DNA of 50,469 nucleotides. Source: a virus. The position numbers and the translations under genes are program-made. The DNA lies in IMG/VR virus record IMGVR_UViG_3300031999_000034, positions 1 to 50,469 of that record; one strand, given 5' to 3'. The notes beneath the pieces were generated by a model, which was not told where the DNA came from, did not search any database, and saw only the letters and a program-made list of their open reading frames with translations. Position 1 is the first letter of the stretch, and the number at the start of each line of letters is the position of its first letter. Positions 1 to 50,469 of this stretch are shown piece after piece.

Positions 1-169
1 CGGCCTTGGCTTCGGCTTCGGCCAGCTTGCGGCGGGCTGCCTGCGTATTGTGAAGAGCCGCTTGGTAATTTTCGCGGAGTTTCCGATCTTCCTCACGGCG
101 CTTCTCCTCTTCCTTGATCTTGATATCGCTGCTAACCTTGCGCCCACCGAGAATCCCCAGCAGGAACAG
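1..169. repeat. terminal redundancy, left copy
   Basis: These bases match 50301-50469 except for one difference: C at 127, T at 50427. A spanin-like reading frame runs across the join without a break, so the overlap most likely reflects closure of a circular or circularly permuted genome by the assembler, not a short physical terminal repeat. That is an inference. It fits the headful-type packaging expected from the P22-like portal and terminase. The mismatch changes an Asp codon to Asn in the spanin-like gene and is silent in the overlapping second gene. Confidence 0.93.
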
Positions 170-202
170 CACAGCAGCTATCGCAATTGCCACGATGTTC
201 AA
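1..202 (-). CDS. Rz-like inner-membrane spanin, 5' part (continues at 50300-50164)
   Basis: The likely start is TTG at 202, six bases after a GGAGG that lies over the end of the holin-like gene. The product begins with a hydrophobic segment (about residues 4-19) followed by a highly charged Lys/Glu/Arg stretch that looks like a coiled coil, which is the layout of Rz-type i-spanins. Read around the circle it ends at 50164, giving about 112 residues. Only the first part is present at this end of the window. Spanins act after the endolysin and disrupt the outer membrane of Gram-negative hosts. Position after amidase and holin-like genes, and the second gene overlapping it in another frame, support the call. 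No homology search was done. Confidence 0.6.
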   Translation of the reverse strand, partial: MNIVAIAIAAVLFLLGILGGRKVSSDIKIKEEEKRREEDRKLRENYQAALHNTQAARRKLAEAEAKA

Positions 203-203
203 A

Positions 204-422
204 TCACACCTCCGGAGTTGCAGCTTTCTTGCTGGGAACAAACGAGCCGACGGTCTTAAGGGCGGCAATAGCGACGTTGGCACCAAACGCCAAGTCGGCC
301 AGATGCGTGAACGCGTTCGCCTGCACCTCGGTCAGGCCCGGCGTGAAGCGGATGCAAATAGCCAGTGCCGCGAATGCCCACACCTTGAACGATGTCAAGT
401 TCTCTTGAATCTTAGCCCACAT
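204..422 (-). CDS. small membrane protein, putative holin
   Basis: A 72-residue protein with an N-terminal hydrophobic stretch (about residues 13-25) and a second Ala/Val-rich stretch (about 44-60), separated by a short polar turn, with a Lys-containing tail. Two segments of this kind in so short a protein suit a class II-like holin that would release the endolysin. It starts one base after the GNAT gene ends and is followed directly by the spanin-like gene, so it sits inside the lysis block. Holins share little sequence, so the call rests on size, hydrophobicity and place. The 94-residue membrane protein at 1263-1547 is the other holin candidate. Confidence 0.5.
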   Translation of the reverse strand: MWAKIQENLTSFKVWAFAALAICIRFTPGLTEVQANAFTHLADLAFGANVAIAALKTVGSFVPSKKAATPEV

Positions 423-423
423 G

Positions 424-864
424 CTAAAGCTCCTTTTGCCAGTAACAGACTTCGGTGCCTGCCCATGAATAGGCCGGCGTGTACGCGAGAAAGCCTGCCC
501 GGATCAGGCTGTTGGAACTAGCCGGGTTGCTGGCGCTGGTGTACGTGATTAGGCGTTTGAGCCCCAGCTTGCGCGCGAACCGCACGCGGGCCCGGATGAG
601 ACGGGCGTGTATGCGCCGGCCGCGCTGGCTGGCAATGACACCTGCTAGGCACAAGAATGCAAATCCGTACTTCTCGGGCTTGAGCCCGGCAAACCCAACT
701 GGCTTCTTGCCGTCGACTGCCAACCACCAGTAGCTGTCGTCCAGTTTTCTGCGGTCATTTTCCGCGAAGCACGCCTCCTGCAGCTTGAGCAGCGTTTCCG
801 AAACCTTGGCGCCGGCGTTGCCGGGGGACGCCACGAGTCCAACCGTTATGGAGCTAGCTGGCAA
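424..864 (-). CDS. GNAT-family N-acetyltransferase
   Basis: The protein has the GNAT order: an early strand containing WWLAVDGKKPVGFAGL, a central strand FAFLCLAGV, an acetyl-CoA-binding turn replaced by SQRGRRIHARLI (compare the usual Q/RxxGxG/A), then a helix and the late SNSLIRAGF motif. I place the start at TTG 864, seven bases after GAGGAG, giving 146 residues; the frame stays open to 939 but there it lies over the amidase gene. It overlaps the amidase by 11 bases and is followed one base later by the holin-like gene. The substrate is unknown. A role in modifying a virion or host envelope component is speculation. Confidence 0.72.
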   Translation of the reverse strand: MPASSITVGLVASPGNAGAKVSETLLKLQEACFAENDRRKLDDSYWWLAVDGKKPVGFAGLKPEKYGFAFLCLAGVIASQRGRRIHARLIRARVRFARKLGLKRLITYTSASNPASSNSLIRAGFLAYTPAYSWAGTEVCYWQKEL

Positions 865-1303
865 GTTTGAACTCCTCGCGCAAAACGACTTGGAGCGCCG
901 CCATGTCGAACTTTGTGCCGGGGCACGTCTTGTTCGCAAACTCGCTGTGCGGGTGGAAATCGGAGATCAGCAATCCGAATCGTCGCATCCAAGGGACAAG
1001 GACTCTTCGAGCAGCGATCCGAAGCATCCAGTCATCGGGTCCCAGAAGGTCGTAGTTCCCAACAAAACAGAAGCCGAGGGAGTCCGCGTTGTGGCCGGCC
1101 GTGTGGGCCCCCTGTAAGAAGTCCGGCCTCCCAAATAGGCACCCGAAGTCCCCGCCAATAAGTTCAATACCTGCATGGTATCCAATGTCGCGCCACCCCA
1201 TTTCTTGGGTGTGGTATCTTTCGATGGCACCCCACGAATAAGTTGACCCGTCTACGGTGGCGCTATGGTGTACTATTACCATTCGTGGCGCTAGTACCAG
1301 CAT
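854..1303 (-). CDS. N-acetylmuramoyl-L-alanine amidase (endolysin, T7-lysozyme type)
   Basis: A 149-residue amidase_2/PGRP-type enzyme expected to cut the amide bond between MurNAc and L-Ala in peptidoglycan. Visible family features are VIVHHSAT (zinc ligand H12 or H13), IGYHAGIE (Y42 in the position of the catalytic Tyr), GAHTAGHNADSLGFCFVGNYD, and HPHSEFANKTCPG, in which H119 and C127 would complete the zinc site and K125 matches the T7 lysozyme catalytic Lys. There is no signal peptide, so it would need a holin. It overlaps the membrane-protein gene upstream and the GNAT gene downstream. An internal Met at residue 8 is an alternative start. Confidence 0.88.
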   Translation of the reverse strand: MLVLAPRMVIVHHSATVDGSTYSWGAIERYHTQEMGWRDIGYHAGIELIGGDFGCLFGRPDFLQGAHTAGHNADSLGFCFVGNYDLLGPDDWMLRIAARRVLVPWMRRFGLLISDFHPHSEFANKTCPGTKFDMAALQVVLREEFKLAS

Positions 1304-1547
1304 GCGGCGTGCCCCCCATGTTACGGACGATCCAACGAATGTCTTCCCGCATCCAGCGAAGTTCCTCTTCTAGAGCTTCGTGGCGCGCGGTTTCTTTGCT
1401 GTCTGTAGCCAGACATCGCTGGTCTATTTCACCTCTGGAATACACGTCGCGGTTTGCAAACGCCATGAACAGCGTGACTAGCACAGTAAGCACGCCTACC
1501 AATGCCAGCTTGTACAGTTCCGATTTAAGCGGGGTTGGCTCTCTCAT
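1263..1547 (-). CDS. small membrane protein with N-terminal TM and charged tail
   Basis: A 94-residue protein with one strong transmembrane segment (about residues 13-31, LALVGVLTVLVTLFMAFA) after a short polar N-terminus, then a Glu/Arg-rich helical stretch (about 39-75) that could be coiled coil. The start ATG overlaps the stop of the giant virion protein gene (ATGA), and its 3' end overlaps the amidase start by 41 bases. Position directly before the endolysin suggests a lysis role (holin, pinholin or holin regulator), but one transmembrane segment followed by a coiled coil would also suit a second spanin-like subunit. Confidence 0.55.
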   Translation of the reverse strand: MREPTPLKSELYKLALVGVLTVLVTLFMAFANRDVYSRGEIDQRCLATDSKETARHEALEEELRWMREDIRWIVRNMGGTPHAGTSATNGNSTP

Positions 1548-4500
1548 TTAGCCCCCGCACTTCTGGCCGCGTTAAGGCGGGCCGTTTCGTCCATGACTGC
1601 AGTGACCGATCCGAAGTTCTTGAGCATGTCCCTAGTTTCACGGTCGATGACCATGGACATGGCTTCGTGTTCGACAATGCCAGACACGTCTGGAACTGGT
1701 ATTCCGTTAGAAATGAAGGCTTGGTGCGCGGCGTCCATGCCGCGAACGTCGCCGTCGGCTACCGCCTGATGGTACTCGAATGCCAGCCGGCGCAGCAAGA
1801 TTGCCTTGGTTTCCGTGACCCGGCGGTTGGCCTCCATTCGCTGGGATTCGAGCTTGTCGTTGACTCCGCGCAGCTGGGTGGCGATGCTGAGAAGGTCGCC
1901 ACGTTCGCCCTTGTGGCTGTTAAGCCAGTTGAGATCGAGTTCGCGGACAAGTTCCCCGCCCGGACCACGGCGTTCGCCGGTAAAGGGCTCGGTACCACGT
2001 GCGATGTTCTGGCGCACCATTGCGGCCAAAGGCACGAAGGTCTCGAGCGCCTTCAGGAGGTTGGCGTGCGCGGTGGCTACGTCATCCGGGTTGCCAGTGC
2101 CCATCAGGCGCTCCGAAGATACCATGTTCCAGTTTTCCATGGCCAGCATTAGATCCATAGAAATAGAAGTAAGATCTTCAGATCTCTTGGGCAAGAATCC
2201 AAATCCCACATAGGATGTCATATCAATGCCAAGATCCTGCGCCGCAACCCGGGAAATGTATCCGGACATGGCCAGATACGAAATGATGTTACCCGGATTA
2301 CGCATGGTCTGGGACGCCAGTTCTTCGAGCTGCTTGGGAATAAATGACATAAACTGAGTAGCAGCCACAGAGCCGGATTTGCTAATGCGCGCAAATATCG
2401 GAGGTTTACCAAGTTGTCCGAACAGATGATTAACTTCTTCAGCCGCGCGTGACGCCTCTACCATGATACGCTTTTCGAGCCCGGCGTTCTGAACCTCGCG
2501 CCACGTGGACAGCCCGAGGCGCTTCATGTAGTCTTCCTTGGCGGAATTGAACGTCATAGAACGGATATAGTTTTCAGCCGTAGAAATGGAGGGCCCCCCG
2601 GCATGCACAGTAGACGCTTGCTGGGCGACGGATTTCCACGACGGGTTCTCGAAAATTTGTGTAAACTGATCGCCAATACCCGCCGCTCTGGTTAGAGCTT
2701 GCCCCTCCGGATTCCCGAATGCGAACAAGGATTTGAGAGTACGAAATGTGCCAAAACGCGGAGAATTGGTGGCTACACCAGTTGCCACGGCCATGGGGAA
2801 GTATCTCGCGTTTCCAGTAAGGGCTCCCGAATACGCAAGGGATGTTGCAGCCATGACTACGCGGCCGGCATCGCCGGGGTCGTATACGGGGATTGGCTTA
2901 TCCCCCATGAGTTGTTTCCACGCGGACTGAAACGCCGGAGATCTGCGCAGAGCAATGTTAATATCCTTGATCTTGCTATCGGCAAGGTTGCCCAGCATGG
3001 ACGGGGTGCCCTTGAAGTTGTTGATCAAGTCGTTGGTGTAGTTCATGAACCAAGCGTCAGCCGGATTCTCTTTGACAAACTTCTTGGCCGCGAACTGCAT
3101 ATCCTTGAGCATGGGCTCGATGTGCAGCTTGCGGGAAGCTGCCCGGCTGTAGATGTCCAGCGCCAGCAGCGGATCCCGTTCGTACGCGCCCTTGCCAGTA
3201 CGGTCCAGCAAATGCGCAGCAAACGTCTTGGCGCGCGGAGATGCGCCAATTAGATCCAAAGGTATGGATCCGTTAGCCAATTGCTCGGCGGACAGCACGT
3301 GGTTGATGTACCCAGTGATGTACCGCTCGGACGGCGAAATACCCTGCTTGTCGGCCATGTAATCGAACATGCCCCGGATACGCCGCATGGACACGCGCAT
3401 GTCGTCATCGGCGGCCAGATGGAGGGCCGTAAATGCTTCTGACCTAGGATCCGCGTCGAGCAGGTCAAACAACTGTTCGCCGCGTTCTTTGCTGACCATC
3501 TTGCCGGCATTGCCGGCCTTATCCTTAACGCCAGCACGCACGAGTTCCTGATCGAAGAACTCGGCCATGCGTTTCATTTCGAACTCAGCAGAGTACATGC
3601 CATTGCGTATACGCGCGTACATTTCTGGGTGCATGGACTTCATTACGCGCATGGGCTCTCGAAACTGGTACAGCAACGAGCGCAGCATGGCCGGCGGACG
3701 CAGCCCCAAGGATTCTGGGTACAGGCCGGGCGTGAACACGTCTCCCAGCTTTTCGCCCATGGTCCGCTGCCACGACGCCCGCTCCACGTCCGTGTGCATG
3801 GTCCGGCGCGGGAGCCACTTGTCTTCGAATTTGTACTTCGCGGTCTTGTGCTCGAGAAGTTCCATTCCTTCGGGGTCCGTCAACGGGCGTGTCTTGGCAA
3901 GCTCGTCGAGTTCGCCAATGCGCTTCACGCGTGCTTTTTCCAAGCGCGTAGCTGCCTGCCGGTTGGCCTTGGTCAACTGCGGCACGTCCAGCAGGCCATC
4001 GGCCGTCAGGTTGTGCGGCCTAAGCCCGTACCCCGATATGTACGCCGGGATGGACATCTCGCGCACAGCCACATCGTCAATGTCGGCGCCGGCTGCCAGC
4101 AGCCGGAATGCTTCGCCGCTCTGCTCCGCGTCGTCTGGCCCCATCAGGATGCGCTGCTGGAGGCCGGCTGCGTCGTACGCCGGATCCTCAAGGTCGATGA
4201 TGGGGTGGGTCGAGTCGCCGGACAGAGCCGCCCGGCGCTCGGCGTTGATGACGGCGTTGATGTCTTCGGCCGGAGTGCCGGCTGCAGACAGGTTCAGGGG
4301 GATGTCCTTCGGCTCCATGGCCGCAAGCTGCTGGTACCGAGCATCCAGTTCCGCAACCTCGGAGGCTGGCGACCCGTCCCGCATCTTGGTCCGGATGGTG
4401 TCCTGAATGTTGGCAAGGATGGCCTTTTGCCTCTGTTCGCCCGACGCAAACGCCTCCGTGCTGGTGGACACAATGGTCCCCGTGTAGACCTTGTCCTCGA

Positions 4501-5767
4501 CGGCTTCCGCCGCCTTGCGCGGAACTACATGCAGCAGAACAGCTTCCGAGGCACCGGGATCCTTGGCCGCCTCCAGAAGAGCCATGGACTTAGCAAGCTG
4601 TTTCCGGGCCTGCAGCAGCCGCACCCCGTCGTTGGGGCGCTTGGTGGTCTGGAAGGTCCGCTCGGCCTTGGCGACCCATTTTGTGCCATCCTCCACGGCC
4701 CGCAGCACATCCTCGAAGCCCTTCGTGCGGGCAGCGATGGCGCCGGTAACCCGGGCCACGGAACTGGCTGGCATGGACCTGCGCAACAGGTTGACCGCAC
4801 CCGGCGCCATCGGCGCTGCCACCAGCATGGGGTCGTTGGCGATCTCCATGGTGGCGAAGATGGAGGAAGCCCCCGCCATGGCCGCCGTGCCGGCTGGGCC
4901 GTGGGAGGACCAGTTACGATAGATTTCGGCCCCATTGTCGCTGATCCCGGCTTCGGCTGCAGTGCGCTCGGGCGTGCCGTCGGCCGGCAGGGACTTGGCG
5001 CCGCCCGCCCCGGGCACGACATCGATTCCGTACCCAGCTTGTCCGGCTTCAAACACGTCCCGAAACTCGAGCAGATCCTCCCCGGCTTCCTCTGCCAGAC
5101 GGAGCGATAGATCCCGCGCCACTTCCGTGGTGGCGTCGCTGGTCAACGGATGAAACGGCGTGCCGAGGCCCACGAGCCGCAGGCGCATGAGGTCGAGCCC
5201 GACGAGGGCCTGCCACTTCTTCTTCTGCTGGCCGGCGCTGTCTGGGATGGTGACTTCCGGAAACAGGCGCTGGGCAAACTCAGCCGGATGTTCGCCGCGC
5301 AGTGCCCCAAACCATGCTTGCTGTAACCCCAACACGACAGGAGTCACGGTGTTCGTGGCAATCGTGAAGTCGGCCAGCATGTCGCGTTCCCGAAGTGCGC
5401 GCTCGCCTTCGGCAATAGCGGAGTAGTCCACCAGTTCCCGGCGAAGCTGGTCGCCCTTGTCGTACCGGACATGGATATCCGGGGTCTTGTTCTTGAGGAA
5501 GGCCGCAATCTGCTGGCGTGCTGTGGGGCGGCCCTCAACGGTTTCTTGGTCCTCGAAGTAGTTGGTCTGCGCCTCAAGAGGGGCCCGGTCGGCCAGCAAC
5601 TTGGGCGTGCCAACAGACGAAGTCGGAGCCGCTGCCGTAAGAACTTCGTCAGTGGCTTGGTCCGTGCCGTACACTGCCAGCTTCGCGGCGCTAGAATCAA
5701 ACCCCACGCGCAGCAACGCCTGCTCCTTGGCGCGGAGACGATCAAGCTGTTCGGGATTGGTCGGCAT
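1544..5767 (-). CDS. giant internal virion / DNA ejection protein (putative)
   Basis: At 1407 residues this is the largest product in the genome. It is rich in Ala, Leu, Arg and Glu, mostly helical in character, and has one conspicuous hydrophobic stretch around residues 965-995. No enzyme motif was recognised; in particular I found no clear lysozyme or transglycosylase signature. Size, composition and place (after tailspike and two other internal-protein candidates, before lysis genes) match the large ejection proteins of podoviruses, such as T7 gp16 or the P22 gp16/gp20 group, which are ejected to form a channel across the host envelope. That analogy is by position and size, not by recognised sequence similarity. 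Confidence 0.6.
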   Translation of the reverse strand: MPTNPEQLDRLRAKEQALLRVGFDSSAAKLAVYGTDQATDEVLTAAAPTSSVGTPKLLADRAPLEAQTNYFEDQETVEGRPTARQQIAAFLKNKTPDIHVRYDKGDQLRRELVDYSAIAEGERALRERDMLADFTIATNTVTPVVLGLQQAWFGALRGEHPAEFAQRLFPEVTIPDSAGQQKKKWQALVGLDLMRLRLVGLGTPFHPLTSDATTEVARDLSLRLAEEAGEDLLEFRDVFEAGQAGYGIDVVPGAGGAKSLPADGTPERTAAEAGISDNGAEIYRNWSSHGPAGTAAMAGASSIFATMEIANDPMLVAAPMAPGAVNLLRRSMPASSVARVTGAIAARTKGFEDVLRAVEDGTKWVAKAERTFQTTKRPNDGVRLLQARKQLAKSMALLEAAKDPGASEAVLLHVVPRKAAEAVEDKVYTGTIVSTSTEAFASGEQRQKAILANIQDTIRTKMRDGSPASEVAELDARYQQLAAMEPKDIPLNLSAAGTPAEDINAVINAERRAALSGDSTHPIIDLEDPAYDAAGLQQRILMGPDDAEQSGEAFRLLAAGADIDDVAVREMSIPAYISGYGLRPHNLTADGLLDVPQLTKANRQAATRLEKARVKRIGELDELAKTRPLTDPEGMELLEHKTAKYKFEDKWLPRRTMHTDVERASWQRTMGEKLGDVFTPGLYPESLGLRPPAMLRSLLYQFREPMRVMKSMHPEMYARIRNGMYSAEFEMKRMAEFFDQELVRAGVKDKAGNAGKMVSKERGEQLFDLLDADPRSEAFTALHLAADDDMRVSMRRIRGMFDYMADKQGISPSERYITGYINHVLSAEQLANGSIPLDLIGASPRAKTFAAHLLDRTGKGAYERDPLLALDIYSRAASRKLHIEPMLKDMQFAAKKFVKENPADAWFMNYTNDLINNFKGTPSMLGNLADSKIKDINIALRRSPAFQSAWKQLMGDKPIPVYDPGDAGRVVMAATSLAYSGALTGNARYFPMAVATGVATNSPRFGTFRTLKSLFAFGNPEGQALTRAAGIGDQFTQIFENPSWKSVAQQASTVHAGGPSISTAENYIRSMTFNSAKEDYMKRLGLSTWREVQNAGLEKRIMVEASRAAEEVNHLFGQLGKPPIFARISKSGSVAATQFMSFIPKQLEELASQTMRNPGNIISYLAMSGYISRVAAQDLGIDMTSYVGFGFLPKRSEDLTSISMDLMLAMENWNMVSSERLMGTGNPDDVATAHANLLKALETFVPLAAMVRQNIARGTEPFTGERRGPGGELVRELDLNWLNSHKGERGDLLSIATQLRGVNDKLESQRMEANRRVTETKAILLRRLAFEYHQAVADGDVRGMDAAHQAFISNGIPVPDVSGIVEHEAMSMVIDRETRDMLKNFGSVTAVMDETARLNAARSAGAK

Positions 5768-5778
5768 GTGTATTGCTC

Positions 5779-7182
5779 CTATCGAGCCAGTCCGGCGGTA
5801 ACCTTTTTACGGAATGCAGTGCGCAGAATGTCAATGTCGAAGTCTGGCGCGGTAAGATCGCCACTGGCTTCGCCCACGGTTTCGCTGAAGATTTGCAGCG
5901 CCCGGGCCGACACCTCCGCAGGAGAAGCGTCGGGATACGTAGTGCGGTACACTTCTTCGATTTCGGAATAGATGGTGCCAACGCGTGCGGCATGCTGACT
6001 GGCGAGTTCCCCGTTGAGAACACCGACCTGCGCCCTTACCATGCCAGCACGAACCTTTGCCGCGTTCTCGGGAGTACCAAACAGTTTCTCGGCGGCACCC
6101 GGATTCATAGCGCGAAGTGCGTTCTCAATGTTCGAGACATTGATCATTACGTCCTTGATCATCGATCCGTCCACGTACGTGGGCGCGCCTTCAAGCGTCT
6201 TGAACCTGCCCGTAAGCACCGTGGCGCCCGCCGGATCATCCGCAAAAATGGTGGCGATCTGCTGATCTTTGGGAAGACGTGCCAGTTCAGGATTCTGTTT
6301 GATGGCGTCCTGCCACTTCTGCAAGTACCCAATGGCCACGTCATCCATGGTGACCTCGCCGCCAGTCTTGGCCGCCGGCCGGATTTTCTTCAGCACTTCG
6401 GGATCGGTAAGGGTCTTGCCGTTCTGTTCCGCAAACACCCACGCCGACAACACCGACCCCGTATCAGTCGTCGAATTGTCCGCTAGATTCAGCCACGCGG
6501 ACGTTGCATCCATGGTCGACATCACGGCGATGTCGTCTGGGGACAGGTTGAGTTCGAGGGCCGTGGACAGTTGCTGGCCCGCCTGCAGCGCCATTTCTGG
6601 AGTGGTGGCGGTCTTCAACTTGTCCGTCCAGAAGTTGACCCGCGAATCCTGCATGGCCGTGCGCCTGCGCTCCCCAACAATCGAAGCCGGGGACAACGCA
6701 ATCGGCACGCCGGTGGCGGCCATGCCCAGAATCGCCGGATCGATGGCATCCTTGCCGGCCGCATCTATGAATAATCCGGACTGCGCAGTCAGCAGCGTAG
6801 AGATAGTCTGGCGGCGCCGGTCGACGGTGTCCTGCATGTTGTCGATGGCGGCCTTGCGCCGGGCGTCTTGTGCTTGGGCCTTGGCGCCGGCACCTTCAAT
6901 GGTGCCCGATGCCATGCCTAGAGCCGCAGCTTGGCCAGTTTCGCCGCCTAGAGTAGCGGCCAAGCCGGCCAGCACCAGCATCGGGATGTTACGTTTGGAC
7001 AGCAGATTCTTGCCGGCCGAGGCTGGCGGCGCGGCGCGCGCGCTGGCCAACTTCTCGTCCAGACCCATGGTGCCTTCCAGCAGTGCCGCCAACTTGTCCG
7101 GCCCGAGAGCCGCTTCGACGCCAGACCCGGCCTTGCTGGGAGAGGTCACGCCGAGATTCGAGAGACGGGGATTGTCAGCCAT
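5779..7182 (-). CDS. internal virion protein (putative)
   Basis: A 467-residue protein, Ala-rich and helical, with a Gly/Ala-rich hydrophobic patch near residues 65-95 (SKRNIPMLVLAGLAATLGG) that might insert in membranes. The start ATG at 7182 overlaps the stop of the preceding gene as TAATG; an in-frame GTG at 7194 is closer to the AGGAG and is the alternative. It lies between a small Gln-rich protein and the giant virion protein, and the three form a unit like the three ejection proteins of T7 (gp14, gp15, gp16) or P22 (gp7, gp20, gp16). Function is inferred from context only. Confidence 0.55.
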   Translation of the reverse strand: MADNPRLSNLGVTSPSKAGSGVEAALGPDKLAALLEGTMGLDEKLASARAAPPASAGKNLLSKRNIPMLVLAGLAATLGGETGQAAALGMASGTIEGAGAKAQAQDARRKAAIDNMQDTVDRRRQTISTLLTAQSGLFIDAAGKDAIDPAILGMAATGVPIALSPASIVGERRRTAMQDSRVNFWTDKLKTATTPEMALQAGQQLSTALELNLSPDDIAVMSTMDATSAWLNLADNSTTDTGSVLSAWVFAEQNGKTLTDPEVLKKIRPAAKTGGEVTMDDVAIGYLQKWQDAIKQNPELARLPKDQQIATIFADDPAGATVLTGRFKTLEGAPTYVDGSMIKDVMINVSNIENALRAMNPGAAEKLFGTPENAAKVRAGMVRAQVGVLNGELASQHAARVGTIYSEIEEVYRTTYPDASPAEVSARALQIFSETVGEASGDLTAPDFDIDILRTAFRKKVTAGLAR

Positions 7183-7808
7183 TATGTTTTCCACGCTCCT
7201 ACTTCGCTGGCGCCGCCCGTGGCGTACGCAGCCGCGCCGCGCGCGGCAAGCTGCATGGCCGTACCCACGGTGCTTTCTTTGGTCTTTGTGGTCGTAGTAC
7301 CCTGCGCCAGACGCTCCTGCAGACTCTGCTGCATCACTGGGTTGGCCGCGCCGAGCAATTTCTGGAGCAGCAATTGGTTGGCGGACAACTGCACGCCGGC
7401 CCGCTGAAACGGAAGGCTCGTCATCTGTTCGGCAGCTTGGCCCTGCTGCTGGAGATTGATGTTGTTCAGCGCGTCCTGATTGGACTTGCCGAGCAGAGCG
7501 GTCTGGACGGCCTCGACGCTGCCCCCTTCCATGCCCTTCGACAGCAACTGTTCCTCTACGCCACGTTTCTGGGACGCGAAGTTGTTCTCCGCGTTCTTGC
7601 GTGCGATTTCCGCAGCGGCGTTCTGGGCCAGTTCAATAAACTGCCGGTCGCTGTCGGATGCCGAGATGTTGCCGGCGGCCATTGAGGACAGGTCGCCAAA
7701 CTGGCCACTTGTGCTGTTAGCCAGTGTTGACAGCAGCGCTCGAAGCTGGGTCTCGTCCGCGCTTGCACCCGGGATGGTGGAGGTTTGGGTCTGCGTACTA
7801 GTTCCCAT
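7182..7808 (-). CDS. small internal virion protein (putative)
   Basis: A 208-residue protein. The N-terminus is Ser/Thr-rich (GTSTQTQTSTIPG), followed by long helices rich in Gln, Asn and Ala with the segments RKNAENNFASQKRGVEEQLLSK and QMTSLPFQRAGVQLSANQLL (quoted separately), and a C-terminal Ala/Gly stretch (AMQLAARGAAAYATGG). The frame is open further upstream, but ATG 7808 overlaps the end of the acetyltransferase gene and follows GGGGGTG, so it is preferred. It is probably the smallest of three ejection-type proteins. No motif gives a molecular function. Confidence 0.5.
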   Translation of the reverse strand: MGTSTQTQTSTIPGASADETQLRALLSTLANSTSGQFGDLSSMAAGNISASDSDRQFIELAQNAAAEIARKNAENNFASQKRGVEEQLLSKGMEGGSVEAVQTALLGKSNQDALNNINLQQQGQAAEQMTSLPFQRAGVQLSANQLLLQKLLGAANPVMQQSLQERLAQGTTTTKTKESTVGTAMQLAARGAAAYATGGASEVGAWKT

Positions 7809-8193
7809 CAGGCACCCCCTGCCAATACAACATGGCGTAACCAGAATCCAGTTTGCTTCCAAAAGCTAGCGCCAAGCGCAAGGCCCGCATATTAGAATGC
7901 CGGATTGCCGAGCGCGCGTACTTGATGCCATGCTCCACCAGCCAGTGCTGCACGGCGCCCATGAGTGAAACACCCAAGCCGTTTTGGTGCTTGGGGCTGA
8001 CGGCCAAGAAATCGATGTAGGCGTTGGGTGCTTCCGCCATCAGCCACACGCACCCAGCCAGTTCGCCATCGATGTAGGCTACGAGCCAGCGCCCGCCCAT
8101 GGAGCGCGGTTCGACCGGGTTGTAATACGCAGTGGACGCCACGCACTGCACTATGCCCTCAAAATCGTTGGGAGTTGCTTCGCGGATTGTCAT
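7798..8193 (-). CDS. GNAT-family N-acetyltransferase (second copy in late arm)
   Basis: A 131-residue GNAT enzyme. MTIREATPNDFEGIVQCV is the usual N-terminal strand and helix, GELAGCVWLM is the beta3-4 region, and YIDFLAVSPKHQNGLGVSLM is motif A with the acetyl-CoA pyrophosphate loop in the form QNGLGVSLM. SNMRALRLALAFG follows as the late motif B. It starts one base after the tailspike stop (TAG, C, ATG), downstream of GAGG. Unlike the GNAT at 424-864, its motif A is canonical, so the two are not a simple recent duplication. It could act on a tail protein, a host glycan or a small molecule; the sequence does not say. Confidence 0.78.
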   Translation of the reverse strand: MTIREATPNDFEGIVQCVASTAYYNPVEPRSMGGRWLVAYIDGELAGCVWLMAEAPNAYIDFLAVSPKHQNGLGVSLMGAVQHWLVEHGIKYARSAIRHSNMRALRLALAFGSKLDSGYAMLYWQGVPDGN

Positions 8194-8194
8194 G

Positions 8195-9889
8195 CTACTG
8201 CACCTCGGCCGTGCTGCGCTCGACCAGAAGGAATCTGGCATTAGCAGTAACGCTGGCATGCGGAACAGCGCGCAGGTACACTTGGGCTGCAGTTGCCAGA
8301 TTGACGGTCAACCCAGTACTGTAGACTACGCGATCCACCACGGTGTTAGCGTCCATGATGCCGGTACTCATAGCCAAAGCCACGGTGGCCGCTGTAATCA
8401 CCATCGTACCTTCGATATTAAATGTGCCAGCCTGCATGGGGCAGGATGCAATTACTTGATCTGACCCCCCGGTGGCCTTATAATAGATGTAGCAATTTCC
8501 AGCGTCTGCAGTCCCGGATCCAGTAACTATTCCTCGCGCCCTAAGCACGTCACCAACCCGCAGAGAATTGGCCGGAATGGCCACAATGCAACTAACCGCT
8601 TCTCCCCCACCACCACCAGCTACCGAAGTTGGGTTGACATACGCAGTGTACGGCACCGCTCCAACGGTGTCGCCATTAGCCCACTGGCGCAGGGTAGCTG
8701 CACGCAGAATGGGAACGGCAGAACTCTGCGTCCGGTTGTCGTGGACCGTGCAACTGACCGACAGATGCGCGTCGATGCCATTGACCGTCGCAGTGCGCAC
8801 GTCGTTGTCCGACACGTCCAGCATCACGGATTCCGTCAGATCGATACCGTCGCCGCCGGCCGTATGCAGGATGTTGCCACGCACTGTACCGTAATCCGCA
8901 CAGATGGACAGGCCATCCAGAGCAGCCGACGGCGCGCTATTGTCGCACACAGACACCCGCAGCAGCCCGCCACCCGTGGTGCCAATCTGGAATGTGGGAG
9001 CCGCTCCGGTCATGGTGTCGGCTGTGTTGCCCATTACCGAGATGTCAGACCAATTCTCAGATGTTGCCGCTGCGTCACCTGCGACAAAGATCGCCGGGTT
9101 GGCGCCAGACGAGATGTTGTTGCCGTGGATCTTGACCCGCTTGATCTTGCAGTTCGCGGCGTCAGCCTCCAGATGGATGGCTGCGGTAGCGTTGTCCTCG
9201 CAAGTATTGCCGAATGCGTAGAAATCCGTCACGTCGTCGGACAAGATGTGGTGCCCGGCACCACCCGAGAACGAACAGTGCGTAACGCTCACGCGCGCAC
9301 ACCCATTGCCGGCCGTACCGTTGTTAGTCAACTCGAGTGCCGCGCCGGAGAAGCCCTTGAAGATGACTGCGTGGATGACGGCATCGCGCACGTACTGCAA
9401 CTGCAGCCCCACGTTGCTGGCGCCGGTACTGGCATTGCCATTGAGCGTGAGGTTCGACATAAGGAATCCGCTATGCACGGTAGTGCCAGACGACCTTAGC
9501 AGAAAACTACCAGTCGTACCGGCCGTCAACAGGATTTCAGACGACGGGCCCGCGCCAACAATCGCCACGCCATCACCAGTAAAGGTGACACCGTTGGCCG
9601 TGACTGTAGTATCCGGCGGCACAAACACGCACCCGCCAGTGCCGGCCGCCGTAACCGCAGTCTGGAGATCTGGGTAGTTGGCGGCATTAATGACACCAGC
9701 AATCTTGCGGGCACCAGTAATGTTGTAGATGCCCATTGCCAGATCGCCCTCGGCTTCGAGAGGCCACTGCAGATCACTGGCATCGAAACCGCCGGAGAAC
9801 TTGGCGTTGAGTGCCGCCACCAGCGCGTTCAACTTCTCGGGCGTAACAATCTCGTTGTCGCTAAATGTTGGCAGCGTTACAACAGCCAT
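8195..9889 (-). CDS. tailspike with parallel beta-helix (pectate-lyase-like)
   Basis: A 564-residue receptor-binding protein. A short N-terminal helix (VTPEKLNALVAALNAKF) probably attaches to the tail. A linker with the YPDLQTAVTAAGTGGCVFVPPDT pattern (shown here in parts of the entry) opens a pectate-lyase/tailspike beta-helix, and about 300 residues of short Asn/Gly-rich rungs follow, such as GFLMSNLTLNGNAS and VSVCDNSAPSAALDG. The C-terminal part (from about residue 410) looks like a beta-sandwich. No catalytic triad can be named from sequence. It directly follows the gp10-like tail protein gene and is the most likely host-range determinant, together with the fibre at 15225-17153. Confidence 0.8.
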   Translation of the reverse strand: MAVVTLPTFSDNEIVTPEKLNALVAALNAKFSGGFDASDLQWPLEAEGDLAMGIYNITGARKIAGVINAANYPDLQTAVTAAGTGGCVFVPPDTTVTANGVTFTGDGVAIVGAGPSSEILLTAGTTGSFLLRSSGTTVHSGFLMSNLTLNGNASTGASNVGLQLQYVRDAVIHAVIFKGFSGAALELTNNGTAGNGCARVSVTHCSFSGGAGHHILSDDVTDFYAFGNTCEDNATAAIHLEADAANCKIKRVKIHGNNISSGANPAIFVAGDAAATSENWSDISVMGNTADTMTGAAPTFQIGTTGGGLLRVSVCDNSAPSAALDGLSICADYGTVRGNILHTAGGDGIDLTESVMLDVSDNDVRTATVNGIDAHLSVSCTVHDNRTQSSAVPILRAATLRQWANGDTVGAVPYTAYVNPTSVAGGGGGEAVSCIVAIPANSLRVGDVLRARGIVTGSGTADAGNCYIYYKATGGSDQVIASCPMQAGTFNIEGTMVITAATVALAMSTGIMDANTVVDRVVYSTGLTVNLATAAQVYLRAVPHASVTANARFLLVERSTAEVQ

Positions 9890-9892
9890 GTG

Positions 9893-12169
9893 CTACTCAC
9901 CTTCTTGCTCTAATCCATTGGGCACGAAATCGATCTCATAACCTTGAAGCACGAAATCTTCGCCGTCGTAGTCATCGTCAGTTTCGATGGAGAATTTGAA
10001 GTACCGACCACGGGAATCCAGTGCGATATCTAGCACACCCATTAGCTGGTCAGTGTGGATGCGTCCGTTATCCGGGTCGCCAAGTCGGAATGAATCACCA
10101 AGGCCCGGGAAGTTGAACGCGTTCTGGGACAACGTCAAGGACTGCTCAAGGTCGTCATCGGCATTCCAGCGGACAGTGATATTCCACTCGCCCTTGGGCA
10201 AGACATATAGGCGCAGAACTTTCCACGTCTTGACCAACTTCGTAAGAGTTGGATCAAGGCTACGCCCGCTGAGGTACGGGGACTCGAACAGCATAGTGTA
10301 CTTGGTGTCCCCATAATCCATCTTGTAACTAAGATCCGTAATCCCCAGCCGTCCATCGCTGCTGCCGTGCAGCATGGTGTTGGTTACTGGATCGGAAACT
10401 TCCACGCAAGCCAGCGCCGTAGTATCCACAACCCATGGGCCATGCCACGCCTGCAGCCCGATGTTACAGCAGTAGATGGCGGACAGATCATTCTGGCCAA
10501 GCACCGGCACGACGAGGTACACCAAGCCCAGAGACGGATTGTACGCGATGATCGACTTCTCAACCTGTCCCTGATCAAGGCGACCCGGTACATTAGGGTC
10601 AGTGCTCCACAAATTGCCAATGGGGGCACTTGGCAGAATCGTCAGAAGATCGCCGTAGTTCTGGGTGGTCTGTACTCCAGCCACGCCCGTGCGCCCAAGT
10701 ATCCAGAGATCGTTGCCTACACGTGTAATGGCCATCGGGCCGGCGCCGTTCTGGGATCTCGATACGTCTTTGCGGTTGTACGTCTCGGGCCCAACACCGC
10801 TGATAGCCCACAATCCGCGAGTAGTCGTTACGAAGCAGAATCCGGAAAAGTCCCCATGCACGCCCGTAACTTCGTCTCCCCGTGACCCCGGGATTTCGTG
10901 GTATCCGGCCTCGGTTACTTCATCGAACGATTCGTCTGGGTCCACGTCCGGCGCAAACCATGTATTGGCTTCGCGGCTGGCAGTGAAGTACACCCGGCGA
11001 GGATGGGCCTTGTCGCCGGCCGCGAGCAGGCGCGTGCCGTGCTCCGAACCAAACCGCACCGGCGGGGCGTCATCCAGAAGTTCCGGGGCGTCCACGCCGT
11101 TCCACTTGTACACCTTCGCGGTGTTGGAATTGTCCCCGTCAAAGAAGATCAGGTCTTGCCGGTACGACGCAAACTGGCACTGTCCGCCTGTCAACGCCAT
11201 GATCGGGCGCCACGCCAGTTTGAGCCCCACGTCCGCGTATACGTACCCAGAAGTAGCCGCCAGCAGACTGCGCCGCGTGCGCTGGGCATTGGAGATGGTC
11301 TTGAAGTCCGACACCGCGTTGATGCGCTGACCCTCGAACGGGGTCGTCACCGAGTCCTTGAACATCAAGTCCGCCAGCCGGCAGGTCCACGTGCCCGTGT
11401 CGTTGGACCACACTAGAGCCATATGTTCACTGGCCGCAAGATCGGAGTGGTGTTCGACGTAGGACGCGAGTACGGGAGTGCCGGTAAGAACTTCGTCTAC
11501 GTAGACTGAGCAGGTGGTTGAGGCGTCGTATCTGAGTTCGATGACGTGGTACTGGCCGTCCCCAATGTCGCTGGCCGCAATGCGCACCCACGCGCTAGAG
11601 TGCCAGCAATAGATCCCATCGTAGTAAAGACGGAACGACTTGGTGTCATCTGCGAGCAGTGCGCGCGCCATGATTGTAAGCGTTCCGCCGTCGTTGGTCC
11701 CACCAGCAGTGTCCGCCGAAGTGTCGCCATCACCGCGCGGCAAGTTCAAAGTCCGCGCCATAAAGCGCAGTGAGAAGTCACTAGAAGTAGGAACCACTTC
11801 TCCACCGGAAACGGAACGCCCAAGATACAGTACGTCGGAATCGTCTGCGTCGTCAACTGACACGATCAACTCGCCCTGTTCCACCCGGTGTACGTAGGTG
11901 CCGGCGTCACCATTGGTAATACTCCACGCGGACTCGGACAGGAATGGTTCGTAGAAGTTGAATGCTTCACCTGTACCATTCGCACGGGGCATCTTGATCG
12001 TCTGTCCCCACTTTCTGATTCCGGGACGTTTGGAAAGTAATCCATCCAAACCTGACGATACGTTTTCAGCGCGCCAAAGTTGGTCTTCTCCAATGGTACT
12101 CTGCTTTCCCGCCGTGGCCAACCCAGAACGCAGCGGCATGTTGTTGATGGTTAGGCGCTTGGGCGGCAT
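9893..12169 (-). CDS. tail nozzle/stabilisation protein, P22 gp10-like, with LamG-like insert
   Basis: A 758-residue tail protein. The N-terminal MPLRSGLATAGKQ and LDGLLSKRPGIRKWGQ segments are typical of podoviral beta-propeller tail proteins (P22 gp10 family, analogous to T7 gp12). Later blades are visible as repeated motifs: YRQDLIFFDGDN, DEVTGVHGDFSGFCFVTT, RGLWAISG, VGNDLWILGRTG and NPSLGLVYLVVPV. Residues about 68-270 interrupt this pattern with a beta-rich, LamG/concanavalin-like segment (FNFYEPFLSESAWS, GVDGQYHVIELRYD-type strands). The start follows AGGAG by four bases. It would bridge the head-tail adaptor and the tailspike. Confidence 0.72.
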   Translation of the reverse strand: MPPKRLTINNMPLRSGLATAGKQSTIGEDQLWRAENVSSGLDGLLSKRPGIRKWGQTIKMPRANGTGEAFNFYEPFLSESAWSITNGDAGTYVHRVEQGELIVSVDDADDSDVLYLGRSVSGGEVVPTSSDFSLRFMARTLNLPRGDGDTSADTAGGTNDGGTLTIMARALLADDTKSFRLYYDGIYCWHSSAWVRIAASDIGDGQYHVIELRYDASTTCSVYVDEVLTGTPVLASYVEHHSDLAASEHMALVWSNDTGTWTCRLADLMFKDSVTTPFEGQRINAVSDFKTISNAQRTRRSLLAATSGYVYADVGLKLAWRPIMALTGGQCQFASYRQDLIFFDGDNSNTAKVYKWNGVDAPELLDDAPPVRFGSEHGTRLLAAGDKAHPRRVYFTASREANTWFAPDVDPDESFDEVTEAGYHEIPGSRGDEVTGVHGDFSGFCFVTTTRGLWAISGVGPETYNRKDVSRSQNGAGPMAITRVGNDLWILGRTGVAGVQTTQNYGDLLTILPSAPIGNLWSTDPNVPGRLDQGQVEKSIIAYNPSLGLVYLVVPVLGQNDLSAIYCCNIGLQAWHGPWVVDTTALACVEVSDPVTNTMLHGSSDGRLGITDLSYKMDYGDTKYTMLFESPYLSGRSLDPTLTKLVKTWKVLRLYVLPKGEWNITVRWNADDDLEQSLTLSQNAFNFPGLGDSFRLGDPDNGRIHTDQLMGVLDIALDSRGRYFKFSIETDDDYDGEDFVLQGYEIDFVPNGLEQEGE

Positions 12170-12176
12170 GGGGCTC

Positions 12177-13199
12177 CTATCGGTCTAGTCCGTAAGCGTC
12201 AATGCGGTCGAAGTAGGCGCCGTAATCCGTGCGCACGCCGCCCATCCCCCAACGACGGTGCTGGGCAACTCGGTGGTTTCCGGACGGCCGCAACTGGAAC
12301 TGATCCTCGGTCATGGGCGACATGGTGCGGGCCATGTTGGTTTCGCGTACGTAGTCGCGCAGTACGGCCTCGAGTTTGGAGTCGTCCTGATAGTCACGAT
12401 TGGCAAGGTACAGCAGAGCTTCGAGTACCGCGCCCTCGTGGGAGGCTGGGAATAGAATGCGGTCGGCGTCGGTCTCGATCTCGGGATGGATCTTCTGGTA
12501 CGTGAACTGCAGGATCTGCTGTTCGAGCGGGAAGGGGTCCAAGTGCAGCACTTGGTACACCTGTCCGGGATCCATGCCGAAGACCGTGAAGACCTCCGGC
12601 GCCTGCAGCATGATGGAGTTGCCGCGCCCCCTGCGCTTTGTGCCGAAGGCGTCTGGACCAATGGGGGTGATGCCATAGGGCTCCAGAAACTGATCCCAGC
12701 GTCCGTTGGGCCGGCAGTAGTCCTTGGGCAGGAAGTACTGATCCTGCGCGATGGTGTAGGCCAGCGATTCTCCGACTGCCCCGCCAGTAGACGACGTTCC
12801 AATCCACGGGCGGTTTAACTCCACGGAAGTTGTACTGTTCAGTGACTGGATACGGTAGACTGTAGCTTCGCTTCCAATTCTAATTGCACGGCCGATGTAA
12901 CTGTCATCGAATCGCAGCGCCGAAGGAGTTGCCAGTTCTCCGGTACCAACTACCGCTGTGGCGTCGCCATTGACGAGCACAAAGTAATCTGTGCCCTCGG
13001 CGGCTGGCACTGTAAGAATGGTGCCCTCGGCGCGCAGCATAGGCCAGTCATCCACAGCCTGTAGGGACTTGAGTACGCGGTTCAGAAGCCGTAGCAGCTT
13101 GCGACCTTCTGGGCGCAGAACTGCATCTTCGAGAGTTGACGTTTGGCGCCAACCCATTCTATCTTCTGCCTCGTTAATGAGTTTGAGCCCAGTGATCAT
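12177..13199 (-). CDS. head-tail adaptor / tail tubular protein A-like
   Basis: A 340-residue protein. The helical start (GLKLINEAEDRMGW, EGRKLLRLLNRVLKSLQ) followed by a beta-rich domain and a C-terminal helical part (HEGAVLEALLYLANRDYQ) resembles podoviral adaptor proteins such as P22 gp4 and T7 gp11, which join the portal to the tail. The open frame extends to 13523, but the first 108 residues lie over the neighbouring gene and look non-coding. ATG 13199 overlaps the TAA of the gene before (TAATG). Position directly before the gp10-like gene supports the call. Confidence 0.65.
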   Translation of the reverse strand: MITGLKLINEAEDRMGWRQTSTLEDAVLRPEGRKLLRLLNRVLKSLQAVDDWPMLRAEGTILTVPAAEGTDYFVLVNGDATAVVGTGELATPSALRFDDSYIGRAIRIGSEATVYRIQSLNSTTSVELNRPWIGTSSTGGAVGESLAYTIAQDQYFLPKDYCRPNGRWDQFLEPYGITPIGPDAFGTKRRGRGNSIMLQAPEVFTVFGMDPGQVYQVLHLDPFPLEQQILQFTYQKIHPEIETDADRILFPASHEGAVLEALLYLANRDYQDDSKLEAVLRDYVRETNMARTMSPMTEDQFQLRPSGNHRVAQHRRWGMGGVRTDYGAYFDRIDAYGLDR

Positions 13200-13636
13200 T
13201 ACGCGTCCCTTGAGGCCACTAATTGCAGTGTGAAGGTGGTAGCCCCAGTTGAGGCGGATGCATTGAATGTCACGAGTGCCCCAAATGGCAAGAGAATAGG
13301 TAGTCTCTTGTACAACGCGGCGTACGCGTTGACTTCTAGCACATACGCTGCCGTACCCGATGAAATAGTCCAAGTAACATCGGAAGTAGCAGACGAAAGT
13401 TGGCGTAGCGGAAAAATTGCTCCAACCTTGGTTTGGGCAGCGTCTAGATACGGCTGTATTTGAACTAGAGCTACTCCTGTAGCTAGATCCACAGTATTGC
13501 ACAGCAACTGCAGATAGTAACAACCCAGCGGCACGTCCACTTTATACGTGGTAACGCCTGCGGCCCACGCCGACATAACCGAAAATACGGTAGTTTCCGG
13601 TCTCTGTATTGTGTAGTCTTTTCTACTCGAAGACAC
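13199..13636 (-). CDS. small beta-rich virion protein, paralogue group member 1
   Basis: A 145-residue protein, unrecognised, almost wholly beta-strand in character with few charged residues. GTG 13636 is preceded by GGAGG at five bases. It shares a pattern with the product of 13919-14311: AAGVTTYKVDVPLGCYYLQLL against AAGTTAKIDLTPGAYDLMVI (aligned by eye), and near the C-terminus ILLPFGALVTF against VLVPYGIQIRY. The shared layout suggests duplication and a common fold. Placed between fibre and adaptor genes, it is probably a structural or decorating subunit. Confidence 0.55.
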   Translation of the reverse strand: MSSSRKDYTIQRPETTVFSVMSAWAAGVTTYKVDVPLGCYYLQLLCNTVDLATGVALVQIQPYLDAAQTKVGAIFPLRQLSSATSDVTWTISSGTAAYVLEVNAYAALYKRLPILLPFGALVTFNASASTGATTFTLQLVASRDA

Positions 13637-13916
13637 GGATACCTCCGGGGGTTAGCACAAAACTGCTGGTATCTGGTAGCATTTTGACCAACTGGTCCAT
13701 TCGACGTTGGATATATATGCTCTTAATGAACAACCCGCTATCATCCATACGAATATACAGCCCGGGGAACGCAGTTGATTTGTACCCGTCAGGTACGGCC
13801 TCATTTGTAAATCCGTAGGTCACTACGCCCGGATCTACTTTAACATCGTCCCCAAAATCCAGTATGAAATAGATGTCACGCTGGCGAACACTCACTGCGG
13901 TGGTAAGATCCGCCAT
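13623..13916 (-). CDS. small virion-region protein, unknown function
   Basis: A 97-residue protein with alternating hydrophobic and polar residues (VRQRDIYFILDFGDDVKV, GLYIRMDDSGLFIKSIYI) that imply beta-strands, then a short helical stretch (RRMDQLVKML). No known family was recognised. Its stop overlaps the next gene by 14 bases and it begins two bases after the end of 13919-14311, so it is co-translated with the small virion proteins around it. Confidence 0.5.
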   Translation of the reverse strand: MADLTTAVSVRQRDIYFILDFGDDVKVDPGVVTYGFTNEAVPDGYKSTAFPGLYIRMDDSGLFIKSIYIQRRMDQLVKMLPDTSSFVLTPGGIRVFE

Positions 13917-13918
13917 GT

Positions 13919-14311
13919 CTACCGCCTCCGGCAGACTACAAATCCGGCTGCCGTAACGGATCCGGAATACCTAATCTGGATGCCATAGGGTACTAGAACT
14001 GGAATGTAATTGGAAGTCCGAGGAACAATGTACACGCACAAAGGCGTAGTAGTTACTACGGCCTGCAATCCCACTATGCCAGCTTCCGTAGCCGCGCTAG
14101 GCAGCATCATCCACATGGCATTGTACGCCGTTTGGGCCTCATTGACAAACATGTCCGCATACATGTTCACGTTTGAACTGGTGGAGGTGTGAATGACCAT
14201 GAGATCATAGGCACCCGGAGTTAGGTCTATTTTGGCCGTTGTACCAGCAGCGACCGAGAATGGTATGATCTGAACTTCGCCTCTAGCCATGCTACCCACG
14301 GGAACAGCCAT
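13919..14311 (-). CDS. small beta-rich virion protein, paralogue group member 2
   Basis: A 130-residue protein with no recognised domain. The pattern AAGTTAKIDLTPGAYDLMVI in the first third and VLVPYGIQIRYSG near the end matches the protein at 13199-13636, and VLVPYGIQIRY also matches VLAPYGFRVET in the protein at 14292-14771. The start ATG has GGAGGGCGATC before it and overlaps the preceding gene by 20 bases. The role is probably structural; the alignment was done by eye and needs a profile comparison. Confidence 0.55.
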   Translation of the reverse strand: MAVPVGSMARGEVQIIPFSVAAGTTAKIDLTPGAYDLMVIHTSTSSNVNMYADMFVNEAQTAYNAMWMMLPSAATEAGIVGLQAVVTTTPLCVYIVPRTSNYIPVLVPYGIQIRYSGSVTAAGFVVCRRR

Positions 14312-14771
14312 GATCGCCCTCCGTCAAAAAGAGATCTACGTCCACCGTTCCTTCAGTAGCGCCAGCTTCGTTGGTCTCAACCCTAAATCCGTATGGTGCC
14401 AACACTGGTGTACACGCGAACGACGCGGTTCTGGGAGCAGAAGGCGTACACGCCAAAGTCAGGGTAACCGCTCCTACCTCCACATACCTAAGTTCGATTG
14501 GGTGGTAGAGGGTGCGCTCGGGGTTGGTGTACACTGATACTGTAATAGCCACATTGTCGTCAGCACCGGTTAATTGAGCGGTTACACCCCCGTAGAACGC
14601 TCCGCTATGGTTGGAACTATTAGCATGACTTTCGCCAGCTGACACGGAGTTTAGAATTCTAATCCCAGTATTGAAGCCGAACACAGTCATGGGTAGTCCC
14701 GCCGTTGTGAATGATGGAAAATCTACTTGAAACTCAATTTCTGTTATTCGAAATCCGGGTAGTCCTGCCAC
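14292..14771 (-). CDS. small beta-rich virion protein, possible paralogue member 3
   Basis: A 159-residue protein starting at GTG 14771 behind AGAAGGG. It is beta-rich with several Cys near the C-terminal half (LTLACTPS, SFACTPV). The segment FACTPVLAPYGFRVETNEA followed by TVDVDLFL resembles the end of the 13919-14311 product, although the first half is longer and less alike. Two near-identical CTP elements flank a short loop. Function unknown; position within the fibre and tail gene run suggests a virion component. Confidence 0.5.
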   Translation of the reverse strand: MAGLPGFRITEIEFQVDFPSFTTAGLPMTVFGFNTGIRILNSVSAGESHANSSNHSGAFYGGVTAQLTGADDNVAITVSVYTNPERTLYHPIELRYVEVGAVTLTLACTPSAPRTASFACTPVLAPYGFRVETNEAGATEGTVDVDLFLTEGDHGCSRG

Positions 14772-14787
14772 GTATCTACCCTTCTAA

Positions 14788-15225
14788 CTAGAGATAGCCG
14801 TCCCCATTATAAAATCCCACCCTAATGTGGTAGTCAGATAATGGATTTGATCCAATTATGCTTTGAACATTGATGCGGCGCCATGAAGTAGGCCAGTTGT
14901 CGATACCGTATTGGCCCTCTACCAAAACAGTAATCCAAGTCGCGTCTACTACCCGCTTGATTTGTATTACTACAAATTCAGTTCTATTTATGGAAGTTGG
15001 ATTCAACCATTTTCCCACAATGGCTATGTACGTAGCAGCCCTATCAAGAACTGGAACAGTTCCATCACCAAATCCTTCGAATCGTACCCACGCGTAATCA
15101 GGGTATGGTTCTCCGGGAGTAACACTGCAGTACGAGGCCAAAAGGTCGTCGTACGCCTTAGTGGCGAATGCTATGGTATGGTGTTCTGCTGTGGATGAAG
15201 TTGGATTTACTCCTTGGGTGGCCAT
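14788..15225 (-). CDS. small virion-region protein, unknown function
   Basis: A 145-residue protein, beta-rich, with Trp/Tyr-rich segments (YPDYAWVRFEGFGDG, YIAIVGKWLNP, WPTSWRRINVQ) that resemble jelly-roll or carbohydrate-binding folds in general character only. ATG 15225 overlaps the stop of the fibre gene as TGATG, so translation is coupled to the fibre. No family was recognised. Stoichiometric association with the fibre is a guess from coupling. Confidence 0.5.
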   Translation of the reverse strand: MATQGVNPTSSTAEHHTIAFATKAYDDLLASYCSVTPGEPYPDYAWVRFEGFGDGTVPVLDRAATYIAIVGKWLNPTSINRTEFVVIQIKRVVDATWITVLVEGQYGIDNWPTSWRRINVQSIIGSNPLSDYHIRVGFYNGDGYL

Positions 15226-17153
15226 CAGTCCACCATCGCCAATAGTACGGTTGCCATTGTTGTTGCACTATTATTGCGGATATACAACCTAGTGACATCA
15301 GACCGCGTTAGCGCCACTAGGTCAGAAACTGGCCAGTATGTCGACGTTTCATCGACTGCCACGTCAATGGGAGCACTTGTTTCCAAAAACAGCACGCGAG
15401 CAGACTGGATCCCGCCCAAGTTTACTAGTTGCGTGGTGCTGGTGCCTAGAGTAATGACCCGGTGCATCGCTTCCCGCCAACGGCGCGAGTCCGCATAACT
15501 ACGAGAGTCGTGGTGCGTTACTCTATTGCGCTTGGTCTGCACCGAGAGTACAACATTGCACTGCAGGTCTGGTTCAAACCACGGCAGCACGTCTACGTAA
15601 GCCGGATCCGCCACAGGGTCATCCGGATCTTCAGCGCCGGACACCACTTCTGGGGCCGTGATCACGATGGAAACCGTGGTTACTGCTGAGTACAGTTCTC
15701 CATCAAATGCCCGGAATGTAAACGTATCTGTGCCTACAAAATAACTGCCGGCAGTATAGGTGAAGGTGCCGACAGAATCCAGCACCAAGGTGCCATGCGA
15801 CACGTCGCTGGACCGCACTGCCGTCAGCGGGCCCGGAAGACTGTCGGAATCTGTCATGGTCACAGCGCTGGAAATGGTGGCTCCGGCTACGCACGCGTGC
15901 GAACTGGCAGCCGCAGTCGGAGCCACGTCATACGAATCCACCGTAGCGCCCGGCACCGAGCCGGCCAGACCGGCTGTGCGGTACAGGTACACGGGGCGGA
16001 AGTCGCCGGGCAGTGTGATCGTGTAGCCGCCGTCGGCCAGAGGCTCGGCCCAGATCCGCGGGGTTGTGGGAGCGTAGAACAGGTCACTATGGTTGATGGT
16101 GCCGGAGTGCAGCACCACGTCGCCTACGCCGGGGTCGCTGGTGGTCTCGATGAAACCATAGTACCAGCCGGCTGCCGGAGCCGAGAATGTTCCCTCGTAC
16201 TTGAAGATGTTGGACCCAATGGCACGATTGGTAATCGTGGACGCGGCACCCGCTGCATAGAATGGTGCTTGTATGGCCGGAGTTGCGGCTGAGTTTGTCC
16301 AGTATGCCAAGATATTCGAGTGCATGTTGCACGTCGTTGCATACAGACCAGTAAACGATCCAGATGACCAGAATGGAGACACTTTGTCGTATGTTGACCC
16401 GGGCGCCTTCTTAACGTACGTGTTGTGGTGTACCTGTTTGGTAATGCCGGCGTTAGCCTGTGATCCAAAAAGTGTCAACTTACCGGTTGTTGTGATCGGA
16501 GTTACGCCAAATTCATCGTAGAATACGCAATGATGCACACTAATGCTGCCATTGGTGGCCGCCGTCGGAGCCGTACAACTAACAGCCCGCAGATTGTTCT
16601 TGAAATAGCAGTACTCAACGTTCCCAACGTCTAACACGCCCGGCGTGGAACCAAACGAACACTGCAGCAGGTTTCTCGCTTCTGCAGATACGCGCGTGGC
16701 GCCCGCATTCACAGAACACCAACGAATCAGCAGCGGGCCGCTAGTACTCGCGTACGAAGTCTCGTATATGTACGCGTGCGCACTGGTATGCGCTTCTGCA
16801 GCAATAGCATCGAAATATAGGCCCTGTACGATGGTGTACGAAAATCGGTTCGCTAAGGTGATGAACGCGGCACTGGTCGCACCAGTTGCGATGGTAGCCA
16901 AGGCAGGAGTACCAAGTTCATCAGTACCCTGAATCTTGAATCCAAATGCCGACCAACTGGTACCGGTGACGGCGGGTAGGATCGTAGACGTGGTTGGGCA
17001 CGCGTGTGGTGTGGCACTAGCCACGATATTGAGGATATCGCCTTGGTTGGCAAGTTTACCAAGTCCAACTACTAGTGTAGCCAAACCAGTGGCATACGCC
17101 AATCCGTCATTGCCGTCGTCCCCACCAGTCGACCGAACCCAGTATGTCGCCAC
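15225..17153 (-). CDS. multidomain fibre: beta-helix, Ig-like domain and C-terminal module
   Basis: A 642-residue protein in three parts. Residues about 1-380 form right-handed beta-helix-like rungs with the opening YWVRSTGGDDGNDGLAYATG typical of phage and polysaccharide-lyase helices (split across the helix start). About 400-500 is a Big_9/cadherin-like Ig domain: SHGTLVLDSVGTFTYTAG then DTFTFRAFDGE. The last 70 residues (from LVNLGGIQSARVLF) match the C-terminus of the small protein at 24380-24760. The start is GTG 17153, with AAGGAG inside the end of the glycosyltransferase gene. It is likely a receptor-binding or decoration fibre. Confidence 0.7.
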   Translation of the reverse strand: MATYWVRSTGGDDGNDGLAYATGLATLVVGLGKLANQGDILNIVASATPHACPTTSTILPAVTGTSWSAFGFKIQGTDELGTPALATIATGATSAAFITLANRFSYTIVQGLYFDAIAAEAHTSAHAYIYETSYASTSGPLLIRWCSVNAGATRVSAEARNLLQCSFGSTPGVLDVGNVEYCYFKNNLRAVSCTAPTAATNGSISVHHCVFYDEFGVTPITTTGKLTLFGSQANAGITKQVHHNTYVKKAPGSTYDKVSPFWSSGSFTGLYATTCNMHSNILAYWTNSAATPAIQAPFYAAGAASTITNRAIGSNIFKYEGTFSAPAAGWYYGFIETTSDPGVGDVVLHSGTINHSDLFYAPTTPRIWAEPLADGGYTITLPGDFRPVYLYRTAGLAGSVPGATVDSYDVAPTAAASSHACVAGATISSAVTMTDSDSLPGPLTAVRSSDVSHGTLVLDSVGTFTYTAGSYFVGTDTFTFRAFDGELYSAVTTVSIVITAPEVVSGAEDPDDPVADPAYVDVLPWFEPDLQCNVVLSVQTKRNRVTHHDSRSYADSRRWREAMHRVITLGTSTTQLVNLGGIQSARVLFLETSAPIDVAVDETSTYWPVSDLVALTRSDVTRLYIRNNSATTMATVLLAMVD

Positions 17154-17155
17154 AC

Positions 17156-18028
17156 TTACTCCTTGGGCGCCGCATTCCGGATGCTAAAGCCCGGGGCATC
17201 GGCTGGTACTTCGAAGACCTGATTCGTGTCTACGTCATAGTGGCCGCACAGGACTTGTCCGTGCGCATAGACGGGCCAACCCAACTCCGTCAGCAAAACG
17301 CAGAATCTGATGTCGTGTCCCCACATGACCAGCGGTTTGCTGGCATCCGTATCGACTGCTGGAATGTCCCGCTGGTCGGCCCAAATAGGCTGGCCGGGGT
17401 TGGCATCCATCCATGCCTTGATGGCCTCGACGCGCGCCAAAAGGCAGCCGGCGCCTCCACCCATGATCTGCGTAGGTCGCGCACCCGGACCCATCTCGAT
17501 GTCCCACGCGGCGCCTTCGCCGTGGTTCTTGTACAGGAGAGGTTCGCACGGGGCTTCGCGCGTTGTGTAGATTCCAGTTACCGCGCCAACTTCCGGATGC
17601 TGTTCCATGAAGTTGTGGAGCGTGTACAGTCCCAGTCGCGGAATGATCGTATCGTCATCGACGTAGAAGATGTACTTCGCGTCCGCTCGAATGGCTTCCA
17701 TCGTCATGATCTGGCGCGCTGCCGCCGACCGCAGTCCGGTCTTGATGGCGTAGGACATGGCGACGTTGAGGGGCGGAACCCAGTTCATGTGCGACAGGAA
17801 GAAGATTGCCGGCACGCTGGCCGGCACCACAAAACCCGTATCCACCTTGTAGGACTTTTCGCACCCCGGGCACTGCAGCACACTGTCATGCGCTTTTCCG
17901 CCGATTGGAATAGCCACCATGATCTGGGGTTTCGATGCCAACTTAATGGACGACCTGCGCCCAATTACATAATCGGGTTGTCCATCCAACACCATGTCAC
18001 TATCGGTGATGTGAATGCTATCGCCCAT
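17156..18028 (-). CDS. GT-A fold glycosyltransferase
   Basis: A 290-residue enzyme with KPQIMVAIPIGGK as first strand, a Cys pair (QCPGCEKSY, residues 53 and 56) in an early insert, YIFYVDDDTIIP carrying the metal-binding DxD (D124-D126), GAVTGIYTTRE, GGGAGCLLARVEAIKAW and late WGHDIRFCVLL, the order seen in GT2-like phage glycosyltransferases. It probably transfers a sugar from a nucleotide-sugar donor to a virion protein, a host glycan or DNA; the acceptor is unknown. It is the first gene after the terminator and its end carries the ribosome-binding site of the fibre gene, which suggests a link to the fibre. ATG is preceded by AGGAG. Confidence 0.75.
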   Translation of the reverse strand: MGDSIHITDSDMVLDGQPDYVIGRRSSIKLASKPQIMVAIPIGGKAHDSVLQCPGCEKSYKVDTGFVVPASVPAIFFLSHMNWVPPLNVAMSYAIKTGLRSAAARQIMTMEAIRADAKYIFYVDDDTIIPRLGLYTLHNFMEQHPEVGAVTGIYTTREAPCEPLLYKNHGEGAAWDIEMGPGARPTQIMGGGAGCLLARVEAIKAWMDANPGQPIWADQRDIPAVDTDASKPLVMWGHDIRFCVLLTELGWPVYAHGQVLCGHYDVDTNQVFEVPADAPGFSIRNAAPKE

Positions 18029-18047
18029 TGGATTCTCCTAATGTAAA

Positions 18048-18083
18048 CAAGGGGCAGACTCACCTGCTGGAATCTGCCCCTTG
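18048..18083 (-). terminator. hairpin terminator after capsid gene cluster
   Basis: An 11-bp perfect inverted repeat (CAAGGGGCAGA and its complement, arms 18048-18058 and 18073-18083) with a 14-base loop. On the minus strand it is followed by TTTACATT. It lies in the gap between the small capsid-associated gene and the glycosyltransferase gene and would separate head-gene from tail-gene transcript levels. The T-run is short, so termination may be partial. Confidence 0.75.
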
Positions 18084-18094
18084 CGTTCTGGAAC

Positions 18095-18490
18095 TTACCT
18101 GTTGCTATCGGCCGACGTAAACCGCCCGCCGACATTCACGCGAACCTTGGTAGCCAGCGTAGCTCCGGCTGCCGTAATGGCTGTAGCCGTGAGTTTGCTG
18201 GCCGCAGCGGCGGTTCCGGGGGCGATGACAGTCAACGCGCCCTTATCCACGGCCACCGCCACATTGGCCACGTACTTCTGCAAGTCCGTGGAACTGCCAA
18301 CCGAAATCGTGGTGTCACCGGCACCACTGACGGAAGCGCAGTACTCCGTTACGTGATCAATCTGGAACCCAACTCCGGCGGGCAACTTATACGTGGAAGT
18401 AAGAGTCGACCCACTGGCGCAGGTATTGAACACAAACGGAATCACAGTGTACGCGCCGTACACGGGACTCGTAAATCTGGTCTGCGCCAT
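18095..18490 (-). CDS. small capsid-associated (decoration-like) protein
   Basis: A 131-residue beta-rich protein, MAQTRFTSPVYGAYTVIPF at the start and Ala/Thr/Val-rich afterwards (LTATAITAAGATLATKV). ATG 18490 is two bases after the capsid gene stop, so it is co-translated with the capsid protein; the open frame extends upstream but there lies over the capsid gene. Small beta proteins directly after the major capsid gene are often decoration or cement proteins. That is inference from position; no family was recognised. Confidence 0.55.
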   Translation of the reverse strand: MAQTRFTSPVYGAYTVIPFVFNTCASGSTLTSTYKLPAGVGFQIDHVTEYCASVSGAGDTTISVGSSTDLQKYVANVAVAVDKGALTVIAPGTAAAASKLTATAITAAGATLATKVRVNVGGRFTSADSNR

Positions 18491-18492
18491 AA

Positions 18493-19404
18493 TTACGCCC
18501 CCAGTCCGCCGACCACATTCCGCCAGTCCGCAGCACCCGCCGACAGCCGGTAGGTCATCTTGGACTTCAGATTGCCAGTCTCGAAATCGATGGTATGATC
18601 CGTGGCCGGCTGCATGCGCCAGTACGCCAGCACACGATGCTGGGCGGGCGGCGACATGACGAACCACGAGTCGTCATCGGTGAGGTACTTCGACATCACG
18701 ATCTGGATCCCAAGGGGCGCCAGAGCGTTGGTCGCATTCTCGGCGGTGTTCGACCGGAGTTCCGACTTGAGAATCTCGTGCGCCAGCCACCGAAGCTGGA
18801 CAGGAATCACGAGAACAGCCGGGTTGCCCTCGATGGGCATGGACCGGTCATCCACCATGGTATCGAACAGATTGATCGCAGTCTCGAGGTTGGCAATCGA
18901 GAGGTCGCCGGACACGAGATTGCTGGCCGTGCCGCCCCCAACCAGCACATGGCTGGCCGAGAACAGGTACGCGGCATCGGGCGTGGTCGTGGTGGCAAAC
19001 CCACCATTAATCACAGACCAGATGTACCGCTCGATGGACACATGCGCAGCACGCGCCAACGGGGGCCCCGCGTTAGTAATCGCGCCGTCGATGTCGTCAT
19101 CAGCGGCCTCGAAACTGATCTGGAAGCCCTTGGAGTACGTGACGTGCGTGAACCGCTTGTCGAAGCCCTGCAGCAGGGTATCGTAGAGGATCCCGCCGGC
19201 CTCCGTCTTGGTGGCGAACTCGCCAAAGCCGGTGATGCCAGTGACCTCTTCGTACGCACGGCTGGAGTTACGAACATTGAACACCGAGGGGTACGAAAGC
19301 CCCGGGGCGTTGAAGTTCTCGGACATGATCTCGTCAAGGAAGGCCAGACGCGACTGAAACAAGTCCGCAAATCTGGCACGCAGCATGATGGCACCAGCAC
19401 TCAT
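18493..19404 (-). CDS. major capsid protein, Mu gpT-like (HK97 fold)
   Basis: A 303-residue protein. RARFADLFQSRLAFLDEIM, the N-terminal arm region, SSRAYEEVTGITGFGEFATK and KRFTHVTYSKGFQISFEAADDD (quoted in parts) are characteristic of the Mu gpT-like major head subunits. The middle (LVIPVQLRWLAHEILKSE) and end (WFVMSPPAQHRVLAYW, DFETGNLKSKMTYRLSAGAADWR) fit the P-domain and final strand of this group. It forms the icosahedral shell. Preceded by scaffold and two head proteins, as in standard head cassettes. Confidence 0.85.
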   Translation of the reverse strand: MSAGAIMLRARFADLFQSRLAFLDEIMSENFNAPGLSYPSVFNVRNSSRAYEEVTGITGFGEFATKTEAGGILYDTLLQGFDKRFTHVTYSKGFQISFEAADDDIDGAITNAGPPLARAAHVSIERYIWSVINGGFATTTTPDAAYLFSASHVLVGGGTASNLVSGDLSIANLETAINLFDTMVDDRSMPIEGNPAVLVIPVQLRWLAHEILKSELRSNTAENATNALAPLGIQIVMSKYLTDDDSWFVMSPPAQHRVLAYWRMQPATDHTIDFETGNLKSKMTYRLSAGAADWRNVVGGLGA

Positions 19405-19441
19405 GACCAGTACCTACCTTTCAGGCTGTTAAGCCAGATTA

Positions 19442-20026
19442 TTAGACAGTCAGACTGCCGGAAGTGGTTTCGATGTGGGTCATCCTGCCAAACTTGACCA
19501 TGTACTTCGCATACAGGCCAGTAACGTCATTGGAGACAGATGGATACACGCCAACAAGCTGGAGGATCGCGGCAGATTCCGTCGTCTTCTGCACAGGAAC
19601 ATTCGCCGCGCTACTGTCCAGCATAAGGCCGGACTGGCCGGTATACGCACTACCTGCAGCATATGCTGCGGGAGTCACATACTGACCAATAGCAGCCAGA
19701 ATTTCAGTGTCGTTATCGTACAGTACCGTACCAACACTATCACCCTGCAGCAAAAACACTTGATCTGGGTCATCATAGACCAGAATATTGCGCTTGGCCG
19801 TGGAAGCTGGGGAGTGATGAGCAGCTACGCCTCTGATGCTGTGTACCAAAATGGTACTATTCAGCACAGACATGACCGTCACTCCGGTTTCCGTACGAGC
19901 GACAATATCGCCCTCGTAAATAACGACGGCGTTAGCCGGCACCACGTACTCGCCAACTCGCGGCGAATTACCATTCGGCGCGTTAAGCGGCCGAAGCCCC
20001 ATGGGGGCATTCACGTTGTTAGCCAT
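19442..20026 (-). CDS. head protein, DUF2190-like or decoration type
   Basis: A 194-residue protein beginning MANNVNAPMGLRPLNAP, a start shared by many phage head-associated beta-barrel proteins encoded next to the capsid gene (the MANxxxPxGLRP group). The remainder is beta-rich (NAVVIYEGDIVARTETGV, DQVFLLQGDSVGTVLYDND). It is separated from the capsid gene by 37 bases. Probable role is shell stabilisation or a fibre base. Recognition is from the N-terminal pattern and gene order. Confidence 0.6.
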   Translation of the reverse strand: MANNVNAPMGLRPLNAPNGNSPRVGEYVVPANAVVIYEGDIVARTETGVTVMSVLNSTILVHSIRGVAAHHSPASTAKRNILVYDDPDQVFLLQGDSVGTVLYDNDTEILAAIGQYVTPAAYAAGSAYTGQSGLMLDSSAANVPVQKTTESAAILQLVGVYPSVSNDVTGLYAKYMVKFGRMTHIETTSGSLTV

Positions 20027-20035
20027 GAAAACTTC

Positions 20036-20662
20036 TTACTCCTGCGAGAGCATCTCCCGCGAACCCATAAGTTCGCCGTCAATTTCCCGCTGCGATTTGT
20101 CGCGGCCAGTACTTTGTTTGACGCCACCATCCCCTGTCAGCATGACTCCGCTGCGAATTGCGATCTGGCCACGCATGGCCGCACGCGCTTCCGCTTCGAG
20201 AGCACGTCTGGACTGTTCGAGTTGCCTCGCCAGCCACACGTCCTTGGGGATCCAGCACAACACTGAATCAGTACCACGCCGCACGTAATTGTCCAGAACG
20301 GCACTACCCTGCATCTTGGCGGGCGGACCATCGATGTACAAGGACAGGGTCCGGCCGATTTCGTCATCATACGAAACCGGGGACCAGCCCCGCCATCCAC
20401 GTTCCTGCCGGTACCGAGGATTCTTCCACGACAGTACCCTGCCCGGGGGATGTGCTTTGATCTGGTGCGGATTCCTACTGGTGAACGGATCTTTGAGCAT
20501 CTGCACACTGGCGTCGACAGACTCGCCTTTGGCAATCTTCTCAGCAATCCGCTGGCGCATTTCGTCACGGAGAGTCCCAAGCTGGGACTGCAGGTCCAAA
20601 TCACTGGCGGACGCCGGCGGTTCGACCATCTGCAGTGCGGGGGGTGTCTCGGTTTTGGCCAT
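20036..20662 (-). CDS. head-cassette protein, unknown function
   Basis: A 208-residue protein. The N-terminal half is helical and charged (LRDEMRQRIAEKIAKGES), the middle carries an aromatic block (QERGWRGWSPVSYDDEIG, then DNYVRRGTDSVLCWIPKDVW), and the C-terminal half is again charged (EQSRRALEAEARAAMRGQ). No known family was recognised. It lies between scaffold and decoration-type genes, so it is probably a head-assembly or minor capsid component. Confidence 0.5.
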   Translation of the reverse strand: MAKTETPPALQMVEPPASASDLDLQSQLGTLRDEMRQRIAEKIAKGESVDASVQMLKDPFTSRNPHQIKAHPPGRVLSWKNPRYRQERGWRGWSPVSYDDEIGRTLSLYIDGPPAKMQGSAVLDNYVRRGTDSVLCWIPKDVWLARQLEQSRRALEAEARAAMRGQIAIRSGVMLTGDGGVKQSTGRDKSQREIDGELMGSREMLSQE

Positions 20663-20672
20663 GTTCTAACTC

Positions 20673-21518
20673 CTAGCCGTTTGCCAGCAGATGCGCATTG
20701 GTTTTGTAGGCCAACCTACCCTCACGAATGCGTGTCATCTGTTCGGCAGTAAACTTGCCGCCGGGCATGGCTTCGCCCAGCCGGCGTGAAACCTTATCCA
20801 ACTCGGCCTCTTCCTCGGCGGACAACTTGGCTCCAGCAACGCCCGGACCCGGAGCGAACTGGTCGCGCCCGGGCGCCAGACCGCCGTCCCGGCCGTACAC
20901 CGGACGAGGACCGTGGGTCTTGGGTGTAAGACCAAGATCCAACCCAGCCTCGTTTGCAGCATTCAGAACGGCTCTAGGATCGGTCTCCGCGAGATTGCCC
21001 ATGTCATTGAGCAGCCGGTTCGTCGCCGCATACAACTTGGAGGTCTTGTCCCGAAGTTCCGGCCAACGCGCCATTGCGGATTCGTTGGCGTCTCGTTCGA
21101 GCTGACTGAACCTTTGCGATCCAAGTTTCTTGTCCACGCTGGCCGCAACACGCTCGTCCATCATACGGTTGGAAATCAACTCGTCCAATGCCACGAGAGT
21201 CTGCGGCTGATCCGTCGGGATCTGCGCACGCATGTTACGCAGTTCCGCGATGGACATTTCGTCGAGGTTCTTGGGGCCCGCCGGCGCCGCCGGACGTGCC
21301 GCAACTGCTCCCTCGACAACACCCCGGAGGCCAGCAATCTCGGCCCGAAGATTCGCATTGGCTTCGTCCATCTTGCGAATCAACTCGCCGCGAACTTCAT
21401 CTGGACCACGGCCCTTACCGTCGGCCTTTTCACCCGGGCTAGGGGAAGTACCGGTGGGCTGGTCGGCCGGGGGCGTGACCGGCAATACGCCTTCAATCGC
21501 TTTGTCTAACACTGACAT
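20673..21518 (-). CDS. scaffolding protein (putative)
   Basis: A 281-residue hydrophilic protein with a Pro/Gly/Ser-rich N-terminus, long charged helices (GELIRKMDEANANLRAEI; LAATNRLLNDMGNLAETD-like region), a Pro/Gly-rich hinge (residues about 200-230) and a basic C-terminal helix-rich end (TAEQMTRIREGRLAYKTN). This composition and its place between portal and capsid genes are typical of scaffolding proteins, whose basic C-terminus contacts the capsid protein during procapsid assembly. No protease domain was seen. Confidence 0.65.
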   Translation of the reverse strand: MSVLDKAIEGVLPVTPPADQPTGTSPSPGEKADGKGRGPDEVRGELIRKMDEANANLRAEIAGLRGVVEGAVAARPAAPAGPKNLDEMSIAELRNMRAQIPTDQPQTLVALDELISNRMMDERVAASVDKKLGSQRFSQLERDANESAMARWPELRDKTSKLYAATNRLLNDMGNLAETDPRAVLNAANEAGLDLGLTPKTHGPRPVYGRDGGLAPGRDQFAPGPGVAGAKLSAEEEAELDKVSRRLGEAMPGGKFTAEQMTRIREGRLAYKTNAHLLANG

Positions 21519-21575
21519 GGTCTCTCCTAGTCCGAATGACGCATCGGCGGCGTAACTCGGAGAGTGTTTGGGAAA

Positions 21576-21800
21576 CTAGGCGTGTCCCTTACGCCTTTTA
21601 CGCATGATCGAGTTCTGGAATCTCTCGCCGCTGTTCTCTTTACCCTCAGCGGCCATGGGGGTCAATCCGGCTTTCTTACCCCCTCGCATGGCTGAATTAT
21701 ACGCCTGTACTTTGCGTACTTCGGCCATGGTTTCGTCATCATTGGTTGGAAAAGCGCTGGACCCTTTAGCTTTTCTGCGAAGACTCTTGAGAAGGGCCAT
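21576..21800 (-). CDS. small basic protein in head cassette
   Basis: A 74-residue strongly basic protein (LLKSLRRKAKG, MRGGKKAG, IMRKRRKGHA). No family was recognised. It lies between the portal-side small gene and the scaffold gene. The charge suggests nucleic-acid contact or a head-assembly role; a DNA-binding role is a guess. A 57-base gap with no clear feature separates it from the scaffold gene. Confidence 0.5.
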   Translation of the reverse strand: MALLKSLRRKAKGSSAFPTNDDETMAEVRKVQAYNSAMRGGKKAGLTPMAAEGKENSGERFQNSIMRKRRKGHA

Positions 21801-21807
21801 GTTGTTC

Positions 21808-22002
21808 CTACTCGTGCTCGTTAAGGAAATTGACTAGAGAAACTCTTCCGGCTAAAACCCCGGAGTCATACCTGACAGCCTCGAGATTCTTACTGGCAGC
21901 CGAATGCACAACCACGACGTTCTGTTGCTGGACAAACCCAGTCAATTCCCGCATCAAGGCATGCCCCGCCTCGGACTGCAGAAAATCACGAACTTCGGAC
22001 AT
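21808..22002 (-). CDS. small protein after portal, unknown function
   Basis: A 64-residue protein, MSEVRDFLQSEAGHALMREL at the start, then VVVVHSAASKNLEAV and a polar end. Its ATG overlaps the portal stop as TAATG, so it is translated by coupling. It resembles in size and place the short accessory genes often found after portal genes; no function can be assigned. Confidence 0.5.
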   Translation of the reverse strand: MSEVRDFLQSEAGHALMRELTGFVQQQNVVVVHSAASKNLEAVRYDSGVLAGRVSLVNFLNEHE

Positions 22003-24380
22003 TACTGAACCCCACCTTCGAGATTGCCCAAGTCGCCGGCTGGCACATTATTCGCCATGCCCGGCTGCATCTGGCCGCCTGCCGCGAGAGCCGCCTGCAT
22101 GCCCTGCAGATGCCCGCGCTTGTGGACGGCGTACACGCCAACAGCTTCCGGCGCCATCATGTTGAACTGGGGAGTCTTTTCGTACTCCTCCATGATTCGG
22201 AGATGGTCAGGATGGTTGTCAGTAGGCAGAACCTCCAGCATGATTCCTTGGGACAGTGCCTGATTTTCCTGCTTCTGATCCATTGGCGGATGCGTGTAGG
22301 CGCCCTGCCCGGGCATAGCTGGCATCAGTCGACTGATGTCCGTGCCTTCGCCAAAGTGCCGCAGGAAATCTTCCAGCGCATTTCTACGAACTTGCGGATC
22401 CGTCGCGTAGTCGGGATGCGTCATGATCGTAGAGTATCGCACCTGCGCGATGCCACGTAGAACTTCTCGGTTCGTGTTTACACTGTTGCCAGCGAATTTG
22501 AACTGGAAACGTCCTCGGATCTGCGCAGGTGTGGTACGTTTGGGAACTGGTTTCTGGGTCGAACCAGTCACGTAATACCACTTCTCGTCCGGCATTCTCT
22601 TCTGGTACAGGCCGAAGAGTTGCTGGACCATCTCGGTCCAACCAGTCAACTGCCAGCGCGTGATCAGCACGTCGGTCTTGATGTTTCCTTCGGAGAGCAT
22701 GGCCAACGTGCCGCGCGCTGTGCGCGGAGCATTCCGCACCTGCGGCGAACCCATGTTCATCGGAGACATCGTTACGCGATCAGCGAACAACAGCAACGAA
22801 TCAAGGGCGGACAAGTTGGCCAGAGGTTCCTGCTGGAACTTGGGGAACACGATCCCGTTGATGTCACTGACCGGGACGCCTTGCCCCGGCTTGATACCGT
22901 TCAGCACTTCCGGCGTCACTGACATCGCAGCCGGCGTGAAGAAGAAGAACGGGTTGTTGATCAGTTCCTGCGAATTGTTGATGTGATTGATGATGGTGTC
23001 GATCTCGATGGCCAGAGGGGCCAGATTCTCACCAAGACCAATGGCATCCCAGCGCCCAGAAATCGGCTGGTATTTCAGTGTCGCATACGGTCGACGCCCA
23101 TGAGGAAACTCCTCGTCCAGATATCTGGCGCTGGCAACCTTCTGCAGGGCGTACGGAATGTGATAGATAACTTCGGTCGACTCGGTCTCGCCGGGGAAAT
23201 GGTCTCTGGTGTAGACCTCGAAACACAGAACCCTATTCTCGTTGTAGGGCGTATACCCTTCCGGCAAGTCAATAGTTTCTTCGCGCTGGTCGTTGCCAGT
23301 TGTTCCGGTAATCCGGTCTTTCTGCAGTGCCAGATTACGGTTGTCCGGCAGTTCCTCTTGGCGCACCGTGCGGTTAGCGCGAAGAGTTTCCAGATCCTGT
23401 TCGGTCAGATCCCATTCACCGGCTGCAACACGACGTTCGATTTCCTCGATGGTAAGCCAGAACTGCTGGGACACGCGACTGGCAGACTGGATGTCGAGGG
23501 CACGGAACGGAACAATCAGGTCTTCGTATTCGACAACCTCAACCTTGGGAGCATCGTATTCCATGACCCGACGCGACACGCGCGCGATCACCTCGTCCAC
23601 GAACTCACTGGATTCCAGTTCAACAGTGGCCCACAGACTGCGACGGTTTTCGAGGAAGGACACGTCCCAGCGAGTGCCAACTCCAGAATCCCCGTCCAGC
23701 ACCATGGCAAGTTCTGGCGAGTTGGGATCCATTCCAAGATCCGTCAACTGCTGCGTTTTTTCCGGCGTGGGGTCGTGGCGGAAATCCAGCAACGACTTCT
23801 GCAAGTTGTTGGCGCCCGGCGCTCCGAAGATGTCGGTCAGAATGTCCAGTACTGTCTTGGGGCGAGGAGCGTCCACTGGAGTGCCAGTATGATCCATCTC
23901 CTCAAGATCCCACATTTTCTTGATGCCCCACGGCTCTACGATCCGGCGCCACTTGCGGTGCCAGAAGATCTTGACGTGGGAGATGCCATCGAGAAACGCA
24001 TTACGGAACCAATTTTCAGTAGTTAGGTACAGGTCAGCAATATCAGAGTTCAGTGACCAGTCAAAGAACAGTTCGGTGTCATCTGTGTCCTCTGGCATGA
24101 ACTCGTCGGGAACCCGCTCCACCTGCACGATGGGCTGCATGCCCCAGAACGCGTTTACGCATTTGGGCACACCACCCTCGATCTTCTCGAGAATGACAGG
24201 CAGATGCACGTCAGAAGCACCGACCCATGGTCCTTGTACTGGGGCCTTGTCGCCGTAGTACAAAGCGCGCGCTAATTGGATCTTGGCCAATCTTGTACCA
24301 CGGTCATCGATGTCTCGCCTGATCAACCGCAGGAACTGTCGGCCGCGTTCCTTGCTGAACTCTTCGGTGAGTTTAATCAT
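22002..24380 (-). CDS. portal protein (P22 gp1-like)
   Basis: A 792-residue portal. ATG 24380 overlaps the previous stop (TAATG); the open frame extends 38 residues upstream but this lies over another gene. Recognisable features are the charged N-terminal helix (FSKERGRQFLRLIRRDIDDR), WVGASDVHLPVILEKIEGG, the ENWFRNAFLDGISHVKIFW region, the GRWDAIGLGENLAPLAIEID wing/stem stretch with FFFFTPAAM, and a C-terminal Gln/Met/Gly-rich tail with a helical EEYEKTPQFNMMAP segment. It forms the dodecameric DNA entry ring for packaging with TerL. The length and C-terminal extension match the P22 type better than shorter siphovirus portals. Confidence 0.82.
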   Translation of the reverse strand: MIKLTEEFSKERGRQFLRLIRRDIDDRGTRLAKIQLARALYYGDKAPVQGPWVGASDVHLPVILEKIEGGVPKCVNAFWGMQPIVQVERVPDEFMPEDTDDTELFFDWSLNSDIADLYLTTENWFRNAFLDGISHVKIFWHRKWRRIVEPWGIKKMWDLEEMDHTGTPVDAPRPKTVLDILTDIFGAPGANNLQKSLLDFRHDPTPEKTQQLTDLGMDPNSPELAMVLDGDSGVGTRWDVSFLENRRSLWATVELESSEFVDEVIARVSRRVMEYDAPKVEVVEYEDLIVPFRALDIQSASRVSQQFWLTIEEIERRVAAGEWDLTEQDLETLRANRTVRQEELPDNRNLALQKDRITGTTGNDQREETIDLPEGYTPYNENRVLCFEVYTRDHFPGETESTEVIYHIPYALQKVASARYLDEEFPHGRRPYATLKYQPISGRWDAIGLGENLAPLAIEIDTIINHINNSQELINNPFFFFTPAAMSVTPEVLNGIKPGQGVPVSDINGIVFPKFQQEPLANLSALDSLLLFADRVTMSPMNMGSPQVRNAPRTARGTLAMLSEGNIKTDVLITRWQLTGWTEMVQQLFGLYQKRMPDEKWYYVTGSTQKPVPKRTTPAQIRGRFQFKFAGNSVNTNREVLRGIAQVRYSTIMTHPDYATDPQVRRNALEDFLRHFGEGTDISRLMPAMPGQGAYTHPPMDQKQENQALSQGIMLEVLPTDNHPDHLRIMEEYEKTPQFNMMAPEAVGVYAVHKRGHLQGMQAALAAGGQMQPGMANNVPAGDLGNLEGGVQ

Positions 24381-24760
24381 TAATCGGTGACCACCAATTC
24401 CATGGTAGCGAGATTCGTAGTAGACTCGTTTTGCACGTACAAATGCGTAACGGTGCCTACCAGCAGTAGCGATCCATTCTCCGCAATCGGCCACAAGGCG
24501 GCAATGTCGTTCACCGCAACTTTGGCGGCACGATCAATTTCCATGAACAGCGTCACACCACTCTCGGCACCCGGCGCCGAGGTCACGCCCTTGAGATCAA
24601 TTTCCTGCGGAGCAGTCATGTGCGTGGCCAAGACAATGCGTTGGCTGGTAGACTCGGTGTACACCTTGTTGTCGTCGTAATAAACCTGATCGTACAGGAT
24701 CGCATCATTGCGCGTCAACTTGAGACGAGCACGTGTAGTCTTACGAAGTACGTCTGCCAT
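24380..24760 (-). CDS. small head protein sharing a module with the fibre
   Basis: A 126-residue protein starting at ATG 24760 after GGAG, overlapping TerL by 20 bases. Residues about 60-126 (VTLFMEIDRAAKVAVNDIAAL followed by WPIAENGSLLLVGTVTHLYV and NESTTNLATMELVVTD) match the last 70 residues of the fibre at 15225-17153 (VLFLETSAPIDVAVDETSTY, WPVSDLVALTRSDVTRLYI, NNSATTMATVLLAMVD). Both halves align without large gaps. Position between TerL and portal suggests a head or decoration protein; the shared module could be an anchoring or trimerising domain. Confidence 0.6.
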   Translation of the reverse strand: MADVLRKTTRARLKLTRNDAILYDQVYYDDNKVYTESTSQRIVLATHMTAPQEIDLKGVTSAPGAESGVTLFMEIDRAAKVAVNDIAALWPIAENGSLLLVGTVTHLYVQNESTTNLATMELVVTD

Positions 24761-26318
24761 TCCACGTGCTCCTATCGTATCCGGTGTGTGTGCCCGGCAA
24801 AACAATCTGCCGCCCGTTGGCGTGTTCTTCTGGGTCGTTCTGGGACTGCCGGCGCACAAGACCTACCAGCGTGCGATAGGACATACCAGACTGGAAGTAG
24901 TACCTGAACAAGTCGATGAAATCGTCGTTGGCCTTGACGTAGTCTTCGCGTTCGCCGTGCAGATCGCGCGCCTTCGACGACTGCCACTCGCTATGGATGA
25001 AGTTCAGGAAGTTCTGTTTAATGGGCCGGCACGTGTTGAACACGACCAGTTGGGGTTCTGACCACTCGTACTTGTCGCACTTAAGCGCGTCATGAATGGC
25101 GTCGTAGCCAGCTGCGGCGTTGCGTTTCTTGGCCAACAACGTATGCACGCCAAATTCCGCAAACCGCATCCTGATTGACAAACCGCTCGTGGGCTCGTTC
25201 TGCTGCGCGCTGGTGTCGATGACTCGCATCGCCACAGGTTCTTGCCAGTCGTCGTGCTTTTCGAACTCCAGAATCTTCTTAGCGACATCGCGCACAGTGC
25301 GCAACCTATTATCGAATAGAGCCCGATACGCAAATACTTGATCGTCGGGACTGATGGCCAGCCAGAGAACCGCTATGGGTTTTCGCGGGTGGGGATCGAT
25401 GAGACATACCCGAGGCCAGTTTCTAGGGATATCAAAGGGAGGTACCCAGAAGGGCGGCATTGGTTCCCACTGCTTGTACACCCGACCTGCAAGATGCAGG
25501 AAATTGCCGTGGAGTCTGGCTTCGAGTTCGTCTTCGCGCAAGTCCTTGAGGAAATCTTCGATGTCTTTGCGTTCGAGGTATCCACCATTTTCCTTGGCGT
25601 TGTCCCACACAGAGAATCGGTACAACTTGAGTGACTCGTCGCCTTCATTGGCGCGGTCAACCAGAATGTCGTTGATCCATGGCTGGGACAGTGGAGTCAA
25701 TGTCATCCACAGGTGTCCGCCGAAATCAATGAGTCCGCGCCGTAACGCCACGTACTTCTTGTATCCGCAGGGTTCGTCGATCCATGCCCAGTGGCCGTTC
25801 GAACCTTCGAGCGCCATGTCTTCCTGCTCGTCCGACAGGAAGTGTATCAACGACCCATTGGTCAGTTCAATCTCGGTCGGGACGCCGCGCGCATTCTTCG
25901 AGACGCGCTTGATCATCTCAGCCGGAAGCCATTCCTGAAACTTGGGCCAGATTGTCTGCTTGATGGCCTGTTCGTAGTTCTGGGCCAGCACACGCCCAAC
26001 ATTGGGAACTGGTATCGGTTGGCCGTTGGTCAACCGCACAATCCGATTAGGGTGATCGATTGGGAGCCACGGCCTATACCCAATAGCGTGCGAAATTGCC
26101 TTGGCGGCGCCATCTACCGATTTGCCTGAACGATTGGAGCCGAGCACGACCTGCACTGCAGTGGCGTCAGACTCGTGAAAGTTCTGGTTGTTGGCACGCC
26201 GAAGTGGACGATAAAAGGCTATTTTCGCAGTTCGATACGTAGTTTCAAGCGCGTCAAGTTCTAGGAGTAGTTCCTGTAACTCATCCAGATTGGTCGAAGG
26301 GGAAGGGATCGCTGACAT
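24741..26318 (-). CDS. terL: terminase large subunit
   Basis: A 525-residue packaging motor. ATG 26318 has GGAGG six bases upstream; the frame continues to 26552 but overlaps TerS and is not coding. Walker A is VVLGSNRSGKS (G60-S67), Walker B WAWIDEP (D181, E182), followed by a coupling-motif-like HLWMTLTPL. The nuclease domain begins near RVCLIDPHPRKPIAVLWLA with a conserved Asp. It cuts and translocates DNA into the procapsid through the portal. The 38-base overlap with TerS implies coupled translation. Sub-type (headful versus cos) cannot be read reliably, but the circular map favours headful. Confidence 0.9.
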   Translation of the reverse strand: MSAIPSPSTNLDELQELLLELDALETTYRTAKIAFYRPLRRANNQNFHESDATAVQVVLGSNRSGKSVDGAAKAISHAIGYRPWLPIDHPNRIVRLTNGQPIPVPNVGRVLAQNYEQAIKQTIWPKFQEWLPAEMIKRVSKNARGVPTEIELTNGSLIHFLSDEQEDMALEGSNGHWAWIDEPCGYKKYVALRRGLIDFGGHLWMTLTPLSQPWINDILVDRANEGDESLKLYRFSVWDNAKENGGYLERKDIEDFLKDLREDELEARLHGNFLHLAGRVYKQWEPMPPFWVPPFDIPRNWPRVCLIDPHPRKPIAVLWLAISPDDQVFAYRALFDNRLRTVRDVAKKILEFEKHDDWQEPVAMRVIDTSAQQNEPTSGLSIRMRFAEFGVHTLLAKKRNAAAGYDAIHDALKCDKYEWSEPQLVVFNTCRPIKQNFLNFIHSEWQSSKARDLHGEREDYVKANDDFIDLFRYYFQSGMSYRTLVGLVRRQSQNDPEEHANGRQIVLPGTHTGYDRSTWNGRRTS

Positions 26319-26985
26319 CTTCCACCTCCGCATCCACGATATCCCGGGCGGCCGTTGCGGCCACAATCCGCTGCGCGAGATCTGGTGCTTGCTGATCGAA
26401 CTGGACATCGAGGATTCGGAGACGAGAGACGCGAGTACGAATGGCGTCGATGGTGGACTGCACGTCGCTGGGAAGTGGGATTCCAGTACTACCGCCGGCC
26501 GCCTCACGTAGCGTGGCGATGTGCTGGGAAATGGCTGCTTCCTTGTCGACAAGGATGGCCAGCGCCGTAACCTTCTGCATCAGCGACGGGCCGATTTCCT
26601 TGATGCCCGTGAGGTTGCCGTCCTTGTCGTGCAGTTCGATTCTGGTAGTCTTGAAATCGGCTGGGGTCAGGTTGTCGAGTGCCAGCAACGCTCGGTCGTG
26701 TATTTTGCCGGCGAGTGCTTCGCCGGCGTTGGCGCGCGCTTTGGCCAACGAAGTATCCTTGCGCGCTTCTTGGACAATCTTGCAGACGGTCATGTACGAG
26801 AGTCCGACTACTTCGCAAACCTTTTTGCGGCTGCCGGACACCGCAAATGCCTGTAGGACAATTTCCCGGTCGACAGCGGACAATGCCTTGCCGCGAAGTT
26901 TGCGGCGCGTCTTGGGCGCCACCCACGGTGTTCGTCTGGACGCACTTGGTTTTTCGTCGTGGGGTCGCTTAGGAGCACGTGGCAT
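26281..26985 (-). CDS. terS: terminase small subunit
   Basis: A 234-residue protein. Start ATG 26985 follows GGAG at ten bases; upstream in-frame sequence lacks a coding look. After a basic N-terminus (PRAPKRPHDEKPSASRRTPW) there is a helix-turn-helix (REIVLQAFAVSGSRKKVCEV then VGLSYMTVCKIVQEAR) and a helical oligomerisation region with a Leu-rich coiled-coil-like part (MQKVTALAILVDKEAAISQH). It recognises the pac or cos site and recruits TerL. First protein gene after the tRNAs. Confidence 0.78.
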   Translation of the reverse strand: MPRAPKRPHDEKPSASRRTPWVAPKTRRKLRGKALSAVDREIVLQAFAVSGSRKKVCEVVGLSYMTVCKIVQEARKDTSLAKARANAGEALAGKIHDRALLALDNLTPADFKTTRIELHDKDGNLTGIKEIGPSLMQKVTALAILVDKEAAISQHIATLREAAGGSTGIPLPSDVQSTIDAIRTRVSRLRILDVQFDQQAPDLAQRIVAATAARDIVDAEVEDVSDPFPFDQSG

Positions 26986-27175
26986 TAGTAAATTTCTCCA
27001 GGTGCCGTGTGCTGGCACATGTGGATTCGATGGACCACATCGCCCGTCAACAATACGGGACTCTATTTGAGCTAATGTGTTGTTCCAGAGACACCCGGAG
27101 AACCGACTCGTTTGGAAAGCTCCCCTGCTAGTAAACTTCGCAGTATCGTCGCTGGCCAACCGTCGGTCGGGGGGA

Positions 27176-27251
27176 TGGTAGACCCAAGTAGATTCGAACT
27201 ACTGGCCGCCTGCGTATCAGACAAGTGCTCTACCAGCTGAGCTATGGGTCT
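27176..27251 (-). tRNA. tRNA-Ile (anticodon GAT)
   Basis: A full 76-base cloverleaf with encoded CCA: acceptor AGACCCA/TGGGTCT, D stem GCTC/GAGC, anticodon stem CTTGT/GCAGG with loop CTGATAC, five-base variable loop, T stem AGTAG/CTACT with loop TTCGAAT, discriminator A. The anticodon GAT reads the AUC codon. It lies between tRNA-Met and TerS on the late transcript. Confidence 0.93.
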
Positions 27252-27296
27252 ACTGAGGTCCGGCGATTCGTTGAGGACAGGCTCGCCGGGGCCCAC

Positions 27297-27370
27297 TGGA
27301 TGCGGGGGCGGGAATCGAACCCGCCTAGACAGGTTATGGGCCTGTTGGGTGGCCACTACCCAACCCCGCA
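27297..27370 (-). tRNA. tRNA-Met (anticodon CAT), C33
   Basis: A 74-base cloverleaf with encoded CCA: acceptor TGCGGGG/CCCCGCA, D stem GGGT/ACCC, anticodon stem ACAGG/CCTGT, loop CCCATAA, T stem GCGGG/CCCGC with loop TTCGATT, discriminator T. Position 1 pairs with 72, and the three GC pairs of bacterial initiators are not all present, so an elongator Met (or lysidine-modified Ile2) is more likely than initiator. Position 33 is C in place of the near-universal U. The HNH gene's stop codon lies in its D loop. Confidence 0.82.
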
Positions 27371-27763
27371 ACGATTAAGCCAGTTCTGCGATTCCACCTC
27401 GAAACCTTTGCGGGCGCCATATCGCCCGAGATGGATGTTGCATGAAAAGCACAGAAGACCGCGCACAGTACCGGTTTGATGGTCATGGTCGAGATGAAGA
27501 CCTTTGGCGCATTCTGTGTGGGTCTTGCCACAGATTCCGCATTTGGAGTCTTGGAGGTCTAGGAGGCGCTCGAACTCGCCATCTGGCAACCCGTATCGTT
27601 CCTTGCGGTGCGTAGTTGACACAACCGCTGGATTAGCCCGTCGGCGCCCCAAACGGGCCAATCGCCCACAGTTTTTACATTCAGTCCGTATTCCGGATCT
27701 GTCGCGGTAGAAGGCATCCAGTGGTTTACGTTCGTAGCACTTGGTACATACTTGTGTGTCCAC
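27356..27763 (-). CDS. HNH endonuclease, endonuclease VII type
   Basis: A 135-residue protein starting at GTG 27763. An N-terminal zinc ribbon (CTKCYERK ... CKNCGR) is followed by CGICGKTHTECAKGLHLDHDHQ (quoted in two parts: CGICGKTH and GLHLDHDHQTG) and LLCFSCNIHLG, the recombination endonuclease VII/HNH arrangement with two Cys pairs around a DHDH centre. Candidates for its job are a homing-type endonuclease or an HNH helper for terminase, since it lies on the packaging transcript. Its last 15 bases overlap the tRNA-Met gene. It could also resolve branched DNA before packaging, as T4 gp49 does. Confidence 0.82.
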   Translation of the reverse strand: MDTQVCTKCYERKPLDAFYRDRSGIRTECKNCGRLARLGRRRANPAVVSTTHRKERYGLPDGEFERLLDLQDSKCGICGKTHTECAKGLHLDHDHQTGTVRGLLCFSCNIHLGRYGARKGFEVESQNWLNRCGVG

Positions 27764-27784
27764 GCACCCGTAACCCCTTGTCGT

Positions 27785-27844
27785 TTACTTCCTTAGCCAC
27801 CAAAAAAGGTCAATCACCGCGATTGCCAGCCAGAACTTCTCCAT
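27785..27844 (-). CDS. 19-residue membrane micropeptide
   Basis: The product MEKFWLAIAVIDLFWWLRK has a hydrophobic, Trp-rich core with Lys near both ends, like a single short membrane-spanning or surface-lying helix. ATG 27844 sits five bases after a near-perfect ribosome-binding site (AAGGAGGT). It is the first reading frame after the promoter at 27899-27927, about 45 bases into the expected transcript, and the HNH gene follows 21 bases after its stop. It is too short for default gene callers. Function unknown; a membrane-active peptide or translated leader are both possible. Confidence 0.55.
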   Translation of the reverse strand: MEKFWLAIAVIDLFWWLRK

Positions 27845-27898
27845 GTGCCACCTCCTTCGGGGAACTCGCCCGTGCGCCCGAACTTAGCGAACTGGGCA

Positions 27899-27927
27899 AT
27901 TCTACCCTTTTGGACTTTTGCTGTCAA
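27899..27927 (-). promoter_or_regulatory. sigma70-type promoter for the late/left arm
   Basis: On the minus strand TTGACA (27922-27927), a 17-base spacer and TAGAAT (27899-27904) give a near-consensus sigma70 promoter. Predicted start is near 27892, followed by the micropeptide, HNH gene, tRNAs and terminase genes. No other comparably good promoter was seen for the left arm. Confidence 0.8.
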
Positions 27928-27930
27928 GCG

Positions 27931-27954
27931 TTTTCTGCAAGCACCAAGGGCGCA
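27931..27954. repeat. 24-bp direct repeat, copy 1
   Basis: The block containing TTTTCTGCAAG followed by ACCAAGGGCGCA recurs at 28010-28033 with a single C/T difference, 79 bases away. Copy 1 lies directly upstream of the -35 box of the late promoter, so it may be a binding site for a regulator of the left arm. Confidence 0.75.
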
Positions 27955-28009
27955 AGGATGCCAGCCGCCTCGCAAGTTGCTGGCACACTTGGGGTTAGGT
28001 GCTAAAAGT

Positions 28010-28033
28010 TTTTCTGCAAGTACCAAGGGCGCA
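28010..28033. repeat. 24-bp direct repeat, copy 2
   Basis: Second copy of the repeat at 27931-27954, one mismatch. Both copies are preceded within 40 bases by TGCAAG/GCAAG-type words, and copy 2 is preceded by GGTTAGGTGCTAAAAG, which recurs in weaker form near 28090. Confidence 0.75.
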
Positions 28034-28230
28034 GGGGGCCCCAAACCCTGCGGGCCGGGCGGAAATCGTTTGGGTGCTTGGAGCTAGGGGTTGGGAGCTA
28101 AAGAGGACAAACTTGGTACTGGCTTGTTTGGGCAGGGGGCCCGTTCGTCTGGAAGGTTGGATGGGCGAGCTGCTAGTGCCAAGTCCCTCGTGGGGGTGAC
28201 AATCAAAATCAATGCGGGGGGCCCACTGAT

Positions 28231-28334
28231 ACTAGCAATCAACATCAAGTGCCGCGGCCGCATGCACTTGAGACTAGCAATCAACATCAAGCGCGCCGGA
28301 TCCCGGCCCACTGATACTAGCAATCAGCATCAAG
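28231..28334. repeat. iteron-like array, three 19-bp copies at 42-43 bp spacing
   Basis: The word ACTAGCAATCAACATCAAG occurs at 28231-28249 and 28273-28291, and with one A-to-G change at 28316-28334. The spacing (42 and 43 bp) is four helical turns, so a protein bound at each copy would face the same side. Copies 1 and 3 also share the preceding CCCACTGAT. A weaker fourth copy (AATCAAAATCAAT) begins at 28201. The array has no reading frame of its own. It could be iterons of a replication origin or an operator cluster for the early arm. Confidence 0.8.
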
Positions 28335-28943
28335 CAATCATTGATACTGATTCTCGATGTATATAGACGCGCGCGTGATCATGGCGTATTGCAACGTGGT
28401 GCTAGAAGCTTGCAATTAGCATGCTAGGTGCTTGCAATTTGCTACTTGTTTTGATTGTTAGTATCATGCCCAGTATGGAGTTGCATACTGCAAGCATCAC
28501 GTCCCAAGCCGTGCAACCTGCAAGTTCCAAGTGCCAAGCCGTGCATAGTGCAATAGCTGGCATTCATTGTGCATAATGCAAGGTCGTATACGTAGCAATA
28601 AGGAACAAGAAGTAAGAATAAGGGTGCATGGATGCTGAATTGGAGTATCAATTCGCGCTTTGCACTGCTTGACAGGGCATTGTGCAAATTCAATGTTCCC
28701 TATGGTTTAGCATTGTGGCTTGTAGTGCCTTATAGGGTATGGCACGCGGGTTGCTTTGGTCTACTCCAGAAGCTGGCACAGGCTGGCACAGACAAGGACG
28801 GGAAGCTAGAAGTCAGAAAGCACGACGCCAGATCACAGGTTGCGCGGTTCAAAGGTAGGATGCAGGACGGCAAGGAACCGACAACCGCAACAAGGCATGG
28901 CACAGAAGCTGCTAACATCATAGACCGAAGGGAGGCGGACACA

Positions 28944-29177
28944 ATGACCGACAAGCTTAGCGAAGCAATCAAAGCTGGATCATGCCAGCAAACGGCACCG
29001 GATAGCTTGCATCCTAGCATGCTGCTCCAAGACTGCCGTTGTATGGACGCGAATCCGCACCATGTACGCGGTACCTTGACCTATCGTTTCCGCGTCCGCA
29101 GTGTGCCCCGCAAGGGCAACTGCCCGACCGGACGGTTTGCGCACAGAACATGGTACGGCCCGTTCCGAACATGGTAG
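28944..29177 (+). CDS. small protein, first gene of right arm, unknown
   Basis: A 77-residue product starting at ATG 28944, eight bases after GGGAGG; the frame is open upstream to 28632 but that part has no ribosome-binding site and looks non-coding. It has a Ser/Asp N-terminal third (MTDKLSEAIKAGSCQQTAPD), four Cys/His-containing stretches (LLQDCRCMDANPHH) and a basic, aromatic C-terminal end (TGRFAHRTWYGPFRTW). No family was recognised. First position in an early operon suits a host-takeover protein, but this is context only. Confidence 0.42.
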   Translation: MTDKLSEAIKAGSCQQTAPDSLHPSMLLQDCRCMDANPHHVRGTLTYRFRVRSVPRKGNCPTGRFAHRTWYGPFRTW

Positions 29178-29191
29178 GTTGCAAGCTGCAA

Positions 29192-29271
29192 GGGCGCTAG
29201 TCGCAAGTTACCAGCGCCCAAGGAACAACACGAAACAACGTGCCACAACGGGAAACGTCCCGACATGGCAC
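29192..29271 (+). ncRNA. two consecutive RNA hairpins upstream of 29294 gene
   Basis: Hairpin 1 pairs GGGCGCT (29192-29198) with AGCGCCC (29213-29219). Hairpin 2 (29240-29271) has an outer stem GTGCCA/TGGCAC, a symmetric 3x3 internal loop and an inner stem CGGGA/TCCCG closed by a four-base loop. They fill the gap between the genes at 28944 and 29294. They might be a leader, a processing site or an RNA stability element. No reading frame with a good start covers them. Confidence 0.5.
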
Positions 29272-29293
29272 AGAGATTGCAAAGGACGGCACC

Positions 29294-29470
29294 ATGCGGC
29301 ATACATGGCCGAACCTAAGCAAGCCGGCCGACCGTGCGAGACTCGCACGTAAAGCGCGGCACTGGCGGAGGATCGACAAAAGCACTGACGGGCCGCTGTC
29401 AAGGGTTATCGGGATTCGGTCGGCAATGGCGTACTGGGTTGCCAGCATGCCAGCTTTTCCGTACAGGTAG
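29294..29470 (+). CDS. small basic protein, unknown
   Basis: A 58-residue protein rich in Arg, Lys and Ala (KPADRARLARKARHWRRIDK), ending in a more hydrophobic stretch (MAYWVASMPAFPYR). ATG 29294 follows AAAGGACGGCACC, the same ribosome-binding context used by the genes at 29492 and 29715, which supports the start. No family was recognised; nucleic-acid binding is possible from charge. Confidence 0.5.
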   Translation: MRHTWPNLSKPADRARLARKARHWRRIDKSTDGPLSRVIGIRSAMAYWVASMPAFPYR

Positions 29471-29491
29471 CGAAGCACAAAAGGACGCGGC

Positions 29492-29698
29492 ATGTACTCG
29501 ACAATTAATTTCCCGACCAAGAAAGCGCTCATTGCCGCTTTCAAGGAAGGGCGCAAGCTGACGGTATTCCAGCCGGGCGGAATGTTTCCCGGCGCAACGG
29601 ACGGCAAGGTCTGTATTGAAGGGCCGCACTATCCTAAACCGCATAGCTGGTACGCCAGCGCAACTATCGTGGATTCGGTTATCACGGCCGTTAAATAG
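29492..29698 (+). CDS. 68-residue early protein, unknown
   Basis: Starts with MYSTINFPTKKALIAAFKEG, then KLTVFQPGGMFPG and KVCIEGPHYPKPHSWYASAT, a compact alpha/beta pattern of the kind seen in many small phage proteins. The ribosome-binding site is AAAGGACGCGGC. The layout (helix after first strand, then a strand-rich Tyr/Trp/Pro end) suggests a folded domain, but no function can be given. Confidence 0.6.
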   Translation: MYSTINFPTKKALIAAFKEGRKLTVFQPGGMFPGATDGKVCIEGPHYPKPHSWYASATIVDSVITAVK

Positions 29699-29714
29699 CG
29701 AAAGGACGGCAACC

Positions 29715-29942
29715 GTGCAAGCTGGAATGTACAAAGGGCGCACGTGGCGCACCGCGCGGGAGCCGGCAGTGCGAAAGCGCATGGCCGACTTTGCGCGGGC
29801 CGCCCGAAGACTCCCGGCGCCCGGCATGGACCGGGCCACGAAGTACGCGGAAATTCGGTCGTACATGGGTGTAATATCACGAACGGCGCGCAAGCAAGCG
29901 CACGACTGGGTGCGGCGCGAAGCGCGGGAGTTTGCACGATGA
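29715..29942 (+). CDS. 75-residue basic helical protein, unknown
   Basis: GTG 29715 follows AAAGGACGGCAACC; ATG 29727 is an alternative start. The product is Arg/Ala-rich and mostly helical (REPAVRKRMADFARAARRL; DRATKYAEIRSYMGVISRTA; KQAHDWVRREAREFAR). Its stop overlaps the next start as ATGA. DNA or RNA binding is possible from the basic helices; no family was recognised. Confidence 0.55.
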   Translation: MQAGMYKGRTWRTAREPAVRKRMADFARAARRLPAPGMDRATKYAEIRSYMGVISRTARKQAHDWVRREAREFAR

Positions 29943-30187
29943 AGCAAAGCTGGAAACCGTGCGACGGATGCACGGGCCATCTTGAAGCAATCGACATGAC
30001 CGGGCGCATGGCCGGCACGCTGCGATTACGAACCGAGCACGCGCGAAAGGAATTGCTGGCAATCTGTGGGCGCCAGCATGCGGACAAAATCATGGTGGAC
30101 GGGCCAGACGGGGCGCGCCATGTTGGCTATGTCATTGGCCGGCATTGGTTTAGGATCGAGCGCGTCGTGCCGGCTGAAAGGGGTTGA
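29939..30187 (+). CDS. 82-residue protein with CxxC, unknown
   Basis: Begins MKQSWKPCDGCTGHLEAIDM, with one Cys pair (C8, C11), followed by a basic helix (RLRTEHARKELLAICG) and a beta-rich end (HVGYVIGRHWFRIERVV). ATG 29939 overlaps the previous stop (ATGA). A single CxxC is not enough for a zinc site unless a further Cys/His joins or it dimerises. No family was recognised. Confidence 0.6.
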   Translation: MKQSWKPCDGCTGHLEAIDMTGRMAGTLRLRTEHARKELLAICGRQHADKIMVDGPDGARHVGYVIGRHWFRIERVVPAERG

Positions 30188-30212
30188 CAGGCCCCCATGA
30201 AAGCGCTATTGT
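30184..30212 (+). promoter_or_regulatory. possible sigma70 promoter overlapping gene start
   Basis: TTGACA (30184-30189), 17-base spacer, TATTGT (30207-30212). The -10 lies inside the gene starting at 30197, so a transcript from here would serve 30380 onward. The TTGACA also spans the end of the previous gene. It matches the spacing of the better promoters at 37211 and 42761 but could be chance. Confidence 0.35.
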
Positions 30213-30376
30213 GGTTCGGAACGGCCGAAGCAATGCTGGTGCCGATGCACAAGCAGGGCGACCGGCGATTCGCGCAGTTCGACGGCGCAACACTGGAATT
30301 GACAGACGAGGGCGGCGTTGTAATAATCGACGCGCCAGACGATGCAGAGATTCCTATAACGTGGTGCGGGAGGTGA
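30197..30376 (+). CDS. 59-residue protein, unknown
   Basis: MKALLWFGTAEAMLVPMHKQ opens the protein, then FAQFDGATLELTDEGGVVII and DAPDDAEIPITWCGR, a clear alternating beta pattern with acidic loops. It lies ten bases after the previous stop and four before the next start, and its codon pattern is better than those of the overlapping frames. It is short enough to be missed by usual length limits. No ribosome-binding site stronger than GGGG is present, so coupling from the gene before is likely. Confidence 0.6.
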   Translation: MKALLWFGTAEAMLVPMHKQGDRRFAQFDGATLELTDEGGVVIIDAPDDAEIPITWCGR

Positions 30377-30379
30377 CAA

Positions 30380-30652
30380 ATGTACTATGAAACTAGCCGA
30401 TCCGGAGTGCGCACGAATTTCAGCTTGCAGGCACCTTGCAGTTCGCCGGAGCAAGTTACCGTCATCGACTTGGCCGGGGATCATTACATGCGTATTGCAA
30501 AATTCCCTGAAAAGATCCTGAAGCGCGTGGACCTAGTAAGGGCTGGGGACGCGCAGCAAGCGGCGAACATGGTGTACGAATCGCCCTTAACCAGCCCTAC
30601 TCTGGACGAATCGGACGTGGAGGCCATTATGGCCGCCATGCGAAACAGCTAA
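30380..30652 (+). CDS. 90-residue early protein, unknown
   Basis: ATG 30380 follows GGGAGGTGACAA. The product has a polar first third, a strand-rich middle (VTVIDLAGDHYMRIAKFP), and a helical acidic end (DESDVEAIMAAMRNS). No family was recognised. The stop lies just before the hairpin leader of the next gene. Confidence 0.6.
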   Translation: MYYETSRSGVRTNFSLQAPCSSPEQVTVIDLAGDHYMRIAKFPEKILKRVDLVRAGDAQQAANMVYESPLTSPTLDESDVEAIMAAMRNS

Positions 30653-30660
30653 ATTAGCTT

Positions 30661-30690
30661 GCACTCATTTCGAGTGCTCGAAAGGAGGTG
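30661..30690 (+). promoter_or_regulatory. hairpin leader with ribosome-binding site, copy 1
   Basis: GCACTC (30661-30666) pairs with GAGTGC (30672-30677) around a five-base loop, followed by TCGAAAGGAGGTGC containing the ribosome-binding site of the gene at 30698. Copy 2 at 31238 has the same layout with a compensating base-pair change. The 5' arm GCAC(T) can also pair with the GGTGC that overlaps the ribosome-binding site, so two competing folds are possible. Confidence 0.65.
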
Positions 30691-30697
30691 CTTCAAC

Positions 30698-31216
30698 ATG
30701 GCAAAGATCACAAATGTTCATCGGCGCATGTATCAGAAAGCAATCGAGGATGCGCTCAAGACCGCGCGCGACGAAGCGAGCGTCAACTACCTGAACGCGG
30801 TAGGCGCCGGGATCAAGGCATACGTTGCCAGCAATCCGGAAGTCAAGCGGGACGTGCGCCGGTTGGCCGCCTTGCAGACAACTGCCGACAACGCCGTCAA
30901 CGAAATGAACAAAATCAAGGAGAATCTCAAGGTCTACGGCCTGAATGCCGACATCTTCAAGACCAGCACGTATTCGTGCCCGTCGGCTGACAACCCGGTA
31001 ATCGATTACGCGGGAGTGCAGGTGCAGGTCAGTTTGCCGTTCAGGTGCTTGCCGAGTCCGATGTTGCCCGCCGGCATCTACGTCGGAAAGGCCGTGGCGG
31101 CGCTGCAAGACCGCAAGGACGAGCTTAAAGACATCGGGTCCAGCTACCGGCGCGCGGTGGCGGAAGCAACCAACACCGACGAGTTGTCGGCGCTGATGAA
31201 CAAGATCACCGTGTAA
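30698..31216 (+). CDS. 172-residue helical protein, unknown
   Basis: Start ATG 30698 lies behind AAAGGAGGTG. The first 120 residues are charged helices with coiled-coil character (KAIEDALKTARDEASVNYLN; RLAALQTTADNAVNEMNKIK), a middle part is strand-rich (VIDYAGVQVQVSLPF), and the end is helical (ALQDRKDELKDIGSSYRRAV). No family was recognised. It shares its hairpin leader with the DUF932 gene that follows, so the two are likely co-regulated and may work together. Confidence 0.7.
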   Translation: MAKITNVHRRMYQKAIEDALKTARDEASVNYLNAVGAGIKAYVASNPEVKRDVRRLAALQTTADNAVNEMNKIKENLKVYGLNADIFKTSTYSCPSADNPVIDYAGVQVQVSLPFRCLPSPMLPAGIYVGKAVAALQDRKDELKDIGSSYRRAVAEATNTDELSALMNKITV

Positions 31217-31237
31217 GTGCCCGGTAACAAACGACTT

Positions 31238-31268
31238 GCACCCATACCGGGTGCTCGAAAGGAGGTGC
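31238..31268 (+). promoter_or_regulatory. hairpin leader with ribosome-binding site, copy 2
   Basis: GCACCC (31238-31243) pairs with GGGTGC (31249-31254) around ATACC, followed by TCGAAAGGAGGTGCT and ATG at 31275. Compared with copy 1, one pair changes from T-A to C-G with the pairing kept, while the 14 bases around the ribosome-binding site are identical. Confidence 0.65.
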
Positions 31269-31274
31269 TACATC

Positions 31275-32210
31275 ATGGCACATATGGTCGAACGGATGGC
31301 GTACTACGGTGCCAAGCCGTGGCACGGTCTGGGCTACGAATTGCCCGACCATGCCGACACCGATCAAATGCTGGTTGCCGCTGGTCTGGACTGGACCGTC
31401 ATGCGGGAGCCTGTCGTGTTCCTCAATAATGAGGGCCACCTGATCGATGTTCCCGACACCTACGCGCTGGTCAGATCGATTGACGGCAAGGTGCTCGCGT
31501 CGTGTGGGCGCCAGTACAAGCCGGTTCAGAATCGGGAAGCGTTCGAGTTCTTCCGCGAGTTCGTGGAAGCTGGAGACGCGACGATGGAGACGGCCGGCTC
31601 ACTGGACGATGGGCGGTATGTCTGGGGCTTGGCCAACCTGAACACCGGGTTCAAGCTGGGCGGGACGGACGAGTCTAAAGGCTACCTGCTGGTGGGCTGC
31701 CCGCACAAGCCGGGCAAGTCGCTGATCATTCGGCACACGATGATTCGCGTCGTATGCTGGAACACGCTTACCGCAGCGCTGGCCGGTGTCGGGCAGGAGT
31801 TCCGAATGCGGCACACGCGGCGATTCGATGCCAGCCAGATGCGGGAAGCGCGGCTGGTGCTGGGCATTGCCCGCGAACAGACGGACGCATTCGCGGCACA
31901 GGCCGAAGCCATTTCCAAGGTCGTGATGGCACATCAGGACGTGGTGGCGCTGTACAGGAGCGTCTACCAGCCGGACGGCAACCAGTATGACCGCGACAAT
32001 CGGGCGGTGCAGCGGGTCATGGGATCGTACTACAACGCACCGGGTGCCACTCCGGGCACCGCGTGGGGCGTCCTGAACGGGGCCACCCACTTCGAGGATC
32101 ATACGCATGGGCGCACCCAAAGCAGCCGGCTCAAGTCGGCGTGGCTTGGGGCGGGCGCTGCGAACAAGACCAAGGTGCTGGCAGCCCTGTTGCAGGGTGC
32201 TGGCGTTTAG
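31275..32210 (+). CDS. DUF932 / TIGR03299-type phage-plasmid protein
   Basis: A 311-residue protein. Family features: MAYYGAKPWHGLGYELPDHA at the start, DTYALVRSIDGKVLASCGRQ with YKPVQNREAFEFFREFVEAG, a central SLIIRHTMIRVVCWNTLTAA, and a C-terminal TPGTAWGVLNGATHFEDH with SSRLKSAWLGAG. These match DUF932 proteins common in phages and plasmids (the TIGR03299 group). Their biochemical role is not established; they often sit near ssDNA annealing and recombination genes. Here it follows the coiled-coil protein under the same type of leader. Confidence 0.85.
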   Translation: MAHMVERMAYYGAKPWHGLGYELPDHADTDQMLVAAGLDWTVMREPVVFLNNEGHLIDVPDTYALVRSIDGKVLASCGRQYKPVQNREAFEFFREFVEAGDATMETAGSLDDGRYVWGLANLNTGFKLGGTDESKGYLLVGCPHKPGKSLIIRHTMIRVVCWNTLTAALAGVGQEFRMRHTRRFDASQMREARLVLGIAREQTDAFAAQAEAISKVVMAHQDVVALYRSVYQPDGNQYDRDNRAVQRVMGSYYNAPGATPGTAWGVLNGATHFEDHTHGRTQSSRLKSAWLGAGAANKTKVLAALLQGAGV

Positions 32211-32289
32211 CAACTGGCGCTCCAATGACCGTTGCAGATCACCGCAATTATGCGGCCTGCAAAGGCGAACGGCCAGAGGGGCGCTAGAC

Positions 32290-32354
32290 GGCGGGGCCAC
32301 GATGGGCGGTGCCGGCGGCTGTAGCCAAGGGTGGGCGGCCCTAGTGGCCCCGCC
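32290..32354 (+). promoter_or_regulatory. 11-bp inverted repeat with structured loop (RNA element candidate)
   Basis: GGCGGGGCCAC (32290-32300) and its exact complement (32344-32354) enclose 43 bases that contain a smaller GGCT/AGCC hairpin. It fills most of the 163-base gap between the DUF932 gene and 32374. There is no T-run after it, so a factor-independent terminator is unlikely. A leader structure or an RNA-processing or stability element fits better. Confidence 0.6.
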
Positions 32355-32373
32355 TCAACAACGAAAGGAAGTC

Positions 32374-32604
32374 ATGGCAAGCGTGAAACTGATCTATTCC
32401 GACGATGATCGGCCGGTTGTTGGATTTTCGCTGCGCTCGGGCTGCGGAAACACGGTGTCGGCAGCGCGCAGCAAAAGCATCCGGAACCAGATAACACTTC
32501 GAATCAATGATGAGCAAGCGTATATCCACCTGTATGCCAGCGAAGCGCGCGAAATCGCAGACGCGCTGGTGAAGATGGCCGACAACATGGATTCGAACCC
32601 ATGA
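32374..32604 (+). CDS. 76-residue protein, tandem paralogue A
   Basis: ATG 32374 follows AAAGGAAGTC. The product reads as beta-strands then one helix: VKLIYSDDDRPVVGFSLRSG, CGNTVSAARSKS, then YIHLYASEAREIADALVKMA. The next gene encodes the same pattern: FSL-SGCG-AR-LY-SEA-I-AL. Its stop overlaps the next start (ATGA). Tandem duplication of a small domain with divergence is the simplest reading. Function unknown. Confidence 0.65.
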   Translation: MASVKLIYSDDDRPVVGFSLRSGCGNTVSAARSKSIRNQITLRINDEQAYIHLYASEAREIADALVKMADNMDSNP

Positions 32605-32840
32605 GCGACGAGGTAAGGTTCAAGTACGACATGCCGGCCCCGTCAACCATGAGAAGTTTCTCGTTGGTGTCGGGGTGCGGCGGCGCAATCGAGGCAACGC
32701 GGGACATGGACTGCGACGAGATGGTAGCAGTCGTGGTGATTCCCAACACCGAAGGCAACATCTGGCTGTACAAAAGCGAAGCAATCGCAATCGGCCATGC
32801 GCTGATCGCGCTGGCCAGTACCATTACGGACGGGACGTGA
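32601..32840 (+). CDS. 79-residue protein, tandem paralogue B
   Basis: Shares with the preceding protein the blocks SFSLVSGCGGAIEATR and WLYKSEAIAIGHALIALA. The differing middle (DMDCDEMVAVVVIP) keeps the strand pattern. Coupled to its neighbour by ATGA. No family was recognised. Two copies side by side suggest a heterodimer or dosage effect. Confidence 0.65.
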   Translation: MSDEVRFKYDMPAPSTMRSFSLVSGCGGAIEATRDMDCDEMVAVVVIPNTEGNIWLYKSEAIAIGHALIALASTITDGT

Positions 32841-32842
32841 CA

Positions 32843-33073
32843 ATGAAGCCACCCAGAAACCAAGCCGACGTGCTGCGCTTGGCAAAGCGCCTGTACGGGC
32901 ATCAAGCGGAGATCCGACACTGGCTGATCGGGGAAAAATTTCCGCAATGGGAAGTTTGGGCGTACAACGGCAACCTGATGCTGACGCGGAGCACGCTGTG
33001 CGGTCTTGGGCGCGCATTGCACCAAGACTACGAACGGCAGCAGGCGCGCAAGAAATGGGGTGCGGCAGCATGA
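32843..33073 (+). CDS. 76-residue basic protein, unknown
   Basis: MKPPRNQADVLRLAKRLYGH begins the product; an aromatic stretch (FPQWEVWAYNGNLMLTRSTL) and a basic helix (HQDYERQQARKKWGAAA) follow. ATG 32843 lies two bases after the previous stop and its own stop overlaps the next start. No family was recognised. Confidence 0.55.
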   Translation: MKPPRNQADVLRLAKRLYGHQAEIRHWLIGEKFPQWEVWAYNGNLMLTRSTLCGLGRALHQDYERQQARKKWGAAA

Positions 33074-33309
33074 GCGAACCACACGACATACACACTTCTG
33101 AATATGACCGTTTAGTAGCGCGGAACTGGCGCGAGATGGCAGTCAGACGCGCTTTGCGCTTGGCGCTGGCACAGTGGGCGGATGAACGGGAACTGTTCGA
33201 TATTACAGACAATCCAATCGGCATTGTTGAAATGCGTACCGTGTCCGATCATTTAACGGTGCTGCTACCAAACGGCGAGACGTTCACATTTAGGATCGAT
33301 GTGATATGA
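33070..33309 (+). CDS. 79-residue protein, unknown
   Basis: A helical first half (EYDRLVARNWREMAVRRALR) and a beta-rich second half (VEMRTVSDHLTVLLPNGETF). Starts at ATG 33070 by ATGA overlap and ends in the same way with the next gene. No family was recognised. Confidence 0.6.
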   Translation: MSEPHDIHTSEYDRLVARNWREMAVRRALRLALAQWADERELFDITDNPIGIVEMRTVSDHLTVLLPNGETFTFRIDVI

Positions 33310-33962
33310 AACTATTGCCGGGCCATCCGGCCTTAAGCCAATGCCGTACCATTCATACCAAGATGGTTCGGAGTGTGCGCCCGGGCGAGAAGCCCTTGAA
33401 GCGGGGCTCCTCCAACAGTAAGATCGGCGGGCCGCGTGTCCTGATCGGCAAGTGGAAAGGGTTCCGCATGCTGTCATGCACGAACGAGGAGCGGGCCACC
33501 TGCCCCTTGACGTGCCAGCACAGAGCCGATTGCTACGGCAACAACATGCCGTTTGCGATTCGGTACCGAATCGATCAGCGCTGGTACGATGCGGTGTCTG
33601 CGCAGTTGTCGTATGAATGCGGCAAAGGTCCAGTCGCACTACGGCTCAAGGTGCTGGGCGATTTCTGCGGCCTAACGGAGATGACGTTCTGGCGCCAGCA
33701 AATGCGCCGGCATCGTAACCTGTATGTGTGGGGATTCACGGCGCACAAGGATGGCGGTATGCGGACCATACTGCGGGAGTTCGCCAAAGAGTTTACCAGT
33801 CGTTGGAGGATCCGAACAAGCGGCGCCGGCGACGTGCCGTGGGCAGCAAATGCGGAAGGCGGGCCGGGGTTTGTGTGCCCGGGTATTAGCAAAGGTCTGA
33901 CGTGTGTAACATGCGGACTGTGCTGGTCTACCAGTAAGCCGGTTGTGTTTCCGGATCACTAG
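33306..33962 (+). CDS. gp88-like Cys-rich phage protein
   Basis: A 218-residue protein with Cys clusters MLSCTNEERATCPLTCQHRA (then DCYGNN) and, at the end, GFVCPGISKGLTCVTCGLCW. The middle is NLYVWGFTAHKDGGMRTILR, and the order CP-TC-CY followed by a C-terminal TC-CG-CW block resembles the phage GP88 family, whose role is unclear. The eight or more Cys suggest a metal or Fe-S site. Its start overlaps the previous gene (ATGA). Confidence 0.6.
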   Translation: MKLLPGHPALSQCRTIHTKMVRSVRPGEKPLKRGSSNSKIGGPRVLIGKWKGFRMLSCTNEERATCPLTCQHRADCYGNNMPFAIRYRIDQRWYDAVSAQLSYECGKGPVALRLKVLGDFCGLTEMTFWRQQMRRHRNLYVWGFTAHKDGGMRTILREFAKEFTSRWRIRTSGAGDVPWAANAEGGPGFVCPGISKGLTCVTCGLCWSTSKPVVFPDH

Positions 33963-33975
33963 GTTTCGGGCACGC

Positions 33976-33992
33976 AGCTCCAAGCCACCAGA
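33976..33992. repeat. 17-bp direct repeat upstream of promoter, copy 1
   Basis: AGCTCCAAGCCACCAGA is found here and, identically, at 37156-37172. Each copy lies some 30-40 bases upstream of a TTGACA-N17 promoter (34020 and 37211), so it could be a shared activator or repressor site. Confidence 0.65.
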
Positions 33993-34019
33993 CTGTTGCA
34001 GCACAACAACATAGAGCGG

Positions 34020-34048
34020 TTGACATTCGACAAAGGACGTGCTACTAT
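34020..34048 (+). promoter_or_regulatory. sigma70-type promoter overlapping a start codon
   Basis: TTGACA (34020-34025), 17-base spacer, TACTAT (34043-34048). The -10 overlaps the ATG of the gene at 34047, so that gene would need an upstream transcript or start further inside, while genes from 34249 on could use this promoter. Confidence 0.6.
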
Positions 34049-34247
34049 GAATGCTCTCAAGTCGCTAATGCACAACATCGCCAAGATGTCAATCCCCAAA
34101 CGCGCGCGCAAATTGGTAGGTCTTACAACTGCGGCTGACCGTATGGAGCTGTTCGAGGAACGGCGCCGCATTTTCAACCTACAGCGCGGCCATGCCCACC
34201 CGGCAATGGTGTCGGCGGCGAGACGGCACGGAATGGAGAAGAATTAG
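34047..34247 (+). CDS. 66-residue basic protein, unknown
   Basis: MNALKSLMHNIAKMSIPKRA is followed by RKLVGLTTAADRMELFEERR and a basic tail. AAAGGACGTG precedes ATG 34047 as ribosome-binding site, as in other genes of this arm. The ATG overlaps the -10 of the promoter, so internal Met codons at residues 8 and 14 are possible starts for a promoter-proximal transcript. No family was recognised. Confidence 0.5.
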   Translation: MNALKSLMHNIAKMSIPKRARKLVGLTTAADRMELFEERRRIFNLQRGHAHPAMVSAARRHGMEKN

Positions 34248-34248
34248 G

Positions 34249-34557
34249 ATGGCCAGCAAGCCAAACTATGTTCTGCCGCAGTATGTTACCGATTCCATGC
34301 AGCCGCGCTGGGTGCTAGTACAGTGGCGCGAGACGAATGAATGGACCGTGGTCGGGCATACGGACAGGTCGCCGCGCAAGTATCGGCCCAGCGGCCTCTC
34401 CCGTGGAGCGTACTTTCATTACGGCGCGTATTCAAGCACACTCTGGAAGAAACCAGAGAGTACAAGCCCGTACGTGCGGGCGCACAAGATCGTCATCGCA
34501 AACACCAAACAGGAGGCAGAAAACCAATGTCAGATTCTCAACTCAAGCTCCAGATAG
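34249..34557 (+). CDS. 102-residue protein, unknown
   Basis: A strand-rich start (YVLPQYVTDSMQPRWVLVQW, RETNEWTVVGHTDRSPRKYR) and a later helix (NTKQEAENQCQILNSSS). ATG 34249 directly follows the previous stop, with GGAGAAG at about ten bases. The last ten codons overlap the next gene in a different frame. No family was recognised. Confidence 0.55.
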   Translation: MASKPNYVLPQYVTDSMQPRWVLVQWRETNEWTVVGHTDRSPRKYRPSGLSRGAYFHYGAYSSTLWKKPESTSPYVRAHKIVIANTKQEAENQCQILNSSSR

Positions 34558-34910
34558 GCGAAGCCGAAATCCAAAACGCAATCGCGGTGGCTCTGGCCGA
34601 GGCCCTTTCTCCGGAGCGCAAAGACGCCATGATTCGTGATGTCGTTCGTGCCCACCTGACGGCAAAAGTTGACAGCTACGGGCGGGAAACGATTCTTGGC
34701 AAGACCATCGGAAACCTGCTGCGTGCCGAGGCCGAGAAGCAGGTGCGTGAAACTTTCGAAGACAAGATCGCGCCGAGGGTTCGCGGCATCGTACTGGACG
34801 CGCTGGGGCCGGCGTGGGTGGATGCCATTTGCGCGCAGTTGAAGACAGCCATTGCCAAGCGCATGGTTACCGGAATCACTGTGGATGTTACAGTGCTGGA
34901 CGTGGATTAG
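34527..34910 (+). CDS. 127-residue helical protein, unknown
   Basis: ATG 34527 follows AGGAGG by ten bases and overlaps the previous gene by 31 bases. The product is mostly helical (EIQNAIAVALAEALSPERKD; EAEKQVRETFEDKIAPRVRG) with a strand-rich end (RMVTGITVDVTVLDVD). No family was recognised; the pattern suggests an oligomeric helical bundle. Confidence 0.6.
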   Translation: MSDSQLKLQIGEAEIQNAIAVALAEALSPERKDAMIRDVVRAHLTAKVDSYGRETILGKTIGNLLRAEAEKQVRETFEDKIAPRVRGIVLDALGPAWVDAICAQLKTAIAKRMVTGITVDVTVLDVD

Positions 34911-34911
34911 T

Positions 34912-35049
34912 ATGCCAAACTTCGGAACGTGGTGCGACCTATGCGAACGAGAGATCCGAGACGACAACGGCGGCCACGCGGACTGGTGCCCTGACAGCGA
35001 CCACGATTATCCAGATCAGGAGGAACCATGTGTAAACCTGCAAGTATGA
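34912..35049 (+). CDS. 45-residue putative zinc-binding protein
   Basis: MPNFGTWCDLCEREIRDDNG is followed by GHADWCPDSDHDYPDQEEPC. The C8-x2-C11 pair with H22 and C25 is a plausible small zinc knuckle, in a very acidic protein. The start lies one base after the previous stop, and its 3' end overlaps the repeat-protein gene by 22 bases. Confidence 0.5.
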   Translation: MPNFGTWCDLCEREIRDDNGGHADWCPDSDHDYPDQEEPCVNLQV

Positions 35050-35900
35050 TTCTGACGAAGGACGGCTGTTTCCACGATCCCGACAGCGACAGACACCAGC
35101 GAATCATCGAAATTCACAAACTCAACGCAGACGGCGCGCGGGGTCCGAACATCGTGCCGGTGGAGATTGTGCCCCCTAGAGAGAACTATTCACTACCGCT
35201 GGAATTGTGGGTGTTTAAAACTGACTGCGACGACGCAATCCTGCCCGACTGGTATACCAATGATCCAGTTGCCGCTGAATCCCGCGCCCGTGTTGGCCTG
35301 CTGGCGTGGGCTGCCGACCACATCAAGAGTGTAGGTGAGCAGGTTGTTGAGATAGGCCAAGAGCGTATTGCCGTCGGGGTATGCCGGCAGACAATCAACG
35401 GGGGCGGGGGCAGCGCCTACGGCAACGCTACGCAGACAATCAACGGGGGCCGGGGCTCCGCCTACGACAACGCTACGCAGACAGTCAACGGGGGCGCGGG
35501 CTACGCCTACGGCAACGCTACGCAGACAATCAACGGGGGCTGTGGCAACGTCTACAACAACGCTACGCAGACAATCAACGGGGGCCGGGGCTCCGCCTAC
35601 GACAACGCTACGCAGACAGTCAACGGGGGCGAGGGCCGCGCCCACGACAACGCTACGCAGACAATCAACGGGGGCTGTGGCAACGTCTACAACAACGCTA
35701 CGCAGACAATCAACGGGGGCTTGGGCTGCGCCTACGACAACGCTACGCAGACAATCAACGGGGGCCGGGGCTCCGCCTACGACAACGCTACGCAGACAGT
35801 CAACGGGGGCTTGGGCTGCGCCTACGACAACGCTACGCAGACACTCAACGGGGGCCGGGGCTACGCCTACGACAGCGCTACAGTGACTGACAATCGGTAG
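35028..35900 (+). CDS. repeat protein: DUF7666-like N-domain and eleven 15-residue repeats
   Basis: A 290-residue protein with ATG 35028 behind AGGAGGAACC. Residues 1-120 (MCKPASMILTKDGCFHDPDS; NADGARGPNIVPVEIVPP; DDAILPDWYTND) match the phage and prophage proteins of the DUF7666/MCKxASxxLTKD type that usually carry pentapeptide-like or other solenoid repeats. Residues 121-285 are eleven tandem copies of QTINGGxGxAYDNAT with variation at a few positions, and form a probable beta-solenoid. Function of this family is not established. The repeat is also present as a 45-bp DNA tandem, so copy number may vary. Confidence 0.75.
   Translation: MCKPASMILTKDGCFHDPDSDRHQRIIEIHKLNADGARGPNIVPVEIVPPRENYSLPLELWVFKTDCDDAILPDWYTNDPVAAESRARVGLLAWAADHIKSVGEQVVEIGQERIAVGVCRQTINGGGGSAYGNATQTINGGRGSAYDNATQTVNGGAGYAYGNATQTINGGCGNVYNNATQTINGGRGSAYDNATQTVNGGEGRAHDNATQTINGGCGNVYNNATQTINGGLGCAYDNATQTINGGRGSAYDNATQTVNGGLGCAYDNATQTLNGGRGYAYDSATVTDNR
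35388..35882 (+). repeat. 45-bp tandem repeat array, 11 units
   Basis: Each unit encodes 15 residues and begins CAGACAATCAACGGGGGC or a one-base variant. Three units (2, 5 and 9) encode identical peptides, as do 4 and 7. Variation is confined mainly to peptide positions 3, 7, 9, 10, 11 and 12. Exact stretches of more than 30 bases between units would allow slippage or recombination. Confidence 0.9.
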
Positions 35901-35924
35901 GGTCATGCGCAATTTGGAGGAACC

Positions 35925-35972
35925 ATGCTGCACTTAATGTGTTGGCTATCCGGAAAGTGGGAATGGGCATGA
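35925..35972 (+). CDS. 15-residue leader peptide candidate
   Basis: MLHLMCWLSGKWEWA has a strong ribosome-binding site (TTGGAGG, four bases before ATG) and its stop overlaps the ATG of the following gene (ATGA). The gene at 35969 has no ribosome-binding site of its own, so this short frame probably serves to load ribosomes. Three Trp and two Met codons in fifteen might also make it a translational sensor, but no attenuator hairpin was found nearby. Confidence 0.5.
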   Translation: MLHLMCWLSGKWEWA

Positions 35973-36145
35973 CAAACGATATCGAGCGCCGCGCCGCCGA
36001 TGGGGAGGGGTGGGCTGCGGGAGAAGCGGATGAGGCGGATACTGAAAGCATACGTCTGCAAGGATCCCATTGGTGTGTGAAACACCAGTTTCATAACAAC
36101 AATGGACTCATAGTGTTACAACGAAAGGACCAAACCGATGAGTGA
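35969..36145 (+). CDS. 58-residue acidic protein, unknown
   Basis: MTNDIERRAADGEGWAAGEA with an acidic stretch EADEADTESIRLQ, then a His/Asn-rich end (HWCVKHQFHNNNGLIVLQRK). It starts inside the stop of the leader-like peptide and overlaps the next gene by eight bases. No family was recognised. The base stretch GCATACGTCTGCAAG in it recurs at 36713. Confidence 0.5.
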   Translation: MTNDIERRAADGEGWAAGEADEADTESIRLQGSHWCVKHQFHNNNGLIVLQRKDQTDE

Positions 36146-36686
36146 CCACCGTGGAGAAGAAAACATCATTGCTGTGCATCTGGCGGACGCAATCTTTCCG
36201 GCGCCGCACATGCTGCACGTGTTTCGACAGAACGGGGAATCCCGCGATACAGTTGTTGCTCAGGTGATACGTGGCGTAATTAAGTCCCAGGAAATGGCTA
36301 GTGACGCTAGTATCCACCGCAGCATGTATATCAGCGAAATAGTATCACACCTGACATACGATGTCGGGTACGTGATAGATGTTACTTACAAGAATCTGCC
36401 CCAGGAATCCGATGCGTGGTTCGTGAAGTTCACTGCGTATAGAACCGACAACGGCGAAGCAGACTTAGCCCGATGCCGTGGTGGGTTACTGGTGCGCGTT
36501 GAAGACAAAGAACTCAAATTCTACGGAGAAACTGGCATCTTCTGTGGGATGTCTGAGCTATTCCCACTTGCCAAGAAGTACAGAGTCTACTCCCCTCCGA
36601 CGGCGCAGTTGCCAGAGGTTGTGTGGGTGTATTTCCACGAAAGCACTGGAAGGTGGCATTCGTTGCGGGACAGCCGGGGAGCCTAG
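36138..36686 (+). CDS. 182-residue protein, unknown
   Basis: ATG 36138 follows CGAAAGGACCAAACCG. Alternating strand and helix segments (ENIIAVHLADAIFPAPHMLH; VVAQVIRGVIKSQEMASDAS; VVWVYFHESTGRWHSLRD) suggest a folded alpha/beta protein. No family was recognised. A short GGAGC/GCTCC hairpin overlaps its stop codon but has no T-run. Confidence 0.6.
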   Translation: MSDHRGEENIIAVHLADAIFPAPHMLHVFRQNGESRDTVVAQVIRGVIKSQEMASDASIHRSMYISEIVSHLTYDVGYVIDVTYKNLPQESDAWFVKFTAYRTDNGEADLARCRGGLLVRVEDKELKFYGETGIFCGMSELFPLAKKYRVYSPPTAQLPEVVWVYFHESTGRWHSLRDSRGA

Positions 36687-36736
36687 CTGCTCCGGGTTAC
36701 GTGGTACGTAAGGCATACGTCTGCAAGAATTAAGTA

Positions 36737-36787
36737 TACTGATGTTAGCAAAGTTACAAACAAACGATAAACTAGCTAACATCAGTA
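36737..36787. promoter_or_regulatory. 13-bp perfect inverted repeat flanking a promoter-like pair (operator candidate)
   Basis: TACTGATGTTAGC (36737-36749) and its exact complement (36775-36787) are 25 bases apart in an AT-rich gap. Between and over them lie TTAGCA (36745-36750), a 17-base spacer and TAAACT (36768-36773). The arms overlap the -35 and abut the -10, as expected for an operator; a long RNA hairpin is the alternative. The gene at 36823 would be the target. Confidence 0.55.
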
Positions 36788-36822
36788 CAGTTACACTACA
36801 AAAAACAAGAAGGTTATGATCC

Positions 36823-37149
36823 ATGCTACCAGATGCCAGCAACGAGGAGCTTGCTCCTAGCCCCATAGACCAATGCTCTATGACCATAGAGAAAATGACC
36901 GGCGGTCATGATGGTCTTTCGGAGCATGGGGGCTTGGTGCTAGCAATGCTGGAATGCCAGCAACCGCAAGACTTTGCGCCGACATGCTATGGGCCAGATG
37001 GCAAGCTTTTGCCGAATGACGAGGATTTGAGGTTGTTTTGTAAGTCTCTGTTCGAGGAGTTGGTGGATCCAGTAACAGCGAAGCGGCTGGCTAAGGAATT
37101 GGAGACGGCCGAGGCGCGGGAGGAGGCCAAGTGGAGGGAGCGCAACTAA
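36823..37149 (+). CDS. 108-residue acidic protein, unknown
   Basis: ATG 36823 has AAGAAGG nine bases upstream. The first half is loop-like with four Cys (SPIDQCSMTIEKMTG; AMLECQQPQDFAPTCYGPDG), the second half an acidic helix (DEDLRLFCKSLFEELVDPVT; KRLAKELETAEAREEAKWRE). No family was recognised. Codon use is more AT-rich at the beginning than in neighbours, as is the gap before it. Confidence 0.5.
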   Translation: MLPDASNEELAPSPIDQCSMTIEKMTGGHDGLSEHGGLVLAMLECQQPQDFAPTCYGPDGKLLPNDEDLRLFCKSLFEELVDPVTAKRLAKELETAEAREEAKWRERN

Positions 37150-37155
37150 GTGGTA

Positions 37156-37172
37156 AGCTCCAAGCCACCAGA
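37156..37172. repeat. 17-bp direct repeat upstream of promoter, copy 2
   Basis: Identical to 33976-33992. It lies 39 bases before the TTGACA at 37211 and just after the stop of the gene at 36823. Confidence 0.65.
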
Positions 37173-37210
37173 GAGTTAGACGCGCATGCCCCTCGCGCTA
37201 AAATGCGTGG

Positions 37211-37239
37211 TTGACATGCTGGGCGAAATGGTGTACAGT
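37211..37239 (+). promoter_or_regulatory. sigma70-type promoter
   Basis: TTGACA (37211-37216), 17-base spacer, TACAGT (37234-37239) in a gene-free stretch. The predicted start near 37246 leaves a short leader with AGGGGGAAAGG before ATG 37264. It probably drives the replication block from 37264 onward. Confidence 0.75.
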
Positions 37240-37263
37240 TGTTGCTGACGAGGGGGAAAGGTC

Positions 37264-37389
37264 ATGCGTAGAAACAACGCGGTGTTCTGGGGCGCCGGCG
37301 TAGGCGTCCTAGTTTCCGTCGTGCTCTGGGCGGGTTTCTGGGTGGCCGTCATTTGGGCGGTCGTGCATTTCGTTAAGAAGTTCTGGTGA
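37264..37389 (+). CDS. 41-residue single-span membrane protein
   Basis: The product MRRNNAVFWGAGVGVLVSVV continues as LWAGFWVAVIWAVVHFVKKF plus W. A basic N-terminus and basic C-terminus flank a roughly 28-residue hydrophobic core, enough for one long or two tight membrane passes. It is the first gene after the promoter at 37211 and has a good ribosome-binding site (AGGGGGAAAGG). Early expression suggests host membrane modification or superinfection exclusion more than lysis. It is below the length many gene callers keep. Confidence 0.65.
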   Translation: MRRNNAVFWGAGVGVLVSVVLWAGFWVAVIWAVVHFVKKFW

Positions 37390-37393
37390 CGAA

Positions 37394-37723
37394 ATGGGCA
37401 TGTTCAACCACGAATCACAAGACTACAAGTCTTACGAAATTACAAAGCAGGATTTGGCTGCTAAAGCCGCGTATGATCGTGCCTGCGCCGAAGCAGAGCG
37501 CGAATACAACGTGGCCCTGCGGGAGCGCGAAAAGCTATCGTGGCCAGATTGGGTACAATCCGTGTTCAATGAATCGGCCACTGAAATTGACGCATTGCGC
37601 GTGCTTTGTAGGCTGGTAATAGCGTTGGAAAATGAAGACTACGATGATGACGATGCCCCGTATGGTAACAGCCAGATACACGACGTGGCCGTGCGAGCCG
37701 CGCAACTGAAAGGAAGTTCCTAA
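37394..37723 (+). CDS. 109-residue acidic helical protein, unknown
   Basis: A charged helical protein (ITKQDLAAKAAYDRACAEAE; REKLSWPDWVQSVFNESATE) with an acidic loop ENEDYDDDDAPYG. ATG 37394 comes four bases after the membrane peptide stop; Met at residue 3 is an alternative. No family was recognised. Confidence 0.55.
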   Translation: MGMFNHESQDYKSYEITKQDLAAKAAYDRACAEAEREYNVALREREKLSWPDWVQSVFNESATEIDALRVLCRLVIALENEDYDDDDAPYGNSQIHDVAVRAAQLKGSS

Positions 37724-37724
37724 A

Positions 37725-38069
37725 ATGGCTGACGACAACATCTTGCGCCCAGATTCCGAGCGCCGGAACGAGATCGAAAAGCGCCTTGAAGAACGCGCCA
37801 AGGCCGAGGAAGCTGACGAACGGTGCGTGCCGCCGGAAACCGGGCACACGGAGAAAGCTGCGGACAGCGAGATTCCGTTTGAGCTTTATGCCGCCATCGA
37901 CCACGGCATCTTCGTTTACGTGCAGAAAGATGGCAAATTTGCTGCCCACATGCACCACATTCCGGATGCCGGGACGGCCCATGCGCTGCTATGCCGCGCG
38001 GAAGCAAAGATCCGAGCGATGATCACGGCCGACGCCACGGCCAAGCTGCTGGGATTGATGACTCGATGA
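37725..38069 (+). CDS. 114-residue protein, unknown
   Basis: A charged N-terminal helix (SERRNEIEKRLEERAKAEEA), then a strand-helix part (FELYAAIDHGIFVYVQKDGK; TAHALLCRAEAKIRAMITAD). It starts two bases after the previous stop and its stop overlaps the nuclease start (ATGA). No family was recognised. Confidence 0.55.
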   Translation: MADDNILRPDSERRNEIEKRLEERAKAEEADERCVPPETGHTEKAADSEIPFELYAAIDHGIFVYVQKDGKFAAHMHHIPDAGTAHALLCRAEAKIRAMITADATAKLLGLMTR

Positions 38070-38437
38070 GCCCTAACAGGGGCAAGCAAGCCGAGGTGTC
38101 CTTCACGCTGCTGTGCCTCCAGAAAGGATGGCAGATCTATGTGCCTGTGGTGTCAGATGGACCAGTTGATGCCGTCTTTGATCGCGGGGACGGCGTGCTG
38201 CTTCGCGGCCAGATCAAGTGCGGGCGGGTTGACCCGTCGCGTCCGGGCCATGTTCGCGTGGATTTGCGGCGCCACACGCCAGATCGGGCGTCGTATGGGC
38301 CGGGGATGATTGACGTTTTAGTGGTGCTGTACGAGGATCAGTTTTGGGTGGTGCCGTGGTCAGAAGTCGGGGATCGGCATTTGTCGATTCCGGCGGCCAG
38401 TGAGGGCTCGAAATATGGGGCTTGGAGGGTGGCATGA
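38066..38437 (+). CDS. PD-(D/E)XK nuclease-like protein
   Basis: A 123-residue protein with the small-nuclease pattern: SPNRGKQAEVSFTLLCLQKG (E10), WQIYVPVVSDGPVDAVFDRG (D35) and LLRGQIKCGRVD (Q49-x-K51). This E, D, (E/Q)xK order is that of PD-(D/E)XK endonucleases related to Holliday-junction resolvases and group I intron-associated enzymes. It might resolve branched intermediates or act as a structure-specific nuclease. Coupled to both neighbours by ATGA overlaps. Confidence 0.7.
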   Translation: MSPNRGKQAEVSFTLLCLQKGWQIYVPVVSDGPVDAVFDRGDGVLLRGQIKCGRVDPSRPGHVRVDLRRHTPDRASYGPGMIDVLVVLYEDQFWVVPWSEVGDRHLSIPAASEGSKYGAWRVA

Positions 38438-38901
38438 TTGCAGTAATCTGTGCGTTCGTACTGATCGCGGCGCTGGCGGGGCATGCCGGGTACTTGCATA
38501 GCCAAGTGCGTAGGCTGCGGCGGCTTGATCGGCCCGCGCCGAAGTTGTTGTACTCGGACTTGTTCGCAAAGAGGCTGGACAAGGTAGAAGAAATGGTCAA
38601 TGCGGTGTTCAAGCCGCAGTTTGTGTATACGCCAGCCAAGCCTGCATACCGGCTGATGACATTGGCCGAGCGGCGCCAGCAGGAAGAGCCCTGCACTGGA
38701 ATCTGCCCCAAGTGCGGCGGAAAGCGGGTCGGGGGGCCGGCTGGCGCGGGGTTTGGAGAGTGTCTGGGATGCGCAGAGGAAAAGCTAGTGGATGACCTGC
38801 TGTACGGAGGCTGGATTGTGGGCCATTCAGATGTTTGTATGTGTTGTGATTGCTTTAGGGCGCGCACGGAGTTTAAGGTATTCACTGGGTATAACACATG
38901 A
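38434..38901 (+). CDS. membrane-anchored zinc-ribbon protein, unknown
   Basis: A 155-residue protein with an N-terminal transmembrane segment (MIAVICAFVLIAALAGHAG), a basic linker (QVRRLRRLDRP), and two Cys groups (GICPKCGGKR with ECLGCAEEKL; VCMCCDCFRA) that look like a zinc ribbon. It lies between nuclease and primase genes and overlaps both by four bases. A link of replication to the membrane is one reading; no family was recognised. Confidence 0.55.
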   Translation: MIAVICAFVLIAALAGHAGYLHSQVRRLRRLDRPAPKLLYSDLFAKRLDKVEEMVNAVFKPQFVYTPAKPAYRLMTLAERRQQEEPCTGICPKCGGKRVGGPAGAGFGECLGCAEEKLVDDLLYGGWIVGHSDVCMCCDCFRARTEFKVFTGYNT

Positions 38902-39701
38902 CCAAGCCCCGGCGCATGTCGGACTTCGTCGGCGCGTCCCGGCCGTCTGGCACGCAGATGTGCTACCAGAACTGCCCGGAGTGCGGGGCGGGCAGCTGGA
39001 AGCTGTACGTGGCTCCGGCTACAGGCAAGTGGTTCTGCTTCAAGCATAATTCCGGCGGCATGGTGGCGGTAGACCTGCCCAGCACGGGCGCAGGCGCCGC
39101 AATTCTGGCGATGCTCGAGCCCCAGCCGGTGGAGCTTACATGGCGCGAGATCCAGCTACCAAACTGGACTCCCCTGTGCCCACGTGCCCTCCGATACTTG
39201 CTAAAACGCGGTGTTGGGAGCGGAGTCACCCGCCGGCTGGGACTCGTTGAAATGACTGACCGCATGCGGATCCTGTTTCCCTACCGGGACGACCGGGGTC
39301 AGATCGTGTGGTGGAACTCGCGGGCCTACACGTCGCTGGAAGAAGGCCCCAAGTACCTAGGCGCTCCGGGCCGGCATCCGTTGTACGTGCTTCCAGACTG
39401 GCGCCCGTCCCCGGACGTGGTGCTGGTGGAGGGTGTGCTGGATGCGGTTGCGGTCTGGCAGCATCTGCCGGGGGTCACGGCCGTGGCGCTGGGCGGCAAG
39501 TCGCTGCCCAAGTACCTAGAACTCGAACTTCTGGCGCTGGCCACCGGCCGCGTCAGCATAATGCTCGACAACGACGCCCTTGCGCACGCGTTGGGGCTGC
39601 AGATGAGGCTCCGGTCAGTGCGGGAAACAAGGGTGGTCCAGTTGCCGGCCGGCGAGGATCCGGCCAGCATGGGCGCCAAACTTCTGGAGGTGTGGTCATG
39701 A
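38898..39701 (+). CDS. DNA primase (zinc-finger and TOPRIM)
   Basis: A 267-residue primase-type protein. The N-terminal zinc-binding site is NCPECGAGSWKLYV ... WFCFKH (C26, C29, C47, H50). The TOPRIM core is VVLVEGVLDAVAVWQ (E178, D182) and ISIMLDNDALAH-like DxD (D224, D226). It makes RNA primers for the lagging strand with the DnaB-like helicase encoded at 46485. It is shorter than T7 gp4 primase-helicase because the helicase is separate. Start by ATGA overlap. Confidence 0.82.
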   Translation: MTKPRRMSDFVGASRPSGTQMCYQNCPECGAGSWKLYVAPATGKWFCFKHNSGGMVAVDLPSTGAGAAILAMLEPQPVELTWREIQLPNWTPLCPRALRYLLKRGVGSGVTRRLGLVEMTDRMRILFPYRDDRGQIVWWNSRAYTSLEEGPKYLGAPGRHPLYVLPDWRPSPDVVLVEGVLDAVAVWQHLPGVTAVALGGKSLPKYLELELLALATGRVSIMLDNDALAHALGLQMRLRSVRETRVVQLPAGEDPASMGAKLLEVWS

Positions 39702-40396
39702 GTTTCAAGGTTGGGGACAAGGTGCTGCGCGGCAAGATCAAGGGAGTGGTTGTGGCGGTTGTTGGGCCCAGAGAGTGCCCGCAGTGCGTGGTGGAAGAGG
39801 CTCGGGCGCATCGCGCAGAAGACCGTAAGGGGATCAATTACGGGCATACAGAGCGAGAGAAGAGACCAGACGTAAGCTGCGTGGTGCGCGAAGGCAACAA
39901 GCTGCAGTGGCCCGCGTTTGGGGACTTGAAGTTGGCTGCTGCGCAGCCTGCCAAGCCCGCATTCGCAGTTGGCGACAACGTGCGCTGGACCAGTCAGGCC
40001 GGCGGGTACAAGAAGACGAAGCTTGGAAAGATTGTGGTTGTAGTTCCCCCGTCCACGCGGGCGCGGGATGTGCTGGTGGGATCCGTGTACAATGCGCGCG
40101 AGGGGTGTTTTGACGGGTTTTCCAAGCGCTTTACTGAGTCGTACATCGTGTCGACCGGTAGGACGCTGTACTGGCCCCGCGTGTGCCAGTTGGAAAAGAT
40201 GGACGAAACGGGCCCGGTGAAGAGCGTGGCCATCAAGTCGGTGAATCCGCCCACTAAGAAGGAGCAGTTGGCGGTCATAGCCAATCTGCTTCGGGATCTG
40301 CGCAACCAGTACGTGTCGGTCGTGGCTAATACGCCGTTTGTGCCGGATGTTTTGCTGGCGGTAATCTGGCACCTCGAATCGGAGGCCAAGAAGTGA
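39698..40396 (+). CDS. duplicated KOW/SH3-like domain protein, unknown
   Basis: A 232-residue protein containing two copies of a small beta-barrel-like domain: FKVGDKVLRGKIKGVVVAVV near the start and FAVGDNVRWTSQAGGYKKTK with LGKIVVVVPPS in the middle, each followed by a similar LQWP or LYWP end. A helical C-terminal domain (KKEQLAVIANLLRDLRNQYV) follows. Placed between primase and polymerase with ATGA overlaps at both ends, it probably binds nucleic acid or a replication partner. Confidence 0.6.
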   Translation: MSFKVGDKVLRGKIKGVVVAVVGPRECPQCVVEEARAHRAEDRKGINYGHTEREKRPDVSCVVREGNKLQWPAFGDLKLAAAQPAKPAFAVGDNVRWTSQAGGYKKTKLGKIVVVVPPSTRARDVLVGSVYNAREGCFDGFSKRFTESYIVSTGRTLYWPRVCQLEKMDETGPVKSVAIKSVNPPTKKEQLAVIANLLRDLRNQYVSVVANTPFVPDVLLAVIWHLESEAKK

Positions 40397-42771
40397 GCAA
40401 GAAGGTCGTATTCGTAATCGGAGTTCCGGGCGAGTACGCCTTACGCGGCGATTGCCTATCCGCTGCAGACGCCAAGCTCCTCGAATCAGTCGCCCTATTC
40501 GCGGACGTGGACGCGGACATCCTATTGGCCGTTGAGAATATTACATGCGCCGGCCAGCCGGACAAAGCCAGCATGAAGATCATCCGCGAAGAGCGGCCCC
40601 GCCTGATCGCGGCAATTACTGCGGCCAACCCGGAAGCGGTAATCTGCTTCGGGCCGGTGGCGGTCAAGGCCGTGTTCAATCGCGGGAACAAGGTCTTGGA
40701 CGAGATGCTGCGCACGGCTCACAAAGTCGACGAACTCGTTGCCCCTGTGTACGTTACGCATTCACTGGAGCACGCCGCCGCCAAGCCCGGGGTCGGGCAG
40801 TGGCTTAGGTTTGACGTGCATGCCGCAGTAAACGGAATGGTGGAGACTACGTGGGGGGATTACAGCCTGCTGCTGCCGGACACCCAGCCGTGGGATCAGT
40901 GCCCCCCACACTTCCGCAATCTTACACTGCAGGAGGAGCCGGTTGTAGGGCTTGACCTTGAAACCTATCCCGGGTTATCGCCGTGGGACAAGGACGCACG
41001 GATTCGGATGTGTGTAATATCCGACAAGGTAGGGCGTGCCACCATTGTACAGGCCACACCGGATAGCCGACTGCCGAAGTGGCTTGTAGACATCATTGAG
41101 TGCCCGTCGATTGTGAAGGCCGGCTCGAATATCAAGTTCGACTATCGTTGGCTTCACAAGTTCGGCGTGACGATGACAAACATGCACGACACGTCGACCG
41201 CCCAGCACCTGATCGATGAGACGGATCCCTTCAAGGACTTGAAGTCCCTGACGTTCAGGTATTTGCCGAGGCTTGGTGACTACTCGAAGGCGCATCGAGC
41301 ATTGGTAGGCGAGAGAGGCGGCTGGGAAAATGTCACGGACGAGGAAATGTACACGTACTGTGGGGCGGACGGTGAAGCGTCGGTTGCAGCTGCGCTGGAG
41401 CAGCGCGCCATCCACGCCCGGCGGGGTCTTGATGCTCCGTTCCATCTGTCCACTGATCTCTACCACGTGCTTGCGGAGATGGAAACCGCCGGCTGCCGAA
41501 TCGATATGGCAGAAAACAGTCGACTTGATGGACGGTTCAAGGTTCAGCTATCGGCGCTTCGGGGTGAGATCTGCGAAGTCTTGGGCCCGATCAACCCAGC
41601 AAGCCCGGACCAGCTTGTCGAAGCGCTCGTGGCGACCATTCCCGATCTTGATCTCCGCAAGTACCAACTCAAGCGCCAGTTCTCCGGAACGAGCTACCAA
41701 GCGGGTCGCCACGAAGTCGGCGCGGATCTGGACGAGATCTTCTCCACGGAGAAGGCAATCCTCGAGCGGGAATCTGAGAAGCACCCCGTGATTGGGAAGA
41801 TCCTGTTGTGGCGCCGGCTTGCCAAGCTACACGGCACGTACGTAGAGGGCATCGTGCCCAAGCTGGCAGACCATGGCGATGGCATGTACCTGCACACATC
41901 GTTTAGGTCTGACGTGACAGAGACGTACCGCCTATCGTCTCAGGGCCCGAACCTGCAGAACGTCCCGCGCAAACCTGATCCTGACGACTTGCACCCTATT
42001 CCGGAAGACTTGAACATCAAGCGCCAGTACGTGTCTCGGTTCCCGGGCGGGGTCATCATGGAGGGTGACCTTGCTCAGGCCGAGATACGGCTGGCGGCTA
42101 TGATTTCCGGCGACAAAGCCATGCTGGGCGCCATCGAGTCCGGCGAGGACATCCATACGTCGATGGCGTCCAAGATGCTGTACAAGCTCACGAGTGCGGT
42201 GACCAAGCACGAGCGCCAGAACTGCAAGTCGCTTACGTTCTTGGTGCTCTACGGTGGTGGCGCCAACACGCTGGCGCGGAAGCTGGGAATCAGCAAGAAC
42301 AAGGCGCTGGACCTGATACGCGCGTACTTCGCCGCCTTCAATGGACTCGACTTCAAGATTAACCAAGTCAAGGCCACGGTAAAGCGCGACCTATTGGTCC
42401 AGTCGATGTTCGGATACCGGCGCCGATTCGTGGCCCCGGAAATCTGGAATTCGTGGCCGGGGTGGCGGATCGAAAGACAGGCGTGGAATTTCCTTGTCCA
42501 GAACTCGGCAGCGTGCTGTGCGTTTGTGGCTATGGTTGACTTGCACAACAAGATGAAGGCGCTGGACCTCAAGAGCAAGATCATCCTGCAGGTGCATGAC
42601 TCCATTGTCGTGGACACGCACCCAAGCGAAGTTGGCGCGGTTAGCCGGCTGCTGAAAGCCAGCCTGTCAGACCCAATGACCAAGAAATACGGGGTCGAAC
42701 TGACCGTGCCCATGAGTGCCGACATCGAAGTGGGCCCCAATTGGGGCGAGAAGAAAGCGGTTGACATCTAG
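40393..42771 (+). CDS. family A DNA polymerase with 3'-5' exonuclease and UDG-like N-domain
   Basis: A 792-residue replicative polymerase. Residues 1-170 resemble a uracil-DNA-glycosylase-like fold (VVFVIGVPGEYALRG; AVICFGPVAVKAVF; YVTHSLEHAAAKPG) whose catalytic state is unclear. The exonuclease has D188/E190 (GLDLETY), D250 (NIKFDYRW) and D326 (YCGADGEAS). Polymerase motif A is GDLAQAEIRLA (D559, E564), motif B R608-x3-K612-x3-F616-x3-Y620, and motif C QVHDSIVV (H735, D736, S737). F616 corresponds to E. coli F762. The usual HDE is HDS. The start overlaps the previous gene by ATGA. Confidence 0.88.
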   Translation: MSKKVVFVIGVPGEYALRGDCLSAADAKLLESVALFADVDADILLAVENITCAGQPDKASMKIIREERPRLIAAITAANPEAVICFGPVAVKAVFNRGNKVLDEMLRTAHKVDELVAPVYVTHSLEHAAAKPGVGQWLRFDVHAAVNGMVETTWGDYSLLLPDTQPWDQCPPHFRNLTLQEEPVVGLDLETYPGLSPWDKDARIRMCVISDKVGRATIVQATPDSRLPKWLVDIIECPSIVKAGSNIKFDYRWLHKFGVTMTNMHDTSTAQHLIDETDPFKDLKSLTFRYLPRLGDYSKAHRALVGERGGWENVTDEEMYTYCGADGEASVAAALEQRAIHARRGLDAPFHLSTDLYHVLAEMETAGCRIDMAENSRLDGRFKVQLSALRGEICEVLGPINPASPDQLVEALVATIPDLDLRKYQLKRQFSGTSYQAGRHEVGADLDEIFSTEKAILERESEKHPVIGKILLWRRLAKLHGTYVEGIVPKLADHGDGMYLHTSFRSDVTETYRLSSQGPNLQNVPRKPDPDDLHPIPEDLNIKRQYVSRFPGGVIMEGDLAQAEIRLAAMISGDKAMLGAIESGEDIHTSMASKMLYKLTSAVTKHERQNCKSLTFLVLYGGGANTLARKLGISKNKALDLIRAYFAAFNGLDFKINQVKATVKRDLLVQSMFGYRRRFVAPEIWNSWPGWRIERQAWNFLVQNSAACCAFVAMVDLHNKMKALDLKSKIILQVHDSIVVDTHPSEVGAVSRLLKASLSDPMTKKYGVELTVPMSADIEVGPNWGEKKAVDI

Positions 42772-42789
42772 CGGCAGGCATGCTAGAAT
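42761..42789 (+). promoter_or_regulatory. sigma70-type promoter after polymerase gene
   Basis: TTGACA (42761-42766) within the last polymerase codons, 17-base spacer, TAGAAT (42784-42789). Predicted start near 42796, followed by GAAAGGGGG and GTG 42824. It would give separate expression to the 42824 gene and the SSB gene, which are needed in larger amounts. Confidence 0.8.
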
Positions 42790-42823
42790 TGCCGAGCTTC
42801 AAATTTTGGAAAGGGGGTTCAAA

Positions 42824-43120
42824 GTGGTGGAAACAAAGAAGTCGTTGAGTCTGGTGATGATAGAATGGACAGATTCCTATTCGGTAGGGGATTCTGTCTG
42901 GGTTAAAGCTTCCGAATTGGAAGGCGTACCGGTCCCTAACCCGCACTATTCCGTGGGTTGGGTGTTAGCGCGCAGTGCGGAAGCCATTACGCTGGTACCC
43001 CATGTGGGGGTGTATGCTGGAGAAGTGGTTTCCACGTGCGGCAATCTAACCATACCTGTGTGTAGCATCAGTTGCATCACAAAAATAGCGGCGCCGCGCG
43101 GTCTACGTTTGACTAAGTAA
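42824..43120 (+). CDS. 98-residue beta-rich protein, unknown
   Basis: GTG 42824 is six bases after AAAGGGGG; the frame is open further up but that part overlaps the polymerase gene. VETKKSLSLVMIEWTDSYSV then DSVWVKASELEGVPV and GWVLARSAEAITLVP indicate a small beta-barrel, similar in character to the KOW-like protein at 39698. No family was recognised. It precedes the SSB gene by 13 bases. Confidence 0.55.
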   Translation: MVETKKSLSLVMIEWTDSYSVGDSVWVKASELEGVPVPNPHYSVGWVLARSAEAITLVPHVGVYAGEVVSTCGNLTIPVCSISCITKIAAPRGLRLTK

Positions 43121-43133
43121 AGGAGCCCCCCAA

Positions 43134-43883
43134 ATGGCAGGTATCAGTCGTCCGGTCTTCAATCTCAACGTGTCGGCCAGCAAGAAGATGACGGACTCCA
43201 AGTCCATCTTCCTTGACATCAAGCCGGACACAGCAGTGCGCCTTCGGATTCTGCCGCCTACCACCGAGGACGGCTCCCTGTTCACGAAGGTGTTGAATCA
43301 CTTCAAGCTCAAGAATCCCGAAGGCGGGGGCATGGCGCTGGCATGCCTGCGCGAACATGGCGAAGAAGGCGAGATCTGCTACCTGTGCCAGCTTCTGGAG
43401 TTTCTGAAGAAGAGCAAGGACAAGACCGACCAGAAGATCGGCAAGGAACTCTACGCGAATCCTCGCTGGTACGTGCAGGCGTATCTGGCGGAAAAGGACG
43501 AGGAGCAGAAGCTGGCGTACAGGGGTCCGTTCCTTGTTGGCCTGTCCAAGACGACGGCCGACCAGTTGAATGGCTTCCTGAACATGCAGCAGGCTGCCGG
43601 CGACGACTTCTTCTGCGACCCGGACAAGGGGCAGGATGTCATGATCTCGCGCCATGGCTCCGGCATGAACACGAAGTACGTTGCCATGCTCACCGGCCAG
43701 AAGGCGTCGCTGGACGTAGTCATGCCGACGTGGGATAAGCCGGGGTCTGGCAAGCTCATTACGGATGTGCTGGCTGCACTCGAATTGAAAATCGAGGATG
43801 CCGATGGCCAGCGCAAGGCGGCCCTGCGCTCGTATCCTGATGAGATCGACTGGACTACCGTGAACGAGGCTATTACGATCTAA
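43134..43883 (+). CDS. single-stranded DNA-binding protein, T4 gp32-like
   Basis: A 249-residue protein. Residues 36-90 (RLRILPPTTEDGSLFTKVLN; ACLREHGEEGEICYLCQLLE) give the gp32-type zinc site H56, C71, C82, C85, with nearly the same spacing as T4 gp32 H64, C77, C87, C90. An OB-like strand pattern follows (WYVQAYLAEKDEEQKLAYRG, TKYVAMLTGQKASLDVVMPT). It coats ssDNA at the fork. AGGAG precedes ATG 43134. The promoter at 42761 would allow high expression. It has a less acidic C-terminal tail than T4 gp32. Confidence 0.8.
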   Translation: MAGISRPVFNLNVSASKKMTDSKSIFLDIKPDTAVRLRILPPTTEDGSLFTKVLNHFKLKNPEGGGMALACLREHGEEGEICYLCQLLEFLKKSKDKTDQKIGKELYANPRWYVQAYLAEKDEEQKLAYRGPFLVGLSKTTADQLNGFLNMQQAAGDDFFCDPDKGQDVMISRHGSGMNTKYVAMLTGQKASLDVVMPTWDKPGSGKLITDVLAALELKIEDADGQRKAALRSYPDEIDWTTVNEAITI

Positions 43884-44112
43884 AAGGCAGGCCCCCTACC
43901 GAGGCGTACTCTGCAGGGTCAGAGGGCGGGTGGATCGTGTCTTAATCATGGAGGAGCGGGCCACGAGGTAGGTAGAAGGGCGAGTGAAAGGAATTGGCAG
44001 CAAACACGGCGCGCGGGGCTCATTCACCCGCTGGGAAAGAGGATGCGTTGCTGGAGGAGAAGTTCCCGGGGCTTGAACACCAGCTTTGCTGCCATTACGC
44101 CGAAAGGAATAC
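43884..44112. other. 229-bp gap, no supported gene
   Basis: Between the SSB and Cas4-like genes. Short frames exist (for example GTG 43984, 30 codons) but have no convincing signals. A CTCTG/CAGAG hairpin around 43909 is weak, and no terminator T-run was seen. The ribosome-binding site GAAAGG for 44113 lies at its end. Confidence 0.5.
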
Positions 44113-44988
44113 ATGGATCCCATCAAACAGATGTACGCAAACCGGGATGCTGTGGCCCGGGACAAGGCGTCACGGCACTCCCGGCCACCCCAGCGCTTCC
44201 GTGCCAGCGAGGTCCACGACTGCGCGCGCAAGATCTACTACCGACTGTCAGGGTATGCGCCGGCTCCCCGGTACGCAATCGATGACGACTACGGCATCGA
44301 CGGGGACATGCAGCACGACGTGGTGCGCTGGCTTATGAGCCAGTGGGGTGTTCCGCTGCAGGGGCTGGACGTGGATGAGGCCGGCAAGATCAAGGAGCAA
44401 GCATCACGCATCAAGTCGTTCGCCGTCGACGATCTGGCATTCGACGTGACCGGCCGCATCGACGGAGAGATCAAGGTCGATGACGAATGGATGCTGCTGG
44501 AGATCAAGTCGGTTGGGTACTGGCCGTACAAGTACATGCAGGACGCCTTCATTGCCGGCGGGCAGGAAGCCCTTACCGAGCGCATCATGTCCAGTTCCGC
44601 GAGTGCCGGGTACATCGACCAGATGCACGTGTGCATGGCGATCTACGACATGCGCAAAGGTTACTTACTGGTGAAGGACCGTTCGGGGTGCAAGACTGGA
44701 ATCCACAATACAAAGACTGGTGACTGTGCCGGTGGAATGGTTGTGGAATGGGATCAAGAACGGTGGGATACGATCCTAAAACGGCTGCACATGATCCGTA
44801 TCAAGGTTAATACGGGCGTGCCCCCGCTTGCGGGATTCCCGCCGGGCTCTGACGACTGCAAGCTGCGGTGCCCGTTCGTGTACCTGTGCCACGACGCCGA
44901 CAAGAGGCGCCAGCGCGGGCTCGAGCCGGCCGTTGTGTATCCAGACCCGCTTGTGCAAATCGACCAAGCCCCGGAGGTAGCGCCTTGA
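44113..44988 (+). CDS. Cas4/RecB-like PD-(D/E)XK exonuclease with Fe-S Cys set
   Basis: A 291-residue nuclease. RASEVHDCARKIYYRLSGY (C37) is the N-terminal Cys motif of the Cas4/RecB/AddB group, H68 sits in GDMQHDVVRWL, and D117 (GRIDGEI) with E130-x-K132 (LLEIKS) form the active site. QMHVCMAIYDMRKGYLL is the usual QxxxY-region equivalent, and C249, C253 and C259 (DDCKLRCPFVYLC) complete a four-Cys Fe-S cluster. Phage Cas4-like enzymes are thought to work in recombination or DNA end processing. ATG 44113 is preceded by GAAAGG; the next gene overlaps its stop. Confidence 0.8.
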   Translation: MDPIKQMYANRDAVARDKASRHSRPPQRFRASEVHDCARKIYYRLSGYAPAPRYAIDDDYGIDGDMQHDVVRWLMSQWGVPLQGLDVDEAGKIKEQASRIKSFAVDDLAFDVTGRIDGEIKVDDEWMLLEIKSVGYWPYKYMQDAFIAGGQEALTERIMSSSASAGYIDQMHVCMAIYDMRKGYLLVKDRSGCKTGIHNTKTGDCAGGMVVEWDQERWDTILKRLHMIRIKVNTGVPPLAGFPPGSDDCKLRCPFVYLCHDADKRRQRGLEPAVVYPDPLVQIDQAPEVAP

Positions 44989-45548
44989 ACATCTTGGCAC
45001 TTGGTGGCCGAATGGGTGCCGGCAAGACGACGCTGGCACAGTACTTGCGGGACAAGCACCAGTTCCATCTGCTGTCCCTAGCTGCCCCGCTCAAGCGGGA
45101 CATTGTGAAGATGGGATTCCCGGAGAAGATGGTGTACGTCGAAAAGCCGGACCCCATCCGTGCCCTAATGCAGGCGTATGAGCAGGCGTGGCGGCACATC
45201 GACAAGGACCATTGGCTGGATCTTCTGTGCCGGCAGATCGAGGAAATCAAGACGCGCTACAACACGCCGTCGTTGTTCGGCAACCGCCTCAGCACCCCGT
45301 TCATCGTCATTGACAACATGCGTTTTAGGAACGAGTTGCAGGCCATGGAGGATCTGGGGGCCCACACCGTGCGCGTGGTCAAGGCCAGCCCTATGGTCAA
45401 TGACAGCTTCGTAGGTGTGCGCGGTGACGCGTCCGAAATGGATTTGAACAGCGCGCAGTTCCACTCCACAATTTCGGCCGAGCCCGGCGAACTGGCATCC
45501 TTGCGCGCGCAGGCCGAGGATCTGCTGTCACGATTGGGGTGGGTGTAA
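44985..45548 (+). CDS. deoxynucleoside monophosphate kinase-like P-loop protein
   Basis: A 187-residue kinase. TTG 44985 overlaps the previous stop (TTGA) and is preceded by GGAGG; the P-loop GGRMGAGKTT (residues 7-16) follows directly, as in dNMP kinases of T4 gp1 type. HLLSLAAPLKRDIVKMGF and the FIVIDNMRFRNELQAM strand with a conserved Asp, followed by VRVVKAS and a late Arg, fit that family. It would phosphorylate dNMPs to dNDPs for phage DNA synthesis. Confidence 0.72.
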   Translation: MNILALGGRMGAGKTTLAQYLRDKHQFHLLSLAAPLKRDIVKMGFPEKMVYVEKPDPIRALMQAYEQAWRHIDKDHWLDLLCRQIEEIKTRYNTPSLFGNRLSTPFIVIDNMRFRNELQAMEDLGAHTVRVVKASPMVNDSFVGVRGDASEMDLNSAQFHSTISAEPGELASLRAQAEDLLSRLGWV

Positions 45549-46291
45549 TGGTAGACATTGTGATCCCGGCGTGGAACAACCACAACTTGACCGGCGCCTG
45601 TGTCATGTCCATTAAGCAGCACACCGACGTGCCGTTTCGGATCATCATTGTGGACGACGGCTCGGACCCCGCGTACGAGGGCGGATTCCCCGGTACGTTT
45701 GACGTTGTGAGGCTGGATAGCAATTCCGGGTTCACGGCGGCGGTCAATGCCGGTATCGAGTTTAGTGACGCCGAGTACGTGTGCGTCTTAAACAATGACG
45801 TGCTTGTTACGCCGGGGTGGCTATATGCAATGCTGGAGCACGTATACAACTACCCAAACATCGGCATGCTGGTACCTACTCAGCAGCATATGGGCGGCAG
45901 AACGTGCGCCCTGTTCAACGACGGAAACGTGGTGCTGGAAACTGTGCGCTATGCGCCAGCGTTCTGTGCGCTGTTCCGCAGGTCAACGCTGGATGCGGTA
46001 GGCACGTTCGACCCAGCCATCGGCAAAAACGGGGTTTCGGATCTGGACATGTGCATGAAGATCCGCGAATCAGGGCGCGATGTCGCAATTGCTCGTGACG
46101 TGTACCTACATCATTTGGGGCAGTGCTCCATTAAGCTCACGGAGGAGTGGAAGACCGGCGAGTACCAGCGTGTGAATTACAACGAGCTTCCTACTCTTCG
46201 CGCCAAGTGGGGCAATGCGGCCGTGGATGAAATGCTGACCAAGGCGTTGGTTCCGCTGACGCGGCACGACTACGCTGGTGTCATCAAATGA
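45548..46291 (+). CDS. GT2-family glycosyltransferase
   Basis: A 247-residue enzyme with canonical GT2 features: VDIVIPAWNNHNLTGACVMS, RIIIVDDGSDP (first Asp pair, residues 36-37), SNSGFTAAVNAGIEFSDAEY, VCVLNNDVLVTPGWL (NND in the place of DxD), FCALFRRSTLDAVGTFDPAI and SDLDMCMKIRESG. This resembles rhamnosyl- and glucosyltransferases. ATG overlaps the kinase stop (TAATG). Being in the replication block, between nucleotide kinase and helicase genes, it might modify DNA or nucleotides; capsule or O-antigen modification is the other option. Confidence 0.82.
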   Translation: MVDIVIPAWNNHNLTGACVMSIKQHTDVPFRIIIVDDGSDPAYEGGFPGTFDVVRLDSNSGFTAAVNAGIEFSDAEYVCVLNNDVLVTPGWLYAMLEHVYNYPNIGMLVPTQQHMGGRTCALFNDGNVVLETVRYAPAFCALFRRSTLDAVGTFDPAIGKNGVSDLDMCMKIRESGRDVAIARDVYLHHLGQCSIKLTEEWKTGEYQRVNYNELPTLRAKWGNAAVDEMLTKALVPLTRHDYAGVIK

Positions 46292-46485
46292 AGCCGGTGT
46301 ACTCGGTGCCGCATCGCTACGCGGCGCGCTGGAAGGCCATGATGGCCGGCAAGTCCCGAGTGGCTGCCATCAACATGTTCTGCCTGCAGTGCGTGGCGTT
46401 CGTGCCGTCCGAAGTTCGCAAGTGTACCGCGAGGGACTGCCCCCTGTACAAGTGGCGCCCGCGCCGGAAGGATGGGGACGACTGA
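46288..46485 (+). CDS. 65-residue zinc-finger-like protein
   Basis: MKPVYSVPHRYAARWKAMMA is basic, followed by NMFCLQCVAFVPSEVRKCTA and RDCPLYKWRPRR. The C-x2-C ... C-x4-C arrangement (C32, C35, C46, C51) with a trailing PLYKWRP is frequent among short phage proteins beside helicase or primase genes, and suggests a zinc-binding nucleic-acid contact protein. Both ends overlap neighbours (ATGA, TGATG). Confidence 0.65.
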   Translation: MKPVYSVPHRYAARWKAMMAGKSRVAAINMFCLQCVAFVPSEVRKCTARDCPLYKWRPRRKDGDD

Positions 46486-47855
46486 TGGATAGGCTGCAGG
46501 CAGCGGTGATAGCGGCCCTTCTAACCAAGGATGGATGGTCCAGCTTCGGCAGCGCGCTGTCCGAGGATGTCTTCAACGACGCGGACACGCGGGCCCTGTA
46601 CATGGCGCTCGTTCGGCTGCACCCCCAGACCGGCAGCGATCTGACGTACGAATTGCTGGGTCTTGACATCATGGCCACCTACGGCGGTCGTGGCCGTGGC
46701 CCAGAACTTCTTGAGAAGGTGCAATTACTCGCGGCCATGCCGCAGGAGGACGCCGATGTCGTTAGGCAAGCTGTCGCGCGCTTTGCGTCGCGGGAACTAT
46801 CGCTCCAAGCTGCAAGATATATCGCATCGAGGGCCGACGGTGATTCCTACGATGTCAACCATGCGCAGGCTCTACTTGACCGCGCCGTGGACCTCTCTTC
46901 TGGCGTCGACACGTCAGTCATTGATTTTGACGGAGCAGATCTACCGGGAGAGGATGACTATCGGTCAGGTCTGGTTCCTACTGGTCTATCGTCTGAACTT
47001 GATTCTTGTCTCGCTGGTGGGTACGCTGCAGGTGAGCTTCTTACTTTGTTGGCACCTCCTGCTCGCGGCAAGACTTCCTATCTATGGGCTATACTCGCGT
47101 CGGCGGTGCGCCAAGGCCGCAATGGGCTTGGCATCACCCTCGAAATCAGTGTCCCGAAGTGCATCCGCCGTGTCGACCAATGGCTTACGGGGTTCACGCC
47201 GGATGAACTGATCATGAACCGAGCGGCTGTAGCTGCCAGCCGCAAGCTCCTAGCCGGCCAAATCTGGGTCAAGGATTGGGCATACAAGGGCATCACCGCC
47301 GACGACATCAAGGCGCTGGTGACTCGGATGCGCCAGAAGGGCCAGAAGGTCGACGTAATCATGGTCGATTATCTGGAGCACATGGCGCCCATCGTCAAGC
47401 GCCGGGAGGAGCGGCTGGCATACGGGCAGACGTGCAAAGAACTCCGCATGCTGGCGCAGGATCTGGACGTTGGGATCATCACGGCGTGGCAAGTAAACAG
47501 GGCCGGCAGCGATTCACACGTGCTGACACAGAAGGATGTGTCTGAGTCGTGGGAGGTTGTTAAGCACAGCGACATAATCCTCGGGCTTAATCAGAATGAC
47601 GAGGAATTACTTAATAAGGTTCTGCGGGTCAACATCATCAAGCAGCGGGAAGGCACCGTGCGCAAGATGTTTTACCTGCATTCCGATCTTGACCGCATGG
47701 TCATACACAAGCTGGAGAATCCTGTAAACGAAGACGAGCCGGTGCCGGTTCACGCGGTGGACAATATGCCCGGAAACGGGAGAGCACACGCGGAGGGAAG
47801 GAAATTGACGTTGTCCGATACTTCCCACGGCACCGGCCCCAAGGAGTTCCAATGA
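46485..47855 (+). CDS. replicative DNA helicase (DnaB / T4 gp41-like)
   Basis: A 456-residue RecA-type hexameric helicase. After an N-terminal helical DnaB-like domain (residues 1-135), Walker A is APPARGKTS (190-198), a catalytic Glu follows in LGITLEISVP (E220), Walker B is VIMVDYLEH (D295), motif H3 is VGIITAWQVNRAG, and KQREGTVRKMFYL provides the arginine finger. It unwinds DNA ahead of the polymerase with the primase at 38898. Between about 46740 and 47100 the codons are visibly more T- and A-ending than in the rest of the gene. Confidence 0.87.
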   Translation: MDRLQAAVIAALLTKDGWSSFGSALSEDVFNDADTRALYMALVRLHPQTGSDLTYELLGLDIMATYGGRGRGPELLEKVQLLAAMPQEDADVVRQAVARFASRELSLQAARYIASRADGDSYDVNHAQALLDRAVDLSSGVDTSVIDFDGADLPGEDDYRSGLVPTGLSSELDSCLAGGYAAGELLTLLAPPARGKTSYLWAILASAVRQGRNGLGITLEISVPKCIRRVDQWLTGFTPDELIMNRAAVAASRKLLAGQIWVKDWAYKGITADDIKALVTRMRQKGQKVDVIMVDYLEHMAPIVKRREERLAYGQTCKELRMLAQDLDVGIITAWQVNRAGSDSHVLTQKDVSESWEVVKHSDIILGLNQNDEELLNKVLRVNIIKQREGTVRKMFYLHSDLDRMVIHKLENPVNEDEPVPVHAVDNMPGNGRAHAEGRKLTLSDTSHGTGPKEFQ

Positions 47856-48448
47856 AAACCCGATGGGTTGTGGGTATAGACCCCGGGTTCGGCATGACGG
47901 GTGTCGTGTTGCGCCGGGAGGATTCGCGGGAAGTGACTGCGTGGGCGTGCTATTGCCTGCCTCGTGAGAACGCCCCGGGGGCACAGGTGCTGCGGTCGGC
48001 CAGTCTGGCGCAGGCGGTGGCGGACTGCATCAGCGGCTGGATTATTGAGCACGAAATCGTGGTGCTGGAGGTGTGTATTGAGTTGCCCATCTACAAACAT
48101 AACGCCGCCATCCTGATCCTGCAAATCCGGCTGTTCGAGGACATCGAGCAGGCCATGGCGCAGATGATCGTGGCACAGGTTGAGCAGTTGTGGCTTACGG
48201 AGATGTACCCAGCCACATCCAAAGCCCTGCTAACCGGCAATGGAGCCGCGAACAAGCGCCAGATGATACTGGCATCGCCATTTGCCGGGCTGGCCGAGGT
48301 GCAGGAAATCAAGGAAGCAATTGCTGACGCGTACGCGCACAGCTTGTCCGCCGGAAAGCACCAGTACGATCTTACAAGCATGAAAATGGTAGTCGTCGAG
48401 GCGTCTGCCGAAGGAAAGGGGGCAACCGATGGCGAAGATGGATCGTAA
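47852..48448 (+). CDS. RuvC-like Holliday junction resolvase
   Basis: A 198-residue RNase H-fold protein. WVVGIDPGFGMTGVVL (D10) is the RuvC opening motif, VVLEVCIELPIY brings E73 or E77 and EIKEAIADAYAHSL brings D159 (with the EAxxDA end), so the set needed for RuvC catalysis is present. It would cut four-way junctions or clear branched DNA before packaging. Starts inside the helicase stop (ATGA). Phage RuvC-like enzymes may also cut replication intermediates. Confidence 0.75.
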   Translation: MKTRWVVGIDPGFGMTGVVLRREDSREVTAWACYCLPRENAPGAQVLRSASLAQAVADCISGWIIEHEIVVLEVCIELPIYKHNAAILILQIRLFEDIEQAMAQMIVAQVEQLWLTEMYPATSKALLTGNGAANKRQMILASPFAGLAEVQEIKEAIADAYAHSLSAGKHQYDLTSMKMVVVEASAEGKGATDGEDGS

Positions 48449-48803
48449 GCACAAGGAGCTGGTACTTCGAACCGTCGCCGGAATCGAGGCGCTCGGGCTG
48501 GAGTTCTTGGGGGAACGATTCGCAATTCTGCGGGATCCCTCGGACGACGTTTCCAAGGGCGGTATCATTATTCCGGACGAGGCCAAGAGGAGTTTGCCGA
48601 AGGGTACTGTTGTGGCTGTGGGTTCTGGTGCTGATTTCGACCGGGACGAACTGCGTACCTACGCGTGCAAGGTGCTCGACCGGGTGCTGTTTACAAAGTA
48701 CGGTGGCAACACATTCAAGGTCACGCTGCCAGACGACACGGATGTCGAACTGGAACTGATCAGCGTGATAGACGTGTACATCAAGGTTGGGAGCTTGGCA
48801 TGA
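48429..48803 (+). CDS. GroES-like co-chaperonin (Cpn10)
   Basis: A 124-residue protein. The segment LGERFAILRDPSDDVSKGG then IIIPDEAKRSLPKGTVVAVG matches the GroES beta-barrel and mobile loop: strand, loop with GGIII (residues 44-48), and a KGTVVAVG strand. The end (VLDRVLFTKYGGNTFKVTLP) matches the GroES VLFxKYxG strand. Phage co-chaperonins such as T4 gp31 replace or aid GroES for capsid protein folding. Here about 25 extra residues precede the GroES core. It overlaps RuvC by 20 bases and precedes the lipoprotein gene. Confidence 0.82.
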   Translation: MAKMDRKHKELVLRTVAGIEALGLEFLGERFAILRDPSDDVSKGGIIIPDEAKRSLPKGTVVAVGSGADFDRDELRTYACKVLDRVLFTKYGGNTFKVTLPDDTDVELELISVIDVYIKVGSLA

Positions 48804-49261
48804 GGCGCTGGTGGTTGACTATTCTACTGAACTTGATCATCGTGTCAAGTATAGTAATAGGATGCTCCAAGTCCCGAGCACCAGCACCAATTCCCCCGGC
48901 ACCTGCGGACTCGTCCATCGGAATCGTGCTGGTGGGTAGGGATGACTGGAATCCTACGTCTAGACAAGACCATTGGCGGTGGACTATACCAGATACCGCG
49001 TACGGAAACGCGGAGTATTACACCGTCGAGTACAGATTTTGGGGTGGAGAGTGGCGGCACTTGGGCACTACGGCTACTAACTCGGTACTGGTTCCGCAAA
49101 GGTATTCTCCATACCAGATACGAGTTACCGCGTATTTTGGAAAGAGACTGTGGCTAGATCCGCCGTCGGCTGGGATAGGCGCAGCCAGCATGCCATCCAA
49201 TTGGGTGGAGCGTTACACCAGACCCGTAGAAAGGGCGCACAATGAAGAAGTCAAGCGTTGA
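48800..49261 (+). CDS. lipoprotein with fibronectin-III-like domain
   Basis: A 153-residue protein. MRRWWLTILLNLIIVSSIVI followed by G-C (C22) is a type II signal with the lipobox VIGC. A Pro/Ala linker (APAPIPPAPADSS) leads to a beta domain with WRWTIPDTAYGNAEYYTVEY, RFWGGEWRHLGTTATN and YSPYQIRVTAYFG, the strand order of a fibronectin type III domain. It would be attached to the host outer (or inner) membrane. Expressed from the right arm rather than the lysis cassette, it may be a superinfection-exclusion lipoprotein; o-spanin is less likely. Confidence 0.7.
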   Translation: MRRWWLTILLNLIIVSSIVIGCSKSRAPAPIPPAPADSSIGIVLVGRDDWNPTSRQDHWRWTIPDTAYGNAEYYTVEYRFWGGEWRHLGTTATNSVLVPQRYSPYQIRVTAYFGKRLWLDPPSAGIGAASMPSNWVERYTRPVERAHNEEVKR

Positions 49262-49526
49262 GGTTAAGGAAGGGCAGATTTGGAGCACGCTCCTAAAGGT
49301 GGAGTTCGTGATTCTGCACGTCGAACCCAACCATGTGGTCGCCAAGACCCGGAATCTGGCCAGCGGTAACAAGGAAATCCTTGTGCATATGGCCAAGTTT
49401 TCCAGCGGCGAACTGGTGTTCAAGGGCAACCAGCGGGGCAAGCGCGCGGCCATCTACACGGCCACTATGGGTGCCAGCGCCAACATGCTGAAGACCGGTC
49501 GTGCCCCCAAGGAGTTCACGCTGTGA
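49242..49526 (+). CDS. 94-residue beta-rich protein, unknown
   Basis: MKKSSVEVKEGQIWSTLLKV, then VEFVILHVEPNHVVAKTRNL (strand-turn-strand) and a basic helical end (NQRGKRAAIYTATMGASANM). The EGQIWST start is like the small beta proteins with a GQxW motif that occur in many phages. AAAGGG precedes ATG 49242. It overlaps the lipoprotein gene by 20 bases and the next gene by four. Confidence 0.55.
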   Translation: MKKSSVEVKEGQIWSTLLKVEFVILHVEPNHVVAKTRNLASGNKEILVHMAKFSSGELVFKGNQRGKRAAIYTATMGASANMLKTGRAPKEFTL

Positions 49527-49897
49527 CTAGAGTTTCGCACATGACAGCCGAAGTGCCGGAGTACTTGAAGGACGACGTGGCCAAACCGCTGGACGTGTAC
49601 ATCATCGAGCTTTTGAGCGATGTAAATCCGGCCATGCACATGACCATGTTGACCTCATTTGCGGCCCGCAAGGTGTACTACGGGCACTGGTCCATTACCG
49701 GCGCGAACCTTGAGCTTAGAAGGGCCGTCAGCAAGTGCCCAGTGAAGCGATGGTGGTTGGGGCTGCGCTTGCGGGCGTACAGGAGACTTCCCAATCGGGC
49801 CATGAATTTCTGGAACACAACGGCCACGGTCAACGAGTTCGCTTCCATGGAAGCTGCTAGGGAAGCCGCCATCGCCGGACGCATCATTAGGCTGTAA
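49523..49897 (+). CDS. 124-residue protein, unknown
   Basis: Starts at GTG 49523 (GTGA overlap), or at Met 7. It is helical and basic in the middle (RRAVSKCPVKRWWLGLRLRA) with a helical end (NEFASMEAAREAAIAGRIIR). No family was recognised. It is the last gene of the right arm, directly before the bidirectional terminator. Confidence 0.55.
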   Translation: MTRVSHMTAEVPEYLKDDVAKPLDVYIIELLSDVNPAMHMTMLTSFAARKVYYGHWSITGANLELRRAVSKCPVKRWWLGLRLRAYRRLPNRAMNFWNTTATVNEFASMEAAREAAIAGRIIRL

Positions 49898-49916
49898 GCT
49901 TCTATCGCCCAAAAAG

Positions 49917-49950
49917 AAGGCCCCGTACTTATCACTAGGTACGGGGCCTT
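49917..49950. terminator. bidirectional terminator between converging arms
   Basis: A perfect 12-bp stem (AAGGCCCCGTAC and its complement, arms 49917-49928 and 49939-49950) with a ten-base loop. An A-run precedes it and a T-run follows, so it can stop transcripts from both directions. It lies between the last right-arm gene and the second spanin-like gene. Confidence 0.93.
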
Positions 49951-49955
49951 TTGCG

Positions 49956-50396
49956 TTATCTAGTAGCTATCGCGCCCATGTACACGGCGCCAGCGGTCAA
50001 CAGGATGTCCTTGATTCTATCCCACGAACTGGACTTGCTGGCGGCCAGCACCCGCTCGTAGGACGCAGCATCTGACGCCAGCCGTCCGCGCCAGAACCTC
50101 TCATTGGTGGTAAGATTGCTGTCCATCTCCGCGAGCGCCGCATCCCGGTACGCGATGATGAGGTCAAGGCTGTCGATTACCGCCGTCGCCCGCACCAGCA
50201 TCGACTCCGGCACCAGCACCGAGTCCGGCGGCGCCTCCGCGCTCGAGCCGGCTGGCCAGATCAGCAGCAGCATCGCCAGTGTGAGGACGAGCGGCCAGTG
50301 CGGCCTTGGCTTCGGCTTCGGCCAGCTTGCGGCGGGCTGCCTGCGTATTGTGAAGAGCCGCTTGGTAATTTTCGCGGAGTTTCCGATCTTCCTCAC
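49956..50396 (-). CDS. second spanin-like protein, overlapping in another frame, no lipobox
   Basis: A 146-residue protein starting at GTG 50396, seven bases after AGGAG; an upstream GTG at 50447 has weaker signals. A basic N-terminus of about 30 residues precedes a hydrophobic segment (WPLVLTLAMLLLIWPAGSSA), then a periplasmic-type stretch with a helical part (ATAVIDSLDLIIAYRDAALA; ASDAASYERVLAASKSSSWD), and a short hydrophobic C-terminus (ILLTAGAVYMGAIATR). It overlaps the Rz-like gene by 233 bases in another frame, as Rz1 does, but the leader has no Cys. A second membrane-spanning C-terminus may replace lipid anchoring. It is the last gene of the left arm. Confidence 0.55.
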   Translation of the reverse strand: MRKIGNSAKITKRLFTIRRQPAASWPKPKPRPHWPLVLTLAMLLLIWPAGSSAEAPPDSVLVPESMLVRATAVIDSLDLIIAYRDAALAEMDSNLTTNERFWRGRLASDAASYERVLAASKSSSWDRIKDILLTAGAVYMGAIATR

Positions 50397-50469
50397 GGCG
50401 CTTCTCCTCTTCCTTGATCTTGATATTGCTGCTAACCTTGCGCCCACCGAGAATCCCCAGCAGGAACAG
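50164..50469 (-). CDS. Rz-like spanin, 3' part (begins at 202 on the circular map)
   Basis: Same gene as 1-202, seen at the right end of the window where its first 11 codons are missing. The coiled-coil part (KIKEEEKRREEDRKLRENYQ, then AALHNTQAARRKLAEAEAKA) continues to an Ala/Gly/Asp-rich C-terminus and TGA at 50164. The copy at this end has Asn where the left copy has Asp, at the C/T mismatch of the redundant ends. Confidence 0.6.
   Translation of the reverse strand: MFLLGILGGRKVSSNIKIKEEEKRREEDRKLRENYQAALHNTQAARRKLAEAEAKAALAARPHTGDAAADLASRLERGGAAGLGAGAGVDAGAGDGGNRQP
50301..50469. repeat. terminal redundancy, right copy
   Basis: Matches bases 1-169 at 168 of 169 positions. The window should be treated as a circle of 50300 bases for map purposes, and features in this copy should not be counted twice. 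Confidence 0.93.

Follow-up and report, generated by a model that had tools for sequence, protein, structure and literature searches.

What is the role of a nearly identical hairpin leader that stands before two consecutive genes of one phage, and does it regulate them? The window analyzed here is the whole of IMG/VR record IMGVR_UViG_3300031999_000034 (50,469 bases, 58% G+C, with a 169-nt repeat at its ends). Its genes include those for a terminase, a portal protein, a DNA polymerase, a DnaB-like helicase and an SSB, and two tRNA genes adjoin the terminase gene (27179-27251 and 27300-27370, minus strand). Both leaders are located in a series of small genes on the plus strand.

Layout of the duplicated leader

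Each leader consists of a hairpin, a Shine-Dalgarno (SD) sequence, a spacer and a start codon. Copy 1 (30658-30700) ends in the ATG at 30698 and copy 2 (31235-31277) in the ATG at 31275, and the two are identical at 37 of 43 positions. The hairpins, GCACTC-ATTTC-GAGTGC at 30661-30677 and GCACCC-ATACC-GGGTGC at 31238-31254, both have 6 bp and a 5-nt loop, with predicted energies of -9.2 and -11.3 kcal/mol as isolated hairpins. On the 3’ side of each comes TCGAAAGGAGGTGC (30678-30691 and 31255-31268), within which lies the extended SD AAAGGAGGTG (30681-30690 in copy 1, 31258-31267 in copy 2); nine of its nucleotides agree with the anti-SD complement, AAGGAGGUG. Read jointly, the leaders are CTTGCAC[T/C]CAT[TT/AC]CG[A/G]GTGCTCGAAAGGAGGTGCT[T/A]CA[A/T]CATG. 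Although six positions differ, the 19-nt GTGCTCGAAAGGAGGTGCT is identical and the stem perfect in both; the loop (ATNYC) and the flank TCGAAAGG are partly conserved.

The first-pass annotation had described the same leader (a 6-bp hairpin, TCGAAAGGAGGTGC and ATG) before both genes, and this description holds; the window has no other pair like it. The runner-up among ungapped matches to the 43-mer across the whole window reaches 24 of 43 positions, compared with 37 of 43 between the leaders, so the repeat is not a chance match and the leaders are true copies. The TCGAAAGGAGGTGC pattern occurs exactly twice in the window, both times in these leaders. Since identity decays within a few codons of the gene starts, the duplicated unit was the leader and not the genes. 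We rejected a coding origin for the leaders. A TTG does open an in-frame reading of both, but it has no SD before it, and most codon changes between the copies are non-synonymous. A terminator was also rejected, as a T-run follows neither hairpin. Elsewhere, in the structural region, a strong inverted repeat (AAGGGGCAGA...TCTGCCCCTT, leader z -4.8) lies upstream of the gene at 17156-18028 (minus strand) and is perhaps a terminator.

The gene behind copy 1 (30698-31216, plus strand, 172 aa) is an orphan. Searches of IMG/VR, GTDB-species genomes and phages found no relative of its product; the only matches are weak ones (25%) to Klebsiella tape-measure proteins in plasmids, and domain and family profile searches recognized no RNA-binding family in it. 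By its sequence, the gene behind copy 2 (31275-32210, plus strand, 311 aa) is firmly assigned to DUF932, the TIGR03299 phage/plasmid-like proteins (PF06067, E 4.9e-42; TIGR03299, 234.7 bits against a cut-off of 110.7; phrog_1221). The gene after that, 32374, is preceded by a hairpin with an 11-bp outer stem (32290-32354, plus strand; fold -47.4 kcal/mol, z -3.0) whose sequence is unlike that of the leaders; it lies before the ribosome-binding site (RBS) within the 160-nt gap that separates the DUF932 gene from 32374, and ends about 20 nt before the ATG at 32374.

Stem pairing and predicted folds

The two stems have the common form GCACYC:GRGTGC. At pair 8:16, copy 1 has T-A where copy 2 has C-G, a change that the first-pass annotation had noted, and the remaining five of the six pairs are invariant. 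That annotation took the change as evidence for selection on structure. In simulations that placed two random changes over the 12 stem positions, all pairs remained Watson-Crick in 3-6% of cases and the stem was kept in 7-21% when G-U was allowed. A single compensatory event is therefore a mild, suggestive sign of selection on the dyad rather than proof of it, and it fits an RNA stem and a DNA dyad alike. The compensatory pair itself stands, but chance alone gives 3-6% and the change does not tell RNA from DNA. About 2% of window positions have a 6-bp stem that ends within the 10 nt before them, and the window holds many genes, so one such hairpin by itself is unremarkable.

These rates bear on whether the leader was recently duplicated with function limited to the SD, the stem surviving by chance. 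The simulated survival rates would allow this, as would the modest z-scores of the leaders against shuffles (about -1.5); the stem is nonetheless perfect and the 19-nt GTGCTCGAAAGGAGGTGCT unchanged after divergence at 6 of 43 positions, and we regard chance survival as quite unlikely. The same dyad could instead be a DNA operator, with a transcription regulator bound to the 17-bp GCACYC-N5-GRGTGC. Arms of 6 bp with a 5-bp spacer are of ordinary operator size, and the compensatory change would preserve such a site as well as it preserves an RNA stem. However, no sigma-70 match overlaps either dyad, the distance from dyad to SD and ATG is fixed, the SD itself was copied along, and further dyads in the window do not exceed the chance count. 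A DNA operator is thus a distinctly improbable reading.

Next to the hairpin, the first-pass annotation saw a second pairing and proposed a two-state RNA switch, in which two partners, the 3’ arm of the hairpin and the GGTGC of the SD, would compete for the 5’ arm and so toggle translation. The GCACY:GGTGC pairing is indeed available in both copies (with a G-U in copy 1), but when the two helices are compared in isolation, the hairpin is the more stable by 5.3-5.4 kcal/mol in either copy. What favors a switch is the folding of copy 1, where a larger SD-masking structure (30661-30691; TTTCGA:TCGAAA plus GCAC:GTGC) has a predicted minimum free energy (MFE) of -12.3 kcal/mol and dominates in all contexts tried (P 0.79-0.94). 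In copy 2, changes in the loop remove three of the 12 pairs of this fold, and the masking pair has a probability of at most 0.004. Here the competitor is another segment, GTGCCCGGTA at 31217-31226, upstream of the hairpin; it forms a 10-bp pairing with 31245-31254, which includes the hairpin’s 3’ arm, in the MFE structure of 31208-31295, and with it present the local hairpin has a probability of 0.37-0.49. Copy 1 has no counterpart of this segment. The substitutions between the copies thus preserve the local stem and disrupt the masking fold, and the local hairpin is the sole predicted structure common to both.

The masking fold is thus predicted for copy 1 and missing from copy 2, and the two-state switch is not supported, because a conserved device should keep two mutually exclusive folds in every copy. 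Searches at both leaders gave no Rfam match and no ligand-binding core, and no sign of feedback by either gene product was found, although the first-pass annotation had suggested a response to one of them. Freeing the SD from structure is predicted to cost 3.5-3.7 kcal/mol for copy 1 and 1.7-4.3 kcal/mol for copy 2, so folding predicts no clear difference in expression between the copies. We consider the switch very improbable. The wider proposal of a duplicated translational control module fared better: the leader is duplicated, its stem is kept, a strong SD adjoins it and a role in expression is plausible, while the two-state mechanism is not supported.

Leader hairpins in related phages

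We looked for further copies among relatives of the two genes. DUF932 relatives occur in 460 phage records and at more than 100 IMG/VR loci, all of them distant, with the nearest 50-54% identical (L001). Inspection by eye and a covariance model found the leader in none of them. The model (R1) was built from the two copies and run over 68 sources and 80 more loci (about 147 related loci) and over the window. The two copies score about 67 bits (copy 1, 67.2) by construction; the best foreign matches reach 16-17 bits (E 0.02-0.03), and no convincing third copy appeared among these loci or in the window. We dismissed those foreign matches as chance since their stems are broken or skipped and their positions unrelated. 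An exact 18-nt pattern had no match in IMG/VR, and none of the seven matches to a 15-nt pattern had a hairpin or related genes. The first-pass annotation had held that relatives keeping the genes but not the pairing would refute its proposal, and the DUF932 relatives are one form of this, albeit all at a distance. Close strains (L036, L039 and L040, about 75-99% DNA identity) are represented by contigs that end at about 29.3 kb or begin at about 35.5 kb, to either side of the leaders. The nearly identical strain contig L039 breaks within an array of 45-bp repeats at 35297-35983, in the ORF at 35028-35900, which encodes a 15-residue repeat like ATQTINGGxGxAYxN.

Next, we asked how common such hairpins are, counting stems of 6 bp or more upstream of the RBS with a rough gene call. 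Among non-redundant DUF932 leaders, 21 of 84 carry one, compared with 4.4 expected from dinucleotide shuffles; for other genes on the same contigs the count is 56 of 575, compared with 30 expected. Relative to all genes (75 of 687), the DUF932 excess has a p of 7e-4. When gaps of 35-150 nt are matched it vanishes, with 8 of 39 DUF932 leaders and 38 of 190 leaders of other genes carrying a hairpin (20% each), and we therefore rejected a DUF932-specific hairpin element. With all longer gaps included, a weaker excess is found (20 of 74 vs. 64 of 461, p 0.009), which possibly arises in part because the crude gene call misses upstream genes and so inflates gaps. The equal 20% rates mark leader hairpins as a general phage trait: stem-loops just 5’ of strong ribosome sites are a widespread style of phage leader, some of them maintained by compensation. 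At a rate near 20%, itself dependent on the rough gene call, finding a single hairpin in a leader says little in favor of a switch, even when one of its pairs is compensatory.

Two further sets of leaders were observed in these contigs. In one DUF932 phage group (L117, L124, L125, L143, L150, L156, L158, L160, L172 and L173), which was picked by hand and so is biased towards structure, four of the six pairs in the leader stem have changed in both partners. A TATAAT-like box often lies just upstream, and the group’s stem is possibly a family of 5’-terminal mRNA hairpins. Another gene has leader hairpins with a GCAA loop, placed before AGAAAGGAGA (L150:6303-6361, L158:6820-6878 and L172:6595-6653); among DUF932-bearing phage contigs these differ by compensatory changes, as in TCTACC-GCAA-GGTAGA and TTCTAAC-GCAA-GTTAGAA.

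A translational operator would give the duplicated stem a more specific role: a phage protein, perhaps the DUF932 or 30698 product, would bind the hairpin by the SD and repress both genes. The hairpin lies 3 nt from the SD region, its two copies stand on adjoining genes, and the loop and flank are partly conserved between them. There is also a precedent in T4 gp43, whose own hairpin operator is 18 nt long and has sequence that overlaps the RBS (PMC3014915). Against this, DUF932 relatives do not keep the hairpin sequence, and the profile searches recognized no RNA-binding family in the 30698 product. An operator of this kind is unlikely. For the more particular proposal that the 43-nt leader is an RNA operator by which the DUF932 or orphan protein controls translation of both genes, and that DUF932 leaders across phages are lineage-specific autogenous hairpins, we see very little chance.

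A proposed copied initiation cassette and its counterparts

We somewhat favor the reading of the leader as a duplicated, start-associated cassette with a constitutive stem-loop. The cassette would comprise the stem-loop, the long SD and the ATG, and the second copy would have arisen by copying or recombination of this leader unit. The orphan 30698 would thereby have come to lie between two leader copies, upstream of DUF932, perhaps by way of a gene-plus-leader unit. We infer that the stem forms in the RNA, where it would act as a constitutive leader element, shaping the structure beside the ribosome site or initiation itself, and would not be a switch responsive to a ligand or a gene product. 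It may also act as a stabilizer that shields the mRNA from 5’ decay. No sigma-70 match was found just upstream of either hairpin, the nearest being at 30299-30327, about 330 nt upstream, so 5’-terminal protection would require processing of a longer mRNA.

The cassette is favored by the near-identity of the two leaders, the single fold that they share and the frequency of leader hairpins in phages, and by two further observations: the T-A/C-G change retains the stem while the SD-masking fold is not retained, and a strong hairpin likewise precedes the next gene, 32374. Weighing against it are the small numbers (two copies, one compensatory event), the modest z-scores of the leaders and the predicted folding of copy 1, which prefers a masked SD over the local hairpin, a preference more in keeping with repression than with a constitutive aid. 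Should the stem be functional, this would be another phage that copies a compact initiation cassette and puts new orphan genes downstream of it, thereby supplying them with ready-made expression.

Similar arrangements have been described in other phages. Start-Associated Sequences (SAS) and extended SAS (ESAS) are found in cluster K mycobacteriophages (PMC3203893) and cluster EF Microbacterium phages (PMC7302621), and their function is unproven. SAS is a 13-bp GGGATAGGAGCCC at the RBS, present in 11-19 copies per cluster K genome (PMC3203893), while ESAS has imperfect 17-bp repeat arms and is conserved across related phages (PMC3203893, PMC7302621). The leader resembles them in that the RBS position has an unusually well conserved sequence, repeated before non-structural genes with an inverted repeat just upstream. 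Unlike SAS, its RBS sequence is CGAAAGGAGGTGC and not the 13-bp GGGATAGGAGCCC, and the 50-kb record holds two copies. The inverted repeat stands upstream of the RBS repeat as in ESAS, but with perfect 6-bp arms, and the leader is absent from the relatives found.

The T4 gene 43 operator (PMC3014915) is likewise a small hairpin beside the SD of a phage gene; protein binding was tested there, whereas the leader here is a candidate site proposed from sequence. The promoter-early stem-loop (PeSL) cassettes of T4-type phages are repeated intergenic stem-loops linked to the recombinational gain of orphan genes (cited in PMC4503421). As in these cassettes, a stem-loop is repeated in an intergenic leader, and the orphan 30698 between the copies may be an acquired gene; unlike in them, neither leader has a sigma-70 promoter match, there are two copies only, and no relationship to T4 is shown. 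The leader resembles SAS/ESAS in layout and the T4-type PeSL cassettes in its possible link to gene gain, but it lacks defining features of each: the sequence and copy number of SAS and the promoter of PeSL.
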